Shown in pieces: positions 1-55,772 of a stretch of DNA of 55,772 bases. The position numbers and the translations under genes were made by a program. How positions within the stretch are numbered: position 1 is the first letter of the stretch; the number at the start of each line of letters is the position of its first letter. This DNA is from an uncultured Negativicutes bacterium. Its GTDB lineage: Bacteria > Bacillota > Negativicutes > Acidaminococcales > Acidaminococcaceae. The DNA lies in NCBI GenBank assembly GCA_947074185.1, contig CAMTOO010000004.1, positions 1 through 55,772 on the forward strand. Direction: 5' to 3'. The notes beneath the pieces are model-generated. The model was not told the origin of the DNA, made no database searches, and saw only the letters and a list, made by a program, of their open reading frames with translations.

Positions 1-382
1 AAATGTGTTATTTGAGTATTAACGTAAAAAATTAGCAACTTAGCGATAGTAATCCTCTATTGTATAGTATATTAATATGTACTGATGACTATTATATACT
101 ATCAAGCAAGATATTTCATCAGGTATAAGAAAAAAAAACAAAAAAGAAATAAAAAAAGCATATTTTCGTCACAAATAAAAGTTATAGTTAACTCAAGCAA
201 AGAGATTAACTCTAGAATCAAATTGCTTCCATTTAAAATTTTCCAACTGGAGGTGGAAAAATTTAGTTCCAAGACTAAAATAAATTGTTACAAAAACACA
301 ATAAAAAAGACATAATTAAAACACAAATAAAATTTATACTAAACTTAGAAGGTAAAACTTCTACACGAAAGGTGTGGTTCAA
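1..382. other. AT-rich non-coding region upstream of the first gene
   Basis: I see no convincing gene here. The only long reading frame (85-315) is a lysine- and asparagine-rich run with no ribosome site and is best read as noise from AT-rich DNA. Two structures are visible: a 9-bp inverted repeat (atagtatat at 64-72 and atatactat at 94-102) and a short hairpin (tagaag/cttcta, 346-363) just ahead of the ribosome site of the next gene. The second could sit in that gene's 5' leader. Confidence 0.5.
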
Positions 383-928
383 ATGACATTACGTAATAAA
401 TTAGGTAAATCATTAATCGTAGCCGGTATGTTAGTTGCTTTAGGAGCAAGTGCTGCTTTTGCAGAAGATGCAAAACCATCTATGGAAGAAAGAGCAAATG
501 CAATTCTTAAAGGAGAAACAACTTCTACTACGCAAATTCAACCAAATCGCAGAGGCGGTTACACGAGACTCAACAGAGTTTGTCCTGCAGGACTTCAAAA
601 TTGTCCTGGCGGCAATTCTTGTTTAGACGAAACTCCTCATCACTACAATAAAGATGGCAAGCGTTTTAAAGACGGCAGACATCACAAAGACAGTAGACAC
701 AATGGCTACTATAGAGATGGCAGAGGTTACGGCGGACATGGTCCACAACTAACTACTGAAGAAATCAAATCTCGCAAAGAATTTTATCAACAACGTGCTA
801 AGGAGCTCGAAAAGATGGAAAAAATGACTCCTGCCGAACGTACAACATATATGCAAGAAAAAAGAACTGAACTAGACAAACAACGTGCAGAAAGACGTGC
901 GCAAAACAGACAAACAGCTGTGAACTAA
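383..928 (+). CDS. Exported Gly/His/Arg-rich protein of unknown function
   Basis: The product has 181 residues. I chose the ATG at 383 because AAAGGTG lies 8 bases upstream; an in-frame GTG at 374 overlaps that site. Residues 1-28 form a signal peptide ending AAFA before ED. The middle (about 55-120) is rich in Gly, His, Arg and Tyr and carries three cysteines in a CPAG..CPGG..C pattern. The C-terminal third is highly charged and probably helical (LTTEEIKSRKEF, MTPAERTTYMQEKR), recalling periplasmic Spy/CpxP-like or LTXXQ proteins, but I cannot assign it. A clear terminator follows at 1052-1090, so it is probably a single-gene unit. Confidence 0.75.
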   Translation: MTLRNKLGKSLIVAGMLVALGASAAFAEDAKPSMEERANAILKGETTSTTQIQPNRRGGYTRLNRVCPAGLQNCPGGNSCLDETPHHYNKDGKRFKDGRHHKDSRHNGYYRDGRGYGGHGPQLTTEEIKSRKEFYQQRAKELEKMEKMTPAERTTYMQEKRTELDKQRAERRAQNRQTAVN

Positions 929-1051
929 AACTTGCTTGAGCTTGAGATCTCCTCTCTAGTAATCGAGTTCAGATAAATTTACCCCTCTTATAATGTTGCT
1001 TTTAGCACATTATTTGATATAAACTCCTCATAAATATAACACTCCTCATGG

Positions 1052-1090
1052 AAAAGCCACTGAGAGCCCCCCGCTCTTAGTGGTTTTTCT
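1052..1090 (+). terminator. Intrinsic terminator after the exported protein gene
   Basis: Twelve-base arms (gccactgagagc at 1056-1067, gctcttagtggt at 1073-1084) pair with two G-U wobbles around a C-rich loop and are followed by a T run. Confidence 0.85.
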
Positions 1091-1119
1091 CCGTTTAAAC
1101 GTATTTTTTTAGGCAAAGA

Positions 1120-1153
1120 GTAGTTTTTTATTCGCTCGATTAATAAAAACTAC
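1120..1153. repeat. Inverted repeat in the leader region of the TAXI operon
   Basis: The arms gtagttttt (1120-1128) and aaaaactac (1145-1153) pair perfectly over 9 bp with a 16-base loop. It lies upstream of the likely -10 of the TRAP operon, so it would act as DNA (an operator) rather than as RNA if it acts at all. The rest of 929-1285 shows nothing but the terminator and a weak promoter. Confidence 0.4.
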
Positions 1154-1183
1154 CTTTCGAGTATTAATTTCATATAAAAATTC

Positions 1184-1212
1184 TATGCTATTTATTTATC
1201 CTATGGTATAAT
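1184..1212 (+). promoter_or_regulatory. Possible promoter of the TAXI-TRAP operon
   Basis: A perfect TATAAT lies at 1207-1212, with TATGCT at 1184-1189 as a weak -35 at 17-bp spacing. It is about 75 bases upstream of the first gene's start. Confidence 0.45.
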
Positions 1213-1285
1213 ATTAAATAGATATACGATTATTGAGGTAATGTGATCGTAATTAAAATTTTAAATAAAAAAGGAGGAATTATTA

Positions 1286-2299
1286 ATGAAAAAGTTTTTA
1301 AGTATCATGTTAATGGCTGTTATGGCATTAACAGTTGCTGCTTGCGGTGGCGGTGGCGAAAAGAAAGCTGCCGATAGTGGCACAGCTGGTAAAGTTGATC
1401 GTAGCAAAGAATTTATCACTGTTTTAACTGGTCCTACAAGCGGGATTTACTTCCCAATTGGCGGCGCATTCTCTAAAGTAGTTGGCGAAATGGGTTACAA
1501 GACTTCTGCAACTGCAACTGGTGCAACTGGTGAAAACATCAACGCTATCTTGACTGGTAAAGGCGAACTTGCTATTGCAATGTCTGACTCAGTAATTCAA
1601 GCTGTTGAAGCTTTTGGCGCATACGAAGGCAAACCTAAAGCTGCTGATCTTCGCGCTATGATGGGCTTATGGCCAAACGTTGTTCAAATCGTTACTACTG
1701 AAGATTCTGGCATCAAAACTTTTGCTGATATTAAAGGCAAAAAAGTTGGTGTTGGTGCTCCGAACTCTGGTGTAGAACTTAATGCTCGTATGATTTTTGA
1801 AGCTAACGGTATGAGCTATAAAGATGCTAAAGTAGATTATCTTTCTTATGGTGAAGCTATTGACCAAATGAAAAACGGCCAATGTGATGTTGCTTTCGTA
1901 ACTTCTGGTTTAGGTAACGCTACTATTAAAGAACTTGGTACTAGTAAAAAATTAGTATTCATTCCTGTTGAAGGTGAAGCTCTTGCTAACCTTACTAAAA
2001 AATATCCTTTCTATGTTGAATGGAAAATTCCTAAAGATACTTATGGCACTGCAGCAGACACTACTACTGCAGCTGTTATGAACATCATGTTAGTTTCTAA
2101 AAAACTTCCTGATGAGGTAGTTTATGATCTTGTTAGTGGCTTCTACTCTGAAAAAGGTTTAGAAACTATTGGCGCTTCTCATGCAACTGCTAAACGTGAA
2201 ATTAAATTAGACACTGCTCTTCGCGGAATCCAAGGCACAGCTGTTCAATTACATCCAGGTGCTGTTAAATTCTACAAAGAAAAAGGTCTTCTTAAATAG
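1286..2299 (+). CDS. TAXI-family TRAP transporter solute-binding lipoprotein
   Basis: This 337-residue protein begins with a lipoprotein signal (LTVAAC, Cys20) and continues with the TAXI family pattern, including GPTSGIYFPIGGAF, TGATGENINAI and KGKKVGVGAPNSG. Family members bind carboxylates or glutamate-like ligands outside the inner membrane and pass them to a TRAP permease. It opens a three-gene operon: a DUF1850 gene starts 9 bases after its stop and a fused permease follows. A strong AAGGAGGA ribosome site precedes the ATG. The ligand cannot be told from sequence; 2-oxoglutarate, glutamate or another dicarboxylate would suit the anaerobic metabolism of the window. Confidence 0.93.
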   Translation: MKKFLSIMLMAVMALTVAACGGGGEKKAADSGTAGKVDRSKEFITVLTGPTSGIYFPIGGAFSKVVGEMGYKTSATATGATGENINAILTGKGELAIAMSDSVIQAVEAFGAYEGKPKAADLRAMMGLWPNVVQIVTTEDSGIKTFADIKGKKVGVGAPNSGVELNARMIFEANGMSYKDAKVDYLSYGEAIDQMKNGQCDVAFVTSGLGNATIKELGTSKKLVFIPVEGEALANLTKKYPFYVEWKIPKDTYGTAADTTTAAVMNIMLVSKKLPDEVVYDLVSGFYSEKGLETIGASHATAKREIKLDTALRGIQGTAVQLHPGAVKFYKEKGLLK

Positions 2300-2308
2300 T
2301 AATTTGCT

Positions 2309-2803
2309 ATGAAGAAAAAATATGCTTATATAATTTTGCTGTTTTTTCTTGTTCCCGTGTTAGTATTCCTTTGGAACGAATCTACTTCTCAAACCGTATT
2401 GAGAATATCTGATTACGAAACAAAAAAAATTTATGTGGAATTTCCAGCCAAAGAAGGCGATAGGCTTTTCTTTGGCTGGACTCATTCTTGGGAAAAAATT
2501 CCTTGGTATGAATACTATCATCTAGGCCCTAATAATACGTTAGTCCTTGATACCATTGCTTTTCCTGCTTTTGGGGCTGGTATACCGGAAAACAAGGGAA
2601 CGGAAGTATGGATTGATAAGGGTATGATTTTTATGGGGGGTATCAATCAAGTTTTCCAAGAATTTGATTGGATTAATTCTAACTTTGCAACAGGTGAGAT
2701 TAAGCTCAATGATGTTCTAATTACTAGTGGTAAGATTTTACCAGAACATACCCGTCTTATATTAAAAGTAGAGAAAAGGAGGTATCTTGATGGAAAAAGA
2801 TAA
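2309..2803 (+). CDS. DUF1850 membrane-anchored protein of TAXI-TRAP operons
   Basis: This 164-residue protein has one N-terminal membrane segment (about residues 5-22). The remaining domain carries the DUF1850 pattern FFGWTHSWEKIPWYEYY and a short D/G-rich stretch. DUF1850 genes are known to sit between TAXI binding proteins and fused TRAP permeases, as here, but their role is not established. The start has little ribosome site and lies 9 bases from the previous stop, which suggests translational coupling. Its last 14 bases overlap the permease gene. Confidence 0.85.
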   Translation: MKKKYAYIILLFFLVPVLVFLWNESTSQTVLRISDYETKKIYVEFPAKEGDRLFFGWTHSWEKIPWYEYYHLGPNNTLVLDTIAFPAFGAGIPENKGTEVWIDKGMIFMGGINQVFQEFDWINSNFATGEIKLNDVLITSGKILPEHTRLILKVEKRRYLDGKR

Positions 2804-4778
2804 AAACTTCCAACCTGATTTAGAAGCCTCTGATGAAAATTTAGAGGAAAAAGGTCAAGAACTGATTAAAAAAATAGATAAAGAATCTGCTACTCGTACA
2901 TTTAGTGGTTGGATGAAGCAATTTTTCTTTATTGCTTGTGTACTTGTATCTTGTTATCATCTTTATACCGCAACCTTCGGACCACCAGTAACTTTATTAC
3001 ATAGATCCATTCATGTTGCGATGATGATTTCTTTAGGCTTCTTGCTCTATCCATTTGGTAGAAAATCTAACTTTAGTATGCCATCAATATTTGATTGGCT
3101 TTTAGCCGCACTATCTTTTGCAACACCTATTTATATCTGGCAGGACTATTTAGGTGTAGTCGAACGTGCTGGTAACCCAAATCAAACTGATATGATTATG
3201 GCAACTTTACTAGTAGTACTTGTTCTAGAATGTTCTAGACGTGTAACTGGTAACGCACTTTCTATATTAAGTATCATTTTTATCATTTATGGTTTATTCG
3301 GCAGAGAAATGCCTGGTATGTTTATGCACCGTGGTTATGACTGGGCTTCCCTTTCAAATCACTTCTTTGCAAATACCGAAGGCATTTACGGCACTTCCGT
3401 AAGTGTTGCTGCTAGTTATATCTTTTTATTTATTCTTTTTGGTACTGTAATGCATAAATCTGGTATGGGTCAATTCTTTAATGATATTGCCTTAGCAGTT
3501 GCAGGTCATACTAAAGGCGGTCCTGCGAAAGTTGCTGTTATTGCTTCTGGGTTCCTTGGTTCAATCAACGGTTCTGCAGTAGCAAACGTTGTTACTACTG
3601 GTGCGTTTACAATTCCATTAATGAAACGAACTGGTTATTCCAAAGAATTCTCTGGTGCTGTAGAAGCTGCTGCTTCTGTTGGTGGACAACTTTTACCACC
3701 AATCATGGGTGCTGCTGCTTTTATAATGGCAGAAATGCTCAGCGTTAAGTATTCTTCAATTATAGTTTGGGCTGCTGTGCCTGCGCTTCTTTACTACTTA
3801 GGTATTATTATCCAAGTACAACTTAGAGCTTCTAAGAACGGTCTTGTTGGTCTTCCAAAAGATCAGTTGCCAAAAGCTGGTAAAGTTATGAAAGAACGCG
3901 GACATCTTCTCGTTCCAGTTTTATTCTTGCTTTACATGTTATTCTTCTCTGGAACAACTGTTATTTATTCCGCAGTTTTAACTATCGTAGTTACTGTGTT
4001 TGTATCTTTAATTCGTAAAGAAACTCGCATGGGTCCAACAGATTTAATAAATGCTTTAGCAGATGGTGCTAAGCAAACTGTTTCTGTAGCTGTAGCTTGT
4101 GCTTGTGTTGGTATTATCATTGGTGTTTCTTCTAAAACAGGTTTTGGTTTAACTATGGCTAATACTATTATTGCTCTTGGCGATACAAGTATTATCTTCA
4201 CCTTAATCTTCACCATGATTACTTGTATGATTCTAGGTATGGGATTACCTTCCATTCCTGCGTATATCATTACAGCAACCATTGCTGCACCTGCTCTTGC
4301 TAAACTTGGTATCCCAGTAGCTGCTGCGCATATGTTCTCTTTCTACTATGCAATGTTTGCTAACTTAACACCACCTGTAGCACTTGCTTCATTTGCTGCC
4401 GCTGGCTTAAGTGGTGGTAACCCAATGAAAACAGGTATTGCTTCTGTAAAATTAGCTATCGCAGGGTTTATCGTACCATTTATGTTTGTTTATTCACCGC
4501 AACTAATGCTTATTGATACAACATTTGCAGAAGGTGCTTGGGTTACGTTAACAGCATGTCTTGGTGTATTCTTAATAAGTGTTGCTTTTGAAGGTTTCTT
4601 CATGGCTCCAGTTGCCTTATGGTTAAGAGCTGTAATTACTGTAGGCGCACTTTTACTTATTGATCCTGGTATTGAAACAGATGTTATCGGTGTTGCAGTA
4701 TTAATTCCTTTGTATATTATTCAAAAGAAAAAAGGAGCTAATTATACTCCTACGCCTCCATCTCTAGAAGATTTATAA
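2790..4778 (+). CDS. TRAP transporter fused permease (4TM/12TM)
   Basis: The product has 662 residues from ATG 2790, which sits 7 bases after AAAGGAGG; the in-frame TTG at 2787 is less likely. An acidic cytoplasmic tail of about 45 residues is followed by a DctQ-like group of membrane helices and then a DctM-like large domain with many helices, GFLGSINGSAVANVV and GMGLPSIPAYIITA. The fusion of the small and large TRAP subunits is typical of TAXI systems. It would import the ligand delivered by the 1286-2299 lipoprotein using an ion gradient. A terminator follows directly. Confidence 0.93.
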   Translation: MEKDKNFQPDLEASDENLEEKGQELIKKIDKESATRTFSGWMKQFFFIACVLVSCYHLYTATFGPPVTLLHRSIHVAMMISLGFLLYPFGRKSNFSMPSIFDWLLAALSFATPIYIWQDYLGVVERAGNPNQTDMIMATLLVVLVLECSRRVTGNALSILSIIFIIYGLFGREMPGMFMHRGYDWASLSNHFFANTEGIYGTSVSVAASYIFLFILFGTVMHKSGMGQFFNDIALAVAGHTKGGPAKVAVIASGFLGSINGSAVANVVTTGAFTIPLMKRTGYSKEFSGAVEAAASVGGQLLPPIMGAAAFIMAEMLSVKYSSIIVWAAVPALLYYLGIIIQVQLRASKNGLVGLPKDQLPKAGKVMKERGHLLVPVLFLLYMLFFSGTTVIYSAVLTIVVTVFVSLIRKETRMGPTDLINALADGAKQTVSVAVACACVGIIIGVSSKTGFGLTMANTIIALGDTSIIFTLIFTMITCMILGMGLPSIPAYIITATIAAPALAKLGIPVAAAHMFSFYYAMFANLTPPVALASFAAAGLSGGNPMKTGIASVKLAIAGFIVPFMFVYSPQLMLIDTTFAEGAWVTLTACLGVFLISVAFEGFFMAPVALWLRAVITVGALLLIDPGIETDVIGVAVLIPLYIIQKKKGANYTPTPPSLEDL

Positions 4779-4790
4779 AAACTAAAAATA

Positions 4791-4821
4791 AAAGGATAGG
4801 TCAAATGACCTATCCTTTTTT
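4791..4821. terminator. Bidirectional intrinsic terminator
   Basis: The arms aaaggataggtca (4791-4803) and tgacctatccttt are perfectly complementary and have T runs outward on both sides. It closes the TRAP operon and, on the other strand, the convergent 4845-5567 gene. Confidence 0.9.
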
Positions 4822-4844
4822 ATTGCTATTTTTATTTATTTGTT

Positions 4845-5567
4845 TTAATAGAATATTCCGCCTAGACCCCAACCGCCTCTGCGCCAGCCGCCGCGACCAA
4901 TGCCTACTCCTATGCCAATTGGAACGCTACTGCTTCCTCTTCTAACATAATCTGCTGGTTTGATATCTAATCTAAAATTACCTTCTTTAGTAGCATTACC
5001 AACTGTTACCATTACGCGTACGTTTGTTTTTCCTTCAATCCTCGGAACAATAATATTATCCCCTTCAATGTTTACTACTGCTGTATCTGCAGGGACTAAC
5101 ATTAATTCGTAAGGAAGGCCTGCTGGTACTGACACAGAAACTCTAGCTTTAACTCCAAGTGGAATTTTTGTGCTTGGTATGGAAACTTTTACTCTTGAAG
5201 CTAACATTGATTCTGAACTACCATCTATAACTTCTGTTCTATTTTCGTCAAAGCGTCTCCAAACTGCGCTATAATCTTTAGCTACTAGAAAATCTGTAAT
5301 TAGTGTATGATCTGCATTGTTAATAGCATTTACATGGTAAAAATAATTACCTAAGAGATCATCATAGAGTCTAAAATGGTACTCCATATTTTCGTCTAAA
5401 CCAGATTTTTCTGGCGCTATTTTCGTGATGTGCGCTGTAACTTCGTCATATTTTTTCCCTTCAGTTACAAAGCCATCTCCACCGAAAAAACCTGTTCCTG
5501 CAAAAGCTGTACTTACTGACAAAAGAGTCATAATTATAACCACAAGCATTGTTTTTATAAACTTCAT
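4845..5567 (-). CDS. Exported protein, unknown, with Gly/Arg-rich tail
   Basis: The 240-residue product has a clean signal peptide (cleavage after AFA, residue 23). The body is rich in beta-type residues and includes a stretch resembling a bacterial Ig-like fold (about 150-210). The last 25 residues are rich in Gly, Arg and Trp (RGGWRRGGWG) and end in Phe-Tyr. I do not recognise a family. The start has a strong GAGGTGAGG site. It lies 26 bases downstream of the AIDA-repeat gene on the same strand, so the two are probably co-transcribed and both act at the cell envelope. Confidence 0.75.
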   Translation of the reverse strand: MKFIKTMLVVIIMTLLSVSTAFAGTGFFGGDGFVTEGKKYDEVTAHITKIAPEKSGLDENMEYHFRLYDDLLGNYFYHVNAINNADHTLITDFLVAKDYSAVWRRFDENRTEVIDGSSESMLASRVKVSIPSTKIPLGVKARVSVSVPAGLPYELMLVPADTAVVNIEGDNIIVPRIEGKTNVRVMVTVGNATKEGNFRLDIKPADYVRRGSSSVPIGIGVGIGRGGWRRGGWGLGGIFY

Positions 5568-5593
5568 AGCCTCACCTCGTTTACTACTGCATA

Positions 5594-6526
5594 CTAATTT
5601 CTTCTATGAACAATACCACTACCACCAGCCAGAACAATTTGAGTTCCGCCTCGAGCTAACTCATTAATAATACCTGTTCCGCCACTGCTAACTATTTGTG
5701 TTCCACCATAGTTTAAAGCGGTTATAACACCAATACCACCGCCACTTACGACTTGTGTTCCCCCAGCATTAAGGGCTTTGACATTTCCAACTCCGCCACT
5801 TATATATTGGGTGCCACCTGTCATATTAGAAACAATACCTGTGCCACCACTATTTATATGTTGAAGGCTGCCAGATAAAACAGCAATAGTTCCTGTGCCA
5901 CCACTATTTACTCGTTGGAATCCTCCATTTAGTGAAGATACTGCGCCTTTAGCGCCAGTATTTACAAATTGTGTTCCTCTATTAATAGAGCTTACGTAAC
6001 CTGAGCCACCACTACTTATAACTTGAGTTCCAGCTATTAAGCTTGAAGCATGGCCTGTGCCACCACGATCAATGAATTGTGTTGCGTTGCTTATATTAGA
6101 TGCAATGCCTACAGCTCCGCTGTAAATAAATTGCACCCCACTATTCAAAGCTGATACTACACCGCTGCCACCACTAACTATTTGTGTGCCACCACTCAAA
6201 TACTGAACAATTCCTGTACCACTCATAATATTCATAGTATCGCCAAGTGGTAAAACAGATACAACTGAGGAAACACCAGGAACGTTTATGATACGTCCTG
6301 CTTCTGCTGTTTTAAACACTAATTTTTCTACATAGCCTGCAATTTCATTTAAAGATTCGTATTTAACGGCTTGAGTTGTTTCTAGAGTTTTTATTTCTTG
6401 TTTTGCTTCGAATTCCTGTAAGGAAACCATACTTTGCCCCATCGGCAAAAACACATTAACTGCATTGATTCCCATAACTAGTGAGACTAATATTTTTTTA
6501 CTGATTTCTTGTTGTAAAGTTTTCAT
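5594..6526 (-). CDS. AIDA-repeat passenger-only protein (autotransporter paralogue without barrel)
   Basis: The 310-residue protein shares its N-terminus (KKILVSLVMGINAVNVF) with the full autotransporter encoded just upstream on the same strand. From about residue 95 it consists of roughly twelve 18-19-residue repeats of the type GGTQIVSSGGTGIV, which in AIDA-family passengers fold into a beta-helix. It stops inside the last repeat (GGSGIVHRRN), with no barrel or anchor. The ribosome site AAGGAGGAAAACC and a nearby -10 are intact, so it may be expressed. It may be a secreted repeat protein, a gene that has lost its 3' end, or a donor for recombination with the larger gene. Confidence 0.8.
   Translation of the reverse strand: MKTLQQEISKKILVSLVMGINAVNVFLPMGQSMVSLQEFEAKQEIKTLETTQAVKYESLNEIAGYVEKLVFKTAEAGRIINVPGVSSVVSVLPLGDTMNIMSGTGIVQYLSGGTQIVSGGSGVVSALNSGVQFIYSGAVGIASNISNATQFIDRGGTGHASSLIAGTQVISSGGSGYVSSINRGTQFVNTGAKGAVSSLNGGFQRVNSGGTGTIAVLSGSLQHINSGGTGIVSNMTGGTQYISGGVGNVKALNAGGTQVVSGGGIGVITALNYGGTQIVSSGGTGIINELARGGTQIVLAGGSGIVHRRN
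5597..6241 (-). repeat. Tandem 54-57-bp coding repeats (AIDA type)
   Basis: About twelve degenerate copies encode the unit [N/S]SGGTGxVxxLxxGTQ[I/V][I/V]. The copies differ at most third positions, so they are old and not a fresh expansion. Confidence 0.8.
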
Positions 6527-6552
6527 GGTTTTCCTCCTTTTCGTATATCTAT

Positions 6553-6558
6553 ATTATA
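6553..6558 (-). promoter_or_regulatory. Likely -10 of the passenger-only gene
   Basis: A perfect TATAAT on the minus strand lies 27 bases before the start. I see no good -35; the upstream terminator occupies that place. Its presence gives the shorter gene its own transcription. Confidence 0.45.
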
Positions 6559-6579
6559 ACATTTTTTAAGAGATAATAA

Positions 6580-6617
6580 AAATATAGGGGTAGACCTAAA
6601 GTCCTACCCCTATATTT
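6580..6617 (-). terminator. Intrinsic terminator of the autotransporter gene
   Basis: Fourteen-base perfect arms (aaatataggggtag 6580-6593, ctacccctatattt 6604-6617) with a 10-base loop lie 20 bases past the stop of the 6637-9915 gene. Confidence 0.88.
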
Positions 6618-6636
6618 AATTTTTTAGTTTTACTTA

Positions 6637-9600
6637 CTATTTATTTGTATATTCAAAAATGTTTACACGACGATTATTTGCACGTCCTTCAGCTGTTGAA
6701 TCTGTATCAGCTGGTTCTGCTTTACCTTGGTATGTTTCTTCCATTTGTGCCGCTGGAACACCTTCGTTTCTAGCAATGTTTTTTACATTTTCTACTCTGC
6801 GTTTGGAAAGTTCCATATTATATTCTTCTGTCCCAATAGCATCTGTATGTCCTACTAAGGCATAAGTTCTATTTGGATTTTCCTTAGCTACTTTTACAAA
6901 GTTATCGATTTTTACTTGTTCCCCAGCTTTTGGAGTATCAACATCAAAATCAAAATAAATTGTATCTAAGAATTCTTCATGCTTAGGTGCTACTATTGGA
7001 GTCATTGGAGGTATTGCAGGCAATGGTGTTGCTGGTTTTGGTCCACCAAATGCAAATCTTATGCCTGCATTTACTTGCCATTTCTTTTTGATATCTCCGC
7101 CGAAGCTCTTAACCACATCTCCATACACATAAGTTTGTTTCGAAAGAGTATGTGTTCCGCCTATGCCAAGTTCGAACCAATTTCCTTTGTTCTCTCTTAC
7201 ATAGTTCATTCTTTCACCATTTGTTGCCAATAAATCCATTGTGTCTTTACCTAAGAATTCACGATAGAAGTTTGCTTTCAAGTAGTAATCACTTGATTCG
7301 TTGATTCTTCTACCAAGGTTAAACCCAACGCGACCTAATAAACTATTTATTGCTGAACGGTCTACATCAACACCACGTTCAGTTTCATAGTTTCCGCCAC
7401 CTAAATGTCCATAAGCGAGTTGAATTTGAGGTTCTATAAACCAGCCATTTGTATGTTCAATTGTTTTTCCGAATTCGTAACTAATGCTATAGCCATTAGT
7501 ATCGAAATTGAAACTATCTGGAACATTGCCATAGCTGTTCATATTGCTTCTTAAACGGCCATAACGAAGTACTAAGTCGCTATAGCTACCGTTATCTTTA
7601 TAAGTAGTCATGTATAGGCTTAGTCCTGTCATTGAACCTTCACCATCGCCTTCCACATAACTTCCAGAAGTATTACTATGATCTATTGCAAAACCATATG
7701 TGTTATTGCCTACAGTTTTATCTATACCTACTTGGAACATTTGACGATTAGAATCGTAGCCTTGACCTTCAAGATTTCCAGCTTTTACTCTCGCCCATAC
7801 GCCATTTGCTTCCTTATCTAAACGCAAGTCGCCAAGACGGTTACGAAGAGTATCATCTGTCATAATATTACGCCACAAGCCATAACTTGACTCAATATTT
7901 CCGATAAGGGTTTCTGTAGATGGATTTGGTTCTTTAACTATATTAGTAAGATACCAATTGTTTGGATCTAACTGCAATACATTTGGAGTTATTTCCCAAA
8001 GTCCGCCATTGTCTAATGCAAGTCCCTGAAATGTTACATTATCTGATGCATCTGTTGCAAACAATAATGTTTTTATTCCTGTTACCATGTCGCCAGTAAA
8101 TAAGCTTTCGTCTACTACTTGCACATATTGTGTAGTTCCAGGATCACTTACTGTAATGATAATCTTATCACTATTCGCCTCACTTGCAAGATCGGTATTA
8201 ATTTTAAAGATAGTACCACTACCAGTTAGACGATCAACGGTTATAGTTTCAAATGTACGTGTTACACCAGTACCGTGTTTTTCTGTCATATCTATAATAC
8301 CGTCATTACCCTTAAGAGTTCCTGTGAACTTATACGTATCTGAATCGGCATTTAATAATACACGTCCGCCATTCATTTCTAGATCTTTAATTTCACCAGA
8401 TGCAGTATGATACAAAATCAATCCGTCATTCATAACCGTTTCCGCAGCTGTACCACCTGAAATATGCACTTCGCCGCCATTCATATCTTCAACAGTTCCT
8501 GTGCCAAAAGTTGAAATATGCTGTGTTCCTGCTAACAATGAACTTATTGCACCAGTCCCAAACATAACACTTTGTTCGCCACCACTCATGTATTCTACAA
8601 CAACATCGTTTAGTCCTAACTGCGTACCATTAGTCATATTTATAATTGTTCCTACGTGAGAAACAATTTGTATACCATCTACCATCGATGATATTACACC
8701 CATCCCTGAGACCCAAACCTCTTGCGTACCACTATACATAACATCTATACTACCTGTTCCATACATAAGTTGATTACCATCATTCATGGTATGAATCTGA
8801 CCAGTAGCATTGAAATCTATGTATTGATCACCATTATTGTGCACAGTAACATAACCTGTACCACCAAAATTAACAAGTTGTTCACCCTCATACATTGTAC
8901 CAACATGCCCTGTACCATTTTGAGATACATGCTGAGTTGATTCCCAAATTCCGCCAGAGACTGTACCAATACTTCCTAAAGCATATGCCTGAATAATTTG
9001 TTCGCCACCATTTGCTATTACTGCTGATGCAACACCACCAGAATAGACTACTTGGTAACCATCATTTAAATTTTTTATATAACCTTTACCACCAGAAACT
9101 ACTTGCAGTCCATAATTAATCGTATCAAGATGACCTACAGCTCCCTCGTAAACATATTGTGTACCTTTCCCAATTATCTCGCCAACACTTCCTGTACCGC
9201 CAGAATAAATATTTTGCGTTCCCATGATAGCAGTTGCATTACCATAAATTTCATCAACATCTGCTACACCGTAAACATTTTGAACTGCACCTGAGAAAGC
9301 TCCCCCAGATGCGTATGCACCAGCTTCAATAGTTTGGTAAGCGCTAGTTGTTTCTTGAAAAAACAAAGTTCCTCCAGAAGAAACTGTTTGAGAGCCAGAA
9401 GCAACTTTTACAACTGTAACAACTGCATTATTATGAATAATTTGCGTTCCACCGTATATCTCTTCGACTTGCGCGAACCCATTTTCATGTACTTCTTGAA
9501 GTCCACCAGACATGATATATACATCAGCAAAACCAGCAGATGAAATATATTGAGTTCCACCTAAAAGATATTGCACGCTTCCTGTTCCATTAGTGATATT

Positions 9601-9915
9601 CATTGTATCGCCTGCAACCATGGAGTAAAATGCAGTAGACCCTCCATTAATATTGCTAGTCCATGCCTGTGCTTTATTGAACACTAAATCATCTACATAT
9701 TCTACTATGTTAGATAATGTAGTATAACCTGCTTTTTCATCGCTTACCGCTTTGTCCAAAGCAATTTCTTTTTCAGGCTTAATATCAATATTTCCTTCAA
9801 ACTTATTTAGCTGATTTACAGCTTGTGTCATTGGCGCAAATACATTGACTGCATTAATCCCCATAACCAAAGAGGCCAATATTTTCTTTGATTTTTCCCT
9901 AGTGGAGTCGTTCAT
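6637..9915 (-). CDS. Autotransporter with AIDA-repeat passenger, beta-barrel and C-terminal OmpA domain
   Basis: This 1092-residue protein has four parts. Residues 1-75 hold a conserved export leader (KKILASLVMGINAVNVF). About 85-505 are AIDA-type repeats (GGTQxVxxGGTGxV), followed by a beta-rich stalk to about 690. About 690-957 form an autotransporter beta-domain that begins NGVWARVKAG and ends in the aromatic pattern RFAFGG. A Pro-rich linker (PATPLPAIPP) leads to an OmpA domain (about 984-1092) with the peptidoglycan-binding signature VGHTDAIGTEEYNMELSKRR, retaining the Asp and Arg that contact diaminopimelate. Autotransporters normally end at the last barrel strand, so the added OmpA domain should lie in the periplasm and tie the barrel to the cell wall. 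The function of the passenger (adhesion is usual) is inferred. Confidence 0.92.
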   Translation of the reverse strand: MNDSTREKSKKILASLVMGINAVNVFAPMTQAVNQLNKFEGNIDIKPEKEIALDKAVSDEKAGYTTLSNIVEYVDDLVFNKAQAWTSNINGGSTAFYSMVAGDTMNITNGTGSVQYLLGGTQYISSAGFADVYIMSGGLQEVHENGFAQVEEIYGGTQIIHNNAVVTVVKVASGSQTVSSGGTLFFQETTSAYQTIEAGAYASGGAFSGAVQNVYGVADVDEIYGNATAIMGTQNIYSGGTGSVGEIIGKGTQYVYEGAVGHLDTINYGLQVVSGGKGYIKNLNDGYQVVYSGGVASAVIANGGEQIIQAYALGSIGTVSGGIWESTQHVSQNGTGHVGTMYEGEQLVNFGGTGYVTVHNNGDQYIDFNATGQIHTMNDGNQLMYGTGSIDVMYSGTQEVWVSGMGVISSMVDGIQIVSHVGTIINMTNGTQLGLNDVVVEYMSGGEQSVMFGTGAISSLLAGTQHISTFGTGTVEDMNGGEVHISGGTAAETVMNDGLILYHTASGEIKDLEMNGGRVLLNADSDTYKFTGTLKGNDGIIDMTEKHGTGVTRTFETITVDRLTGSGTIFKINTDLASEANSDKIIITVSDPGTTQYVQVVDESLFTGDMVTGIKTLLFATDASDNVTFQGLALDNGGLWEITPNVLQLDPNNWYLTNIVKEPNPSTETLIGNIESSYGLWRNIMTDDTLRNRLGDLRLDKEANGVWARVKAGNLEGQGYDSNRQMFQVGIDKTVGNNTYGFAIDHSNTSGSYVEGDGEGSMTGLSLYMTTYKDNGSYSDLVLRYGRLRSNMNSYGNVPDSFNFDTNGYSISYEFGKTIEHTNGWFIEPQIQLAYGHLGGGNYETERGVDVDRSAINSLLGRVGFNLGRRINESSDYYLKANFYREFLGKDTMDLLATNGERMNYVRENKGNWFELGIGGTHTLSKQTYVYGDVVKSFGGDIKKKWQVNAGIRFAFGGPKPATPLPAIPPMTPIVAPKHEEFLDTIYFDFDVDTPKAGEQVKIDNFVKVAKENPNRTYALVGHTDAIGTEEYNMELSKRRVENVKNIARNEGVPAAQMEETYQGKAEPADTDSTAEGRANNRRVNIFEYTNK
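8400..9660 (-). repeat. Tandem AIDA-type coding repeats in the large passenger
   Basis: About twenty degenerate units of 18-20 residues with the core GTQ.[V/I]..GG.G.[V/I] repeat through the passenger. They are more diverged from each other than those of the short paralogue. Confidence 0.75.
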
Positions 9916-9947
9916 AAAATCACCCTTTCTTTTCCTGTAAATTTAAT

Positions 9948-10022
9948 ACTTTATACGTAAATTTAAACACTTTATATGTAAACTAGCTATTGTTTTTTGT
10001 TTTTTTGTAATATATATGTAAA
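9948..10022. repeat. Phased direct repeats upstream of the autotransporter gene
   Basis: actttatacgtaaa (9948-9961) and actttatatgtaaa (9969-9982) are direct repeats 21 bases apart, and a weaker third copy ending tatatgtaaa lies at 10009-10022, 40 bases further. Each core TTTAYRYGTAAA is partly palindromic. On the minus strand they read TTTACRTATAAAGT and also supply -35- and -10-like hexamers (for example TTTACA at 9977-9982 with TACGTA 17 bases on). They may be a regulator's sites or tandem promoters. Confidence 0.55.
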
Positions 10023-10124
10023 TTGTACACTACTTTCACAATTTTTACAATTCTTTTTGATTTTTAATCAAAAAGTTTTTTTGCAAATAATAACAATGAT
10101 AGGTCTAAAGGTAATTTTTAAATA

Positions 10125-10179
10125 AAAAGCCCTAGGGCAACAGGTGAATTCGATTTGAACCTGCGGCCCTAGGGCTTTT
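10125..10179 (-). terminator. Terminator of the histidine operon
   Basis: Outer arms aaaagccctagggc (10125-10138) and gccctagggctttt (10166-10179) pair perfectly. An inner 5-bp stem (caggt/acctg) sits within. It lies 21 bases beyond the hisIE stop and is followed by T on the minus strand. Confidence 0.85.
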
Positions 10180-10200
10180 CATTTATTTTTTTTGCATTTG

Positions 10201-10869
10201 TTAATATTTACTATTATTCTCTTTACCTCTACGCCCAGAAAGTTCTCCTAAAAGTTCATTCGGACTTATATTATGGAACGCAAGAAGCACTAAACAATGA
10301 TACCAAAGATCACTCATTTCGTAGATAACTTCATTGCTGTCATTATTTTTAGAAGCAATTATTGTTTCTGTACATTCTTCGCCGACTTTTTTAAGAATCT
10401 TATCTTGACCACTCATAAATAAATATTTAGTATAAGATTTTTCACCGCCATTTTCACGTTTTTCCTGAATCACGCGATAAAGCTCTGTTAATACTCCTGC
10501 AAGTCCTTCACTTTCTGGAACAGGTAAGTTTTTGCCAGCACCTTTATTCCAAAGAGGATTGAAGAAGCAAGAGGTTGCTCCTGTATGACAAGCTGGGCCT
10601 GTTTGTTCTACTTTTACAAGAAGAGCATCTCCATCGCAGTCGTAGTCTATACTCATAACTTTTTGCAAATTTCCACTTGTAGCACCTTTATTCCAAAGTT
10701 CTTGTCTACTACGACTCCAGAACCAAGTATAGCCTGTTTCTGTAGTTTTCGCTAAAGATGTACCGTTCATATAAGCAAGCATTAATACTTGATTTGTTCT
10801 TGCATCTTGCACGATTGCTGGCACAAGACCTTTTTCATCAAACTTAATTTTTTCTACATCGATTTTCAT
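10201..10869 (-). CDS. hisIE: Bifunctional phosphoribosyl-AMP cyclohydrolase / phosphoribosyl-ATP pyrophosphatase
   Basis: The 222-residue protein joins two steps of histidine synthesis. The N-terminal HisI half (to about 115) has the metal-binding DYDCDGDAL and the zinc cysteines of [13 protein letters not shown]; it opens the purine ring of PR-AMP. The C-terminal HisE half has the acidic metal motif [11 protein letters not shown]...[13 protein letters not shown] and removes pyrophosphate from PR-ATP. Its start overlaps the hisF stop by one base (TAATG). It is the last gene of the operon, followed by a strong terminator. Confidence 0.96.
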
Positions 10870-11627
10870 TAGAGTCGCACCTCCACGCCTTTACTAGCTA
10901 AATACTCTTTTACTTCTCTAATAGTAAATTCTTTATAATGGAAGACTGAAGCTGCAAGTACTGCATCTGCTTTGCCTTCTGTTAATACTTCATAAAAATG
11001 TTCTAAGGTACCTGCACCACCACTTGCAATAACTGGTACAGAAACTGCTTCTGCTACTGCTTTAGTAAGGGGAATATCGTACCCATTTTTAGTACCATCT
11101 GCATCCATACTTGTTAAAAGTATTTCACCAGCACCTAAATTCACTGCTTTTTTTACCCATTCTAGCACGTCTATACCAGTACTAGTTCGTCCTCCGTGAA
11201 TATAAACTTCCCATTTATTTTCACCACAGCGGCGAGCATCTACTGCTAAAACGATACATTGATTGCCAAATAGTTTCGCACCTTGGGCGATTAAATCAGG
11301 ATTATTTACTGCTGCCGTATTAACAGATATTTTATCTGCACCTGCATTTAAGCAGTTGCGAATGTCTTCTACTGTGCTAATTCCGCCACCTACAGTAAGG
11401 GGCATAAATACTTCACCAGCTGTTCTATTAATAACGTCTAGCATTGATTTACGTTCTTCCACAGAAGCTGTAATATCTAAAAATACTAGTTCATCTGCTG
11501 CTTCTAAATCATAGATAGCAGCGAGTTCTACCGGATCGCCAGCATCTCTTAGTTCAACAAAATTAGTACCTTTTACTACCCTTCCTTCTTTTACATCAAG
11601 GCAAGGGATTATTCTTTTGGTATGCAT
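10869..11627 (-). CDS. hisF: Imidazole glycerol phosphate synthase cyclase subunit
   Basis: This 252-residue TIM barrel has the catalytic aspartates Asp11 ([13 protein letters not shown]) and the one near residue 130 (AVDARR), and phosphate-binding glycines (VGGGIST, ASGGAG). With HisH it converts PRFAR and ammonia from glutamine to IGP and AICAR. Its length is standard. It starts one base after the hisA stop. Confidence 0.97.
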
Positions 11628-11628
11628 T

Positions 11629-12357
11629 TTATTCTCCTTTTGCTACTCTAAGTGCTTCTTGCAAATCTACAGCGCCTGTATAAATTGCTTTACCAATAAT
11701 GCACCCTTCTACGCCTTTTGTTTCTACTGCTTTAAGATTTTTTATATCGTCTAAGCTAGCAACACCGCCACTAGCAATAACTTTTACACCACTTGCTTGT
11801 GCTAGTTCAACTGTTGCTTCTACATTAACGCCACTTAATTTACCATCTCTACTAATATCAGTAAAAATAATATGTTCTACTCCAACTGTTGCCATTTTCT
11901 TAGCAAGTTCTGTTGCTGCCATACCGCTAAGATCGCCCCAACCTTCTACTGCTACCTCGCCGTTTTTAGCGTCGATACCAACTACCACTTGATCAGTAAA
12001 CTCCTTGCAAGCAGCTTCTACTAACTGAGGATTTTTAACAGCGATGCTACCTAAAATAACTCTTGAAACACCTAAATCTAGAAGTTCTGCTACATTTTCT
12101 AAAGTTCTAATACCGCCGCCAACTTGAACTGGCATCTTGGCATGAGCAATAATTTTCTTAATAGCTGGAAGATTTTGACTCTTACCTGCAAGAGCTCCGT
12201 CAAGGTCTACTACATGTAAATATTCCGCACCTGCTTCGCTCCAGCGTACTGCCATTTCAGAAGGATCGTCTGCAAAGACTGTTTCCATGTCAAAACGACC
12301 TTCTGTTAAGCGTACGCACTTGCCCCCTCTAATATCTATCGCTGGAAAAAGTATCAT
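11629..12357 (-). CDS. hisA: ProFAR isomerase
   Basis: This 242-residue TIM barrel begins [12 protein letters not shown] with the catalytic Asp8, and has a second Asp in VVGIDAKNG and VGGGIRT for phosphate binding. It isomerises ProFAR to PRFAR, the substrate of HisHF, whose genes flank it. Confidence 0.97.
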
Positions 12358-12373
12358 ATTATTAATTCCTTTA

Positions 12374-12988
12374 CTAATTTTCTAGTTCTACAAATTTTTT
12401 AAGTAAGCCTAAACCTACTTTGCTAGATTTTTCTGGATGAAATTGAAAGGCTTGTACCAAGCCATTACCTACTGATGCAGTAACTTCTGTTCCATAATCA
12501 CAGGTGGCTGTAATAATTTCTCTATTTTCTGGCTCTGCATGAAAACTATGAACGAAGTAAACAAACTCTCCTTTTGCTTCATCTAAAATAGGTGAATAGC
12601 TAGCAAGTTTCAACTTATTCCAGCCCATGTGAGGAATTTTTTCCTTAGTTTTAATCTTCTTCACTAGACCTTTGAAATAACCTAACCCTTTCACACCAGG
12701 AGCTTCTTCACTGCCTTCAAAAAGTACTTGCATGCCTAAACAGATTCCCAAAAATGGTTTCCCGCTTGCTAGATATTCCTGCAAAACTTCTACTAATCCG
12801 TCTTTAGCGAGATTTTCCATGCAATCTCCAAATGCTCCTACTCCTGGCAGGATAAGTTTCTCTGCATTTTTTATAATAGCTGGATCGCTAGTTATAACTG
12901 CTTCTCCACCTACCGCAAAAATGGCTTTGTTTACACTATGTAAATTTCCCATACCGTAGTCAACAATTACTACCTGTTTAGTCATCAT
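12374..12988 (-). CDS. hisH: Imidazole glycerol phosphate synthase glutaminase subunit
   Basis: The 204-residue class I glutamine amidotransferase shows the nucleophile elbow LGICLGMQVLFEGSEE and the His-Glu pair in FQFHPEKSS. It supplies ammonia to HisF. Two adjacent ATG codons (12988, 12985) follow an AGAGGT site and either could start the protein. Confidence 0.97.
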   Translation of the reverse strand: MMTKQVVIVDYGMGNLHSVNKAIFAVGGEAVITSDPAIIKNAEKLILPGVGAFGDCMENLAKDGLVEVLQEYLASGKPFLGICLGMQVLFEGSEEAPGVKGLGYFKGLVKKIKTKEKIPHMGWNKLKLASYSPILDEAKGEFVYFVHSFHAEPENREIITATCDYGTEVTASVGNGLVQAFQFHPEKSSKVGLGLLKKFVELEN

Positions 12989-13003
12989 ATACCTCTGTTT
13001 ATC

Positions 13004-13588
13004 TTAAAGACTTCCTTTGCTACTCATAACGCCTTTTACTCTGCTATCTGCTGCTACTGCCTCACTAAGCGCTCTAGCAAAAGCTTTAAATATAGCTTCT
13101 ACAATGTGATGTACATTGCGCCCATACAAAAGGCGAATATGCAAGGTCAAACCGCTTTCCATAGCTACTGCGCGGAAGAATTCTTCTGTCATTTCCGCTT
13201 CAAAATTTCCTACTTGTACTTTAGGAATATCTGCATCAAAAACTAGGTAAGGGCGGCCTGAAAAATCAAGTACTACTTGTACTAAAGTTTCATCCATAGG
13301 TAAATAGCATTCTCCGTAACGGTGAATACCTTTTTTGTCTCCTGCTGCTTCTTTAAGAAGCTTGCCAAACACAATACCGCAGTCTTCAATAGTGTGGTGA
13401 CTATCTACTTCTAAATCACCTTGAGCTTTTACTGTTAAATCCATAAAACCATGTTTTGCTAGAAGTGTTAGCATGTGATCAAAAAAACCAATGCCCGTAG
13501 CGATATTACTTTTACCTGTACCGTCTAAATTTAAATTCATTTCTATGTTAGTTTCAGCAGTTTTTCTTTTTGCTTTTGCAGTTCTCAT
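13004..13588 (-). CDS. hisB: Imidazoleglycerol-phosphate dehydratase
   Basis: I start this 194-residue protein at the ATG at 13588, which overlaps the hisC stop in a TAATG and has GGAGG at the right distance; an earlier GTG-type start is possible but lies inside hisC. The manganese-binding histidines are clear in FFDHML, DSHHTIED and GRNVHHIVEAIFKA. It is the monofunctional form, without the histidinol-phosphatase domain seen in enterobacteria, so a separate phosphatase is needed; the PHP protein at 42484 is one candidate, though not linked to the operon. Confidence 0.96.
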   Translation of the reverse strand: MRTAKAKRKTAETNIEMNLNLDGTGKSNIATGIGFFDHMLTLLAKHGFMDLTVKAQGDLEVDSHHTIEDCGIVFGKLLKEAAGDKKGIHRYGECYLPMDETLVQVVLDFSGRPYLVFDADIPKVQVGNFEAEMTEEFFRAVAMESGLTLHIRLLYGRNVHHIVEAIFKAFARALSEAVAADSRVKGVMSSKGSL

Positions 13589-14787
13589 TAATTTGCCTCC
13601 CAACATACATTTCTTATTTGTCTAAGAATTTCTTTATTTTCTTCTGGCGTTCCTACAGAGATTCTTAAAGAACCTGTTAAAGCAGGATGCGCTGTATAAT
13701 CTCTTACTAAAATTTTAGCTTTTAACAAGGCTTGGAAAATATACTTGCCTGCTTTTGTTAAATCTTCTAAATTATTAGCTCGTCCATGTTTTTCGTCGGA
13801 TAAAGTTGCTAATTTTTGCATTAACCTTGGATTAGGGCGACAAAGAACAAAATTTGTACTAGTATCCCACACTTGGAATCCTAAATCTTTTAGTTCTGTT
13901 GCCATAATATCTCTTTCGTGGCAAGTCGTTTCTATTCTTTCTTTAAATGTACCTTTGTGATCATAAAGCACTTCTGCTGCCGCAAGAGTAAGCGCATTTA
14001 CGTGATAAGGCAATAATGCTTTTCCTAATATTTTCATCATAAACGTACTACCTATACCGTAACCACAACGTAATCCTGCTGCGCCATAAGCTTTACTAAA
14101 AGTTCTAAAAACAGCAAAATTACTATATTTATTAAGTAGTGCTAAAGTAGAACCTGCAACCATTCTGATTTTTTCAAGTGGTCGCATATCCATTGGATCT
14201 ATTCCGTCTCCTTTAGCAAACTCCATATAAGCTTCGTCCATAATTACAGGACAACTTACATTTGCAAGGATTTTTTCCATCACAGCAAGAGGATTATAGT
14301 TTCCTGTAGGGTTATTTGGGTTACATACAATTAATAATGCAGGATTTTTTTCTTTGCAAAATTCAATTACAAGGTCTGCATCCACGTAACCGTTAACATC
14401 TAAAGGATAAGGTACTGCCTCACTATCTGCTAATTTTGTATAAACTCCGTACATAGAAAAAGATGGGGATGGGAAAGCAATGCGTCTACCTGAACCACCA
14501 AAGGCAAAACAAGCCATTTGCAAAAGTTCACTAGAGCCATTACCGATTTTTACATTAGATTCGTCTACTCCATAGTCTTCTGCTATTTTTTTTGCTAAAG
14601 TTTCTGCTTTGATTGGTGGATAGCGATTAAATTCCAAGTTATTAAGTCTTCTTAAAATTTCGGCTTTTATTGCTACCGGAACGTCATAATTAGTCTCGTT
14701 AGCATTAACAATTATATTGGCATCTACTGTTTCTACTGAATATTCTTCAATATCATTTAGTCCTCTGCGTGCTTCTAACAAACTCAT
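13588..14787 (-). CDS. hisC: Histidinol-phosphate aminotransferase
   Basis: This 399-residue fold-type I PLP enzyme has the substrate-side ANETNYDVP, the cofactor motifs NPNNPTGNY and VIMDEAYMEF, and the Schiff-base lysine in FRTFSKAYGAAGLRCGY. It transfers the amino group from glutamate to imidazole acetol phosphate. It is somewhat longer than the usual 350-360 residues because of an insertion near residues 325-350. It begins 5 bases after hisD ends. Confidence 0.94.
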   Translation of the reverse strand: MSLLEARRGLNDIEEYSVETVDANIIVNANETNYDVPVAIKAEILRRLNNLEFNRYPPIKAETLAKKIAEDYGVDESNVKIGNGSSELLQMACFAFGGSGRRIAFPSPSFSMYGVYTKLADSEAVPYPLDVNGYVDADLVIEFCKEKNPALLIVCNPNNPTGNYNPLAVMEKILANVSCPVIMDEAYMEFAKGDGIDPMDMRPLEKIRMVAGSTLALLNKYSNFAVFRTFSKAYGAAGLRCGYGIGSTFMMKILGKALLPYHVNALTLAAAEVLYDHKGTFKERIETTCHERDIMATELKDLGFQVWDTSTNFVLCRPNPRLMQKLATLSDEKHGRANNLEDLTKAGKYIFQALLKAKILVRDYTAHPALTGSLRISVGTPEENKEILRQIRNVCWEAN

Positions 14788-14792
14788 CTTCC

Positions 14793-16139
14793 CTACTCCT
14801 TTCTCATACGCTTTCTAATGGAATTAGCATGTGCTTTTAAGCCTTCTGCCTCTGCCATTAAAATTACATCTTCTCCTACTGCTTGAAGTGCTGCTTCTGT
14901 ATAAGCAATAATGCTTGTTTTCTTCATAAAAGTTTCTACATTTAAAACAGAATAGAACTTAGCTGTTCCCCCTGTTGGTAATACGTGATTTGGTCCTGCA
15001 TAGTAATCTCCTAATGGTTCTGGAGAGTATGCACCTAAGAATAATGCACCGGCGTTGCGTAAAAGTGGTAATAACTCAAATGGCGCTTTAGTCATTATTT
15101 CTAAATGCTCTGGGGCGCTAATATTTGCCATTTCTACTACTATGTCCATATTCTTAGCTAAAATTATTTGACCATTAGTTTCTAGAGATGTTCTTGCTAT
15201 CTCTTTACGTGGCAATTCTTCTAATTGTTTTTCCACTTCTACTGCAGTTTGACGCGCTACTTCTTCACTATCTGTAATGAGAATAGCACTTGCAAGTGGA
15301 TCATGCTCTGCTTGACTAAGCAAATCTGCTGCCAAATAATCTGGTTTTGCAGTTTCATCTGCCACAACAAGAATTTCACTTGGGCCTGCAAGCATATCTA
15401 TATCGCAATGTCCATAAACTGCTTTTTTAGCTAGGGTAACAAAGATATTACCAGGGCCAGTAATTTTTTCTACTTTTGGAACACTTTCTGTGCCAAATGC
15501 TAGAGCTGCAATTGCTTGTGCACCACCCATTTTATAAATTTCTGTTACCCCAATGAGCTCTGCTGCCACTAATACATAAGGGCTAACTTTTCCATCTTTA
15601 CCTGGTGGAACCGCCATAACAATACGCGGTACACCTGCTACTTTTGCTGGACAAGCGTTCATAATTACAGAGGATGGATAAGCTGCTGTTCCTCCTGGAA
15701 CATAAATGCCTACGCTATCTACTGGAGTAACTTTTTGTCCGAGCATTGCCCCATTAGCTCTATTTGTGAGCCAAGATTTTGGCATTTGCTCTTGGTGAAA
15801 TTCCATTACATTTTGAATTGCTTTTTCCATTGCTGCAACTACTTTAGCATCTACAAGATCTTTTGCTTCAGCAAATTCTGCAGTGGATACTTTTAAGCTT
15901 GCTTTAGTCAAACCTGCTTTATCTATAAGGTTTGTATAGTAAAGTAATTTTTCATCTCCGCCTACGCGCACATCTGCAACAATTTTATCTACTACTTGGG
16001 CTGCAGTTAAAGGCGCTCCAAACATTTCCGTAACACCTTTTTGCACGTTAGGAGAAAGTTCGCATTCATCGAAAGCTTTTTTATTTAATAGTGCTGCAAT
16101 CTCTTCTCCAGACATTGCTCTTGCATCTACAAATTTCAT
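14793..16139 (-). CDS. hisD: Histidinol dehydrogenase
   Basis: The 448-residue protein carries the family landmarks GIYVPGGTAAYPSSVIMNACPAKVAG (partly quoted as VPGGTAAYPSSV), AGPSEILVVAD, EHDPLASAIL and ISAPEHLEIM. It performs the last two NAD-dependent oxidations from histidinol to histidine with a bound zinc. Its start and the hisG stop share one base. Confidence 0.97.
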   Translation of the reverse strand: MKFVDARAMSGEEIAALLNKKAFDECELSPNVQKGVTEMFGAPLTAAQVVDKIVADVRVGGDEKLLYYTNLIDKAGLTKASLKVSTAEFAEAKDLVDAKVVAAMEKAIQNVMEFHQEQMPKSWLTNRANGAMLGQKVTPVDSVGIYVPGGTAAYPSSVIMNACPAKVAGVPRIVMAVPPGKDGKVSPYVLVAAELIGVTEIYKMGGAQAIAALAFGTESVPKVEKITGPGNIFVTLAKKAVYGHCDIDMLAGPSEILVVADETAKPDYLAADLLSQAEHDPLASAILITDSEEVARQTAVEVEKQLEELPRKEIARTSLETNGQIILAKNMDIVVEMANISAPEHLEIMTKAPFELLPLLRNAGALFLGAYSPEPLGDYYAGPNHVLPTGGTAKFYSVLNVETFMKKTSIIAYTEAALQAVGEDVILMAEAEGLKAHANSIRKRMRKE

Positions 16140-16786
16140 TATTTCCCCTCCTCTTGCATTACTCGGCGTAAATCTTCTACTAATTTATGCAATCTTTCAA
16201 ATTTTAATTTAAAACTTACTCTATTTGCGATTAAGCGTGCTGTAGCAGTATAGATACTATCTACTTCTAGAAGTTTATTTTCTTTAAGAGTAGTTCCTGT
16301 TTCTACAATATCTACAATAAGTTCAGATAGCCCAATTAATGGTCCTAATTCAATAGAACCGTTGAGTTTAATAATCTCCATTTGGATGCCTAGATTATCA
16401 AAATATTCTTTGGCACAATTTGGATATTTAGTAGCAACTCTTAAGTGTGCGTAATCTGTTATTTTAGGCTTTTGCATTGCTTCTGGAACTGCAAGCATCA
16501 AGCGACATTTACCATATTTTAAATCTAATAATTCGTAGACATCTTTTTGTTCTTCAAGCAAAACATCTTTGCCAATAATGCCAATATCTGCTGCGCCATA
16601 CTCAACATAAGTAGGTAAATCAACAGTTTTAGTAATGATGAAACGCACTTTGGTTTCATCATTACTAATAACTAATTTTCTTGAATCTTCACTTAAATTT
16701 TCTGCTGTATAGCCTACTTTTTCTAAAAGTTCTACGGATCTTTTAAAAAGTTTTCCTTTAGGCAATGCTATCGTAATATAATCCAT
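16139..16786 (-). CDS. hisG: ATP phosphoribosyltransferase, short form
   Basis: At 215 residues this is the short HisG, which lacks the C-terminal regulatory domain and needs HisZ. Recognisable are ALPKGKLF at the N-terminus and the PRPP loop region VDIVETGTTLKEN. It commits ATP and PRPP to histidine synthesis and, in complex with HisZ, is inhibited by histidine. The hisZ gene lies directly upstream, as expected. Confidence 0.96.
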   Translation of the reverse strand: MDYITIALPKGKLFKRSVELLEKVGYTAENLSEDSRKLVISNDETKVRFIITKTVDLPTYVEYGAADIGIIGKDVLLEEQKDVYELLDLKYGKCRLMLAVPEAMQKPKITDYAHLRVATKYPNCAKEYFDNLGIQMEIIKLNGSIELGPLIGLSELIVDIVETGTTLKENKLLEVDSIYTATARLIANRVSFKLKFERLHKLVEDLRRVMQEEGK

Positions 16787-16794
16787 CTTAGTTT

Positions 16795-16815
16795 ATATAA
16801 AGCCTAGCTTTATAT
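16795..16815. repeat. Hairpin between hisZ and hisG
   Basis: atataaag (16795-16802) and ctttatat (16808-16815) pair over 8 bp around a 5-base loop. With no T run beyond it, this is more likely an RNA-stability or processing hairpin than a terminator. Confidence 0.5.
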
Positions 16816-16828
16816 TTCCTCCTAAATC

Positions 16829-17998
16829 TTATTCCATGTATTCAAAGTTGCGACACTTTTGTTTAGTTTGTGTTTCTTTTGCTAGTTCCTTGCTTTCAGG
16901 AGCTACAGCCATGCAAACTGTTTTGCCTGCTGCTCTTAATTCGTTACATTTATTAATCGCAGCTGCTAATTTTTCTTCTGCATAACCTAGATATACATCA
17001 AATTCTAATATTTTCTTAGCGTCTTCTAATCTTTCTAAAGCAAGCATAATGCGTTCTATTCCTATTGCAAAACCAGTTGCTGGTAAAGGTTTTCCGAAAC
17101 TTGTCATCATACTATCATAGCGTCCTCCACCTATAATGGAGTAACCCATATGAGCAGTAAAACCTTCAAAGAGCATACCAGTGTAATATTCCATATCACG
17201 TATTAAACCTAAATCAAAGGTAATATATTTTTCAATACCATATATTTTTAATAAATCGTATATTTCTTGTAAGTTCTCAATGGCAGCTAAAGATTTTTTA
17301 TTTAAGTTCTTTTGACGCATCTTAGCCAAAAGCTCTTCCCCGCCATGTAAAAATAACAATTCTTTAAAAATATCTGTTAGACTTTCGTCTATATTATTTT
17401 CATTTATTACTTCTTCAAGACCTACCACATTTTTAGTAATAAGATACTGTTTAACAGTTTCTGCTTGAGCTGCAGTTAACTTTGCTTGTTCTGTTAAACC
17501 TTCGATGAAATTAATTTGTCCCATGCTTATAGTGAAATCTTTTAAGCCTGCTTCTAGTAAAGCATTTACCGCCAAAGCTAATACTTCAGCATCTGCTGCT
17601 GCACCAGCTCCGCCCATCATTTCTATCCCTGCTTGAGTAAATTCGCATTGTCTACCAACTTGAGCTTCTTCATATCTAAAAAGCTGTGCCCTATATGAAA
17701 GTCTATTTACATTAGTAGCATCTAATCTCGTTGCTACTAAACGCGCAATTGGCGTAGTCATATCTGTACGCAACATTAAGATATTGTTGTTGCGATCCAA
17801 AAATTTGAAATTGCTTTCGGAAATATCACCGCTAGCACTAAAAGTATCTAGATATTCAAAAGTAGGTGTTTGCACCTCTGAATATCCCCATTTAGTAAAA
17901 GTTTCTGCAATATTATTTTCTATTTTTCTTTTTAACCTCATATTTTCAGGAAGAATATCCCTAGTTCCATAAGGTACTTGCAACAATTTGCTAGCCAT
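16829..17998 (-). CDS. hisZ: ATP phosphoribosyltransferase regulatory subunit (HisRS-like)
   Basis: The 389-residue protein is a paralogue of histidyl-tRNA synthetase: it has the class II motifs YGTRDILP, LRTDMTTPIARLVATR and FRYEEAQVGRQCEFTQAGIEMMG, but is shorter and lacks the anticodon-binding domain of the true synthetase. Bound to short HisG it provides histidine sensing. The start follows AAGGAGAAG. Confidence 0.95.
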   Translation of the reverse strand: MASKLLQVPYGTRDILPENMRLKRKIENNIAETFTKWGYSEVQTPTFEYLDTFSASGDISESNFKFLDRNNNILMLRTDMTTPIARLVATRLDATNVNRLSYRAQLFRYEEAQVGRQCEFTQAGIEMMGGAGAAADAEVLALAVNALLEAGLKDFTISMGQINFIEGLTEQAKLTAAQAETVKQYLITKNVVGLEEVINENNIDESLTDIFKELLFLHGGEELLAKMRQKNLNKKSLAAIENLQEIYDLLKIYGIEKYITFDLGLIRDMEYYTGMLFEGFTAHMGYSIIGGGRYDSMMTSFGKPLPATGFAIGIERIMLALERLEDAKKILEFDVYLGYAEEKLAAAINKCNELRAAGKTVCMAVAPESKELAKETQTKQKCRNFEYME

Positions 17999-18012
17999 GT
18001 TCTTCTCCTTAG

Positions 18013-18306
18013 CTATTTCTTATTTTTCATGTTTTTCAATACGATTGCATAACCGTCTGCACCATAGAATAAGCAACGTTTTACTCTAGATACTGTAGCT
18101 GTACTTGCGCCAGTTTTCTTAACGATATCTTCGTACTTTTCGCCAGCATCTAACATTTTAGCAACTTCTAAACGTTGACTAAGTGCTTTTAATTCGCTGA
18201 TAGTACAAACATCTTCTAAAAATGCGTAGCATTCTTCTGTGTTTTTTAGAGATAATAGCGCCTCCAATAATTGATCTGTCAATCCGTCTCTTACATTTTT
18301 TGCCAT
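18013..18306 (-). CDS. YerC/YecD-family TrpR-like regulator, probably HisR
   Basis: This 97-residue protein is a helix-turn-helix protein of the TrpR superfamily (LEDVCTISELKALSQRLEVAKML, then GASTATVSRVKRCLFYG as recognition helix; each is a separate stretch). YerC-type proteins at the head of histidine operons in Firmicutes have been described as histidine-responsive repressors. It is the first gene of the operon, 14 bases before hisZ, and a palindrome lies in its promoter, so autoregulation with histidine as co-repressor is likely. Function is inferred from position and family. Confidence 0.88.
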   Translation of the reverse strand: MAKNVRDGLTDQLLEALLSLKNTEECYAFLEDVCTISELKALSQRLEVAKMLDAGEKYEDIVKKTGASTATVSRVKRCLFYGADGYAIVLKNMKNKK

Positions 18307-18329
18307 GATAATTCCTCCTAATTTTTATT

Positions 18330-18380
18330 GGTAAATTCATTACCTTTTCACAATTTATCACTTTATCTTGCGAAAGTCAA
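18330..18380 (-). promoter_or_regulatory. Histidine operon promoter with candidate operator
   Basis: On the minus strand TTGACT (18375-18380), a 17-base spacer and TAAATT (18352-18357) form a good promoter. Just downstream, over the expected start site, lies the palindrome GGTAA-N5-TTACC (18330-18344), suitable for a dimeric repressor such as the operon's own TrpR-like protein. Confidence 0.65.
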
Positions 18381-18422
18381 GTTTTTTCTCAAAAAAATTT
18401 TTATTCTTTTTCAATTTTTCTA

Positions 18423-18451
18423 TTGACAAGTTTCAAGATTATATGTATTAT
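18423..18451 (+). promoter_or_regulatory. Promoter of the metNIQ operon
   Basis: A perfect TTGACA (18423-18428), a 17-base spacer and TATTAT (18446-18451) stand immediately before the SAM riboswitch. Confidence 0.85.
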
Positions 18452-18471
18452 TGTCCTATAACTTAAAATTG

Positions 18472-18572
18472 TTCATCAAGAGTAGCTGAGGGATTGGCCC
18501 TGTGAAGCTACGGCAACCACACTAAGAGAGTGAACGGTGCCAAATCCAACGGAAGTTATTCCGACAGATGAA
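18472..18572 (+). ncRNA. SAM-I (S-box) riboswitch
   Basis: The P1 arms ttcatc (18472-18477) and gatgaa (18567-18572) enclose the conserved S-box order: AAGAG-AG pattern, GAGGGATTGGCCC, GAAGCTACGGCAACC, GTGCCAAATCC and a final hairpin. It is followed at once by a terminator and the methionine importer genes, so high S-adenosylmethionine should stop transcription. Confidence 0.95.
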
Positions 18573-18590
18573 GCTGATATATGACATATT

Positions 18591-18620
18591 AACTCTTCAC
18601 CTGTGTGAAGAGTTTTTTAT
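18591..18620 (+). terminator. Regulatory terminator of the SAM riboswitch
   Basis: aactcttcac (18591-18600) and gtgaagagtt (18605-18614) pair perfectly over 10 bp with a CTGT loop and a T run. It is the expression platform of the riboswitch, about 50 bases before metN. Confidence 0.92.
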
Positions 18621-18672
18621 CTTATCTGGTGAACGAAAACAAATAGCTTAGCTATTTAGAAAGGACGTAATT

Positions 18673-19710
18673 ATGATTAAGTTAGTTAATGTAGAAAAAA
18701 CTTACTACAGTAAAGCTGGTGACATCCACGCTTTGAAAGCAACAAACCTAGAGATCAACGCTGGTGAAGTTTTTGGAATTATCGGCTTGTCTGGTGCAGG
18801 CAAATCTACTCTTATAAGGTGCCTTAATATGCTTGAAGTACCTACAGGCGGCAAAGTTTTTATAGATGGAGAAGATATTACTTCTATGAGCGACTCCGAA
18901 CTTCGTAAAGCTCGCCAAAATATCGGTATGATTTTTCAGCATTTCAATCTCCTTGCGTCTCGTACTGTTTTTGATAATGTTGCCTTTCCTTTAGAAATAC
19001 AAGGTTTATCTAAAGAAGAAATCGCAAAAAGAGTTACTCCTCTTCTTGAATTAGTTCAATTAGAAGATAGAGCAAATTATTATCCTAGCCAACTTTCTGG
19101 CGGACAAAAACAACGTGTTGGTATTGCAAGAGCTCTTGCAAGTAATCCAAAAGTGCTTTTGTGTGATGAGGCAACTTCTGCTCTTGATCCACAAACAACT
19201 CAATCTATTTTGACTTTGCTTAAAGACATTAATAAAAGAATGAATCTTACTATCGTTTTAATTACTCACCAAATGGAGGTAGTTAAAGAAATTTGTGACC
19301 GTGTTGCTGTTATAGAAGCTGGTCATATTATTGAAGAAGGTTCCGTATTTACTGTATTTACAAATCCTCAAACAGAAACTACCAAAGAATTTGTAAAAAC
19401 TGTTAGCAATGCTTCTTTACCTGCTATCTTTAATCCAGCAGATGTAAAAGATCATTACTTTGATGGTGCAAAACTCATAACTAAATTACACTTCCTCGGC
19501 AACAGCGCTGGCGATCCTGTAGTTTCTGGTATGATTCGCAAATATGAAGTTGATGTTAATATTCTTTATGGCAACATTGATTATCTTCAAGAAATGCCTT
19601 ATGGAACTTTAATTATTGAAATCTCCGGTGATAAAGCAGCTTTAGAAAGTTCTATTGCTTATTTAGAAACCGCACACTTAAGATTGGAGGTGATGGGTTA
19701 TGTCTCCTGA
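18673..19710 (+). CDS. metN: Methionine ABC importer ATP-binding protein
   Basis: This 345-residue ATPase has Walker [10 protein letters not shown] (38-46), the signature LSGGQKQR, Walker [13 protein letters not shown] and a C-terminal NIL domain (about 265-345) that in MetN binds methionine and inhibits transport. With MetI and MetQ it imports methionine. It is the first gene under the SAM riboswitch and overlaps metI by 11 bases. Confidence 0.97.
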
Positions 19711-20359
19711 GTTAGTCGCATTGTTAGTTAAATCTTTCTGGGAAACATGCTATATGGTCCTTGCATCAACAGTACTTGCGTCCCTAATAGGGATCCCCCT
19801 TGGCATTATCTTAACAGTAACTCGTAAAGATCATATTTTGCCAAACGCTGCAATCAACGGTATTCTAGGAGCTATTGTTAATGCAACCCGTTCAACTCCT
19901 TTCATTATCTTAATGGTAGCAATCATTCCTGTTACAAGAATTCTTGTTGGTTCTTCCATAGGAACTACCGCAGCAATCGTACCTCTAACAATTAGTGCAG
20001 CACCTTTTATTGCTCGTATCATTGAGTCATCTCTCCTTGAAATCGATCATGGTGTTATTGAAGCTTCTCAAGCAATGGGCGCAAGTCCAATGCAAATCAT
20101 TCGCAAAGTGCTTCTTCCTGAATCACTCCACTCTATAGTTCTTGGTATCACTCTTGCAATAATCAGTCTTATTGGTTACTCTGCAATGGCTGGTGCTCTT
20201 GGTGGTGGTGGGCTTGGAGATTTAGCAATTCGCTATGGTTACCAACGTTTCCAAACAGAAGTTATGGTAACAACAGTTATCGTGCTTATAGTTATGGTTC
20301 AAGCAATGCAATCTCTAGGCAACTTCTGCTCTAGAAAATTAAATAAATCAAAATTATAA
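19700..20359 (+). CDS. metI: Methionine ABC importer permease
   Basis: The 219-residue membrane protein has five or so helices and the permease-ATPase coupling motif EASQAMGASPMQIIRKVLLPES. Its length is normal for MetI. It overlaps metN and is followed by two binding-protein genes. Confidence 0.96.
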   Translation: MSPELVALLVKSFWETCYMVLASTVLASLIGIPLGIILTVTRKDHILPNAAINGILGAIVNATRSTPFIILMVAIIPVTRILVGSSIGTTAAIVPLTISAAPFIARIIESSLLEIDHGVIEASQAMGASPMQIIRKVLLPESLHSIVLGITLAIISLIGYSAMAGALGGGGLGDLAIRYGYQRFQTEVMVTTVIVLIVMVQAMQSLGNFCSRKLNKSKL

Positions 20360-20383
20360 TCGTAATATATGGAGGAAATTAAA

Positions 20384-21214
20384 ATGAATAAATTAACTAA
20401 AATTTTAATCGCTAGTGCTCTTTGCGTTAGCACGTTCTTAACAATCGGCTGCGGTGGCGGCGAAAAAAAAGCAGCAGCTCCTAAAGCTGATGCTCCTATC
20501 AAAATTGGTGTAACTGCTGGTCCTCATGCTGAAATCATGGATAATGTAAAAAAATTAGCAGCTAAAGAAAACCTTAATGTTGAAGTTGTTGAATTTGCTG
20601 ATTATGTAACTCCTAACGTAGCTCTTTTCCAAGGCGAGCTTTTTGCTAATAGCATGCAACATGCTCCTTACCTTGTAGCTACTCTTAAAAAAGAGCCTAA
20701 ATTTGATTTAAAAGAAGTTTTCAAAACAGTTAACTTCCCAATGGCTGTATATTCTCAAAAAGTAAAAAAAGGCGAAGAAATTCCTAATGGTGCTGTAGTT
20801 GGTATTCCAAACGATCCATCAAATGGTGGGCGCGCACTTTTAGTTCTTGCTCATGCTGGTTTAATCAAAGTTAAAGATATCAATGATGTTACTACTTCTG
20901 TAGCAGATATCACTGAAAATCCTAAAAACCTTAAATTCTCTGAACTTGATGCTGCTACTATTCCGCGTAGCCTTCCAGACTTAACTGTTGCTGTAATCAA
21001 TGCTAACTATGCAATTCCAGCTGGTTTAAATCCAAGCAGTGATTCTATTATCTTAGAAGATTCTAAAAATCCTTTTGTTAATATCTTTGTTACTAAAGAA
21101 TCTAATTTAAATGATCCACGCATTGCAACTCTTAAAAAAATCTATCAATCACCTGAAAACGAAAAATTTATTTTAGAACAATTTAAAGGTACAATTCTTC
21201 CTGCGTGGAAATAA
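20384..21214 (+). CDS. metQ: Methionine-binding lipoprotein MetQ, first copy
   Basis: The 276-residue NlpA-family lipoprotein is anchored at Cys23 (TIGC). I use ATG 20384, because GGAGGA at 20371-20376 precedes it; an in-frame ATG at 20369 overlaps that site. Family patterns include IKIGVTAGPHAEIMD, IPNDPSNGGRALLVL and AVINANYAIPAGL. It delivers methionine or a related compound to MetNI. Confidence 0.94.
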   Translation: MNKLTKILIASALCVSTFLTIGCGGGEKKAAAPKADAPIKIGVTAGPHAEIMDNVKKLAAKENLNVEVVEFADYVTPNVALFQGELFANSMQHAPYLVATLKKEPKFDLKEVFKTVNFPMAVYSQKVKKGEEIPNGAVVGIPNDPSNGGRALLVLAHAGLIKVKDINDVTTSVADITENPKNLKFSELDAATIPRSLPDLTVAVINANYAIPAGLNPSSDSIILEDSKNPFVNIFVTKESNLNDPRIATLKKIYQSPENEKFILEQFKGTILPAWK

Positions 21215-21242
21215 TTAGACCTATAATAGAGGAGAGAATATT

Positions 21243-22061
21243 ATGAAAAAATTATTAACACTTATTGCTGTTTTATGTGTAGCAGCACTTACTATCGCTG
21301 GTTGTGGTGGTAGTTCTGATAAAAAAGAAGCTAGCAAAGACTCTAAAACTATTAAAGTAGGTGCTACAGCTGTTCCACATGCAGAAATCTTAAATTTTGT
21401 AAAACCTGAACTTGCAAAACAAGGTATTAACCTTGAAGTTATTGAGTTTGCTGATTATATTAAACCTAACTTAGCTCTTGCCGATAAAGAACTTGATGCT
21501 AACTACTTCCAACATATTCCATATTTAGAATCTTTTGTTAAAGATAGAAATTTACCATTAGCTTCTTTCACTAAAGTTCACATCGAGCCAATGGGTATCT
21601 ATTCTAAAAAGCTCAAAGCTATTGGAGATATCACTAACGGAATTAAAATAGCAATTCCAAATGATCCAACTAATGGTGGTCGTGCTCTTAATCTTTTACA
21701 AAGTGCTAAACTTATCCAATTAAAAGAAGGTGTTGGTGTTAATGGTACTGTAGGAGATATTACTTTAAATCCTAACAACTTACAATTTGTAGAAATCGAA
21801 GCTGCTCTTTTGCCTCGTTCTTTAGACGATGTTGATTTAAGCGTTATCAATGCTAACTTTGCAATGGAAGCAAACCTAAATCCTACTACAGCTTCCTTAT
21901 TCACCGAAGCTGGCGAATCTCCTTATGTAAATATCGTTGCTATTCGTAAAGGCGACGAAAATAGACCAGAACTTCAAACTCTTTCAAAAGCACTTAATAC
22001 TGAAAGTGTTAAAAAGTTCATCCTAGAAAAATATAAAGGTGCAGTAGTTCCTGTATTCTAA
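21243..22061 (+). CDS. metQ: Methionine-binding lipoprotein MetQ, second copy
   Basis: The 272-residue paralogue of the preceding gene has its own lipobox (IAGC, Cys21) and the same core (VGATAVPHAEILN, IPNDPTNGGRALNLL, SVINANFAMEANL). The two copies differ at many positions, so the duplication is old and the two proteins may prefer different ligands, such as D-methionine, methionine sulfoxide or dipeptides. Both can share one MetNI pair. Confidence 0.94.
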   Translation: MKKLLTLIAVLCVAALTIAGCGGSSDKKEASKDSKTIKVGATAVPHAEILNFVKPELAKQGINLEVIEFADYIKPNLALADKELDANYFQHIPYLESFVKDRNLPLASFTKVHIEPMGIYSKKLKAIGDITNGIKIAIPNDPTNGGRALNLLQSAKLIQLKEGVGVNGTVGDITLNPNNLQFVEIEAALLPRSLDDVDLSVINANFAMEANLNPTTASLFTEAGESPYVNIVAIRKGDENRPELQTLSKALNTESVKKFILEKYKGAVVPVF

Positions 22062-22063
22062 TA

Positions 22064-22095
22064 AAAAAGACCGATGCTAAGCATCGGTCTTTTTA
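22064..22095. terminator. Bidirectional terminator between metQ and tetR
   Basis: aaaaagaccgatgc and gcatcggtcttttt pair perfectly around TAA. It closes the methionine operon and touches the stop codon of the convergent tetR gene. Confidence 0.9.
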
Positions 22096-22761
22096 TTTTG
22101 CAGCTATACCGTACAAAAAGTTTTTTACAACTAACTCTGCGTATTCTTTTTGAGTAATAGTTTTGTTAAATTTCCTTAAATGGAATACTCTCATCATTAC
22201 TCCAAAAAATAAATCTCTTGAGCAAGGATGAATATTTATATCTTTATCGATAACTTTTTCTTTTTGCCCTTCACATAACAACTCTTCAAATATTTTAACT
22301 TCTTCATTGAGTATACTATAATAGCGCACTAAAATATCTTGTTCTTCTTTAGTAGGCAAATCACCCCAGCTAGTGTGAAATTCCCATTTATCACCATTTC
22401 GAAAAGCAAAATAACCTTTATTGCTGCCAGTCATTTCAAATACTAAAACTTGCCATAAAACAATATTATCTTCTAAAAAATTCACCCAAATATACAGCAT
22501 CTCTGAAAATTTTTCTAAAAAAGACTTTTTCTTATCTACAGCATGTAGTTTATCTAGCAATTTATGATGGCGTTCTTCTATCAAATGATAAAATAATTGT
22601 TCTTTATTGCCAAAATAATTGTAAATAGTTCCCTTGCCTACATCTGCTAAAGTCATTATATCGTCTACTTTAGCTTGCACATAGCCTTGTCTAGAAAAAA
22701 CTTCTTCTGCTGCCAAAAGGATTCTTTCTCTTTTGCTAAACTCAGTTGTATTTTCTGCCAT
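22093..22761 (-). CDS. TetR-family transcriptional regulator
   Basis: I start this 222-residue protein at ATG 22761 (MAENTTEFSKRERI), preceded by AGGAGC; an in-frame start at 22821 would add 20 hydrophobic and basic residues not typical of the family. The N-terminal helix-turn-helix is clear: ILLAAEEVFSRQGY, DDIMTLADVGKGTIYNYFGNKEQLF in two parts. The ligand domain is not recognisable. It is divergent from the korDABC operon 168 bases away and may control it. Confidence 0.88.
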   Translation of the reverse strand: MAENTTEFSKRERILLAAEEVFSRQGYVQAKVDDIMTLADVGKGTIYNYFGNKEQLFYHLIEERHHKLLDKLHAVDKKKSFLEKFSEMLYIWVNFLEDNIVLWQVLVFEMTGSNKGYFAFRNGDKWEFHTSWGDLPTKEEQDILVRYYSILNEEVKIFEELLCEGQKEKVIDKDINIHPCSRDLFFGVMMRVFHLRKFNKTITQKEYAELVVKNFLYGIAAK

Positions 22762-22862
22762 AAATTTGCTCCTAATAAATATTATATGTTCATTATATAT
22801 TTTCTTTACAAAAATTTCCATACTTAAAAAATATTTTTCTTTAATCTCTACTCTTTTTAAGA

Positions 22863-22868
22863 TATAAT
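22863..22868 (+). promoter_or_regulatory. Likely -10 of the kor operon
   Basis: TATAAT lies 61 bases before korD, with no good -35. The TetR gene reads away from it, so its own promoter shares this interval. Confidence 0.45.
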
Positions 22869-22928
22869 ATAAGGTGGAGTTATATATAATATGAAAATTT
22901 TTAAATTTAATAAGGAGGGATTTTAACT

Positions 22929-23120
22929 ATGAATCTAAAGATTTATACTGAACGGTGCAAAGGTTGCGGGATTTGTGCAGCATTCTGTCCAAAACAAATT
23001 TTAAAAGTTTCTGAAATAGAAAAAATAGAAGTTTTGGATGATGCTAGTTGCATAAAATGTGGCCAATGCGAATTACGTTGCCCTGATTTTGCTATCAATG
23101 TGGTGAAGGAGGAGAAATAA
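22929..23120 (+). CDS. korD: Ferredoxin subunit of 2-oxoacid:ferredoxin oxidoreductase
   Basis: This 63-residue protein is almost entirely two 4Fe-4S motifs: CKGCGICAAFCP and CIKCGQCELRCP. As delta subunit it passes electrons from the thiamine enzyme to free ferredoxin. The ribosome site AAGGAGGG is strong and its stop touches the next start. Confidence 0.93.
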   Translation: MNLKIYTERCKGCGICAAFCPKQILKVSEIEKIEVLDDASCIKCGQCELRCPDFAINVVKEEK

Positions 23121-24263
23121 ATGTCTAAAATTTTATTATTGCAAGGGAACCAAGCAGTAGTTGAAGGTGCTATTGCTGCTGGCGTAAAATTTTTTGGCGG
23201 CTACCCTATTACTCCATCCACGGAAATTGCTGAGCAATTAGCAGAGCGACTTCCTGAAGTTGGCGGCAAATTCATGCAAATGGAAGATGAAATCGCTGGT
23301 ATCGGTGCTATCGTTGGTGCAGCTTTAACTGGCAAAAAAGTTATGACTGCAACAAGTGGCCCTGGTTTTTCTTTAAAACAAGAATTTATCGGTATGGCTT
23401 GTTCTTCAGAAATTCCTATGGTTATTGTAGATGTACAACGTGTCGGACCATCTACAGGTCAACCTACTTCCCCATCTCAAGGTGAAATAATGCAAGCTCG
23501 TTGGGGAACTCACGGAGATCACTGGCTCATTGCGCTTACTCCTGCTAGTGTTCCTGAATGCTTTGATTTAACCTTAAGAGCTTATGCTTTAAGCGAAAAA
23601 TATCGTGTCCCAGTAATTCTTCTTATGGATGAAGTTATTGGTCACATGCGCGAAAAAATAGAACTTCCAGATACTTATGCTGATATTCCTCAAGCAGAAC
23701 GTAAACAACCAACTGTTCCGCCAGAAAAATTCTTGCCTTATAGTGTGGACGAAAGTCTTGTTCCAGCCATGCCGGCTTTTGGTAGTGGTTATCGTTGGCA
23801 TGTAACTGGCCTTGTACATGACGAAACAGGTTTCCCTAAAGGAACTCCTGAAGCTACACTTGCAGCTCAAAATCGCCTACGTGCAAAAATCGAAAACAAT
23901 GTAGATGATATTGTACAAGTAGAAAATTATAAAATGGAAGATGCAGAATTTGCTGTAATCGCATTTGGTGGTGCTGCTCGTACTGCTTATGAATCTGTAG
24001 ATATGGCTCGCAAAGAAGGTCTCAAAGTTGGACTTGTTCGCCCTATCACTATTTGGCCATTTGCCGAAAAACAAGTTAAAGAACTTGCTGAAAAAGTTAA
24101 TGGTATCCTCGTTCACGAACTTAACTGTGGTCAATATGTTCTTGAAGTAGAACGTGTTGTTGCTGGCAAAGTTCCTGTTCACCTTTATGGTAAATACGAT
24201 AACGAAGCTGCTACTCCACAAGAACTTTTAGATGAAATAAAAAAAGCTATGGCTAACAAATAG
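23121..24263 (+). CDS. korA: 2-oxoacid:ferredoxin oxidoreductase alpha subunit
   Basis: The 380-residue subunit shows the pyrimidine-domain sequence GYPITPSTEIAEQLAE, the conserved TSGPGFSLKQEFIGMA, and a C-terminal transketolase-like domain (VGLVRPITIWPF). With KorB it oxidatively decarboxylates a 2-oxoacid to its CoA ester. The gene order delta-alpha-beta-gamma matches 2-oxoglutarate:ferredoxin oxidoreductases, so succinyl-CoA formation is likely but branched-chain 2-oxoacids cannot be excluded. Confidence 0.94.
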   Translation: MSKILLLQGNQAVVEGAIAAGVKFFGGYPITPSTEIAEQLAERLPEVGGKFMQMEDEIAGIGAIVGAALTGKKVMTATSGPGFSLKQEFIGMACSSEIPMVIVDVQRVGPSTGQPTSPSQGEIMQARWGTHGDHWLIALTPASVPECFDLTLRAYALSEKYRVPVILLMDEVIGHMREKIELPDTYADIPQAERKQPTVPPEKFLPYSVDESLVPAMPAFGSGYRWHVTGLVHDETGFPKGTPEATLAAQNRLRAKIENNVDDIVQVENYKMEDAEFAVIAFGGAARTAYESVDMARKEGLKVGLVRPITIWPFAEKQVKELAEKVNGILVHELNCGQYVLEVERVVAGKVPVHLYGKYDNEAATPQELLDEIKKAMANK

Positions 24264-24279
24264 AGAGGAGACGATTATT

Positions 24280-25107
24280 ATGACTATGGAAAAATTGGTT
24301 GAAAAATATTTCCGTCCAGGTCGCTTACCTCATATTTGGTGCCCTGGTTGCGGTAACGGTATAGTTACAGGTGCTATTGTTAAAGCAATTGACAAACTCG
24401 AACTTGCAAAAGACGATGTTGCTGTTATTAGCGGTATCGGTTGCTCAAGTCGTGCATCTGGTTATCTTGATTTTAATACAGCAAATACTCTTCACGGTCG
24501 TGCGATCCCTATTGCCTCTGGCGTAAAAATGGGGGATCCTCGTTTGAATGTTATTGTAGTAACTGGTGATGGTGACTCAACTGCTATCGGTGGTAATCAC
24601 ATTATCCATGCTGCTCGTCGCAACATTGATTTAACTGTTGTTATTTTCAATAATAATATTTACGGTATGACAGGTGGACAATATTCCCCACTAACGCCTA
24701 TTCATTCTAAAGCTACTACAGCTCCTTATACAACTATTGAGCCAGCTTTTAATATTCCTGAACTTGTGAAAGCTGCTGGTGCAACTTTTGTTGCTAGGGC
24801 TACTACTTTCCACGCACAAATCCTTGCTGATGTAATTGCACAAGGTATTGCTCACAAAGGCTTTAGCGTTATTGAAGCAGTTTCTGCTTGCCCAATTTCT
24901 TTTGGTCGTCAAAACAAAATGGGTGGCCCTGCTGATATGATGAAATGGCAACGTGATCATGGCGTGCCTCTTGCAGCTTGGGATAAAATGACTGACGAAC
25001 AAAAAGAAGGCAAGTTCCCTATTGGCGTTCTTCACCACGATACAAGCAAACAAGAATATACTGACGCTTATGACGGTATTATTAAGACTGCACAGGGGGG
25101 TAAATAA
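24280..25107 (+). CDS. korB: 2-oxoacid:ferredoxin oxidoreductase beta subunit (thiamine-binding)
   Basis: The 275-residue subunit has the cluster and TPP signatures HIWCPGCGNGIV, GIGCSSRASGYLDFNT and the magnesium-TPP motif GDGDSTAIGGNH through FNNNIYGMTGGQ. AGAGGAG precedes ATG 24280. It forms the active site with KorA. Confidence 0.95.
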   Translation: MTMEKLVEKYFRPGRLPHIWCPGCGNGIVTGAIVKAIDKLELAKDDVAVISGIGCSSRASGYLDFNTANTLHGRAIPIASGVKMGDPRLNVIVVTGDGDSTAIGGNHIIHAARRNIDLTVVIFNNNIYGMTGGQYSPLTPIHSKATTAPYTTIEPAFNIPELVKAAGATFVARATTFHAQILADVIAQGIAHKGFSVIEAVSACPISFGRQNKMGGPADMMKWQRDHGVPLAAWDKMTDEQKEGKFPIGVLHHDTSKQEYTDAYDGIIKTAQGGK

Positions 25108-25108
25108 T

Positions 25109-25636
25109 ATGAAACATGAATTACGTTTATCCGGTACCGGTGGGCAAGGATTAATTACTGCCGGCATAATCTTAGCTGAAGCAGCTCTTTTAGATGGTAA
25201 ATTAGCTATCCAATCTCAATCTTATGGTCCAGAAGCTCGTGGTGGTTCTTCCAAAGCTGAAGTTATCATTTCAGATGAAACTATTCACTTTGGCAAAGTA
25301 ACTTGCCCTGACACTTTACTTGTAATGAGTCAAGAAGCTGCTAATAAATATACTAATGATTTAGGACCAAATAGTATTGTTATTACTGATAGCCTTTTCG
25401 TACAAAATGTACCTGGCTTTACCGGTAAAATCTATGCTCTTCCTATTACTCATAGTGCAAAAGAAGAACTTGGCAAATCTTTATTTGCTAATATCATTGC
25501 ACTTGGTGCTATTGTTAAACTTACCGGCGTTGTAAGTGATGCTTCTATTATAGAAGCTGTCCTTGCAAAAGTTCCTAAAGGAACCGAAGAAGCTAATAAG
25601 AAAGCATTAGAAATTGGTATGAGCTTAATTAAATAA
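25109..25636 (+). CDS. korC: 2-oxoacid:ferredoxin oxidoreductase gamma subunit
   Basis: This 175-residue protein begins MKHELRLSGTGGQGLITAG, the glycine-rich CoA-side motif of gamma subunits, followed by SYGPEARGGSSKAEVIIS. I use ATG 25109, one base after the korB stop and behind GGGGGG; a longer frame starting inside korB is not credible. Confidence 0.94.
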   Translation: MKHELRLSGTGGQGLITAGIILAEAALLDGKLAIQSQSYGPEARGGSSKAEVIISDETIHFGKVTCPDTLLVMSQEAANKYTNDLGPNSIVITDSLFVQNVPGFTGKIYALPITHSAKEELGKSLFANIIALGAIVKLTGVVSDASIIEAVLAKVPKGTEEANKKALEIGMSLIK

Positions 25637-25647
25637 TATTACATAAA

Positions 25648-25680
25648 AAACCAGAATGCCTAGGCATTCTGGTTTCTTTT
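25648..25680. terminator. Terminator of the kor operon
   Basis: aaaccagaatgcc and ggcattctggttt are perfect arms separated by TA, with a T-rich tail. It also faces the convergent aldo/keto reductase gene. Confidence 0.9.
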
Positions 25681-26691
25681 TTATTTTATAAAAGTTTTAA
25701 AGTCTTCATAATTTGCTTTTAATAAAGTTGGAATATCTAATCCATATGGACAATGACTTTTACATTTATTGCAATGCATACAATCATCTATCTTCGCCAT
25801 ATTTTCTTGAATTTCTGGAGTAGTAAATATTTCTACCGGAGCTCTTCTAAGCATTAAACTCATGCGTGCTGCAAGCGGTATAGTAATACCAGCTGGACAA
25901 GGCATGCAATAACCACAACCACGACAGAAACCACCAATAAGTTGTTCTTGGTCTTTAGCAATAATAGCTTTTAATTCTGTATCTAATTCTGGGTGATTAG
26001 TTTGATAACTTAAAAATTCATCTAGCTCAGATTCCTTTTGTACGCCCCAAATAGGTAAAACATGATCATGCTGCGCCATGAAAGCATAGGCAGCTTTAGA
26101 ATTAGTTATAAGCCCTCCTGACATGCCTTTCATTGCAATAAAGCCCATGTTGTTTTCTTTGGATTTTTGTGCAAGCATAAATTCTTTTTCGCTTGCTAAA
26201 TAAGAAAATGGAAATTGTAAGGTAGCAAATAAACCTGATTCAATTGCTTCTTCTGCAACTTGCCATTTATGATTGGTAATACTAATGAAACGAATTTTTC
26301 CCTCTTCTTGTGCTTTTAAAGCAGCATCATAGAGTCCGTCTGCACCACCTGGTCTTGGTACAAAATTAGGTGTATGGAATTGATATATATCTATATAATC
26401 AGTTTTTAAATTTTTTAAACTAGTGTCTAGATCTTTTACGAGATCTTCTCCAGTTTGTGCCATTGTTTTTGTAGCGATAAAAATATCTTTACGCACATCA
26501 CTAAGTGCATAACCTATTTTTTCTTCACTATCTGTATATGCTCTTGCTGTATCAAAGTAAGTAACGCCGTTATCATAAGCTTTGCGCAAAAGTTTTCCTG
26601 CTTCTTCTTTTGAAATCCTTTGAATTGGTAAGGCACCAAAACCGTTTTTATTTACTGTGATGCCAGTTTTTCCTAATGTTACCTTTAACAT
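25681..26691 (-). CDS. Aldo/keto reductase with C-terminal ferredoxin domain
   Basis: The 336-residue protein has an N-terminal aldo/keto reductase barrel with the tetrad Asp47, Tyr52, Lys75 and His106. The last 80 or so residues carry the cysteine sets CRGCGYCMPCP and CMHCNKCKSHCP for two 4Fe-4S clusters. Such fusions are common in anaerobes and may couple carbonyl reduction to ferredoxin, but the substrate is unknown. An extended -10 (TGATATAAT, TATAAT at 26738-26743) lies about 47 bases upstream of the start. Confidence 0.92.
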   Translation of the reverse strand: MLKVTLGKTGITVNKNGFGALPIQRISKEEAGKLLRKAYDNGVTYFDTARAYTDSEEKIGYALSDVRKDIFIATKTMAQTGEDLVKDLDTSLKNLKTDYIDIYQFHTPNFVPRPGGADGLYDAALKAQEEGKIRFISITNHKWQVAEEAIESGLFATLQFPFSYLASEKEFMLAQKSKENNMGFIAMKGMSGGLITNSKAAYAFMAQHDHVLPIWGVQKESELDEFLSYQTNHPELDTELKAIIAKDQEQLIGGFCRGCGYCMPCPAGITIPLAARMSLMLRRAPVEIFTTPEIQENMAKIDDCMHCNKCKSHCPYGLDIPTLLKANYEDFKTFIK

Positions 26692-26791
26692 ATTATCCCT
26701 CCAACTTCATCTTGTTTTTTTGAACTCTCCTTTTTTTATTATATCACAATTTCTAGCTTATTCCTTAAAGTTTGCTCTAAGCATAAATGGA

Positions 26792-26825
26792 GAAAGGTGC
26801 CTCGGCAAAAGCCAAGACACCTTTG
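26792..26825 (-). terminator. Probable terminator after amt
   Basis: aaaggtgcctcggc and gccaagacaccttt pair with two wobbles around AAAA. The T run beyond it on the minus strand is short, so termination may be partial. Confidence 0.6.
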
Positions 26826-26841
26826 AGGAGTATATAAACTA

Positions 26842-28524
26842 TTACTTTTCTTCGATAGGGAAATCTTGTAAAGCATCGTAACCAGTTTCACCAGTACGAA
26901 TTTTAACAACTTCTTCAACGTTATAAACAAAGATTTTACCATCGCCATATTTACCAGTGTAAAGAACTTGTTTAGCAACTTCTACAACTGCTGCTACTGG
27001 AATTTCAGACACTACAAGTTCTACTTTTACTTTTGGTAATAAGTGAGATTGTACTTCTGCACCACGATAAATTTCTGTATTACCTTTTTGAATACCATAA
27101 CCTAATACTTTAGTTACAGTCATACCAGTGATACCTAATTTATCAAGAGCAAGTTTCAATGCATCAAAGCGAATTTGACTTGTGATAATAACAATTTTAC
27201 TAAGTTTATGTGAGCCATCTGGCAACGGAGCTGCCGCTGTAACTTCAGGGATTTTAATATCAATTACTGGAATAGCTGCTGGAGTGAAGTGTTCATCAGT
27301 TGTTGGCATAAAGTCAGCATAACTGCTTTCTAAACCATGTTCTTCTAAATCAAGACCGCTGATTTCTTCTTTTTCGCTAACGCGAAGTCCAAAAGTGGAA
27401 TCTAATACTTTAAACACCATACCCATAGTAACTGCTACATAAATTGCTACTGTAGCTACACCAATAGTTTGAGTTACTAAAAGATCAGAGCTAGCACCAT
27501 AAAGAATACCTTCTTCTAAGGAGAATACACCTACTAGGATAGTACCAAGTGCACCACAAACACCATGAACTGCTACTGCACCTACAGGATCATCAACTTT
27601 TAACGCTCTATCAACAAATTCAACTGCTAATACTACAACGATACCGCAAATTACACCGATTGCAAAAGAACCAGCAACACTTACAGCATCACAACCTGCA
27701 GTGATACCAACAAGACCAGCCAATGCACCATTAAGAGTCATGGATACATCTGGTTTACCATAACGTAACCAAGTGAAAAGCATTGTTGTTGCAGCAGCTG
27801 CAGCTGCTGCCATATTAGTTGTTACAAAAATTGTACTCATAGATACAAGAGCTTCGTCGCCAGTAGCACATACTGTAGAAGCACCATTGAATCCAAACCA
27901 ACCAAACCAAAGAATAAATACACCAAGTGCACCCATTGTTAAGTTATGTCCAGGAATAGCATTTGGTGTTCCGTCTGCATTGTATTTACCAATACGAGGT
28001 CCAAGAATTTTTGCACCTACAAGAGCTGCAACACCACCTACCATATGAACTGCAGTAGAACCTGCAAAATCATGGAAGCCCATTTCAGCTAACCATCCAC
28101 CACCCCAGATCCAGTGACCTGAAATAGGATAAATAATTGCGCTTAAGATTACTGAATAGAAACAATATACTAAGAATTTTGTTCTTTCTGCCATTGCACC
28201 AGAAACGATTGTTGCTGCTGTTGCACAAAATACGGTTTGGAAAATAAAGAATGCCATTGATGGATAAGTATCACCGTAATCATTTTGCACAAAGAAATCT
28301 GGTGAACCTATCATCCCACTGATATCCTCACCAAACATTAAACCAAAACCAATAACCCAGAAAACAATACTACCTAATGCCAAGTCCATAAAGTTTTTCA
28401 TAACAATGTTGCCGGCATTTTTTGCACGAGTAAACCCTGCTTCTACCATTGCAAACCCTGGTTGCATGAAGAATACTAGAAACGCCCCTATTAACACCCA
28501 TATGGTGTCCGCTGATACATACAT
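26842..28524 (-). CDS. amt: Ammonium transporter fused to a PII signalling domain
   Basis: The 560-residue protein has an Amt channel with eleven membrane helices, the two pore histidines (STAVHMVGG, VAVHGVCGAL) and the gate region SGHWIWG, to about residue 405. After a hydrophilic linker, residues 438-560 form a complete PII domain (VTKVLGYGIQKGNTEIYRGAEV, KYGDGKIFVYNVEEVVKIRTGE, as separate stretches). PII proteins normally bind Amt as separate trimers; here the brake is attached. The T-loop tyrosine that GlnD uridylylates (Tyr51 in E. coli GlnB) is Val here. It lies downstream of glnN on the same strand. Confidence 0.95.
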   Translation of the reverse strand: MYVSADTIWVLIGAFLVFFMQPGFAMVEAGFTRAKNAGNIVMKNFMDLALGSIVFWVIGFGLMFGEDISGMIGSPDFFVQNDYGDTYPSMAFFIFQTVFCATAATIVSGAMAERTKFLVYCFYSVILSAIIYPISGHWIWGGGWLAEMGFHDFAGSTAVHMVGGVAALVGAKILGPRIGKYNADGTPNAIPGHNLTMGALGVFILWFGWFGFNGASTVCATGDEALVSMSTIFVTTNMAAAAAAATTMLFTWLRYGKPDVSMTLNGALAGLVGITAGCDAVSVAGSFAIGVICGIVVVLAVEFVDRALKVDDPVGAVAVHGVCGALGTILVGVFSLEEGILYGASSDLLVTQTIGVATVAIYVAVTMGMVFKVLDSTFGLRVSEKEEISGLDLEEHGLESSYADFMPTTDEHFTPAAIPVIDIKIPEVTAAAPLPDGSHKLSKIVIITSQIRFDALKLALDKLGITGMTVTKVLGYGIQKGNTEIYRGAEVQSHLLPKVKVELVVSEIPVAAVVEVAKQVLYTGKYGDGKIFVYNVEEVVKIRTGETGYDALQDFPIEEK

Positions 28525-28577
28525 AATTAAAGCCCCCTCAAATTATATTTTCCCAATGGATTATTTATTTAAATAAA

Positions 28578-28676
28578 AGTGGTGTACCCCAAAACTAGGG
28601 TACACCACTTTGTGTACTTATCTTTGACATCCGAGGATGTCCCCTCATTTAGCCCTCTTAAGAAACTAGGTTTCTT
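28578..28676 (-). promoter_or_regulatory. Three-hairpin leader or terminator region between glnN and amt
   Basis: Reading from glnN toward amt there is a 7-bp hairpin with a 3-base loop (28660-28676), a 6-bp hairpin gacatc/gatgtc (28626-28641) and a 12-bp terminator-like stem agtggtgtaccc/gggtacaccact (28578-28609) followed by T-rich DNA. The last should end most glnN transcripts, or control read-through into amt. Confidence 0.65.
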
Positions 28677-28695
28677 GAACGCTTTATATTATTTA

Positions 28696-30783
28696 TTATT
28701 CGTTTACGCCGTATAAAAGTTCGCCGTAAGTTGGATATGGAGAATATGCATCGCCAAGTAAAGTTTCTACAAGATCAGCAGATGTACGTAATTTAGCCAT
28801 TGCTGCGAATACTTTGTCATGATAAGCGTTAGCTGCTTTTTTAACATCAGCAATTTTTTCTGCTGCTGCAAGAGCTTTTTCTAATGCTTCAAGATTAGCA
28901 TACATATCATCTACGGCTGCGCTTACTTTATTGATTAAAGCGATATCTGCTTTAGATTTTACGCCCAATGCTTTTTTATTAGTAGCAGTAGTTGTAAGAT
29001 CTTTTAAGTAGTCATTAACTGCTGGTAAAATATCTTTGTAAGACATTTCAACCATTGTTAATGCTTCAATGTTTAAAGTTTTGTTATAGCATTCAAACAA
29101 GATTTCTACACGAGATTTTGTTTCAGCTTCAGTGAAGATACCGTGTTTTTTGAATAAAGCAATATTCTTTTTGCTTTCCATATATGGTAATGCTTCTGGA
29201 GTAGATTTGAGATTTAAGAGGCCTCTTTTAGCAGCTTCTTTAACCCAAGCGTCAGTATAACCATCTCCGTTGAATATGATGCGTTTATGATCTTTAACAA
29301 TCTTTTTAACAACTGCTTTAGCTGCAGTAGTTACATCAGATACATTTTCAAGTTTATCAGCAATTTCATTTAAAGTTTCTGCTACGATTGTATTTAATAC
29401 AATGTTACAACCAGAAATTGATGCTTGAGAACCTAACATACGGAACTCAAATTTATTACCAGTGAAAGCAAATGGTGAAGTACGGTTTCTATCAGTATTA
29501 TCTTTAGTTAATGCTGGAATAGTATCTCCACTAACTTTCATTTGTAAGCCAGTTTTGGAATTGAATTTTTTGCCACTTTCGATAGCTTCTAACACTGCTG
29601 TCAATTCACTACCTAAGAACATAGATACAATTGCAGGTGGTGCTTCATTTGCACCAAGGCGGTGATCATTACCAGCACTTGCAACAGATACGCGTAACAT
29701 ATCTTGATATTCATCAACAGCTTTAATAATTGCTGCAAGGAATACTAAGAATTGTAAGTTACTGCTTGCATCTTTACCTGGTTCTAAAAGGTTTTCACCT
29801 TCTGCAGTGGATAAGGACCAATTGTTGTGTTTACCACTACCATTTACTCCTGCAAATGGTTTTTCATGTAATAAACAAACTAACCCATGTTTAATTGCAA
29901 TACGTTTCATGAATTCCATCATTAATTGGTTATGGTCAGCAGAAACGTTTGTGGTTGTGAAAATAGGTGCTAATTCATGTTGCGCTGGAGCAACTTCATT
30001 ATGTTCTGTTTTAGCAAGAACGCCTAATTTCCAAAGTTCTTCATCTAATTCTTTCATAAATGCCATTACGCGAGGTTTAATAATACCAAAGTAATGATCT
30101 TCCATTTCTTGTCCTTTTGGAGGAAGTGCGCCGAATAAAGTACGGCCAGTATATACTAAGTCTTTACGTTGTTCCCAAAGAACTTTATCTACTAAGAAGT
30201 ATTCTTGTTCTGGACCAACAGTACTTACTACTTTTTCTGAAGGATTTCCTAAAATATCTAATACTCTTCTTGCTGCTTTATCAATTACATTCATTGAACG
30301 GATGAGTGGAGTCTTTTTATCAAGAACGTCACCAGTATAAGAACAGAATGCTGTTGGAATGCAAAGGCAATCATCTTTAATGAATGCATAAGAAGTTGGA
30401 TCCCATGCAGTATAGCCACGAGCTTCAAATGTTGCACGAAGTCCGCCAGATGGGAAACTTGATGCATCAGGTTCACCTTGAATCAATTCTTTACCGGAGA
30501 AGTCCATGATTACACGGCCATCAGCGGTTGGAGTGATAAAACTTTCATGTTTTTCGGCAGTAATGCCAGTCATTGGTTGGAACCAATGAGTGAAATGAGT
30601 GCAACCTTTTTCTAAAGCCCAATCTTTCATTGCATTTGCAATGATATTAGCGATTGGTAAATCCAAAGGTTCACTTTTAAATACTGCATTTTTGAATGCT
30701 TTGTAGGTAGCAGTTGGCAAACGATCTTTCATTACTGTTTCATTGAAAACTAAACTACCAAACATTTTTTGTACATTAGACAT
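28696..30783 (-). CDS. glnN: Glutamine synthetase type III
   Basis: At 695 residues this is the large type III enzyme found in Bacteroides, cyanobacteria and anaerobic Firmicutes. Recognisable parts are the N-terminal MFGSLVFNETVMKDRLP, GPEQEYFLVD, TEHNEVAPAQHELAPIF, the nucleotide region HEKPFAGVNGSGKHNNWS and NRTSPFAFTGNKFEFRMLGS (each a separate stretch). It makes glutamine from glutamate, ammonium and ATP. It lies just upstream of amt-PII, so uptake and assimilation are paired. A consensus promoter and an attenuator-like leader precede it. Confidence 0.96.
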   Translation of the reverse strand: MSNVQKMFGSLVFNETVMKDRLPTATYKAFKNAVFKSEPLDLPIANIIANAMKDWALEKGCTHFTHWFQPMTGITAEKHESFITPTADGRVIMDFSGKELIQGEPDASSFPSGGLRATFEARGYTAWDPTSYAFIKDDCLCIPTAFCSYTGDVLDKKTPLIRSMNVIDKAARRVLDILGNPSEKVVSTVGPEQEYFLVDKVLWEQRKDLVYTGRTLFGALPPKGQEMEDHYFGIIKPRVMAFMKELDEELWKLGVLAKTEHNEVAPAQHELAPIFTTTNVSADHNQLMMEFMKRIAIKHGLVCLLHEKPFAGVNGSGKHNNWSLSTAEGENLLEPGKDASSNLQFLVFLAAIIKAVDEYQDMLRVSVASAGNDHRLGANEAPPAIVSMFLGSELTAVLEAIESGKKFNSKTGLQMKVSGDTIPALTKDNTDRNRTSPFAFTGNKFEFRMLGSQASISGCNIVLNTIVAETLNEIADKLENVSDVTTAAKAVVKKIVKDHKRIIFNGDGYTDAWVKEAAKRGLLNLKSTPEALPYMESKKNIALFKKHGIFTEAETKSRVEILFECYNKTLNIEALTMVEMSYKDILPAVNDYLKDLTTTATNKKALGVKSKADIALINKVSAAVDDMYANLEALEKALAAAEKIADVKKAANAYHDKVFAAMAKLRTSADLVETLLGDAYSPYPTYGELLYGVNE

Positions 30784-30861
30784 AATTCTTTCCCTCCCAA
30801 ATTTATCTTTTTTTTAATACTTTTCCATCATTTTATGATGTTTTCTATATTTGTTTATTGT

Positions 30862-30922
30862 GAAAAACAAAATAGACAACAGAGGCGCATGGAATTTCTT
30901 CCACAACATCTTTGTTGTCTAT
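30862..30922 (-). promoter_or_regulatory. Attenuator-like leader of glnN
   Basis: On the minus strand the predicted transcript begins AUAGACAAC (30922-30914), which pairs perfectly with GUUGUCUAU (30880-30872) followed by UUUUGUUUUU: an intrinsic terminator 80 bases before glnN. The same 5' arm can instead form ACAAC-[AAAGAU]-GUUGU (30918-30903), a hexaloop hairpin with A1 and G4, the loop pattern reported for ANTAR antiterminator targets. The following hairpin (GGAA-GAAA-UUCC) does not have the second hexaloop. Confidence 0.6.
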
Positions 30923-30928
30923 GTGGAA

Positions 30929-30957
30929 ATTATAAACTAATTTCTTTTTTTTGTAAA
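30929..30957 (-). promoter_or_regulatory. Promoter of glnN
   Basis: TTTACA (30957-30952 read on the minus strand), a 17-base spacer and a perfect TATAAT (30934-30929). The start is expected near 30922. Confidence 0.8.
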
Positions 30958-31055
30958 TAGTTTTTTTGATTTTTTTTGAAACCTTAGTTTTTATGCCTTC
31001 TTACAGCTTTTTTATTTTATCCCTATTACAGCCAGAAAATTATTTTTTCTTCTAA

Positions 31056-31082
31056 TTGACAAGGTTGTCTTAAACATATAAA
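31056..31082 (+). promoter_or_regulatory. Promoter of purC
   Basis: A perfect TTGACA (31056-31061) is followed by TATAAA (31077-31082) at a short 15-base spacing. I see no purine riboswitch in the leader that follows. Confidence 0.6.
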
Positions 31083-31147
31083 CTTAATATATAAACTCAA
31101 AATATCATTATTTTTATAAAAAAACATTAAAAAAGGGGTTAAAAAAC

Positions 31148-31852
31148 ATGGCTAATATGTTGTATGAAGGCAAAGCAAAAAAAATATTTGAAACAGATAA
31201 TCCTAATGAAGTTGTTATCTATTATAAAGATGACGCTACTGCTGGAAATGGCGCTAAAAAAGGAACTATCGTAGATAAAGGTATCATGAACAATACCATT
31301 ACTTCTTTCTTTTTTGACCTTTTAGGCAAAAACGGTATTCCTCATCATCAAATCGAAAAACTCAGTGATAGAGAAGCATTATGCAAAAAAGTAACTATCA
31401 TCCCTATGGAAGTTGTTACGCGTAACATTGCTGCTGGTAGCCTTGCTACTAAAATGGGTGTTGAAGAAGGTTATGTTCTTGCTCGTCCTATCGTAGAATT
31501 CTACTATAAAGATGATGCTCTTAACGATCCTATGATTAACGCTGACTATGCTGAAGCTTTTAAATTAGCTACAGATGCACAAGTTGCTGAACTTAAAGCA
31601 ATGGCTCTTAAAATCAACGATATTCTTAAAGCATTCCTTGCTGAAAGAAAAGTTCGTTTAATCGACTTTAAATTAGAATTTGGTGTAGATAAAGACGGTA
31701 AAGTTATTCTTGCTGACGAAATCACTCCTGATACTTCCCGTCTTTGGGACTGGGATACTAATGAAAAACTTGATAAAGATCGTTTCCGTCGTGATCTCGG
31801 CAACATCGAAGAAGCTTATCAAGAAATCATTAAACGTTTAACTGGTAAATAA
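31148..31852 (+). CDS. purC: Phosphoribosylaminoimidazole-succinocarboxamide synthase
   Basis: The 234-residue protein is SAICAR synthetase: MLYEGKAKKIFETDNPNEV at the N-terminus, VVTRNIAAGSLATKMG, LIDFKLEFGVDKDGKVIL and ADEITPDTSRLWD for nucleotide and metal binding. It joins aspartate to CAIR in purine synthesis. It stands alone, without other pur genes in the window. Confidence 0.97.
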   Translation: MANMLYEGKAKKIFETDNPNEVVIYYKDDATAGNGAKKGTIVDKGIMNNTITSFFFDLLGKNGIPHHQIEKLSDREALCKKVTIIPMEVVTRNIAAGSLATKMGVEEGYVLARPIVEFYYKDDALNDPMINADYAEAFKLATDAQVAELKAMALKINDILKAFLAERKVRLIDFKLEFGVDKDGKVILADEITPDTSRLWDWDTNEKLDKDRFRRDLGNIEEAYQEIIKRLTGK

Positions 31853-31862
31853 TTACAAAACA

Positions 31863-31893
31863 AAAAGCAAGTAGCTAAGCTACTTGCTTTTTT
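31863..31893. terminator. Terminator of purC
   Basis: aaaagcaagtagc and gctacttgctttt are perfect arms around TAA, followed by seven T; the A run on the other side lets it serve rmuC as well. Confidence 0.9.
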
Positions 31894-31897
31894 TACG

Positions 31898-33151
31898 TTA
31901 TTTTTCATCTTCATCGTCATAAAATGGTTTATCTAGTTCTAAAATTTTTTCTGATTCCACAGAATCTAATTCAGAAAGACTTCTAAGTTTAGATTGCATC
32001 ATACGAGTTCTTGTGCCTACTAAATTATCTAGCTCGTTATTAGTTTTACGCAAATGCTCTTGCGTTTTTTTAAGGGAATTCTCAAACTTCCCAAACTCTG
32101 TTTTAACAGCTGATAAAACTTTCCAAACCTCTCCACTGCGCTTTTGAATCGCAACGGTTCTGAAGCCCATTTGTAAGCTATTAAGCAATGCTGCCATAGT
32201 GCTAGGGCCTGCAAGATTAACGTGATAATCTTTTTGCAAAATTTCAATCATACCTCGATTAACAGCTTCTGCATAAAGACCTTCAAATGGTAAAAACATT
32301 ACTGCGAAATCTGTAGTATGTGGTGGATCGATATATTTAGAACTAATATCTTTTGCTTCTGATTTAAGAACTGCAACTAAAGCTTTTGCAGCAGTTTCAA
32401 TTTCAGCGGGGTCACCATTTTCATAAGCATCACGCAATTTTCCATAAGTATCACCAGGGAATTTAGCATCTATTGGCAAATAGATAAACCCGTCTTCAAC
32501 TGGTAATTTAACAGCATATTCAACACGGTCAGCACTACCTTTTTTAGTTGGTATTTCCTTTTCGTATTGATTAGACGATAAAATTTCCTCTAAAATTGCA
32601 CCTAATTGAATTTCCCCTAAAATACCTCGGGACTTAACGTTACTCATAACTTTTTTAAGGTCGCCAACGCCTTGAGCTAAAGTTTGCATTTCCCCAAGTC
32701 CTTTATGCACTTGTTCGAGACGATCACTAACTTGTTTAAAGGATTCTGTCATACGGTCATTTAAAGTTTTTTGTAATTTCTCATCCACGATATTACGCAT
32801 TTCATCAAGTTTACGATTATTTTCTGCTTGCATATCCTTTAGACTCTTGTCTACATTATCTAAGGTACCATTAAGAATTTTGCTTGCATGTTCAGATTTT
32901 TCTTGTAAGCTTTTTGCTAATAATTCTAGATGTTCTTTTTGCATCTCGTAAATTTGCTTAGCATTGCTAGCACTTGTATTACCAAAGCCTTCTAAGGATT
33001 CTTTAAGTTCTTCCCTTAAATTAGTAATTTCATTTTGAATAAGAATATTACTATTATCATTAGCTTTAGCTTGTAATTTCATGTAAATAAAAATGCTTAA
33101 AACTATTTGCACAATGCAAATTATTAAAATAATAAGCCCTAAATTCTCCAT
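31898..33151 (-). CDS. rmuC: RmuC-family DNA recombination protein
   Basis: The 417-residue protein has an N-terminal membrane segment, a long coiled coil (about 35-160) and the RmuC nuclease-like domain with VEYAVKLPVEDGFIYLPIDAKFPGD and ISSKYIDPPHTTDFAVMFLPFEGLYAEA in separate stretches. RmuC limits inversions at short inverted repeats in E. coli; its biochemical action is not settled. GGGGGAG precedes the start and an extended -10 (TGATATAAT, TATAAT at 33183-33188) lies upstream. Confidence 0.93.
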   Translation of the reverse strand: MENLGLIILIICIVQIVLSIFIYMKLQAKANDNSNILIQNEITNLREELKESLEGFGNTSASNAKQIYEMQKEHLELLAKSLQEKSEHASKILNGTLDNVDKSLKDMQAENNRKLDEMRNIVDEKLQKTLNDRMTESFKQVSDRLEQVHKGLGEMQTLAQGVGDLKKVMSNVKSRGILGEIQLGAILEEILSSNQYEKEIPTKKGSADRVEYAVKLPVEDGFIYLPIDAKFPGDTYGKLRDAYENGDPAEIETAAKALVAVLKSEAKDISSKYIDPPHTTDFAVMFLPFEGLYAEAVNRGMIEILQKDYHVNLAGPSTMAALLNSLQMGFRTVAIQKRSGEVWKVLSAVKTEFGKFENSLKKTQEHLRKTNNELDNLVGTRTRMMQSKLRSLSELDSVESEKILELDKPFYDDEDEK

Positions 33152-33206
33152 GTTAACTCCCCCTCTTATTTTATACTACTAAATTATATCATCTAAGTTA
33201 GACACA

Positions 33207-33238
33207 AAAAGCTCTATAGTTCACACTATGGAGCTTTT
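33207..33238 (-). terminator. Terminator of the M23 peptidase gene
   Basis: aaaagctctatagt and actatggagctttt pair with one wobble around TCAC, six bases past the stop. Confidence 0.85.
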
Positions 33239-33243
33239 ATGAT

Positions 33244-34188
33244 TTATCTATTTCCAATTTTCAACAAATAAGTTGGATCAACAAAATTACCATCAACAAA
33301 CACTTCAAAGTGAATATGAGGGCCTGTACTGTAACCACTGCTACCTACATAACCTATTACTTCACCTTTTCTTACTACTTGTCCAGGTTCAACAGCAATA
33401 GCACTCATATGTCCATAAGCAGTGCCATAACCATTACCATGGTCAATTTTTACATAACGTCCATAGCCACCATTCCAGCCAGCTACTTCTACTGTACCCA
33501 TTGCGCTTGCGAAAACTGGTTCGCCGAAATCTGCTGCTATATCAAGACCTGTATGCCAATCGCCACCGCCAGCAACAGGATCTATTCTACCACCATAATT
33601 AGAACTAATAACTGAATTTTTAACAGTTGGCCACAAATCTGGGAAAACAGAATTGCTAGTACCGCCGCCACCTTCTAGAATTGCTAAAAGTTCTGTAAGC
33701 TGGGTTTTCTTAGTATCTATTTGGCTAGCAAGGTTTTTATTTTGCACTTCCAAAACCGCTACCATATTCCCATCCATATCTTTAGAACCACCTTTACCTA
33801 GGTAATTTGGATCGGTACTTTGGGTTCCACTTGGCGCAACATTATCTAAATTAGTAGTAAAAGTTTTCTCGTCAGTATTACGAATAACTGCGCGGCGCAA
33901 CTTAGTTTCTAAAGTCTGCAGCTCGCTCATATCACGCAACATCTTTTCATTTTCTTCTAACATTGTTTGCAGTTTAGCATTTTGTTCTTCTTTATTTTTT
34001 TTATATTCTTCAAAGGCTGCTCTCTCATTATTAAAACTATAATAATTATAACCAAAAAAGCCTGCTATCCCTGTCATAAGCACACTAAAAGCTACCAAAC
34101 CTACTATTATTTTTTTAGTAGTTTGTGGTTTTAAGGTTTCTTTATTTTCTGTTTTCACTTCTTCTTGATTATTATTTTCTTGATTCAT
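33244..34188 (-). CDS. Membrane-anchored M23 (LytM) peptidase
   Basis: The 314-residue protein has a cytoplasmic start, one membrane helix (about 28-50), a coiled coil (about 55-115) and a C-terminal M23 domain. The zinc ligands are present: GDWHTGLDIA, the TAYGHMS motif and GPHIHFEVFVDG. It should cut peptide cross-links of peptidoglycan. The coiled coil resembles that of EnvC/NlpD-type activators, but here the catalytic residues are kept. Confidence 0.92.
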   Translation of the reverse strand: MNQENNNQEEVKTENKETLKPQTTKKIIVGLVAFSVLMTGIAGFFGYNYYSFNNERAAFEEYKKNKEEQNAKLQTMLEENEKMLRDMSELQTLETKLRRAVIRNTDEKTFTTNLDNVAPSGTQSTDPNYLGKGGSKDMDGNMVAVLEVQNKNLASQIDTKKTQLTELLAILEGGGGTSNSVFPDLWPTVKNSVISSNYGGRIDPVAGGGDWHTGLDIAADFGEPVFASAMGTVEVAGWNGGYGRYVKIDHGNGYGTAYGHMSAIAVEPGQVVRKGEVIGYVGSSGYSTGPHIHFEVFVDGNFVDPTYLLKIGNR

Positions 34189-34257
34189 TACTAGCCTTTC
34201 TAACTTTTAAACATCAACATTTTCTCAATTATAAAATCAAATTATGTCAAAAAAATG

Positions 34258-35883
34258 TTATTTAAAACAACCAACTTTTTTAGCAATCATTAAAATTTTA
34301 CTACCAATAAATGGTAAGTTGTTGAGGTCTTCTTCAGTAATCCCACCAATACTAATAAGCGTTAAAGCATAGGTTGGCACTGCTACAGCCATACTAAGTA
34401 AAATAGACCAAGCACCTAAACCTTCAGCAAATGCTAAAGTGAAGTGTAGCATTAATCCCATTATTACTGCTGCCAAAAGTGGTTTAATAATTACTTTAAA
34501 ATTGAGGCAATAGCCTGTGTATTTATACACAAAAAATAGATTTAAAAGTGCTGCTAGAGCAAAATCAGTTACTGTTGCAAGGGCAGAACCTTTTATACCT
34601 AAATTTGGAATAGCTGTAAGAGTCCAGTTAAGTCCAATTTTGAAAAAGGCTGCTATGATCATATTCATTACTGGTATTGTAGTTTTGCCGATACCTTGTA
34701 ATACCCCTGTACTAACTTGGTGAATACCTAAAAGTAAAATACCCGCACTCATCATTTGGATGGCGCCTGCTGCACCTGGTGCATTATAAATAAAGGCAGC
34801 AACTTTTTCGGCAAGGAAAAATAATCCTACAAAACAAGGGAAAGTTATTATTAAAGTAACTCTTAAAGCTAAACGCACTTTATTTTTAATATTTTCTAAT
34901 AATCCCAAAGCTTTTGCTTCTGAAATTGCTGGCACTAAGCTTATTGCAAGAGCTGCTGTAAAAATAGTAGCTAAATTCACAAGCGGTACTGCCATACCAG
35001 TTAAATATCCGAAAAACTCTGTTGATTGTCTTATGCTAAAACCTGCTGCTTCTAGACGTTGTGGTACTATTAGCAAGTCGAAATTTGCAACTATTGGAAG
35101 CATTAAACTGGACATAGATACAGGCAATGCAAGTTTTAAAAGTCGTTTAACAATTGTCCAAGCATCTTCATGTACAGCTAAAGGATTTTGCTCTGCTAAA
35201 TTAGTCTTTAATTTTTGTTTTAATCTATGGTAGAACCACATTAAAACTAGCAGTGCACCAAAAGCACCTACACCAGCACCCATACTCGCGCCACCAGCAG
35301 CTGCTGCCAAACCTTTTGGCAAGAATAGTTTCGCAAAGAAAATCATCGTTACTACGCGTAATAATTGTTCTACTATTTCAGATACTGCAGTTGGCGTCAT
35401 TATTTGCCAGCCTTGTAAATAACCTCTAAAACTAGCAAGGAACGTTACAAAGAAAACTGCTGGAGCCAAAGCTACAATAGAATAATAAGCACGTGGATCA
35501 CGTATAAACCCATTGTCAATGAGCCACTCAGCGCCTACATATAAACCTGATGAAAACACTAAACCTGTGCAAAATAAAAACCTTAAAGACACATTAAAAA
35601 TCCGCTTCGCTCCCGCAAAGTCCTTCATAGCTATTTTTTCTGCTGTAATAATAGAAATAGCTACTGGAATACCTGCTGAAGAAACGGTAATTGCCATTAA
35701 ATAAATTGGAAATCCCATTTGGTAAAGGCCGATACCTTCGCCACCAATAACTCTAGAGAGAATTATCCAATTCAAAGAACCGATAACCTTAACTACTATA
35801 CTGGAAATAGTTAAAATTAACGTTCCTTTTAAAAATTTATTATCATTTTTAGATGTTTTTTCTAATTCGTTAGAATTTTCCAT
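34258..35883 (-). CDS. MOP-family flippase (SpoVB/MurJ-like)
   Basis: The 541-residue protein has about 14 membrane helices and begins with the SpoVB-type sequence LKGTLILTISSIVVKVIGSLN, followed by VIGGEGIGLYQM. Members flip lipid-linked sugars such as lipid II. SpoVB, YtgP and MurJ cannot be separated here without a tree. It lies immediately upstream of the peptidoglycan peptidase gene on the same strand, which favours a role in cell-wall synthesis. Confidence 0.88.
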   Translation of the reverse strand: MENSNELEKTSKNDNKFLKGTLILTISSIVVKVIGSLNWIILSRVIGGEGIGLYQMGFPIYLMAITVSSAGIPVAISIITAEKIAMKDFAGAKRIFNVSLRFLFCTGLVFSSGLYVGAEWLIDNGFIRDPRAYYSIVALAPAVFFVTFLASFRGYLQGWQIMTPTAVSEIVEQLLRVVTMIFFAKLFLPKGLAAAAGGASMGAGVGAFGALLVLMWFYHRLKQKLKTNLAEQNPLAVHEDAWTIVKRLLKLALPVSMSSLMLPIVANFDLLIVPQRLEAAGFSIRQSTEFFGYLTGMAVPLVNLATIFTAALAISLVPAISEAKALGLLENIKNKVRLALRVTLIITFPCFVGLFFLAEKVAAFIYNAPGAAGAIQMMSAGILLLGIHQVSTGVLQGIGKTTIPVMNMIIAAFFKIGLNWTLTAIPNLGIKGSALATVTDFALAALLNLFFVYKYTGYCLNFKVIIKPLLAAVIMGLMLHFTLAFAEGLGAWSILLSMAVAVPTYALTLISIGGITEEDLNNLPFIGSKILMIAKKVGCFK

Positions 35884-35988
35884 GCATCCGCCTTTTCTTA
35901 ATCATAAATATCCATTCTTATTATCTCTTTTTTTTAGCATTTTTACAAGTTTTTTTCATATTATAATTGATAATTATTTTTTTCTAAT

Positions 35989-36003
35989 TAATAATAATTA
36001 TCC
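35989..36003. promoter_or_regulatory. Fur/PerR-like box upstream of rubrerythrin
   Basis: TAATAAT-A-ATTATCC matches the 7-1-7 Fur box TGATAAT-N-ATTATCA at 12 of 14 positions and the PerR box TTATAAT-N-ATTATAA at 11. It abuts the -35. A further AT palindrome (ataatt-gat-aattat) lies upstream. The DNA is AT-rich, so chance is a real alternative. Confidence 0.45.
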
Positions 36004-36004
36004 G

Positions 36005-36033
36005 TTGACAAATATTTTCTAAAGTGCTATTAT
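36005..36033 (+). promoter_or_regulatory. Promoter of rubrerythrin
   Basis: TTGACA (36005-36010), a 17-base spacer and TATTAT (36028-36033). Confidence 0.82.
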
Positions 36034-36098
36034 AAAATCATAAAGAAACATTTTATTGTTTCAAAATAAAAATAGAGATAAAAATGGAGGAATTTAAG

Positions 36099-36644
36099 AT
36101 GAAAAAATTTGTATGTTCCGTATGTGGTTATGTTCATGAAGGAGATTCTGCTCCAGCACAATGTCCTCAATGTAAAGCTCCTGGTTCAAAATTTGTAGAA
36201 CAAGGTGGAGATAAAGTTTGGGCTGCTGAACACGTTATTGGTGTAGCTGCTGATGTTCCTGAAGATATTAAAGAAGATTTACGCGCTAACTTCAATGGCG
36301 AATGCTGCGAAGTTGGTATGTACCTTGCAATGGCTCGTGTAGCTCATCGTGAAGGTTATCCAGAAATCGGTTTATACTGGGAAAAAGCTGCTTATGAAGA
36401 AGCTGAACATGCAGCAAAATTTGCTGAACTTCTTGGTGAAGTAGTAACTGCTTCTACTAAAGAAAACCTCGCTATGCGTGTTGAAGCTGAAAACGGTGCT
36501 ACTATGGGTAAAACTGATTTAGCTAAACGTGCTAAAGAATTAGGTTTAGATGCTATCCATGACACAGTTCATGAAATGGCTCGTGACGAAGCTCGTCATG
36601 GTAAAGCTTTCGAAGGTCTTTTAAACCGTTATTTCGGTAAATAA
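36099..36644 (+). CDS. Reverse rubrerythrin
   Basis: The 181-residue protein starts at ATG 36099 behind TGGAGGAA. An N-terminal rubredoxin-like iron site (Cys6, Cys9, Cys22, Cys25) precedes a ferritin-like diiron domain with EEAEHA and DEARHG. Classical rubrerythrin has the opposite domain order. Reverse rubrerythrins of anaerobes reduce hydrogen peroxide and oxygen with electrons from NADH-linked donors. The Fur/PerR-like box agrees with a role in oxidative stress. Confidence 0.93.
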
Positions 36645-36696
36645 TGTTTCCCTTAATTCTTGAAAAATAGGATTTATCATACTTCAAAACCCTAAA

Positions 36697-36735
36697 AAAA
36701 TCCCTGTTACTTAATAGTAACAGGGATTTTTGTTT
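36697..36735. terminator. Bidirectional terminator between rubrerythrin and the pseudopilin genes
   Basis: aaaatccctgttac and gtaacagggatttt pair perfectly with a 6-base loop, with a T run on one side and an A run on the other. Confidence 0.9.
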
Positions 36736-36738
36736 TTA

Positions 36739-37983
36739 TTAATACATGCCTGCTGGCAATTTAAAGTTTACGTCATCCATAACACTTGTGTCATAGGTTA
36801 CTGGTCCTTTTAGCGTCACACTAGTTTTTGCTAAAAGTTGACCAACGATGCCACTACTATTTTCAATAATAATACTTTTGTTGGAAGAAACATAAGTTTT
36901 CTGTAAAGCTTTAGTTGGAGTATCGCCAATTATTACATCACCATTGGAAACAATCATATACATGCCCGCACTACCACCAAAAGCATTTGTTAAATTTAAA
37001 TCGCCATTTGTTATGATACGAACCTTGCCTGTATAGTTACCCCCTAATCTAATTTTGTTCGTTGAACTAAAAATTAAAGTAACTGGTTTGCCTGTTGCAG
37101 GTCCATTAAAGGTTATATTTATACTAGAATCAGCAGCATAATTATCAACGTAGATGATGGTTCCACCTGCGGCGCTTGCATCAATAGTACTCCACTCTTG
37201 ATATTGTGATCCGGCATCCCAATAATATTTCTTGTCAGCAGCTAAAACAGTTGTCCAGTTTTTGCTAATCGCATCATCAAATGAATAACTACTAGCTGAG
37301 AAGAAACCTGCTGGCACTTGAGTTTTGATTGGGTATAAATAGGATCCGCCATTTGCAGCATTACCTAATCCACCACCTGTATTATCTGTAATAGAACTTG
37401 CGTAAATATTACCACCCGTTATGTTCGAAGTATTCTCTACAGTAATATTCCCGCCAGTTTGTACTACACCAGGTAGTGCAGGTTTTTCGGAATATTCTTC
37501 AGTATCATCTGGATCTTCAGGTGTAATAGTCATGTTTTTTTTAATTACTTTACGTGTTCCTCTGCTAGAACCTACCGCTGTAATATCAAAACCTACTACA
37601 TCACCTTTTTCAACGCCTGATGCTCCCAAATAACGTTTAACTCCATCTTTTACAAAAGTAACACTAACAGCATACCAGTCGCCATTTTTATCAGTTATAA
37701 CAGTTGTTGGTAACGAAGTTATATCATTCATCACTGTTTGACTGTTATCAGGAAAATTATCATTTGTAGAAAGCCAGTCCCAGTTTGCATTATTATATTT
37801 TAGTTGTGAAACAGCTCTTGTAAGACCAGCTTCTGCTGCATACCAAGCTTTTTGCCCAGTTTCATCAGAAGATGAAGCTGTTTGCTCTACCGTCATCAAC
37901 ATTAACCAGCTGCCACCCGCTAAAAGTAGCAGTAAAGCAAAAACTAATGTAATAGCAGCAATAGAGCCTTTTTGTGATTTCAT
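36739..37983 (-). CDS. Minor pseudopilin, PilX/GspK-like
   Basis: The 414-residue protein begins with a short basic leader, SQKG, then a long hydrophobic helix (SIAAITLVFALLLLLAGGSW). The fifth residue of the mature helix is Ile, not Glu, as in GspK-type tip proteins. It continues WYAAEAGLTRAVSQL, the PilX_N pattern, and a large beta-rich domain with much Gly and Asn. It is the third of three pseudopilin genes in a row. Type IV pilus motor genes are not in the window. Confidence 0.82.
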   Translation of the reverse strand: MKSQKGSIAAITLVFALLLLLAGGSWLMLMTVEQTASSSDETGQKAWYAAEAGLTRAVSQLKYNNANWDWLSTNDNFPDNSQTVMNDITSLPTTVITDKNGDWYAVSVTFVKDGVKRYLGASGVEKGDVVGFDITAVGSSRGTRKVIKKNMTITPEDPDDTEEYSEKPALPGVVQTGGNITVENTSNITGGNIYASSITDNTGGGLGNAANGGSYLYPIKTQVPAGFFSASSYSFDDAISKNWTTVLAADKKYYWDAGSQYQEWSTIDASAAGGTIIYVDNYAADSSINITFNGPATGKPVTLIFSSTNKIRLGGNYTGKVRIITNGDLNLTNAFGGSAGMYMIVSNGDVIIGDTPTKALQKTYVSSNKSIIIENSSGIVGQLLAKTSVTLKGPVTYDTSVMDDVNFKLPAGMY

Positions 37984-38002
37984 AATTTCACCTGCTTACT
38001 TA

Positions 38003-39154
38003 TTAATATGGAATCCAATGTCCACCAGGAGTATTTGCCCAGTCATAAATTGTTGTATCTCTAAACCAATCTGGGAATGGTATTGCTGGATATCCAGATT
38101 TTGTACTTGCATTGAACCATCTGAAGTCTGTTATGGAAAGCACTTGTAAATTTAGGTTGCTAGAAGAACTATGCCAACGTTCATATTGATACCACTTACG
38201 ATTATCGTGATCATAAACAAAATTTGTATTCCAATTACCTGTTGCTTGATTGCTTGCTGATGCAAACAAGAAAGTATTTTCTGGAATATTTGGTGTTGCA
38301 CAATATGACCTGATATAGAAAGTTTCTGTTACTTTACTATCTCCTCTTCTCTTCACATAACTTAATGAAATTGTTGGCCACTGATTTCCATAAACTTCTG
38401 CAAATAAATATTTGAGAATATTATCATTGCTAAGCCAGCTGCCATACGTAATCAAAACATCATAAATAGCTTTTTCTTGTGGAGTCAAAGAACCATAGTT
38501 GCTTTTACCCTTTTGGAAAATTGTTGCTGCTTCAATATATTTTTCACGAATATCTTTAATAGGATCTTCTTGCTCTTCTATTCGTGGATGAACTCTTGTT
38601 TTTAAGGTATCAATTTTTTCTGTTTTTTCAAATTTAAATTTAACTGGAAGGGTAATAGTATAAAGATTAGCTTCTTCTCCTGCAACTTCCAGAAACTTTT
38701 CATAAACTACAGGAAAATCGCTACCGTCGCCTTTAAAGCCACTATTTTTCTCGTCTTTCGGAAAAATAACCGTAGTAACCTTTCCGTCATCCGTTTTTTT
38801 AATTTCAATTTGTTTTTTATTACCATTAAGCCATTTAATCATCCGTATACGTTCTATTTCATTACCATTGCTAATATCGGTATGTTTATCAAAGTGCTTA
38901 GCTGTATAACTAAATGATTCGCTAGTATTAGTTGGTTCTTTTGGATCTAAAGTTGGCATGCTAGCAAAACGTAAGGTTGTTTTTAAATCATCCATTACAA
39001 GGCGAGCTTCTTCAAAAGCAACTTGCTGTGTTTGCCCAGCACCCATGGATTTTAAACTCACACCAAACAATCTCGTCCCTACACCTAGGGCGATACCTAT
39101 AACAGCTACTGCAACTATTAATTCAATTAGTGAGAATCCTTTACTTTTTTTCAT
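38003..39154 (-). CDS. Minor pseudopilin, PilW/GspJ-like
   Basis: The 383-residue protein has a classical type III signal, KSKGFSLIELIVAVAVIGIAL, cut after Gly with Phe1 and Glu5 in place. The rest is a large soluble domain of unknown fold. With its two neighbours it probably forms the initiating tip complex of a pilus or type II-like system. Confidence 0.88.
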   Translation of the reverse strand: MKKSKGFSLIELIVAVAVIGIALGVGTRLFGVSLKSMGAGQTQQVAFEEARLVMDDLKTTLRFASMPTLDPKEPTNTSESFSYTAKHFDKHTDISNGNEIERIRMIKWLNGNKKQIEIKKTDDGKVTTVIFPKDEKNSGFKGDGSDFPVVYEKFLEVAGEEANLYTITLPVKFKFEKTEKIDTLKTRVHPRIEEQEDPIKDIREKYIEAATIFQKGKSNYGSLTPQEKAIYDVLITYGSWLSNDNILKYLFAEVYGNQWPTISLSYVKRRGDSKVTETFYIRSYCATPNIPENTFLFASASNQATGNWNTNFVYDHDNRKWYQYERWHSSSSNLNLQVLSITDFRWFNASTKSGYPAIPFPDWFRDTTIYDWANTPGGHWIPY

Positions 39155-39173
39155 TGCCGCTCCTTTAATATTT

Positions 39174-39626
39174 CTATACCTCTCTAGAGATATATGTTCT
39201 CATTATAAGAGTTTCCTCTTTAGTATCTTTCCAAGTCACCTTTACTTCAACTGGAACTAAATATTTGTCCCCTTTATGATATGCATCACTTCCTACCGCA
39301 CGAGTTAATACTGTAGTATCAATTTCCGCTTCAAAAGTTTCTCCATCTAAAACTACTGTTTTGTTAGTATTTGCAGCAGCTGCAAAATCTAAGATGACGG
39401 TAATATTTTTACCATCCATAGTTTTCATTAGTTCTAATCTCTCAGCTGCAATATGAACAGCCTTGTTTAATTGGGTCGCATTGTACCTAGTTTCTGTCCC
39501 TTGTATATACCAATAAGCTAAACTACATAAAGCAAGTCCGATAATAAGAACTGCTATAAGTCCATCCATAAGCAAAAAGCCACTTTTATCTTTTTTTAAT
39601 TTTTCAACAGATTTCATCATATGCAC
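39174..39626 (-). CDS. Minor pseudopilin, PilV/GspI-like
   Basis: The 150-residue protein has the signal DKSGFLLMDGLIAVLIIGLAL; after cleavage the fifth residue is Asp instead of the usual Glu. The C-terminal region is beta-rich. The start may be GTG 39626 (7 bases after AAAGGTGG) or the ATG codons at 39620 and 39617. It is the first of three pseudopilin genes and follows the M48 protease gene by 47 bases. Confidence 0.85.
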   Translation of the reverse strand: MHMMKSVEKLKKDKSGFLLMDGLIAVLIIGLALCSLAYWYIQGTETRYNATQLNKAVHIAAERLELMKTMDGKNITVILDFAAAANTNKTVVLDGETFEAEIDTTVLTRAVGSDAYHKGDKYLVPVEVKVTWKDTKEETLIMRTYISREV

Positions 39627-39673
39627 ATTCTTACCACCTTTCTTTAAGTGTATTCTTTGTTATATTATAAGGA

Positions 39674-40735
39674 TTAGGCTGCTGCTTTATATGTTTTTGC
39701 AGCATTAACCATATTTGCCCAATTTCTCAAAAGCCCTGTACATGCATTAGCATAACTTCCTAATGAGCCAAAACCTTTTGCGTCTTGTGGATATAAATTA
39801 ATAACTTCTATATCATCATAATAAATTGTCGCACGGTTACCATGATTTTGTACAATAAAACGATTTGGTTGAATAAGACCTCTTTCACGAACTGCATAAA
39901 GTCCACCAGCTAATAAGTAAGCTCTATATTTCGCTTTAGTATTGGCAACTTCTTCTGTCATATTGAAAGTCCAATCACCTTCTTTTACCGTTGCGGTTCC
40001 ATTTTCATTTACAATAACATCTGGTTTAATTTTTAATGGAGCTAATTGTTTTTGAATTCTTTTTAAGCGTTCTTCTGGTTCTGGATGAGAAGCAAATAGT
40101 CCGTAACCAGGATTGCCTTTTTCTGCAGCTAAATCTTCTAATTTGCTTGTAGTAACCAGCATTCCGTAAGGATTAAGATCTGCAGCTATCATATTTCGTA
40201 AGCCTTCTTTATCGGCACCACGTTCATCCGTTCTGCTATAGCCAGAGGTTAACATTTGTGAAGCAACACTTGCCGCTTGGATGTTTCTACCACCAGTAAT
40301 AGCTATTAATGCAATATTAGTTAAAAGACTTTTTTCCATTTGTCCAATAGTATGTTTTTTAACTACGTGACTTACTTCATGCGCTAACACACCAGCAAGC
40401 TCTGCATCTGATGGCATATAATCAACAAGTCCTTTAAACACATAGATAAATCCACCTGGTGCCGCCAAAGCGTTGATTGAATCGTCATTTAACACTTTGA
40501 AACTATATTCTAGGTCTTGACGGCCACAATATTTTACTAACTCTTGACCAAGACGATTTACTCTTTCTTGCATCGCTCTATCTGGATATAAACCATATTT
40601 TTGTTCAAGTTCGATTGCTGTCTTGCGACCCATCTCTATCTCTTGCTCTTTACTAATTAACCCTGCATCGCAACTTGGTGTGAACATGAAAAAACAAATG
40701 AAAAGCACTGATAATACTAATATTACTTTTTTCAT
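39674..40735 (-). CDS. M48-family exported zinc metalloprotease
   Basis: The 353-residue protein has a signal peptide (cleavage near CDA-G) and the M48 core ELAGVLAHEVSHVVKKH with the HEXXH zinc site and a downstream Glu region (YSRTDERGADKEGL). ASHPEPEERLKRI is also typical of this family. BepA and LoiP, related proteins, tend outer-membrane assembly. The last 130 residues are an added domain I cannot name. It lies upstream of the pseudopilin genes and may share their transcript. Confidence 0.9.
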   Translation of the reverse strand: MKKVILVLSVLFICFFMFTPSCDAGLISKEQEIEMGRKTAIELEQKYGLYPDRAMQERVNRLGQELVKYCGRQDLEYSFKVLNDDSINALAAPGGFIYVFKGLVDYMPSDAELAGVLAHEVSHVVKKHTIGQMEKSLLTNIALIAITGGRNIQAASVASQMLTSGYSRTDERGADKEGLRNMIAADLNPYGMLVTTSKLEDLAAEKGNPGYGLFASHPEPEERLKRIQKQLAPLKIKPDVIVNENGTATVKEGDWTFNMTEEVANTKAKYRAYLLAGGLYAVRERGLIQPNRFIVQNHGNRATIYYDDIEVINLYPQDAKGFGSLGSYANACTGLLRNWANMVNAAKTYKAAA

Positions 40736-40818
40736 TAAAATAGTCCTTCTTTCACTAGAGGTAATAAAAACTCTATCTTGTATATATTCTATATTTTAAT
40801 TTAAATTTCCTTTTTATA

Positions 40819-40847
40819 TTGCACCTTATATATACTAATTGTATAAT
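40819..40847 (+). promoter_or_regulatory. Promoter of the small membrane protein gene
   Basis: TTGCAC (40819-40824), a 17-base spacer and TATAAT (40842-40847). Confidence 0.75.
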
Positions 40848-40915
40848 AAAATATGTACTTAATACAACTATATTAACATAAAATTCTTATTATTTTAAAA
40901 TCAAGGAGTGAACTA

Positions 40916-41206
40916 ATGGATTTTAGCACCATTCTTAGTAAAATATTATATGGAATAAGTGGTTTTTGTTTCGGAATTTTTGCCTCAAGATTTAGTATTT
41001 TTTCTTTAGCAAATATTCTTCTTCTAAAAACCAAAGGTTTTAGTGGTGAAAATATCATTCGCACAATACCTTTTATCTTATTTTTGGCTTTAGCCTTCTT
41101 TATTTTCCCTATTTATTTTATCAATAAAACTGAAATTGGTGGTTATGTCTACTATGTAGCATTATTATTATTTTTCACTAAAGGCTTTAATAATCTTCGC
41201 AAATAA
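40916..41206 (+). CDS. Small membrane protein, unknown
   Basis: This 96-residue protein has about three membrane helices (near 8-25, 48-68 and 75-90), positively charged loops and no motif I recognise. It has a good promoter, the ribosome site AAGGAGTG and its own terminator, so it is very probably a real gene. Confidence 0.75.
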   Translation: MDFSTILSKILYGISGFCFGIFASRFSIFSLANILLLKTKGFSGENIIRTIPFILFLALAFFIFPIYFINKTEIGGYVYYVALLLFFTKGFNNLRK

Positions 41207-41209
41207 AAG

Positions 41210-41243
41210 AACCTGCTACTAGAAAATTCTAATAGCAGGTTTA
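41210..41243. terminator. Terminator after the small membrane protein gene
   Basis: aacctgctactagaa and ttctaatagcaggtt pair with one wobble and a T-rich tail; the convergent DUF362 gene ends at 41247 and may use the other strand. Confidence 0.82.
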
Positions 41244-41246
41244 TTT

Positions 41247-42374
41247 TTATGCTTTTATTAATTCGTATTCGCGAGTTCCTATGCCAATTTTTTCTGCATG
41301 TTCTAAACAACTTTTCCATTCAGATTCAGGAGTACTATTATGGAAATGATCGTGCCCTGTGCATTCTGCTGGATGTTTTTTCATATTATCGCTTAATTGA
41401 GAATCTGGTAATGGCGCTGCTGCATTTACTAAATCTGCGCAAGCCATATCAAGCGCAACTGGATCAAAAGATGCTAACATCCCAATATCACCAACAATAG
41501 GCGCATCATTTTCTGCATGACAATCACAGTTAGGGGATACGTCAACTATTAAACTAACATGAAAATGTGGTCTATCTGCTAGGATAGCGCTAGTATATTC
41601 TGCCATTTTTTTATTTAAAACTTCCATAGAAGAATCATATTGGGTAGCAATTGCATCTACTGGACAACGTCCTAAACAACGTCCGCAACCTAGGCATTTA
41701 GCTTGGTCTATGGTTGCTTTTTTATTTTCAATAACAGGTGCGTTATGAGCACAAATCGCCACACAAGCTCCGCAACCGATACATTTTTTTTCAACTACAT
41801 ATGGTTTGCTATCAGAGTGCATTTCCATTTTGCCAGCGCGAGAGCCACCGCCCATGCCAATATTTTTAATAGCACCACCAAAACCTGTCATTTCATGACC
41901 TTTAAAGTGAGTTAAGGAAATCAAAACATCAGCATCCATTAAAGCTCTACCAATTTTTGCTGTTTTTAAAACTTCACCATTAGGAACTGGAACTTCTAGT
42001 TCATCAGTACCTTTTAAGCCATCTGCAATAATAGTATGGCAGCCTGTAGCAAATGGATTGAAGCCATTTTCATAAGCAGTATCAAGATGTTCTAAACCAT
42101 GTTTTCTTTTGCCAACATACAAAGTATTACAATCAGTTAAGAACGGTCTACCACCAGCTTCTTTAACTATATCCACAAGTACTTTTGCATAGTTTGGGCG
42201 TAAATAAGCCAAATTGCCAGCTTCTCCAAAATGCAATTTTATAGCAACAAATTTATTTGTAAAATCAATATCACCAATACCTGCTGCTTTAGCTACCTTA
42301 GCCAACTTTTGTGGCAAGGTAAGTCCTCCATAAGGTGTACGAAAATCCGTAAAATAAACTTTTGATTTCTCCAT
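41247..42374 (-). CDS. DUF362 protein with two 4Fe-4S clusters
   Basis: The 375-residue protein joins a DUF362 domain (KLHFGEAGNLAYLRP, GGRPFLTDCNTLY, LTHFKGHEMTGFGGAIKNIG) with a ferredoxin insert around residues 190-245 that holds CIGCGACVAIC and CLGCGRCLGRCP. It is common in anaerobes and thought to act in electron transfer, but no reaction is established. AAAGGAGC precedes the start. Confidence 0.9.
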   Translation of the reverse strand: MEKSKVYFTDFRTPYGGLTLPQKLAKVAKAAGIGDIDFTNKFVAIKLHFGEAGNLAYLRPNYAKVLVDIVKEAGGRPFLTDCNTLYVGKRKHGLEHLDTAYENGFNPFATGCHTIIADGLKGTDELEVPVPNGEVLKTAKIGRALMDADVLISLTHFKGHEMTGFGGAIKNIGMGGGSRAGKMEMHSDSKPYVVEKKCIGCGACVAICAHNAPVIENKKATIDQAKCLGCGRCLGRCPVDAIATQYDSSMEVLNKKMAEYTSAILADRPHFHVSLIVDVSPNCDCHAENDAPIVGDIGMLASFDPVALDMACADLVNAAAPLPDSQLSDNMKKHPAECTGHDHFHNSTPESEWKSCLEHAEKIGIGTREYELIKA

Positions 42375-42483
42375 ATCTTCTGCTCCTTTGCTCTACTTTA
42401 TTTAATAGTTTCACGCTCTATTTTTATTGTGATATCTATTGTTATTTTCATTTTAACACTTTGAGTTCACTCTAAGTCAAGGC

Positions 42484-43299
42484 TTATAAAATATTTGGCA
42501 AAAACAAATCTTTAGTATCTACACAAGGCTTTCCTAATTTTCTTGTAGCTACAAAGGTTCCATGGCAATCGCTGCCACCGCTAATCATTAAATTGTGTTT
42601 TTTGCAATAATCTAATAAGATTTTAGTTTCTCGCTCGTCATGCTCTGAATGAAAACATTCAAAACCATCGATAGGTTCATCTCGTAAATTCTCCAAACAA
42701 TCTTCTAATACAGTGCCATGAAAATCACTTGCAACGTGAGCACAAATCGCTACACCTCCTGCATCATGAATAACTTTTGCAACTATGTCTACAGGCGGAA
42801 AATTTGGAAATCCTAGTGCGTTTTCGGCGGTGAAAATTCTTGAAAAAAAGTCATTAACATCGCCACATAAACTTTTATCTTGTAAGTATGCCAAAGCTTT
42901 CCAGCCGCCACGATGACGATTATATTCATAATCGTTAAATTCTTCCATAGTTATAGGCCAGCCTTTATCAACAAGAATTTGAATACTGTCTATATCCTTT
43001 TTATCCAATAAATATTCATTATGTGCTAACAATTTGAGCAATTCTTTATTAGTAACATCAATGCCATAACCTAAAATGTGATATTGATGCCCGTCTTTGG
43101 TAGCGCAAATTTCTGCTGCCGGAATAAATTTAATGCCTGCTGCTTTAGCTAGTTTTTCTGTCTCAGCTACATTTGCTACAGTATCATGATCTGTTAAAGC
43201 TAGTACCTCTAGTCTAGATTTTTTCGCTTCTTCTACTAACTGCTGTGGATCCCAAGTGCCATCAGAGGCAGTGCTATGTACATGCAAATCAGCTTTCAT
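42484..43299 (-). CDS. PHP-domain phosphoesterase
   Basis: I start this 271-residue protein at ATG 43299, whose GGGGGA site lies inside the end of the permease gene; the two overlap by 11 bases. It begins MKADLHVHSTASDGTW, the first PHP metal motif, with ALTDHDTV and GGSDCHGTF further on. Relatives hydrolyse nucleoside 3',5'-bisphosphates or the 5' ends of small RNAs (YciV/RNase AM type). Overlap with the zinc importer genes suggests shared transcription, and PHP enzymes do need divalent metals. Confidence 0.9.
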   Translation of the reverse strand: MKADLHVHSTASDGTWDPQQLVEEAKKSRLEVLALTDHDTVANVAETEKLAKAAGIKFIPAAEICATKDGHQYHILGYGIDVTNKELLKLLAHNEYLLDKKDIDSIQILVDKGWPITMEEFNDYEYNRHRGGWKALAYLQDKSLCGDVNDFFSRIFTAENALGFPNFPPVDIVAKVIHDAGGVAICAHVASDFHGTVLEDCLENLRDEPIDGFECFHSEHDERETKILLDYCKKHNLMISGGSDCHGTFVATRKLGKPCVDTKDLFLPNIL

Positions 43300-44176
43300 C
43301 TTTTTCCCCCATTGTTGCTTCAGAATGTGCGCAAATTGCACAAGGTTCATTTTCTAAAGTTTCTTTAGTAATTTTTTTACTATTAGTTATTTTATAGACA
43401 AGAGAACAAATAAAACATATTGTTCCTACGATTACTATTGTTCCACCAGGTGCTAAGTTTAAATAATAAGATAATATTAACCCTGAAAAAACAGAGAATA
43501 ATCCATAACCAATCCCACCCAAGATAGTCCCGCTAAAGCTTTTTGCTGTTTGCAAAGAGCAAGCAACTGGTATAACCATCATTGCAGATACTAATAAAAT
43601 ACCCACTATTCGCATCGCTAAGGCAACTGTCAAAGCTGTAAGAATTGTTAGTGCCATATTAAGTGTATTTATTGGTAAACCTGCAACTTTCGCAGAGGTT
43701 TCATCAAAAACTAAATATTGCAAAGGTCGGTAGAGCATTACTACAAAACAGCTAGCAATCACTCCTAAAGTTGCTATAAGCCACAAATCGCTTGTTGTAA
43801 TAGTCATCAAACTACCAAACAATATACTGCTTAAATTAAAGCCTCCCGTTTTATTAAGGCCTATAAAGATAATTGCTAAGGCAATACCACTATAAAAGAA
43901 AATAGCTAAAATCATATCACCATAATCTTTTAATTTTGTACGTGCCTTTTCAATAAATATTGCACCTAATACTGTTGCTACAACCCCAGAAATAACAGGT
44001 CCAACCCCCAAAAGTACGCCACCGGCAACACCGGCAAAAGCGATGTGCCCTAGTCCGTCACCCATCATAGATTGATGGCGCAAAACTAGGAAACTACCGA
44101 TAAGCGGACAGATAACCGCAACTATCAGTCCTGCAATCCAAGCACGTTGCATAAAATCTAATGCAAAAATTTCCAT
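43289..44176 (-). CDS. znuB: Zinc/manganese ABC importer permease
   Basis: The 295-residue protein has eight or nine membrane helices of the ABC-3 family with LRHQSMMGDGLGHIAFAGVAGG as two adjoining motifs. It forms the channel with the ATPase and binding protein encoded upstream. The C-terminal tail contains Cys and His residues (ENEPCAICAHSE), which could bind metal. Confidence 0.92.
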   Translation of the reverse strand: MEIFALDFMQRAWIAGLIVAVICPLIGSFLVLRHQSMMGDGLGHIAFAGVAGGVLLGVGPVISGVVATVLGAIFIEKARTKLKDYGDMILAIFFYSGIALAIIFIGLNKTGGFNLSSILFGSLMTITTSDLWLIATLGVIASCFVVMLYRPLQYLVFDETSAKVAGLPINTLNMALTILTALTVALAMRIVGILLVSAMMVIPVACSLQTAKSFSGTILGGIGYGLFSVFSGLILSYYLNLAPGGTIVIVGTICFICSLVYKITNSKKITKETLENEPCAICAHSEATMGEKDES

Positions 44177-44191
44177 TCAAGGACCTTCTTT

Positions 44192-44911
44192 CTATCTATA
44201 AAAATAGCCATGCTTGTGATGATGATTCAATGCTTCTTTTACATCTCCAAAGAAACATACACCATGATCTAAGCAAACTGCGTTTTTAGCGTATTTTACT
44301 GCTAAATCTAAATCATGAGAAACCATAATGATAGTCTTGCCTTCTTGCTCACTAAGGTCGCCTAACATTTGATAAAGTTCTGCTTTTGCTTCTGTATCAA
44401 TGCCAGTTGCCGGTTCATCTAGAAGCAAGATTTCCGGATTATTAACCATAGCTCTAGCTAAAAATACTCTTTGTTGTTGCCCGCCAGAAAGTTCTCCTAA
44501 CTTCTTAGAGGCTAAATCTTCTAAGTAAAATTTATTGATAATCGCATTTACTTTTAAGAGATCTTTACTCTTTAGACTTTTAAAAATATTGCCACTATTT
44601 ACTAACCCTAGTTCTACTACTTCGCGTACTTTAATAGGAAAGTCCTTTTGATTGCGTGCTGGATTTTGCGGAACATAACCTATTTTTTCCCAATGTTTAA
44701 ATGTATCAAGAGGTTCATCATAAATACGAATATCCCCTTTAGTAGGTTCTAAAATATTTGCTAACAATCTTAATAAAGTGCTTTTCCCAGCACCGTTTGG
44801 ACCAATAACAGCTAGAAAATCACCCTTTGTAATCTCTAAAGAAAGGTTGTGTAAAATCCAACCTTCGCCATAATTATAACTAAGATTATCTATTTTTATA
44901 ATTTTTTCCAC
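44192..44911 (-). CDS. znuC: Zinc/manganese ABC importer ATPase
   Basis: The 239-residue ATPase starts at GTG 44911 behind AAGGGATG. It has Walker A GPNGAGKST, the signature LSGGQQQR, Walker B ILLLDEPATGID and ends with a histidine-rich tail (NHHHKHGYF). The tail hints at metal sensing, which is inference. Confidence 0.94.
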   Translation of the reverse strand: MEKIIKIDNLSYNYGEGWILHNLSLEITKGDFLAVIGPNGAGKSTLLRLLANILEPTKGDIRIYDEPLDTFKHWEKIGYVPQNPARNQKDFPIKVREVVELGLVNSGNIFKSLKSKDLLKVNAIINKFYLEDLASKKLGELSGGQQQRVFLARAMVNNPEILLLDEPATGIDTEAKAELYQMLGDLSEQEGKTIIMVSHDLDLAVKYAKNAVCLDHGVCFFGDVKEALNHHHKHGYFYR

Positions 44912-44929
44912 AAAATCATCCCTTATGCA

Positions 44930-45814
44930 TTAATTTAATGCTTTTTCTAAATTCTTAATATTTTGTTCCATAATCTTCAAATAAGTTAAGCCTGCTACTT
45001 GTCCTTCGCTAGTTAAGCCTTCTAATGGATCTAAAACTAGAGTTTCTACATTAGCAGTTTTTGCTAAAGTTGTTGCTACTTTTGGATCAACTAATTCTTC
45101 AAAGAATATATATTTAATATTATTTTCTTTAATAAAGGTAACTAGTTTTGCTAAATCTGCTGGTGTCGGTTCTGCATCTGGGTGGAGTCCCACAATAGAT
45201 TTTTCTACTAAGCTATAGTCTTTTGCTAAATGACCAAAGGCTGCATGCAAAGTAATAAAATCTTTTCTTTTTCCGGCAGTTGCAATTTTTTCTAGCTTTT
45301 CGTCTAGTGCTTTTAATTCAGCAATATACGCAGCTGCGTTTTGTGTATAATAAGTTTTATTTGCGGAATCTTTTTCCTGCAAATTATCTCTTATGCGCTC
45401 TACCATTTTAATAGCTTTTTTAGGGCTTACCCAAATATGAGGGTCTGTTTTTCCATCAATGTCAAACATGCCAGCGCCAACTTCTACTGCAGTAGTAGTT
45501 TTGCCTAATTGGATATTTTTTGCCCAAGGTTCAATGCCGCCACCATTATAGAAAAATAGCTTAGCATTTTGAATTTGCCCAACATCTTTAGCGGACGGTT
45601 CCCAATCGTGTGGTTCTGCGCCTGCAGGAACCATAGTAATTACTTCTACTTTATCTTTACCGATATTTCTAGCAAACTCTGCTACTGGATAAAAACTTGC
45701 TATTACTTGATTTTTTTCATTATTTCCCGACTTTGTTGAAACATCTTTTTCACTGCTACAACCTACTAAAATCAGGAAACTTGCAAATAAAATGTATGTT
45801 ATTATTTTTTTCAT
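44930..45814 (-). CDS. znuA: Zinc/manganese-binding lipoprotein
   Basis: The 294-residue cluster A-I binding protein is lipid-anchored at Cys19 (LVGC). Metal ligands are visible in GAEPHDWEPS, TDPHIWVSP, TLHAAFGHLA and LDPLEGL. The long histidine-rich loop of many zinc proteins is absent. The remaining ligand set fits zinc better than manganese but does not settle it. It is the first gene of the operon. Confidence 0.92.
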   Translation of the reverse strand: MKKIITYILFASFLILVGCSSEKDVSTKSGNNEKNQVIASFYPVAEFARNIGKDKVEVITMVPAGAEPHDWEPSAKDVGQIQNAKLFFYNGGGIEPWAKNIQLGKTTTAVEVGAGMFDIDGKTDPHIWVSPKKAIKMVERIRDNLQEKDSANKTYYTQNAAAYIAELKALDEKLEKIATAGKRKDFITLHAAFGHLAKDYSLVEKSIVGLHPDAEPTPADLAKLVTFIKENNIKYIFFEELVDPKVATTLAKTANVETLVLDPLEGLTSEGQVAGLTYLKIMEQNIKNLEKALN

Positions 45815-45849
45815 ATAATTATTTCCCCGTCTATATTTTTTAAAACAAC

Positions 45850-45878
45850 TTGCATAAATTTATAAGAAAGAGTATCCT
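45850..45878 (+). promoter_or_regulatory. Probable promoter of the nicotinamidase gene
   Basis: TTGCAT (45850-45855), a 17-base spacer and TATCCT (45873-45878). The divergent znuA promoter must share this 103-base interval, but I see no clear Zur box. Confidence 0.5.
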
Positions 45879-45917
45879 ATGATATAACAAATTGAATTTT
45901 AGAAAGGAGTTTTTACA

Positions 45918-46574
45918 ATGTCTGATTACAAATTACCAGCAAAAAAGTTTATTGCAGCTTTTGATGTAGATGCTCAAAACACATTTACTCCTGTTTGCCC
46001 AGATGAGTTGCCTGTAATTGATGGTGATAAAATCGTGCCTGAACTTAATGCTCAAGCGGAATTTGCTTCCATTCGCGTAGCATCTCGCGATGCTCATCCT
46101 GTTGATGCTCTTTGGCTAGCAACAGCGGAAAAACCAATTTTTACTCCTATCAAGAACTATCCTGATCTTGATATGCATTGGCCAGCACATGCCATTGTAG
46201 GAACAAAAGGCTTCGATTTTATTGATGGCCTTGACCCTTCTAAATATGCTTATCAATCCTTTAAAGGTATCGAGCCAGATAAACATCCTTACGGAGCTTG
46301 CTATCACGATCTAATAGATAACTGCTCTACTGGGGTTATTGAATTTTTAAAACATAATAATATCACCACAATTATATGTGGTGGTCTTGCTACAGATTAC
46401 TGCGTTCTAAATACAGTACTTCAACTACGTGAAGCTGATTTCGAAGTTGTAGTAAATCTTGCAGCTTGCCGCGGTATTGCTCCAGAAACAACTGCCGATG
46501 CTCTTAAAAAAATGGAGCTAGCAGGTGTTCACTTTGTAGAAAACGCGACTGAACTTCGAAAGCTTACAAAATAA
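45918..46574 (+). CDS. pncA: Nicotinamidase-like isochorismatase-family hydrolase
   Basis: The 218-residue protein has the isochorismatase-like catalytic set: Asp18 in DAQNTF, the metal-site region SRDAHPVDALW, and the nucleophilic cysteine in GLATDYCVLNT. It should convert nicotinamide to nicotinate for NAD salvage. It has its own promoter. Its stop lies 11 bases inside the convergent yigZ gene, and its terminator lies in that gene's coding region. Confidence 0.9.
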   Translation: MSDYKLPAKKFIAAFDVDAQNTFTPVCPDELPVIDGDKIVPELNAQAEFASIRVASRDAHPVDALWLATAEKPIFTPIKNYPDLDMHWPAHAIVGTKGFDFIDGLDPSKYAYQSFKGIEPDKHPYGACYHDLIDNCSTGVIEFLKHNNITTIICGGLATDYCVLNTVLQLREADFEVVVNLAACRGIAPETTADALKKMELAGVHFVENATELRKLTK

Positions 46575-47196
46575 CTTCTTTAAATTCCTCTCCTGTTTTT
46601 TCAGGAGAGATTTTTTTTTGCAAACTATCTGTAAGCCACTCCTCTGCTTCGTTATACGAAGTTACTGGCATTAGTAAATTAAAAGTTACACGCTCTCCAT
46701 AATCTATATCTCCAATAGAGAAAATGCTTTGAGTGTAAAGAGTGTTTAAAATTTTTCCCGCTTCATCAGCTCCGCAAGAAAAAGCATAGCGTCCCATTAA
46801 TACTTTTTCCGCTAAACCTGCTTCCTCTATTCCTTGCACAACACTATTAGTATAGGCTCTTACTAAACCTCCAGCTCCTAGTTTTATCCCTCCGAAATAC
46901 CTTGTCACAACAACAGCAACCTCTGTCAGATTATTTTTTCGTAATACTTCTAACATAGGCAACCCTGCTGTACCAGAAGGTTCTCCATCATCACTAGAAC
47001 GCTGAGCTAAATCATTTACCAAGTAAGCAGAACAATTGTGAGTTGCATCCCAATATTCTTTTTTTATAGTTTTAATGAATTCTTGTGCTTCAACTTCCGA
47101 ATTAACTTTCTTTAAAGAACAAATAAATTTTGATTTTTCAATTATTTGCTCTACTCGGCAATCTTTAGCAGGTACTAATTTGTTCATATATTTCAA
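46564..47196 (-). CDS. yigZ: YigZ/IMPACT-family protein
   Basis: The 210-residue protein has the UPF0029 core: KSKFICSLKKV, HNCSAYLV, RSSDDGEPSGTAGLPMLEVL and VTRYFGGIKLGAGGLVRAY. The family may act on ribosomes or amino-acid sensing; its bacterial role is uncertain. The start is TTG 47196 or ATG 47187; the only ribosome site, AGGAG, lies in the loop of a 10-bp hairpin. Confidence 0.92.
   Translation of the reverse strand: MKYMNKLVPAKDCRVEQIIEKSKFICSLKKVNSEVEAQEFIKTIKKEYWDATHNCSAYLVNDLAQRSSDDGEPSGTAGLPMLEVLRKNNLTEVAVVVTRYFGGIKLGAGGLVRAYTNSVVQGIEEAGLAEKVLMGRYAFSCGADEAGKILNTLYTQSIFSIGDIDYGERVTFNLLMPVTSYNEAEEWLTDSLQKKISPEKTGEEFKEVIL
46588..46619 (+). terminator. pncA terminator inside the yigZ coding region
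   Basis: ctctcctg (46588-46595) and caggagag (46602-46609) pair perfectly around six T and are followed by nine T. On the other strand the same bases encode the last residues of YigZ. Confidence 0.82.
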
Positions 47197-47197
47197 T

Positions 47198-47223
47198 GTA
47201 AATATCTTCTCCTAGATATTTAC
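47198..47223 (-). promoter_or_regulatory. Perfect inverted repeat enclosing the yigZ ribosome site
   Basis: gtaaatatct (47198-47207) and agatatttac (47214-47223) pair over 10 bp. The loop on the minus strand is AGGAGA, the only ribosome site of yigZ. It may be a translation-control hairpin or a repressor's operator. Confidence 0.6.
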
Positions 47224-47308
47224 ATCCCTTCTTTATATTATGTCTTTCTATTATACCACGAAACTTTTTATTGTTTATGAAAATTATGCTAATTTTTATT
47301 TTTAACTA

Positions 47309-47317
47309 TGCTATAAT
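47309..47317 (+). promoter_or_regulatory. Extended -10 of hydE
   Basis: TGC-TATAAT (TATAAT at 47312-47317) is an extended -10, 38 bases before the start; no -35 is evident. Confidence 0.55.
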
Positions 47318-47355
47318 AGTCTATATATTAATAAATTTTAAATGAAGGTATTTAA

Positions 47356-48405
47356 ATGATTACTAATTACATAAAAACCTTACAATCAAATACTGTATTA
47401 ACTAAAACTTTTTTAGAAGAATTATTAGAGCTTGCTGACGATGCTACTAATTTTGAAATTTTGCGCAAAACAGCACGTGAAACAGCTTTAAGCGTCTTTT
47501 CTAACAAAGTTTTTATTCGTGGGCTAATAGAAATAACTAATTATTGCAAGAATGATTGTTATTATTGCGGGATCCGCAAAAGCAATTTAAATGCAGAACG
47601 TTATAGACTTACACCTGAGATTATTTTAAAGTGCTGCGAAGAAGGTTATGGGTTAGGCTTTAGAACTTTTGTTTTACAGGGCGGCGAAGATTTTGTCTTT
47701 AATGATGCTACTGTAACTGAAGTTATTAAGGCTATTCGCTCTAAATATCCTGACTGTGCTATTACTTTATCCATTGGTGAAAGACCTGTTGAAGTTTATG
47801 AAACTTGGAAAACTGCCGGAGCAGATCGCTATTTATTGCGACATGAAACAGCAAATACTGGTCACTATAGTAAATTACATCCAGAAAATTTAAATTTAGA
47901 TACTCGTAAAGAGTGCTTATATAATTTGAAAAAATTAGGGTATCAAGTAGGAACAGGTTTTATGGTAGGATCGCCTTTCCAAACAAGGGAAAACATTATC
48001 GAGGACTTACTATTTATTGACGAATTAAAGCCTCAAATGATTGGTATCGGCCCATTTTTACCTCACGCAGACACACCTTTTAAGGATTATTCACCAGGTT
48101 CGCTAAAGGAAACACTAAAACTTTTAGCTATTTTACGCATACGCTATCCAAAAGTTCTAATTCCTTCTACTACTGCTTTAAGCACCTTGGATTCAAAAGG
48201 TCGTAACGAAGGTATTCTTTCTGGTGCAAATGTAGTAATGCCTAATTTATCACCTTTAGATGTGCGTAGCAAATATTTATTATATGATAATAAAATTGCC
48301 CTTGGAACCGAAGCAGCAGAAAATATCGCTTCACTTAATAAAAATTTTGCCGAAATCGGCTATGAAATTTCTTATACACGAGGAGATTACTCCCCAAATC
48401 TTTAA
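47356..48405 (+). CDS. hydE: [FeFe]-hydrogenase maturation radical SAM protein HydE
   Basis: The 349-residue protein has the radical-SAM motif CKNDCYYCGIR, preceded by VFIRGLIEITNY, and further HydE patterns (FVLQGGEDF, HETANTGHYSKLHP, GTGFMVGSPFQT, IGPFLPHADTPF). HydE makes part of the H-cluster of [FeFe] hydrogenase together with HydF and HydG, which are not in this window. It predicts that the organism has such a hydrogenase. A ClC gene follows 17 bases later, probably co-transcribed. Confidence 0.94.
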   Translation: MITNYIKTLQSNTVLTKTFLEELLELADDATNFEILRKTARETALSVFSNKVFIRGLIEITNYCKNDCYYCGIRKSNLNAERYRLTPEIILKCCEEGYGLGFRTFVLQGGEDFVFNDATVTEVIKAIRSKYPDCAITLSIGERPVEVYETWKTAGADRYLLRHETANTGHYSKLHPENLNLDTRKECLYNLKKLGYQVGTGFMVGSPFQTRENIIEDLLFIDELKPQMIGIGPFLPHADTPFKDYSPGSLKETLKLLAILRIRYPKVLIPSTTALSTLDSKGRNEGILSGANVVMPNLSPLDVRSKYLLYDNKIALGTEAAENIASLNKNFAEIGYEISYTRGDYSPNL

Positions 48406-48422
48406 TTGATTGGAAGTGCAAA

Positions 48423-50012
48423 ATGACTAAATCACAAGTCATGAAAACCTATAAGTCTTTAAATAATTGGCATAACTTTCGCATAAGACTATTTGGCGAA
48501 GGTGTGCTAGTTGGTATTTTTGCAGGCCTTGCAATTTGCCTCTTTAGATTCTTATTAGATTTAGCAGAAAAAGGTCGCACTAATATATATGCTCACCTAA
48601 ATGCTTCTTCTATACTACTAAACGCTCTTTGGTTTGTAGGTTTATTATTAATAGCTGGCGTTTTATACTTCTTCTGCAAGCATGAACCGATGGCTGCTGG
48701 AAGTGGTATCCCGCAAGTAAAAGGCGTGATTCTCGGAGCAATAAAAATGCGCTGGCTAAGAGTCCTCTGGGTGAAAATAACTGCTGGTGTAATCGGCATT
48801 GGGGCCGGATTATCTTTAGGCCGCGAAGGTCCATCTATACAATTAGGTGCAGTAACAGCCCAAGGTGTTAGTAGAATGCTTGGACGCACTCGCTTAGAAG
48901 AAAAATATCTAATCACTAGTGGTGCTAGTGCCGGACTTGCTGCCGCTTTCAATGCTCCTCTAGCTGGTGTTATCTTTGCCTTAGAAGAACTCCATCGCAA
49001 TTTCTCAGCTGTTGTGCTTTTGCCGGCAATGGCTGCTGCAATGACTGCAACAATAATCTCCCGTATCTTTTTTGGAGAAGATACTATTTTTAATTTCACT
49101 AATTTAGCAGTATTTCCTTTAGAACATACTGGCTATATTGTTTTAGTAGCAATATTTGCAGGTGTTGCTGGTGTAATTTTTAATTGGGGCTTACTAAATA
49201 TAAATAAATTTTACAGCCTTCCAATTTTTACAACCCAGTATCATAAAATTATATTTGCCTTGATTTGTGCTGGATTTTTAGGTTTTTATTTGCCAGAAGT
49301 TTTAGGCGGTGGTAATGAACTTATTAACCATTTAGCTAGCACTCCTGTATCTTTAAAAATGCTAGTGGTTTTACTACTTGTAAAATTCCTCTTTACCTTG
49401 TTCAGTTATGGTAGCGGCGTACCAGGCGGTTTCTTCTTGCCAATGCTAGTGCTTGGAGCTTTAACTGGAGCAATTTCTGCTTACCTTCTAATTTCCTGGG
49501 AAATAATTCAGGTAGCATATGCTGCCAATATAGTAATCATTGCAATGGCTGCATTTTTCACTGCATCTGTTAGAGCACCAATTACAGGCACTGTTCTTAT
49601 CATGGAAATGACAGGTAGTTTCCAACATATGATGGTACTTGCAATTGCCTCTACCATCGCTTATATCACTGCAGAGCTTTTAGGTGGCAAACCTATCTAT
49701 GAAGAACTGTTAACAAGAATGTTAGGCAATACACCTGATTCAGAAGCTCATATTCACGAAGAAAGAAACATTATCGAAGTAGCTGTTTGTAGTGGTAGCA
49801 GCATTGAAAATAAACAGATTAAAGATATAGATTGGCCACCGCAAACTTTACTAGTTGATGTTAAACGTGGTGAGGCACAAATAGTTCCAGATGGAAACAC
49901 ATATATTCGTGCAGGTGATTTCCTTTATGTTCTAACTAAAACAGAGTATGTCTCCAAAGTAATAGCTTTGGGAGAAGAAATTCAACAACATCATATTTAT
50001 GGCGACTATTAA
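48423..50012 (+). CDS. ClC-family chloride channel/transporter with TrkA_C domain
   Basis: The 529-residue protein has a ClC domain with the anion-site motifs GSGIPQVKG, GREGPSIQLGA and GVPGGFFLP; the gating Glu is kept in GREGP. From about residue 450 a TrkA_C domain follows (IEVAVCSGSSIENKQIKDI, RAGDFLYVL), which in other transporters binds small ligands. It may act as a chloride/proton or fluoride exchanger; the substrate is not determined. Confidence 0.92.
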   Translation: MTKSQVMKTYKSLNNWHNFRIRLFGEGVLVGIFAGLAICLFRFLLDLAEKGRTNIYAHLNASSILLNALWFVGLLLIAGVLYFFCKHEPMAAGSGIPQVKGVILGAIKMRWLRVLWVKITAGVIGIGAGLSLGREGPSIQLGAVTAQGVSRMLGRTRLEEKYLITSGASAGLAAAFNAPLAGVIFALEELHRNFSAVVLLPAMAAAMTATIISRIFFGEDTIFNFTNLAVFPLEHTGYIVLVAIFAGVAGVIFNWGLLNINKFYSLPIFTTQYHKIIFALICAGFLGFYLPEVLGGGNELINHLASTPVSLKMLVVLLLVKFLFTLFSYGSGVPGGFFLPMLVLGALTGAISAYLLISWEIIQVAYAANIVIIAMAAFFTASVRAPITGTVLIMEMTGSFQHMMVLAIASTIAYITAELLGGKPIYEELLTRMLGNTPDSEAHIHEERNIIEVAVCSGSSIENKQIKDIDWPPQTLLVDVKRGEAQIVPDGNTYIRAGDFLYVLTKTEYVSKVIALGEEIQQHHIYGDY

Positions 50013-50014
50013 AA

Positions 50015-50045
50015 AAAGGTCTTGGCGTAAGCCAAGACCTTTATA
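50015..50045. terminator. Bidirectional terminator after the ClC gene
   Basis: aaaggtcttggc and gccaagaccttt are perfect arms with a GTAA loop. Confidence 0.9.
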
Positions 50046-50056
50046 TTTTTATTATC

Positions 50057-50614
50057 TTATTTAAATGATTTAAAAGATCCGTCTAAAGAGTATGTTGCCA
50101 TAGCATCTTTACGAGTACCTTTAATTTTTACCCACCATTCATGACTGCCATTCATTCTAAATTTCATTGCTGACCAAGAAATATCTGCACCTTCAATATC
50201 TTTTGCGCGTTCTTTAGCATCTTTTACAACAGTTGGTAAAACATCGAAATTGATACCTTTAATTGGGGTAATGTTATCTTTCATATCACCTTTACCAGTA
50301 ATTTTTACTGGATTAACTTCCCAAGTTCCTCTACGATATAAGTAGCGATCTACGATATCTTCAGTGCCAGGTTTTAAAACGTTAAATGATATTACATTAC
50401 CAATATCTTTGCTGTAGCTAAAATTAACATCTTGGAACAAATAGAAATCTTTACCTTTAAGTTCATCACGATTTTTTAAGCTATCAACTATTTTAGTTAT
50501 TGTAGCTGGATCTTCCATTGCGTTTTTGCCGCCGCCAACCATTTCAGTAACACTGCTACAACCAACTGCAACAAGAGAAACTACAAGCATCATTGCTAAT
50601 AAGATTTTTTTCAT
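50057..50614 (-). CDS. Lipoprotein of unknown function
   Basis: The 185-residue protein has a lipobox (VAVGC, Cys19) after a clear signal and the ribosome site TTAGGAGTG. The mature part has mixed helix and strand with many Lys and Asp, a repeated domain-like pattern, and ends in FKSFK. I do not recognise a family. Confidence 0.78.
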   Translation of the reverse strand: MKKILLAMMLVVSLVAVGCSSVTEMVGGGKNAMEDPATITKIVDSLKNRDELKGKDFYLFQDVNFSYSKDIGNVISFNVLKPGTEDIVDRYLYRRGTWEVNPVKITGKGDMKDNITPIKGINFDVLPTVVKDAKERAKDIEGADISWSAMKFRMNGSHEWWVKIKGTRKDAMATYSLDGSFKSFK

Positions 50615-50688
50615 AATTATATCACTCCTAAATTTTTTTACAGACTAAATTATACACCCACTTCACATTCTTGTCAATTTTTAAAAAA

Positions 50689-50720
50689 TAACCGACTAGC
50701 TACTTAAAGCTAATCGGTTA
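50689..50720 (-). terminator. Terminator of the lysA-like gene
   Basis: taaccgactagct and agctaatcggtta pair with one wobble and a 6-base loop; a T run follows on the minus strand. Confidence 0.82.
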
Positions 50721-50737
50721 AAATATTTGTTCATATA

Positions 50738-52000
50738 TTATTTTTTAAAGAACTCACTAAAATCAAATGTTGCGAAATAATCACTTGGAGTTTCTGCTCT
50801 ACGGATCATTTTTACACTGCCATCTTCTTGTAAAAGAAGTTCTGCGCTGCGTAATTTACCATTATAGTTATAACCCATAGCATAGCCGTGAGCTCCTGCA
50901 TCATGCATAAAGAGATAATCACCTTTATCAATAGCCGGTAACATTCTATCGATTGCAAATTTATCATTATTTTCGCAAAGGCCACCAACTACATCATATT
51001 TGTGATCGCAAGTTGCATTTTCTTTGCCTAATACAGTGATGTGGTGATAAGAACCATAAAGTGCTGGTCGCATTAAATTAGCTGCACAAGCATCTACACC
51101 AATATATTCTTTATAAGTATGTTTTTCATGGATTGCTTGAGTTACTAAAGCACCAGATGGAGCAAGCATATAACGACCAAGCTCAGTGAAAATTTTAACA
51201 TCTTCCATACCTGCAGGTACTAAAATTTCTTCAAAGGCTTTTCTTACGCCTTCGCCGATTGCCATAATATCATTTTCTGATTGTTCAGGTTTATAAGCAA
51301 TACCAATACCACCAGATAAATTAATAAAGTTAATATGTGCACCAGTTTCTGCTTTGAGCTCTGCTGCCACAGTAAATAATTGACGAGCAAGTTCTGGATA
51401 ATAATCGTTTGTAACAGTATTAGAAGCAAGGAAAGCATGAATGCCAAAGTGTTTTACGCCTTTAGCTTTAAGAGTTTTAAATGCTTTTGTCATTTGAGCT
51501 CTAGTTAAACCATATTTAGCATCCCCAGGATTATCCATAATGTTATTTTCCAAAATAAAATGTCCACCAGGATTAAAACGACAGCTAATAGTTTCAGGAA
51601 TATAAGCAACTTTTTCTAAAAATTCGATATGAGTAATATCATCTAAATTAATAGTTGCATTTAATTTGCTTGCAAGTTGCATATCTTCAACAGGTGTTTC
51701 GTTGGAGCTGAACATAATTTCATCTCCCTTAAAACCAACTGCATCACTCATAAGAAGTTCTGTATAAGAAGAGCAGTCTGCACCACAACCTTCTTCTTTT
51801 AAGATTTTTAAAAGATAAGGATTTGGAGTTGCTTTTACTGCAAAATATTCTTTAAAGCCTTTGTTCCAGCTAAATGCTTTATAAACTTTGCGTGCAGTTT
51901 CACGAATTCCTTTTTCATCATAAAGATAAAAAGGTGTTGGATATGTTTCTGCTATTTTTTCAATCATTTCTTTTGTTGCAAAAGGTATTTTCCCTGCCAT
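50738..52000 (-). CDS. lysA: Diaminopimelate decarboxylase-family PLP enzyme
   Basis: This 420-residue fold-type III enzyme has the PLP lysine Lys56 in YFAVKATPNP, FGIHAFLASNT (the histidine motif of the barrel), NLSGGIGI, ELGRYMLAPSG and the interface motif GGLCENNDKF. It most likely makes lysine from meso-diaminopimelate, but carboxynorspermidine and other amino-acid decarboxylases share the fold. It is 37 bases downstream of a TrmB-type regulator, an uncommon partner for lysA, so a catabolic or polyamine function is possible. Confidence 0.85.
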   Translation of the reverse strand: MAGKIPFATKEMIEKIAETYPTPFYLYDEKGIRETARKVYKAFSWNKGFKEYFAVKATPNPYLLKILKEEGCGADCSSYTELLMSDAVGFKGDEIMFSSNETPVEDMQLASKLNATINLDDITHIEFLEKVAYIPETISCRFNPGGHFILENNIMDNPGDAKYGLTRAQMTKAFKTLKAKGVKHFGIHAFLASNTVTNDYYPELARQLFTVAAELKAETGAHINFINLSGGIGIAYKPEQSENDIMAIGEGVRKAFEEILVPAGMEDVKIFTELGRYMLAPSGALVTQAIHEKHTYKEYIGVDACAANLMRPALYGSYHHITVLGKENATCDHKYDVVGGLCENNDKFAIDRMLPAIDKGDYLFMHDAGAHGYAMGYNYNGKLRSAELLLQEDGSVKMIRRAETPSDYFATFDFSEFFKK

Positions 52001-52037
52001 TTGTATAATCCCCCATTATATATATAAATTTATATTT

Positions 52038-52736
52038 TTAAGTTAATGAACCAGTTAGTTCAATAAGCCTAATTTCATTTTTTAACGCATCTTTAAATAA
52101 ATCAACTAAATTTTCTTTACAAGAATACAAGCAAGTTGATTCTGTTCCAGCTGTTAAATCGCCAGTAATTACCTTGCAAGAATCAGCAATTAATCTTATT
52201 TGCGCATTTTCTTTTTCTGTATACCAGATAGTTGCTTTATCAAGTTTAAATCCTTGATTAGTTATGACAACTATTTTTAAACCTCTTTTAAGAGCTTTAT
52301 TAAGTTCATTTTTAAAGGAATCTATTGTTTTACTAGGAGCAGAAACATATATACGTTCTTCTGCCTCATTAATAGTATTCTTCAATTTATTAATAATCTC
52401 TTCTTCGCCTTTAATAGTAATATAACCATCAACATTATGTTTTACATAAGGCACTCGTTTGAGAATATCCTCTTTTAGCGCGGCTAACTTGCGAATACGA
52501 TTATCGCAAAACTCGTCTAGGGGAACAGGTGTATATACCGTAACTTTCCCTTCCATAACATATGCTGCACCCTTATCTACAAGACCAGCTAATGCAGTGT
52601 AAGTGTTTGAACGAGATATGCCAGTTAATTTTGCTGCCTCATAACCAGTTAAAGATCCTTCTCCAAGGAGCTTTACATATAAAGTTGCTTCTTGCCCAGT
52701 AAGGCCAAAGACTTTTAAGCTATCTGTTATTTCCAT
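52038..52736 (-). CDS. TrmB-family transcriptional regulator
   Basis: I start this 232-residue protein at ATG 52736 behind AAAGGAGG; the frame upstream (to 52811) has no ribosome site. A winged-helix domain opens it (FGLTGQEATLYVKLLGEGSLTGYEAAKLTG in two parts, SRSNTYTALAGLVDKG). Residues 110-232 form the TrmB-type effector domain with an IYVSAPSKTIDSF stretch. TrmB proteins sense sugars and other small molecules. A palindrome covers its -10, so it probably controls itself and the decarboxylase gene behind it. Confidence 0.85.
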   Translation of the reverse strand: MEITDSLKVFGLTGQEATLYVKLLGEGSLTGYEAAKLTGISRSNTYTALAGLVDKGAAYVMEGKVTVYTPVPLDEFCDNRIRKLAALKEDILKRVPYVKHNVDGYITIKGEEEIINKLKNTINEAEERIYVSAPSKTIDSFKNELNKALKRGLKIVVITNQGFKLDKATIWYTEKENAQIRLIADSCKVITGDLTAGTESTCLYSCKENLVDLFKDALKNEIRLIELTGSLT

Positions 52737-52750
52737 AGCTCCTCCTTTAT

Positions 52751-52796
52751 TGTTCCTGTACAAGAACACTATAATACTTTTCTTTGAGTTTGTCAA
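52751..52796 (-). promoter_or_regulatory. Promoter of the trmB-lysA unit with overlapping palindrome
   Basis: On the minus strand TTGACA (52796-52791), a 17-base spacer and TATAGT (52773-52768). The 18-base palindrome tgttcctgtacaagaaca (52751-52768, 16 of 18 positions symmetric, central TGTACA) begins at the -10 and covers the start site, an ideal place for repression. Confidence 0.7.
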
Positions 52797-52815
52797 TGCT
52801 AACTCGAACATAAAA

Positions 52816-52841
52816 AAAGCGGAAGTCTAAACTTCCGCTTT
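52816..52841 (-). terminator. Terminator of the small exported protein gene
   Basis: aaagcggaagt and acttccgcttt are perfect arms with a CTAA loop and a run of seven T on the minus strand. Confidence 0.88.
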
Positions 52842-52852
52842 AAATTTTAAAA

Positions 52853-53308
52853 TTATTTTTTAGCTGGTTGTTGTTGTTCTTCAACAGGTCCAATGCTGAA
52901 AAGGGTTAATACTGGTTTACCTGTAGCTGTTTCAAAAGCAAAGATCATTGCTACTGGTTTTTCGATTTTTTCAAAAGCAGCAACATAAACTAATTGATCA
53001 ATAGTTGCTTGATTAGCATCTCTTACTTTTCTTAATTCAATTAAGTTGTACTCTTTAACATTACCATATTGTTCTACAACATTTTTTTGAATTTCAGCAA
53101 ATTTTGTTTCATCGATATTTGCCTTTAGACCTTCAGAAAAAGATCCGCTTAGCCCAGCATATGCAGGATTTGTTGTTACAATAGCTTTAACAAATCTATC
53201 TACAATTTTTTCTTCGCCGTTTAATAACGCGCCATTATTAGCTGCAGCCGCAATACTACTAAATGCCATTACAAATACCATTGATAATAATAAAAGAATT
53301 TTTTTCAT
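52853..53308 (-). CDS. Small exported protein, unknown
   Basis: I start the 151-residue product at ATG 53308, 10 bases after GGGAGA; a GTG at 53317 lies too close to that site. A signal peptide ends near AAAA-NN (residue 24). The mature part looks like a small cystatin/NTF2-type fold (FVKAIVTTNPAYAGLSG, LVYVAAFEKIEKPVAMIFAF), as in DUF3887-like proteins, but I cannot confirm this. The tail is QQQPAKK. Confidence 0.75.
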   Translation of the reverse strand: MKKILLLLSMVFVMAFSSIAAAANNGALLNGEEKIVDRFVKAIVTTNPAYAGLSGSFSEGLKANIDETKFAEIQKNVVEQYGNVKEYNLIELRKVRDANQATIDQLVYVAAFEKIEKPVAMIFAFETATGKPVLTLFSIGPVEEQQQPAKK

Positions 53309-53397
53309 GTAAGTCACTCTCCCATTTTATTAATTACGAATAACAAGCTCGTATATCTATCATTCTACACCATATTTGTAAAAAAATATACCTTTTT

Positions 53398-54192
53398 TTA
53401 CAAATGATTCAAAATTTCCTTTGCATGAGGTAATATAATATCTGGTTTGACAGAAGATTTTTCTACATCTTCCATACTCGCTTCCCCTGTTAAAACCAGC
53501 ACTGCTAAAATACCATTATTAACTCCAAAAGCAATGTCTGTACTTAAACGATCCCCTACCATTGCTATTTCTTCTTTTTTATATCCAGTTTTAGCTACAG
53601 CTGTATCTACCATATAGGAATAAGGTTTGCCTGTAATAACTTTTGGGCTTTTGCCTGTTGCTGTTTTAATACATTCAATAAATGCTCCACAATCTGGAAT
53701 AAATTCCTCTCCTTCAATAGGGCACCGAACATCAGGGTGAGTTGCAACATAGGGAACACCACGATCAATTAAGCGACACGCAATGGTTAAATTTTCATAA
53801 TTTAATTCCATATCAAATCCAACTACAACGTAATCCGTTTCTTCTTCTAAGGTTGTTGTTAAAGTAAAGCCTACTTTTCTTAAGGCATCTTTTAACTGCT
53901 GAGTACCTAAAACAAATAGACGAGCATAAGGATTAACAGTCTTCATATAGAAAATAAAAGCATCTGTTGAAATCAATACTTTATCTTCAGGAACTTCAAT
54001 GCCTAATTTTTTCATTTTTTCTACATAATGCCCATGTCCTTTGGAAGAGTTGTTAGTGAGTAAATAAAACTCTCTACCACTACCTACTAATTCATCAAAA
54101 AAACCTTCCATGCCTGGAATGAGTTCGTTCCCTAAATTGATTGTCCCGTCCATGTCAAACAGAAAACATTTTATATCTTTTAATCGTTCCAT
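53398..54192 (-). CDS. HAD-superfamily IIA (NagD-like) phosphatase
   Basis: The 264-residue protein has HAD motif I FLFDMDGTI, motif II LTNNSS, the type IIA cap between them and motif IV (KPYSYM, MVGDRLSTDIAFG). Relatives dephosphorylate nucleotides or small phosphates such as glycerol or glycolate phosphate; the substrate is not predictable. A thioredoxin gene is divergent from it. Confidence 0.92.
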   Translation of the reverse strand: MERLKDIKCFLFDMDGTINLGNELIPGMEGFFDELVGSGREFYLLTNNSSKGHGHYVEKMKKLGIEVPEDKVLISTDAFIFYMKTVNPYARLFVLGTQQLKDALRKVGFTLTTTLEEETDYVVVGFDMELNYENLTIACRLIDRGVPYVATHPDVRCPIEGEEFIPDCGAFIECIKTATGKSPKVITGKPYSYMVDTAVAKTGYKKEEIAMVGDRLSTDIAFGVNNGILAVLVLTGEASMEDVEKSSVKPDIILPHAKEILNHL

Positions 54193-54235
54193 ATTTTTCC
54201 CCTTTGTAATATTTTGAAAATACTATTATATTTGC

Positions 54236-54264
54236 TTTACATTAATAAATCTATGGAATACAAT
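54236..54264 (+). promoter_or_regulatory. Promoter of the thioredoxin gene
   Basis: TTTACA (54236-54241), a 17-base spacer and TACAAT (54259-54264). Confidence 0.72.
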
Positions 54265-54305
54265 GTTACTAAAGAAATTTATTCTAAATATCGAGGTGAT
54301 TACAA

Positions 54306-54626
54306 ATGAAAGAAATCTCTAAGTCTGAATTTCAAGCCTTAATACAAACTAGCAATATTCCTGTGCTAGCTACATTTTCTGCTCCTTGGTGTGGCCACTG
54401 CAAAACTTTGCACCCTATTCTCCAAGAAGTTTCTAAAGATTATACTGAAAAAGCTGCTTTTGTAGGCATCAATCTTGATGATTGCCCAGAGCTTGCTGAT
54501 GAATTTAATATTGAATTTGTTCCTACATTAATTTTATTTACTAACGGAAATCCTAGTGAGTTTCTTATTGCTCCAAAAGATGAAACCGCTTTAAAAGAAT
54601 GGTTAAAAACTCATGGCGTGGAATAA
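54306..54626 (+). CDS. Thioredoxin-family protein with CGHC active site
   Basis: The 106-residue protein has a single thioredoxin fold with FSAPWCGHCKTLHP (Cys29, Cys32) and the cis-proline region EFVPTLILF. CGHC is the motif of protein disulphide isomerase and some bacterial thioredoxins and is more oxidising than CGPC. There is no signal peptide, so it acts in the cytoplasm. Confidence 0.92.
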   Translation: MKEISKSEFQALIQTSNIPVLATFSAPWCGHCKTLHPILQEVSKDYTEKAAFVGINLDDCPELADEFNIEFVPTLILFTNGNPSEFLIAPKDETALKEWLKTHGVE

Positions 54627-54630
54627 TTAC

Positions 54631-54668
54631 AATAAGCTAAATCTTTCGAGGTTTAGCTTATTTTTTTT
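54631..54668. terminator. Terminator of the thioredoxin gene
   Basis: taagctaaat and gtttagctta pair in a stem with a short loop and a run of eight T. Confidence 0.82.
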
Positions 54669-55662
54669 GCCCATCAAACCAAGCGCGAATAATAGTATCT
54701 TTTTCTTCTGACATCCAAGCTAGATCATCTATAGGGGTTTGGCACTCTTTAGCAGTCCCTGTTTCATTTTTACTTACATAAATAGATTTTCTACCTTGAT
54801 TATCTAGAAGCAAATTTTGCCCAGTTTCACCTAATAAAAATTCTAGGAATTTTTCGCCATTGCGTCTATTCTTGCTAATACGTAATAAAGCTACACCTGT
54901 AACCATATTTTTATTAATTTCCCTAGGAAGCGCTACCTTCAAGTTAGTGTATTTTCGGGCAGTTCTAAAAGCAATCTCCGATGGCAAAACAGCTATAGTT
55001 TTTTCTCCATTATAGACCATAGCAATTGCTTCCCCTTGATTTTCAACATATAACGGTTCTTGGGTTCTAAGCGCTCTTGCATAATCTAAAGCAGTATCCT
55101 GCCCTAATAATTGCCAAGTCGAAGTTATTAGCCCATAAGTTGCTCCACTTACTTCAGGTTTTACTAATACCGTTTCTTTAAATAGTACTGGTTCCAATAA
55201 ATCTTCCCATTTATCTATTTCCGACAACCTATATTTTGCTAAATTAGCTTTATTTACTAACAAGGTTATATTATTAATATAAATAGGAGTCCAACGACCT
55301 TCTAAGTCACCAATTTCTGGATCTTTAATTGAGCTTTCAGCATATTGATAAGGTACCAACATTTTTTCTCTTGCTGCCATATAATACTCTTCTGCGGTTC
55401 CACCTAACCAAACATCATAATCTTTTTGAGCAATTAGTTTTAGTCTTTCAGCTAAAGGTATAGCAGGAAGATAAGCAACTTCTACTTTTATATCTTCTTT
55501 ATCTGTAAATTCTTTTATAAGATTATCTGTTTCTACTTTCCCTAAACTACTACAAATTATTACTTTATCTGTAGCTTTGGAGTTTGCAAAACTATCTACA
55601 GAAAGACAACCTATATATATCAATACCATAGCAACAATGCTACCTAATATTTTAATTCGCAT
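54658..55662 (-). CDS. Periplasmic solute-binding protein of an iron(III)-type ABC importer
   Basis: The 334-residue protein has a signal peptide (about 1-27) and the type II binding-protein pattern: VIICSSLGKVETDNLIKEF, YDVWLGGTAEEYY, RWTPIYINNITLLVNK and GVALLRISKNRRNGEKFLEFLLG in separate stretches. Family members carry iron, 2-aminoethylphosphonate or organic ligands; the tyrosines of ferric-binding proteins are not clearly in place. Its permease and ATPase genes are not seen because the natural sequence ends at about 55718. Confidence 0.85.
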   Translation of the reverse strand: MRIKILGSIVAMVLIYIGCLSVDSFANSKATDKVIICSSLGKVETDNLIKEFTDKEDIKVEVAYLPAIPLAERLKLIAQKDYDVWLGGTAEEYYMAAREKMLVPYQYAESSIKDPEIGDLEGRWTPIYINNITLLVNKANLAKYRLSEIDKWEDLLEPVLFKETVLVKPEVSGATYGLITSTWQLLGQDTALDYARALRTQEPLYVENQGEAIAMVYNGEKTIAVLPSEIAFRTARKYTNLKVALPREINKNMVTGVALLRISKNRRNGEKFLEFLLGETGQNLLLDNQGRKSIYVSKNETGTAKECQTPIDDLAWMSEEKDTIIRAWFDGQKK

Positions 55663-55718
55663 TTTTCACCTCATTAATTGCTATTATATCAAAATATCCC
55701 AAATAAAAAAACTGTTAC

Positions 55719-55772
55719 AGATCGGAAGAGCGTCGTGTAGGGAAAGAGTGTACGTCCTGGTTTAGATATCGG
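55719..55772. other. Illumina TruSeq adapter, not genomic
   Basis: From 55719 the sequence AGATCGGAAGAGC continues as the reverse complement of the TruSeq universal (read 2-side) adapter up to 55751. Positions 55752-55759 read ACGTCCTG, the complement of i5 index D507, and 55760-55772 match the P5 flank with two differences. A reading frame that runs into it translates as IGRASCRERV, a known mark of adapter contamination. It should be trimmed. Confidence 0.97.

What the first reader, a model, noticed from the sequence alone, without database searches (positions are those of the whole stretch)
6637..9915. Autotransporter whose beta-barrel is followed by an OmpA peptidoglycan-binding domain
Residues about 85-690 form an AIDA-type passenger, 690-957 a full barrel ending RFAFGG, then a Pro-rich linker and an OmpA domain with GHTDAIG and LSKRR intact. 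In classical autotransporters the barrel's last strand must be C-terminal for BAM recognition. Here the barrel signal is internal, and the protein would tie a surface fibre, the outer membrane and the wall together. Negativicutes usually tether their outer membrane through SLH-domain OmpM proteins, so this could be a second, surface-displayed tether.
Basis: partly seen in the sequence, partly recalled or inferred. Interest (0 to 1): 0.65.

Follow-up and report, generated by a model that had tools for sequence, protein, structure and literature searches.

The report
Surface adhesin with cell-wall anchor domain
This bacterium makes a whole set of surface adhesins whose membrane-spanning end carries an extra wall-gripping domain, a swappable tail that has been attached to, and lost from, several different adhesins and is shared with a distant relative, Megasphaera.

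Summary
The 1092-aa ORF at 6637-9915(-) has an AIDA-like passenger, a complete 12-strand autotransporter barrel (predicted model matches EspP at Z 28.6, down to EspP's last residues), an internal beta-signal GIRFAF (951-956), a Pro-rich linker and an intact OmpA peptidoglycan-binding domain with both DAP-contact residues (D1025, R1040). It is not a one-off. The genome holds 21 barrel matches and 9 OmpA domains: six are complete fusions and three are cut by contig ends. The OmpA tail sits on at least three divergent barrel types. Near-identical barrels in the same genome lack it, and three genes keep decayed tail remnants after a stop. The same architecture was found in two Megasphaera genomes and in no other of 380 Negativicutes genomes. 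Fused tails form one clade (99/99), apart from native OmpA. The genome lacks native OmpA but has two OmpM-type SLH proteins. Most likely mechanism: a type Va adhesin held to the wall from the periplasm. The stated BAM rule is too strict, because OmpA itself has an internal beta-signal. Trimeric autotransporters with C-terminal SLH or OmpA domains are published, so this is a new variant of a known kind. Wall binding is inferred, not shown.

The parts
6637..9915 (-). CDS, 1092 aa, type Va autotransporter with C-terminal OmpA domain
7957..9663 (-). passenger, residues about 85-653, AIDA-like strand-loop-strand region
   Evidence: sequence; TIGR01414 match begins at residue 554; neighbouring paralog matches TIGR04415/AIDA-I
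7855..7923 (-). pore-spanning helix, residues 665-687
   Evidence: AF2 model helix 12-34, aligned with the EspP pre-cleavage structure
7048..7803 (-). 12-strand beta-barrel, residues 705-956
   Evidence: PF03797, PDB profile match, AF2 model and VIA-align Z 28.6 to EspP
7048..7065 (-). internal beta-signal GIRFAF, residues 951-956, fits GXX-aromatic-X-aromatic
   Evidence: consensus from PMC13067283
6967..7047 (-). Pro-rich linker, residues 957-983
   Evidence: sequence; alignment of six paralogs
6640..6966 (-). OmpA-like peptidoglycan-binding domain, residues 984-1092
   Evidence: PF00691; fold match to OmpA/Pal domains including 3TD5 with bound peptide, Z 15-16
6841..6843 (-). D1025, equivalent of DAP-contact D271 of A. 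baumannii OmpA
   Evidence: PMC6572160
6796..6798 (-). R1040, equivalent of DAP-contact R286
   Evidence: PMC6572160
6580..6617 (-). terminator-like hairpin just after the gene
   Evidence: consensus scan only
5594..6526 (-). paralogous passenger-only ORF, same N-terminal signal region, no barrel

Best explanation
The protein is a type Va autotransporter adhesin with a built-in wall anchor. It is exported through Sec, and BAM inserts the 12-strand barrel using the internal beta-signal GIRFAF. The passenger crosses to the surface and, in this genome, may be O-glycosylated by an Aah/TibC-type heptosyltransferase. The linker and OmpA domain stay in the periplasm, where D1025 and R1040 clamp the diaminopimelate of peptidoglycan. 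The wall then carries the pulling load on the adhesin and the barrel adds one more outer-membrane tether beside OmpM. The OmpA tail came from a native-type OmpA, including its linker and probably part of its last strand, joined after the barrel's last strand. It now behaves as a swappable 3' module gained and lost by recombination between paralogs. Shown: architecture, barrel fold match, conserved ligand residues, modular distribution, purifying selection. Inferred: topology, peptidoglycan binding, mechanical role, recombination route.
For: Full-length barrel match to EspP/Hbp/BrkA. OmpA fold and DAP residues in all fused copies. Six complete fusions plus three contig-cut OmpA tails in the genome. 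Same architecture in two Megasphaera genomes. Fused tails one clade 99/99 while barrels bearing them are scattered, 8 changes. Two G342 tails 96% identical in DNA on barrels 62% identical. Nearly identical barrels with and without tail, own C13 genes. Tail remnants after the barrel or linker stop in two own genes and one Megasphaera gene. dN/dS about 0.1-0.25. Analogue: TpgA reinforces AtaA against extraction in simulations (PMC13082670).
Against: No experiment on expression, location or wall binding. The genome has 82 contigs and three tails cut by contig ends, so copy number is uncertain. The loss of the tail in several paralogs shows it is dispensable for those genes. Narrow distribution (three genomes) argues against a general tethering role.
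Confidence: 0.77

Rival explanations
1. The OmpA domain is a passive or decaying appendage, left by chance recombination with an ompA gene, with no wall-anchoring role.
For: Several paralogs lost it by deletion and kept an intact barrel; only three of 380 genomes have it.
Against: dN/dS roughly 0.1-0.25 among this genome's tails, both DAP-binding residues kept in every fused copy, kept in two families.
Confidence: 0.12
2. The fusion is an assembly artefact: a repeated OmpA domain was joined to unrelated barrel genes.
For: Three contigs end inside the OmpA tail, as collapsed repeats do.
Against: Six complete junctions whose tails differ by 10-20% in DNA, a conserved linker, in-frame joining each time, and independent Megasphaera assemblies with the same join.
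Confidence: 0.03
3. The OmpA domain acts mainly in assembly or stability (holding the barrel or timing BAM release) and not as a load-bearing anchor.
For: EspP release from BAM involves its C-terminal residue (PMC13067283), so an internal last strand may release differently; TpgA-like partners stabilise barrels.
Against: Barrels without the tail coexist and look intact; DAP residues conserved.
Confidence: 0.08

Closest known systems
Trimeric autotransporters with C-terminal SLH domain (Veillonella, PMC7549365, PMC5491611)
   Same: Surface adhesin whose barrel is followed by a putative wall-binding domain; same bacterial class
   Different: Trimeric type Vc YadA anchor and SLH domain; here a monomeric type Va barrel and an OmpA domain
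Trimeric autotransporters with C-terminal OmpA domain (Streptobacillus moniliformis, reported in PMC7549365)
   Same: OmpA PF00691 at the extreme C-terminus of an autotransporter, several copies in one genome
   Different: Type Vc trimer in a fusobacterium; here type Va, Negativicutes, tail shuffled among barrels
AtaA-TpgA (Acinetobacter, PMC13082670)
   Same: Adhesin anchor reinforced from the periplasm by a partner classed as peptidoglycan-associated
   Different: Two separate proteins; trimeric barrel
Inverse autotransporters with LysM such as YeeJ (PMC5595812)
   Same: Autotransporter that itself binds peptidoglycan
   Different: Type Ve, N-terminal LysM, reversed topology
OmpA (8-strand barrel plus OmpA domain), native copies in relatives
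   Same: Internal beta-signal, Pro-rich linker, same periplasmic domain; likely donor of the tail
   Different: Small barrel without a passenger; not found in this genome
OmpM (SLH plus barrel, PMC10628300)
   Same: Class-typical outer-membrane tether, coexists here
   Different: SLH domain is N-terminal and barrel is a porin

Membership tests
Type Va (classical) autotransporter | 12-strand barrel of PF03797 with pore helix | tested here: met
Type Va (classical) autotransporter | N-terminal passenger in the same chain | tested here: met
Type Va (classical) autotransporter | barrel is the C-terminal end of the protein (textbook form) | tested here: not met
   136 residues follow F956; hence filed as a variant
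Type Va (classical) autotransporter | passenger secreted to the surface | not testable with these tools
   needs protease accessibility or microscopy
OmpA-domain peptidoglycan binder | PF00691 fold | tested here: met
OmpA-domain peptidoglycan binder | DAP-contact Asp and Arg, 15 residues apart | tested here: met
   D1025, R1040; PMC6572160
OmpA-domain peptidoglycan binder | binds peptidoglycan in vitro | not testable with these tools
   no assay
Trimeric autotransporter (type Vc) | YadA anchor barrel | tested here: not met
   Pfam scan gives PF03797 only for the barrel
OmpM | SLH domain followed by porin barrel | tested here: not met
   no SLH hit in the protein; separate SLH proteins in the genome

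The most novel reading that the evidence does not exclude
The OmpA tail is a dedicated swappable 3' anchor cassette. Recombination at the conserved last strand and linker adds it to, or deletes it from, many adhesin genes, so that a lineage changes which adhesins are fastened to the wall and which are held by the membrane alone. The cassette-bearing set has also passed between families of Negativicutes.
Probability: 0.3. Interest if true: 0.66.

Novelty: new variant of a known kind. Interest (0 to 1): 0.5.

Why it matters
It extends wall-anchored autotransporters from the trimeric type to the classical monomeric type, and gives natural pairs of nearly identical barrels with and without the anchor (own C13 pair; G343 C67/C55). 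That makes two questions directly testable: whether BAM and passenger export tolerate a large periplasmic domain after a type Va barrel, and whether wall anchoring increases the force an adhesin can bear.

Tried and rejected
First AF2 job (residues 600-1092, 4 sequences) had pLDDT 45; its fold matches are used only as support. Viral contigs held no relative. Paper searches for a classical autotransporter fused to OmpA found none in the held library; the library is open access only, so this is no proof of absence. 'Fusion replaces native OmpA' was considered and not adopted: native OmpA was not found in this genome, but one Megasphaera genome has both and native OmpA is patchy in the family. 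One apparent extra fusion in the barrel tree (L046) turned out to be a barrel running into a TonB-dependent receptor and was removed. An independent origin of the fused tail in each family was rejected by the tree. Assembly artefact considered and rejected (see rivals). One search was a needless lookup.

Full report
Observation. The ORF at 6637-9915(-) is 1092 aa with no internal stop. Pfam finds the autotransporter barrel at 706-934 over the whole profile and OmpA at 988-1082 over the whole profile; NCBIfam TIGR01414 runs from 554 to 956. A profile from eleven barrels of this genome aligns over its whole length with the solved barrels of Hbp, EspP and BrkA and ends at their terminal Phe. An AF2 model of residues 654-962 (pLDDT 68, pTM 0.71, only four aligned sequences, and three of the five models were poor) has a helix at 665-687 and twelve long strands. 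VIA-align gives Z 28.6, rmsd 2.6, 289 residues against EspP, and the model's F956 falls on EspP's last residues. So the barrel is complete and 136 residues follow it. The first, longer model was weak (pLDDT 45) but its C-terminal part matched OmpA and Pal domains at Z 15-16.

The beta-signal GIRFAF fits the consensus GXX-aromatic-X-aromatic. D1025 and R1040 stand 15 residues apart, as D271 and R286 of A. baumannii OmpA, which contact diaminopimelate (PMC6572160). All twelve fused or contig-cut tails and all 28 native or other OmpA domains collected keep both.

A family, not a single gene. The host genome (1.57 Mb, 82 contigs) has 21 barrel matches and nine OmpA domains: six complete barrel-OmpA fusions and three OmpA ends cut by contig edges. 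The six tails are invariant over most of the OmpA domain and show dN/dS of roughly 0.1-0.25. Most other barrels in the genome stop at the normal terminal aromatic residue.

A swappable tail. The tail is attached to at least three divergent barrel types. In contig C13, two tandem genes have nearly identical barrels, one with the tail and one without. In one Megasphaera genome (G342) two tails are 96% identical in DNA on barrels that are 62% identical, with downstream DNA also unrelated. On the barrel tree the label 'fused' needs 8 changes, whereas the fused tails form one clade with 99/99 support, apart from native OmpA. Three genes without a working tail keep its decayed end after the barrel or linker stop: C23 5851-8679 and C23 444-2822 in this genome and C55 in Megasphaera G343. 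The C23 444-2822 remnant plus downstream DNA aligns with the 3' end of the neighbouring fused gene at score 106 against at most 42 in 300 shuffles. Hence losses by internal deletion are well supported; gain by recombination is inferred from the mismatch of the two trees.

Distribution. Among 59 genomes of the same family only this one has the fusion. Among 380 genomes of the class (102 genera) only this one and G342 and G343 have it. G343 corresponds to the Megasphaera sp. MAG UW_MP_MEG3_1; G342 is of the same genus code. The list is cut at weaker scores, so divergent fusions could have been missed. The tool places Megasphaera in another family and not in the window's order; I infer, without a direct test, that the window's family is near Acidaminococcaceae. 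One Megasphaera fused barrel groups (99) with a tail-remnant barrel of this genome, which fits a fused ancestor shared by descent or transfer.

Origin. Relatives encode a native OmpA of about 370 aa whose last strand, linker and domain align with the tail from about residue 938 onward. A native OmpA barrel was not found in the host even at E up to 10. It has two SLH proteins of about 400-420 aa of OmpM type. One Megasphaera genome keeps native OmpA beside fusions, so simple replacement is not supported.

Mechanism. The best account is a monomeric adhesin anchored to the wall from the periplasm. Shown here: architecture, fold match, conserved ligand residues, selection, modular spread. Inferred: topology, binding, mechanical function. 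Support by analogy: TpgA roughly doubles the simulated force needed to extract AtaA (PMC13082670); YeeJ binds peptidoglycan (PMC5595812, title and abstract). Glycosylation of the passenger is suggested by a strong Aah/TibC heptosyltransferase match in the genome (542.6 bits) and by strand-loop-strand repeats in the neighbouring paralog.

Comparison with the known. Trimeric autotransporters with C-terminal SLH (Negativicutes) or OmpA (Streptobacillus) domains are published. I found no paper in the held library on a classical type Va barrel followed by OmpA. I therefore rate it a new variant of a known kind; the swappable tail is the most interesting part.

Noticed in passing
window 5594-6526 (-): Passenger-only 310-aa paralog with the same signal region and strand-loop-strand repeats (AIDA-I-like) but no barrel; a truncated gene or a silent donor of passenger sequence.
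   Followed up: partly
G000:C17:21320-22420 (-), L150: Aah/TibC autotransporter heptosyltransferase (TIGR04414, 542.6 bits) near an orphan 81-aa barrel fragment; passengers are probably glycosylated.
   Followed up: partly
L046 (G014:C9): Autotransporter barrel followed in frame, without a stop, by a TonB-dependent receptor plug and barrel (Pfam PF03797, PF07715, PF00593; 2895-aa frame).
   Followed up: partly
G000 whole genome: 21 autotransporter barrel matches in only 1.57 Mb, a rich set.
   Followed up: no
L115 / G343:C55: Megasphaera autotransporter with a stop inside the linker and a decayed OmpA end downstream.
   Followed up: yes
window 4845-5567 (-): Exported 240-aa protein with a Gly/Arg-rich C-terminus and no Pfam family above cut-off.
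   Followed up: no

Follow-up and report, generated by a model that had tools for sequence, protein, structure and literature searches.

Among described systems, the closest counterpart of the sequence analysed here is read-through of an Illumina TruSeq HT dual-index library, in which the adapter, the complement of the i5 index and the P5 flank are expected in a set order and at a set spacing. The comparison used the TruSeq read-2 adapter and the P5 flank (GTGTAGATCTCGG), the flank being about 29 nt long; the kit names that apply are D507, for the i5 index CAGGACGT, and D705. Similar material occurs in deposited records: blastn located part or all of the tail described below in 15 of 50,697 phage records and in 1 of 72,556 plasmid records, and 9 of the 15 phage matches lay, by the coordinates listed, within 200 bases of the record end. 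Unlike the tail studied here, several of the deposited copies are internal, and 7 of the 15 phage records have a gene annotated across the adapter, among them genes called as endonuclease, tail fibre and hypothetical protein. Among the literature matches listed for adapter contamination of assemblies, no title or opening of an abstract concerned this genome or this tail. The index CAGGACGT is number seven among the eight i5 indices in the excerpted text of PMC7465061, and likewise in that of PMC6481090. PMC8229767 was rejected as index evidence, since there CAGGACGT simply forms the first bases of a PCR primer.

The window, that is, the whole stretch of DNA analysed, is the entire contig C4 (positions 1-55772; 55,772 nucleotides) of a draft genome that comprises 82 contigs and 1,570,468 bases, its completeness being given as 100% and its contamination as 0.06%. 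Its last 54 bases (55719-55772) had been taken for a sequencing adapter in a sequence-only reading, and this was confirmed. The tail begins with the TruSeq read-2 adapter of the i5 side (55719-55751, plus strand; AGATCGGAAGAGCGTCGTGTAGGGAAAGAGTGT), which is exact at 33/33 bases: the first 13 of these, AGATCGGAAGAGC at 55719-55731 with 0 mismatches, form the sole exact copy in the window and are followed by another 20 bases of the same adapter. A valid 8-base i5 index then stands, as its complement ACGTCCTG, at the fixed adapter position (55752-55759, plus strand); this is the reverse complement of CAGGACGT, the index named D507, in line with the earlier assignment. The P5 flank starts directly after the index (55760-55772, plus strand; GTTTAGATATCGG), and 11 of its 13 bases match GTGTAGATCTCGG before the contig end cuts it off. 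The flank is thus present, as had been claimed, but not "most of" it, because 13 of some 29 nt is under half. Order and spacing of the three elements are those expected of TruSeq HT dual-index read-through, from which the tail shows no difference of substance; the two substitutions within its last 13 bases are as expected for a low-quality read end.

If the 54 bases were real chromosomal DNA, their match to the adapter would have to be an accident, and nothing beyond their presence in the contig favours this. Taken by itself, the 13-mer AGATCGGAAGAGC carries little weight: when as many as 2 mismatches were allowed, 18 of 100 shuffles equalled the match count of the window. Adapter and index together form a run of 41 consecutive exact bases, for which hand arithmetic gives an expectation of about 1e-20 in a random sequence of 55.8 kb on both strands; such a run, index included, is not chance. 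Furthermore, the tail scored 98 when aligned locally with the adapter, against a maximum of 25 for shuffled contig ends (n=3,280). The stretch 55719-55772 is leftover Illumina TruSeq dual-index adapter and not bacterial DNA, an ordinary artefact of library preparation and assembly. We put the probability that it is untrimmed adapter reached by read-through at a fragment end at about 0.99.

The last gene of the window, which encodes an extracellular solute-binding protein of 334 aa (54658..55662, minus strand; SBP_bac_11 Pfam match, E 7.1e-16), is complete and untouched by the adapter. An ORF of 62 aa with a TTG start (55577..55765, plus strand) exists as the sequence-only reading had described it and is, as stated there, false: it covers the beginning of the solute-binding protein gene in antisense, then enters the adapter, which encodes its final ~15 residues, and it found no match in Pfam and NCBIfam. 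This ORF is spurious. The tail matters only for data hygiene: these 54 bases and the adapter on 9 other contig ends of the genome need trimming, and no gene should be called for the antisense ORF.

A search of the genome itself with window positions 55500-55718 returned one other place, contig C48 (12041-12140, minus strand), in a match that ends 6 bases short of the end of that contig. In an ungapped comparison, window and C48 were identical at 90 of 100 positions up to 55718, as against 15 of 54 from 55719 on, which is about chance level, and at 55719 itself C48 has a C where the window has the adapter's A. Since C48 diverges from exactly 55719, the true base after 55718 is not the adapter's. 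By this comparison, the A at 55719 comes from the adapter and not from the genome, which fixes the junction at 55718/55719. The contig end is artificial, as had been proposed, the overlapping C48 carrying unrelated DNA from 55719; at the level of contigs, a genomic continuation past this position with the same bases was not seen. The ten mismatches within the overlap comprise 7 in the outermost stretch of C48 and 3 in the last 22 genomic bases of the window, and the identity of 90% rather than 100% probably reflects error-rich contig ends. The head of C50 behaved similarly when compared with the overlapping contig C13, agreeing with it up to the adapter start and then departing, give or take one shared A. 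A third overlapping pair, C76 and C25, was noisier; its junction could not be cleanly placed and the pair was kept out of the proof.

Three genes lie on the same strand of C48, and their translations read as a solute-binding protein, a two-part permease and an ATPase, which appear to make up an iron-type ABC transporter. The last gene of the window would stand fourth in this row, on the same strand. The order SBP1-permease-ATPase-SBP2 was found on one strand in 8/8 relatives examined (G001, G009, G012, G015, G017, G018, G022 and G024, taken from among the better matches), with SBP2 sharing 32-38% identity with the protein of the window; two of the eight carry a second copy of SBP1. Named relatives of the permease were mostly from Phascolarctobacterium, Succiniclasticum, Acidaminococcus and other Acidaminococcaceae, which makes this family the likely home of the genome. 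A search of the genome contigs with the solute-binding protein of the window as query found no relative. This order, conserved in all eight relatives, argues that C48 is the neighbour of C4 and not a stray repeat. We had considered C48 as a mere paralogous repeat; the gene order, together with an overlap that reaches to within 6 bases of the end of C48, ruled this out. Because C48 differs from the tail and the gene order makes it the neighbour, an origin of the tail in real chromosomal DNA is refuted; like tails on 9 further contig ends also speak against it, and the probability left to it is vanishingly small. To judge from overlap and gene order, the chromosome instead runs from 55719 into the reverse complement of C48. 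As a by-product, C48 can be placed beside C4, which gives back the SBP-permease-ATPase-SBP order of the relatives.

The last genomic bases of the window (55706..55718, plus strand) are one arm of a terminator-like hairpin that is cut by the fragment end, with the remainder on C48. There, the hairpin sits between the stop of the ATPase gene and the start of SBP2, and a T-rich stretch follows it; folded as RNA, it reached -16.2 kcal/mol (z-score -4.58), and 0 of 200 shuffles folded as well. Hairpins might favour short inserts or a loss of coverage and so place adapter tails, but this is doubtful, with one junction of ten folded. For read-through at a fragment end, the following course of events is proposed. 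A library fragment ended at window base 55718, its insert probably shorter than the read. Presumably it was read 2 that went beyond the insert and took in the adapter ligated to it, then the i5 index and some of P5. With adapter trimming probably omitted and coverage probably thin at this end of C4, the tail of a read would have become the final 54 bases of the contig. From 55719 the true chromosome passes via the hairpin into the apparently iron-type ABC transporter gene set of C48.

That the same tail might recur on other contigs had been suggested in the sequence-only reading, and it does. Stretches of 200 bases from each end of all 82 contigs (164 ends) were oriented outward and aligned to the adapter sequences of both the i5 and the i7 side, and adapter was found on 10 of the 164 ends with scores of 49-113, six of them i5 and four, the partner tails, i7. 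These were the tails of C1, C4, C52, C56, C75 and C76 and the heads of C11, C24, C28 and C50. The tail is not a mark of every end, as the remaining 154 scored at most 22, no higher than shuffles; the same contig ends read on the opposite strand reached at most 24. Short adapter-like terminal stretches at the tails of C44 (score 21) and C73 (score 19) fell within the range of the controls and were left uncounted. The i5 index complement ACGTCCTG is exact on the C4 tail, the C28 head and the C56 tail, and the i7 index ATTCAGAA on the tails of C1 and C52, while the C75 tail reads ATCCAGAA, one base off. The index stretch contains errors or is cut on C24, C50 and C76, and C11 stops short of it. 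Wherever the index is cleanly readable, the pair is the same. On these sequences, the simple reading of the shared adapters is one library with one index pair that was left untrimmed.

An internal chimeric ligation, with adapter between two genomic pieces, would also put adapter into a contig, and internal adapters do occur, for example inside contig C1 of another genome, G128. C4, however, stops within the P5 flank and has no genomic sequence after it, and all 10 adapter tails start no more than 127 bases from a contig end. The C56 tail covers positions 1-69 of the 70 in the adapter before continuing for 58 more bases, a pattern as expected for a read running off its template; by eye, the sequence past the adapter on C56 and C76 is noise-like. 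An internal ligation is thus highly improbable here, and read-through at the fragment end remains the preferred reading.

Adapter in other genomes was surveyed with a 30-base i5 pattern, allowing up to 2 mismatches, in 150 genomes including this one. Three of them carried the pattern: this genome at 4 places, G117 at the start of a contig and G128 within one; a control with the reversed pattern found none. In G117, another genome of the class, the same adapter stands at the start of contig C64 (L213 5-34). The copy in G128, a distant relative, lies inside the 1.36 Mb contig C1 from 854665 onward (L214 1501-1558), where unindexed adapter is followed by a poly-A run, and this contig may hold a false join at that point.

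The opposite end of the window is also unreliable: positions 1-200 overlap the end of C24 in dovetail orientation with 79% identity over 179 bases. Across the genome, 80 of the 164 contig ends form 41 opposed pairs that overlap but are unmerged, with a median identity of 88%. This suggests that low-quality read tails were kept at contig ends, and trimming might allow many of the contigs to be joined. Several other pairs of contig ends share exactly 55 bases, the overlap to be expected from a de Bruijn assembly run at k=55.
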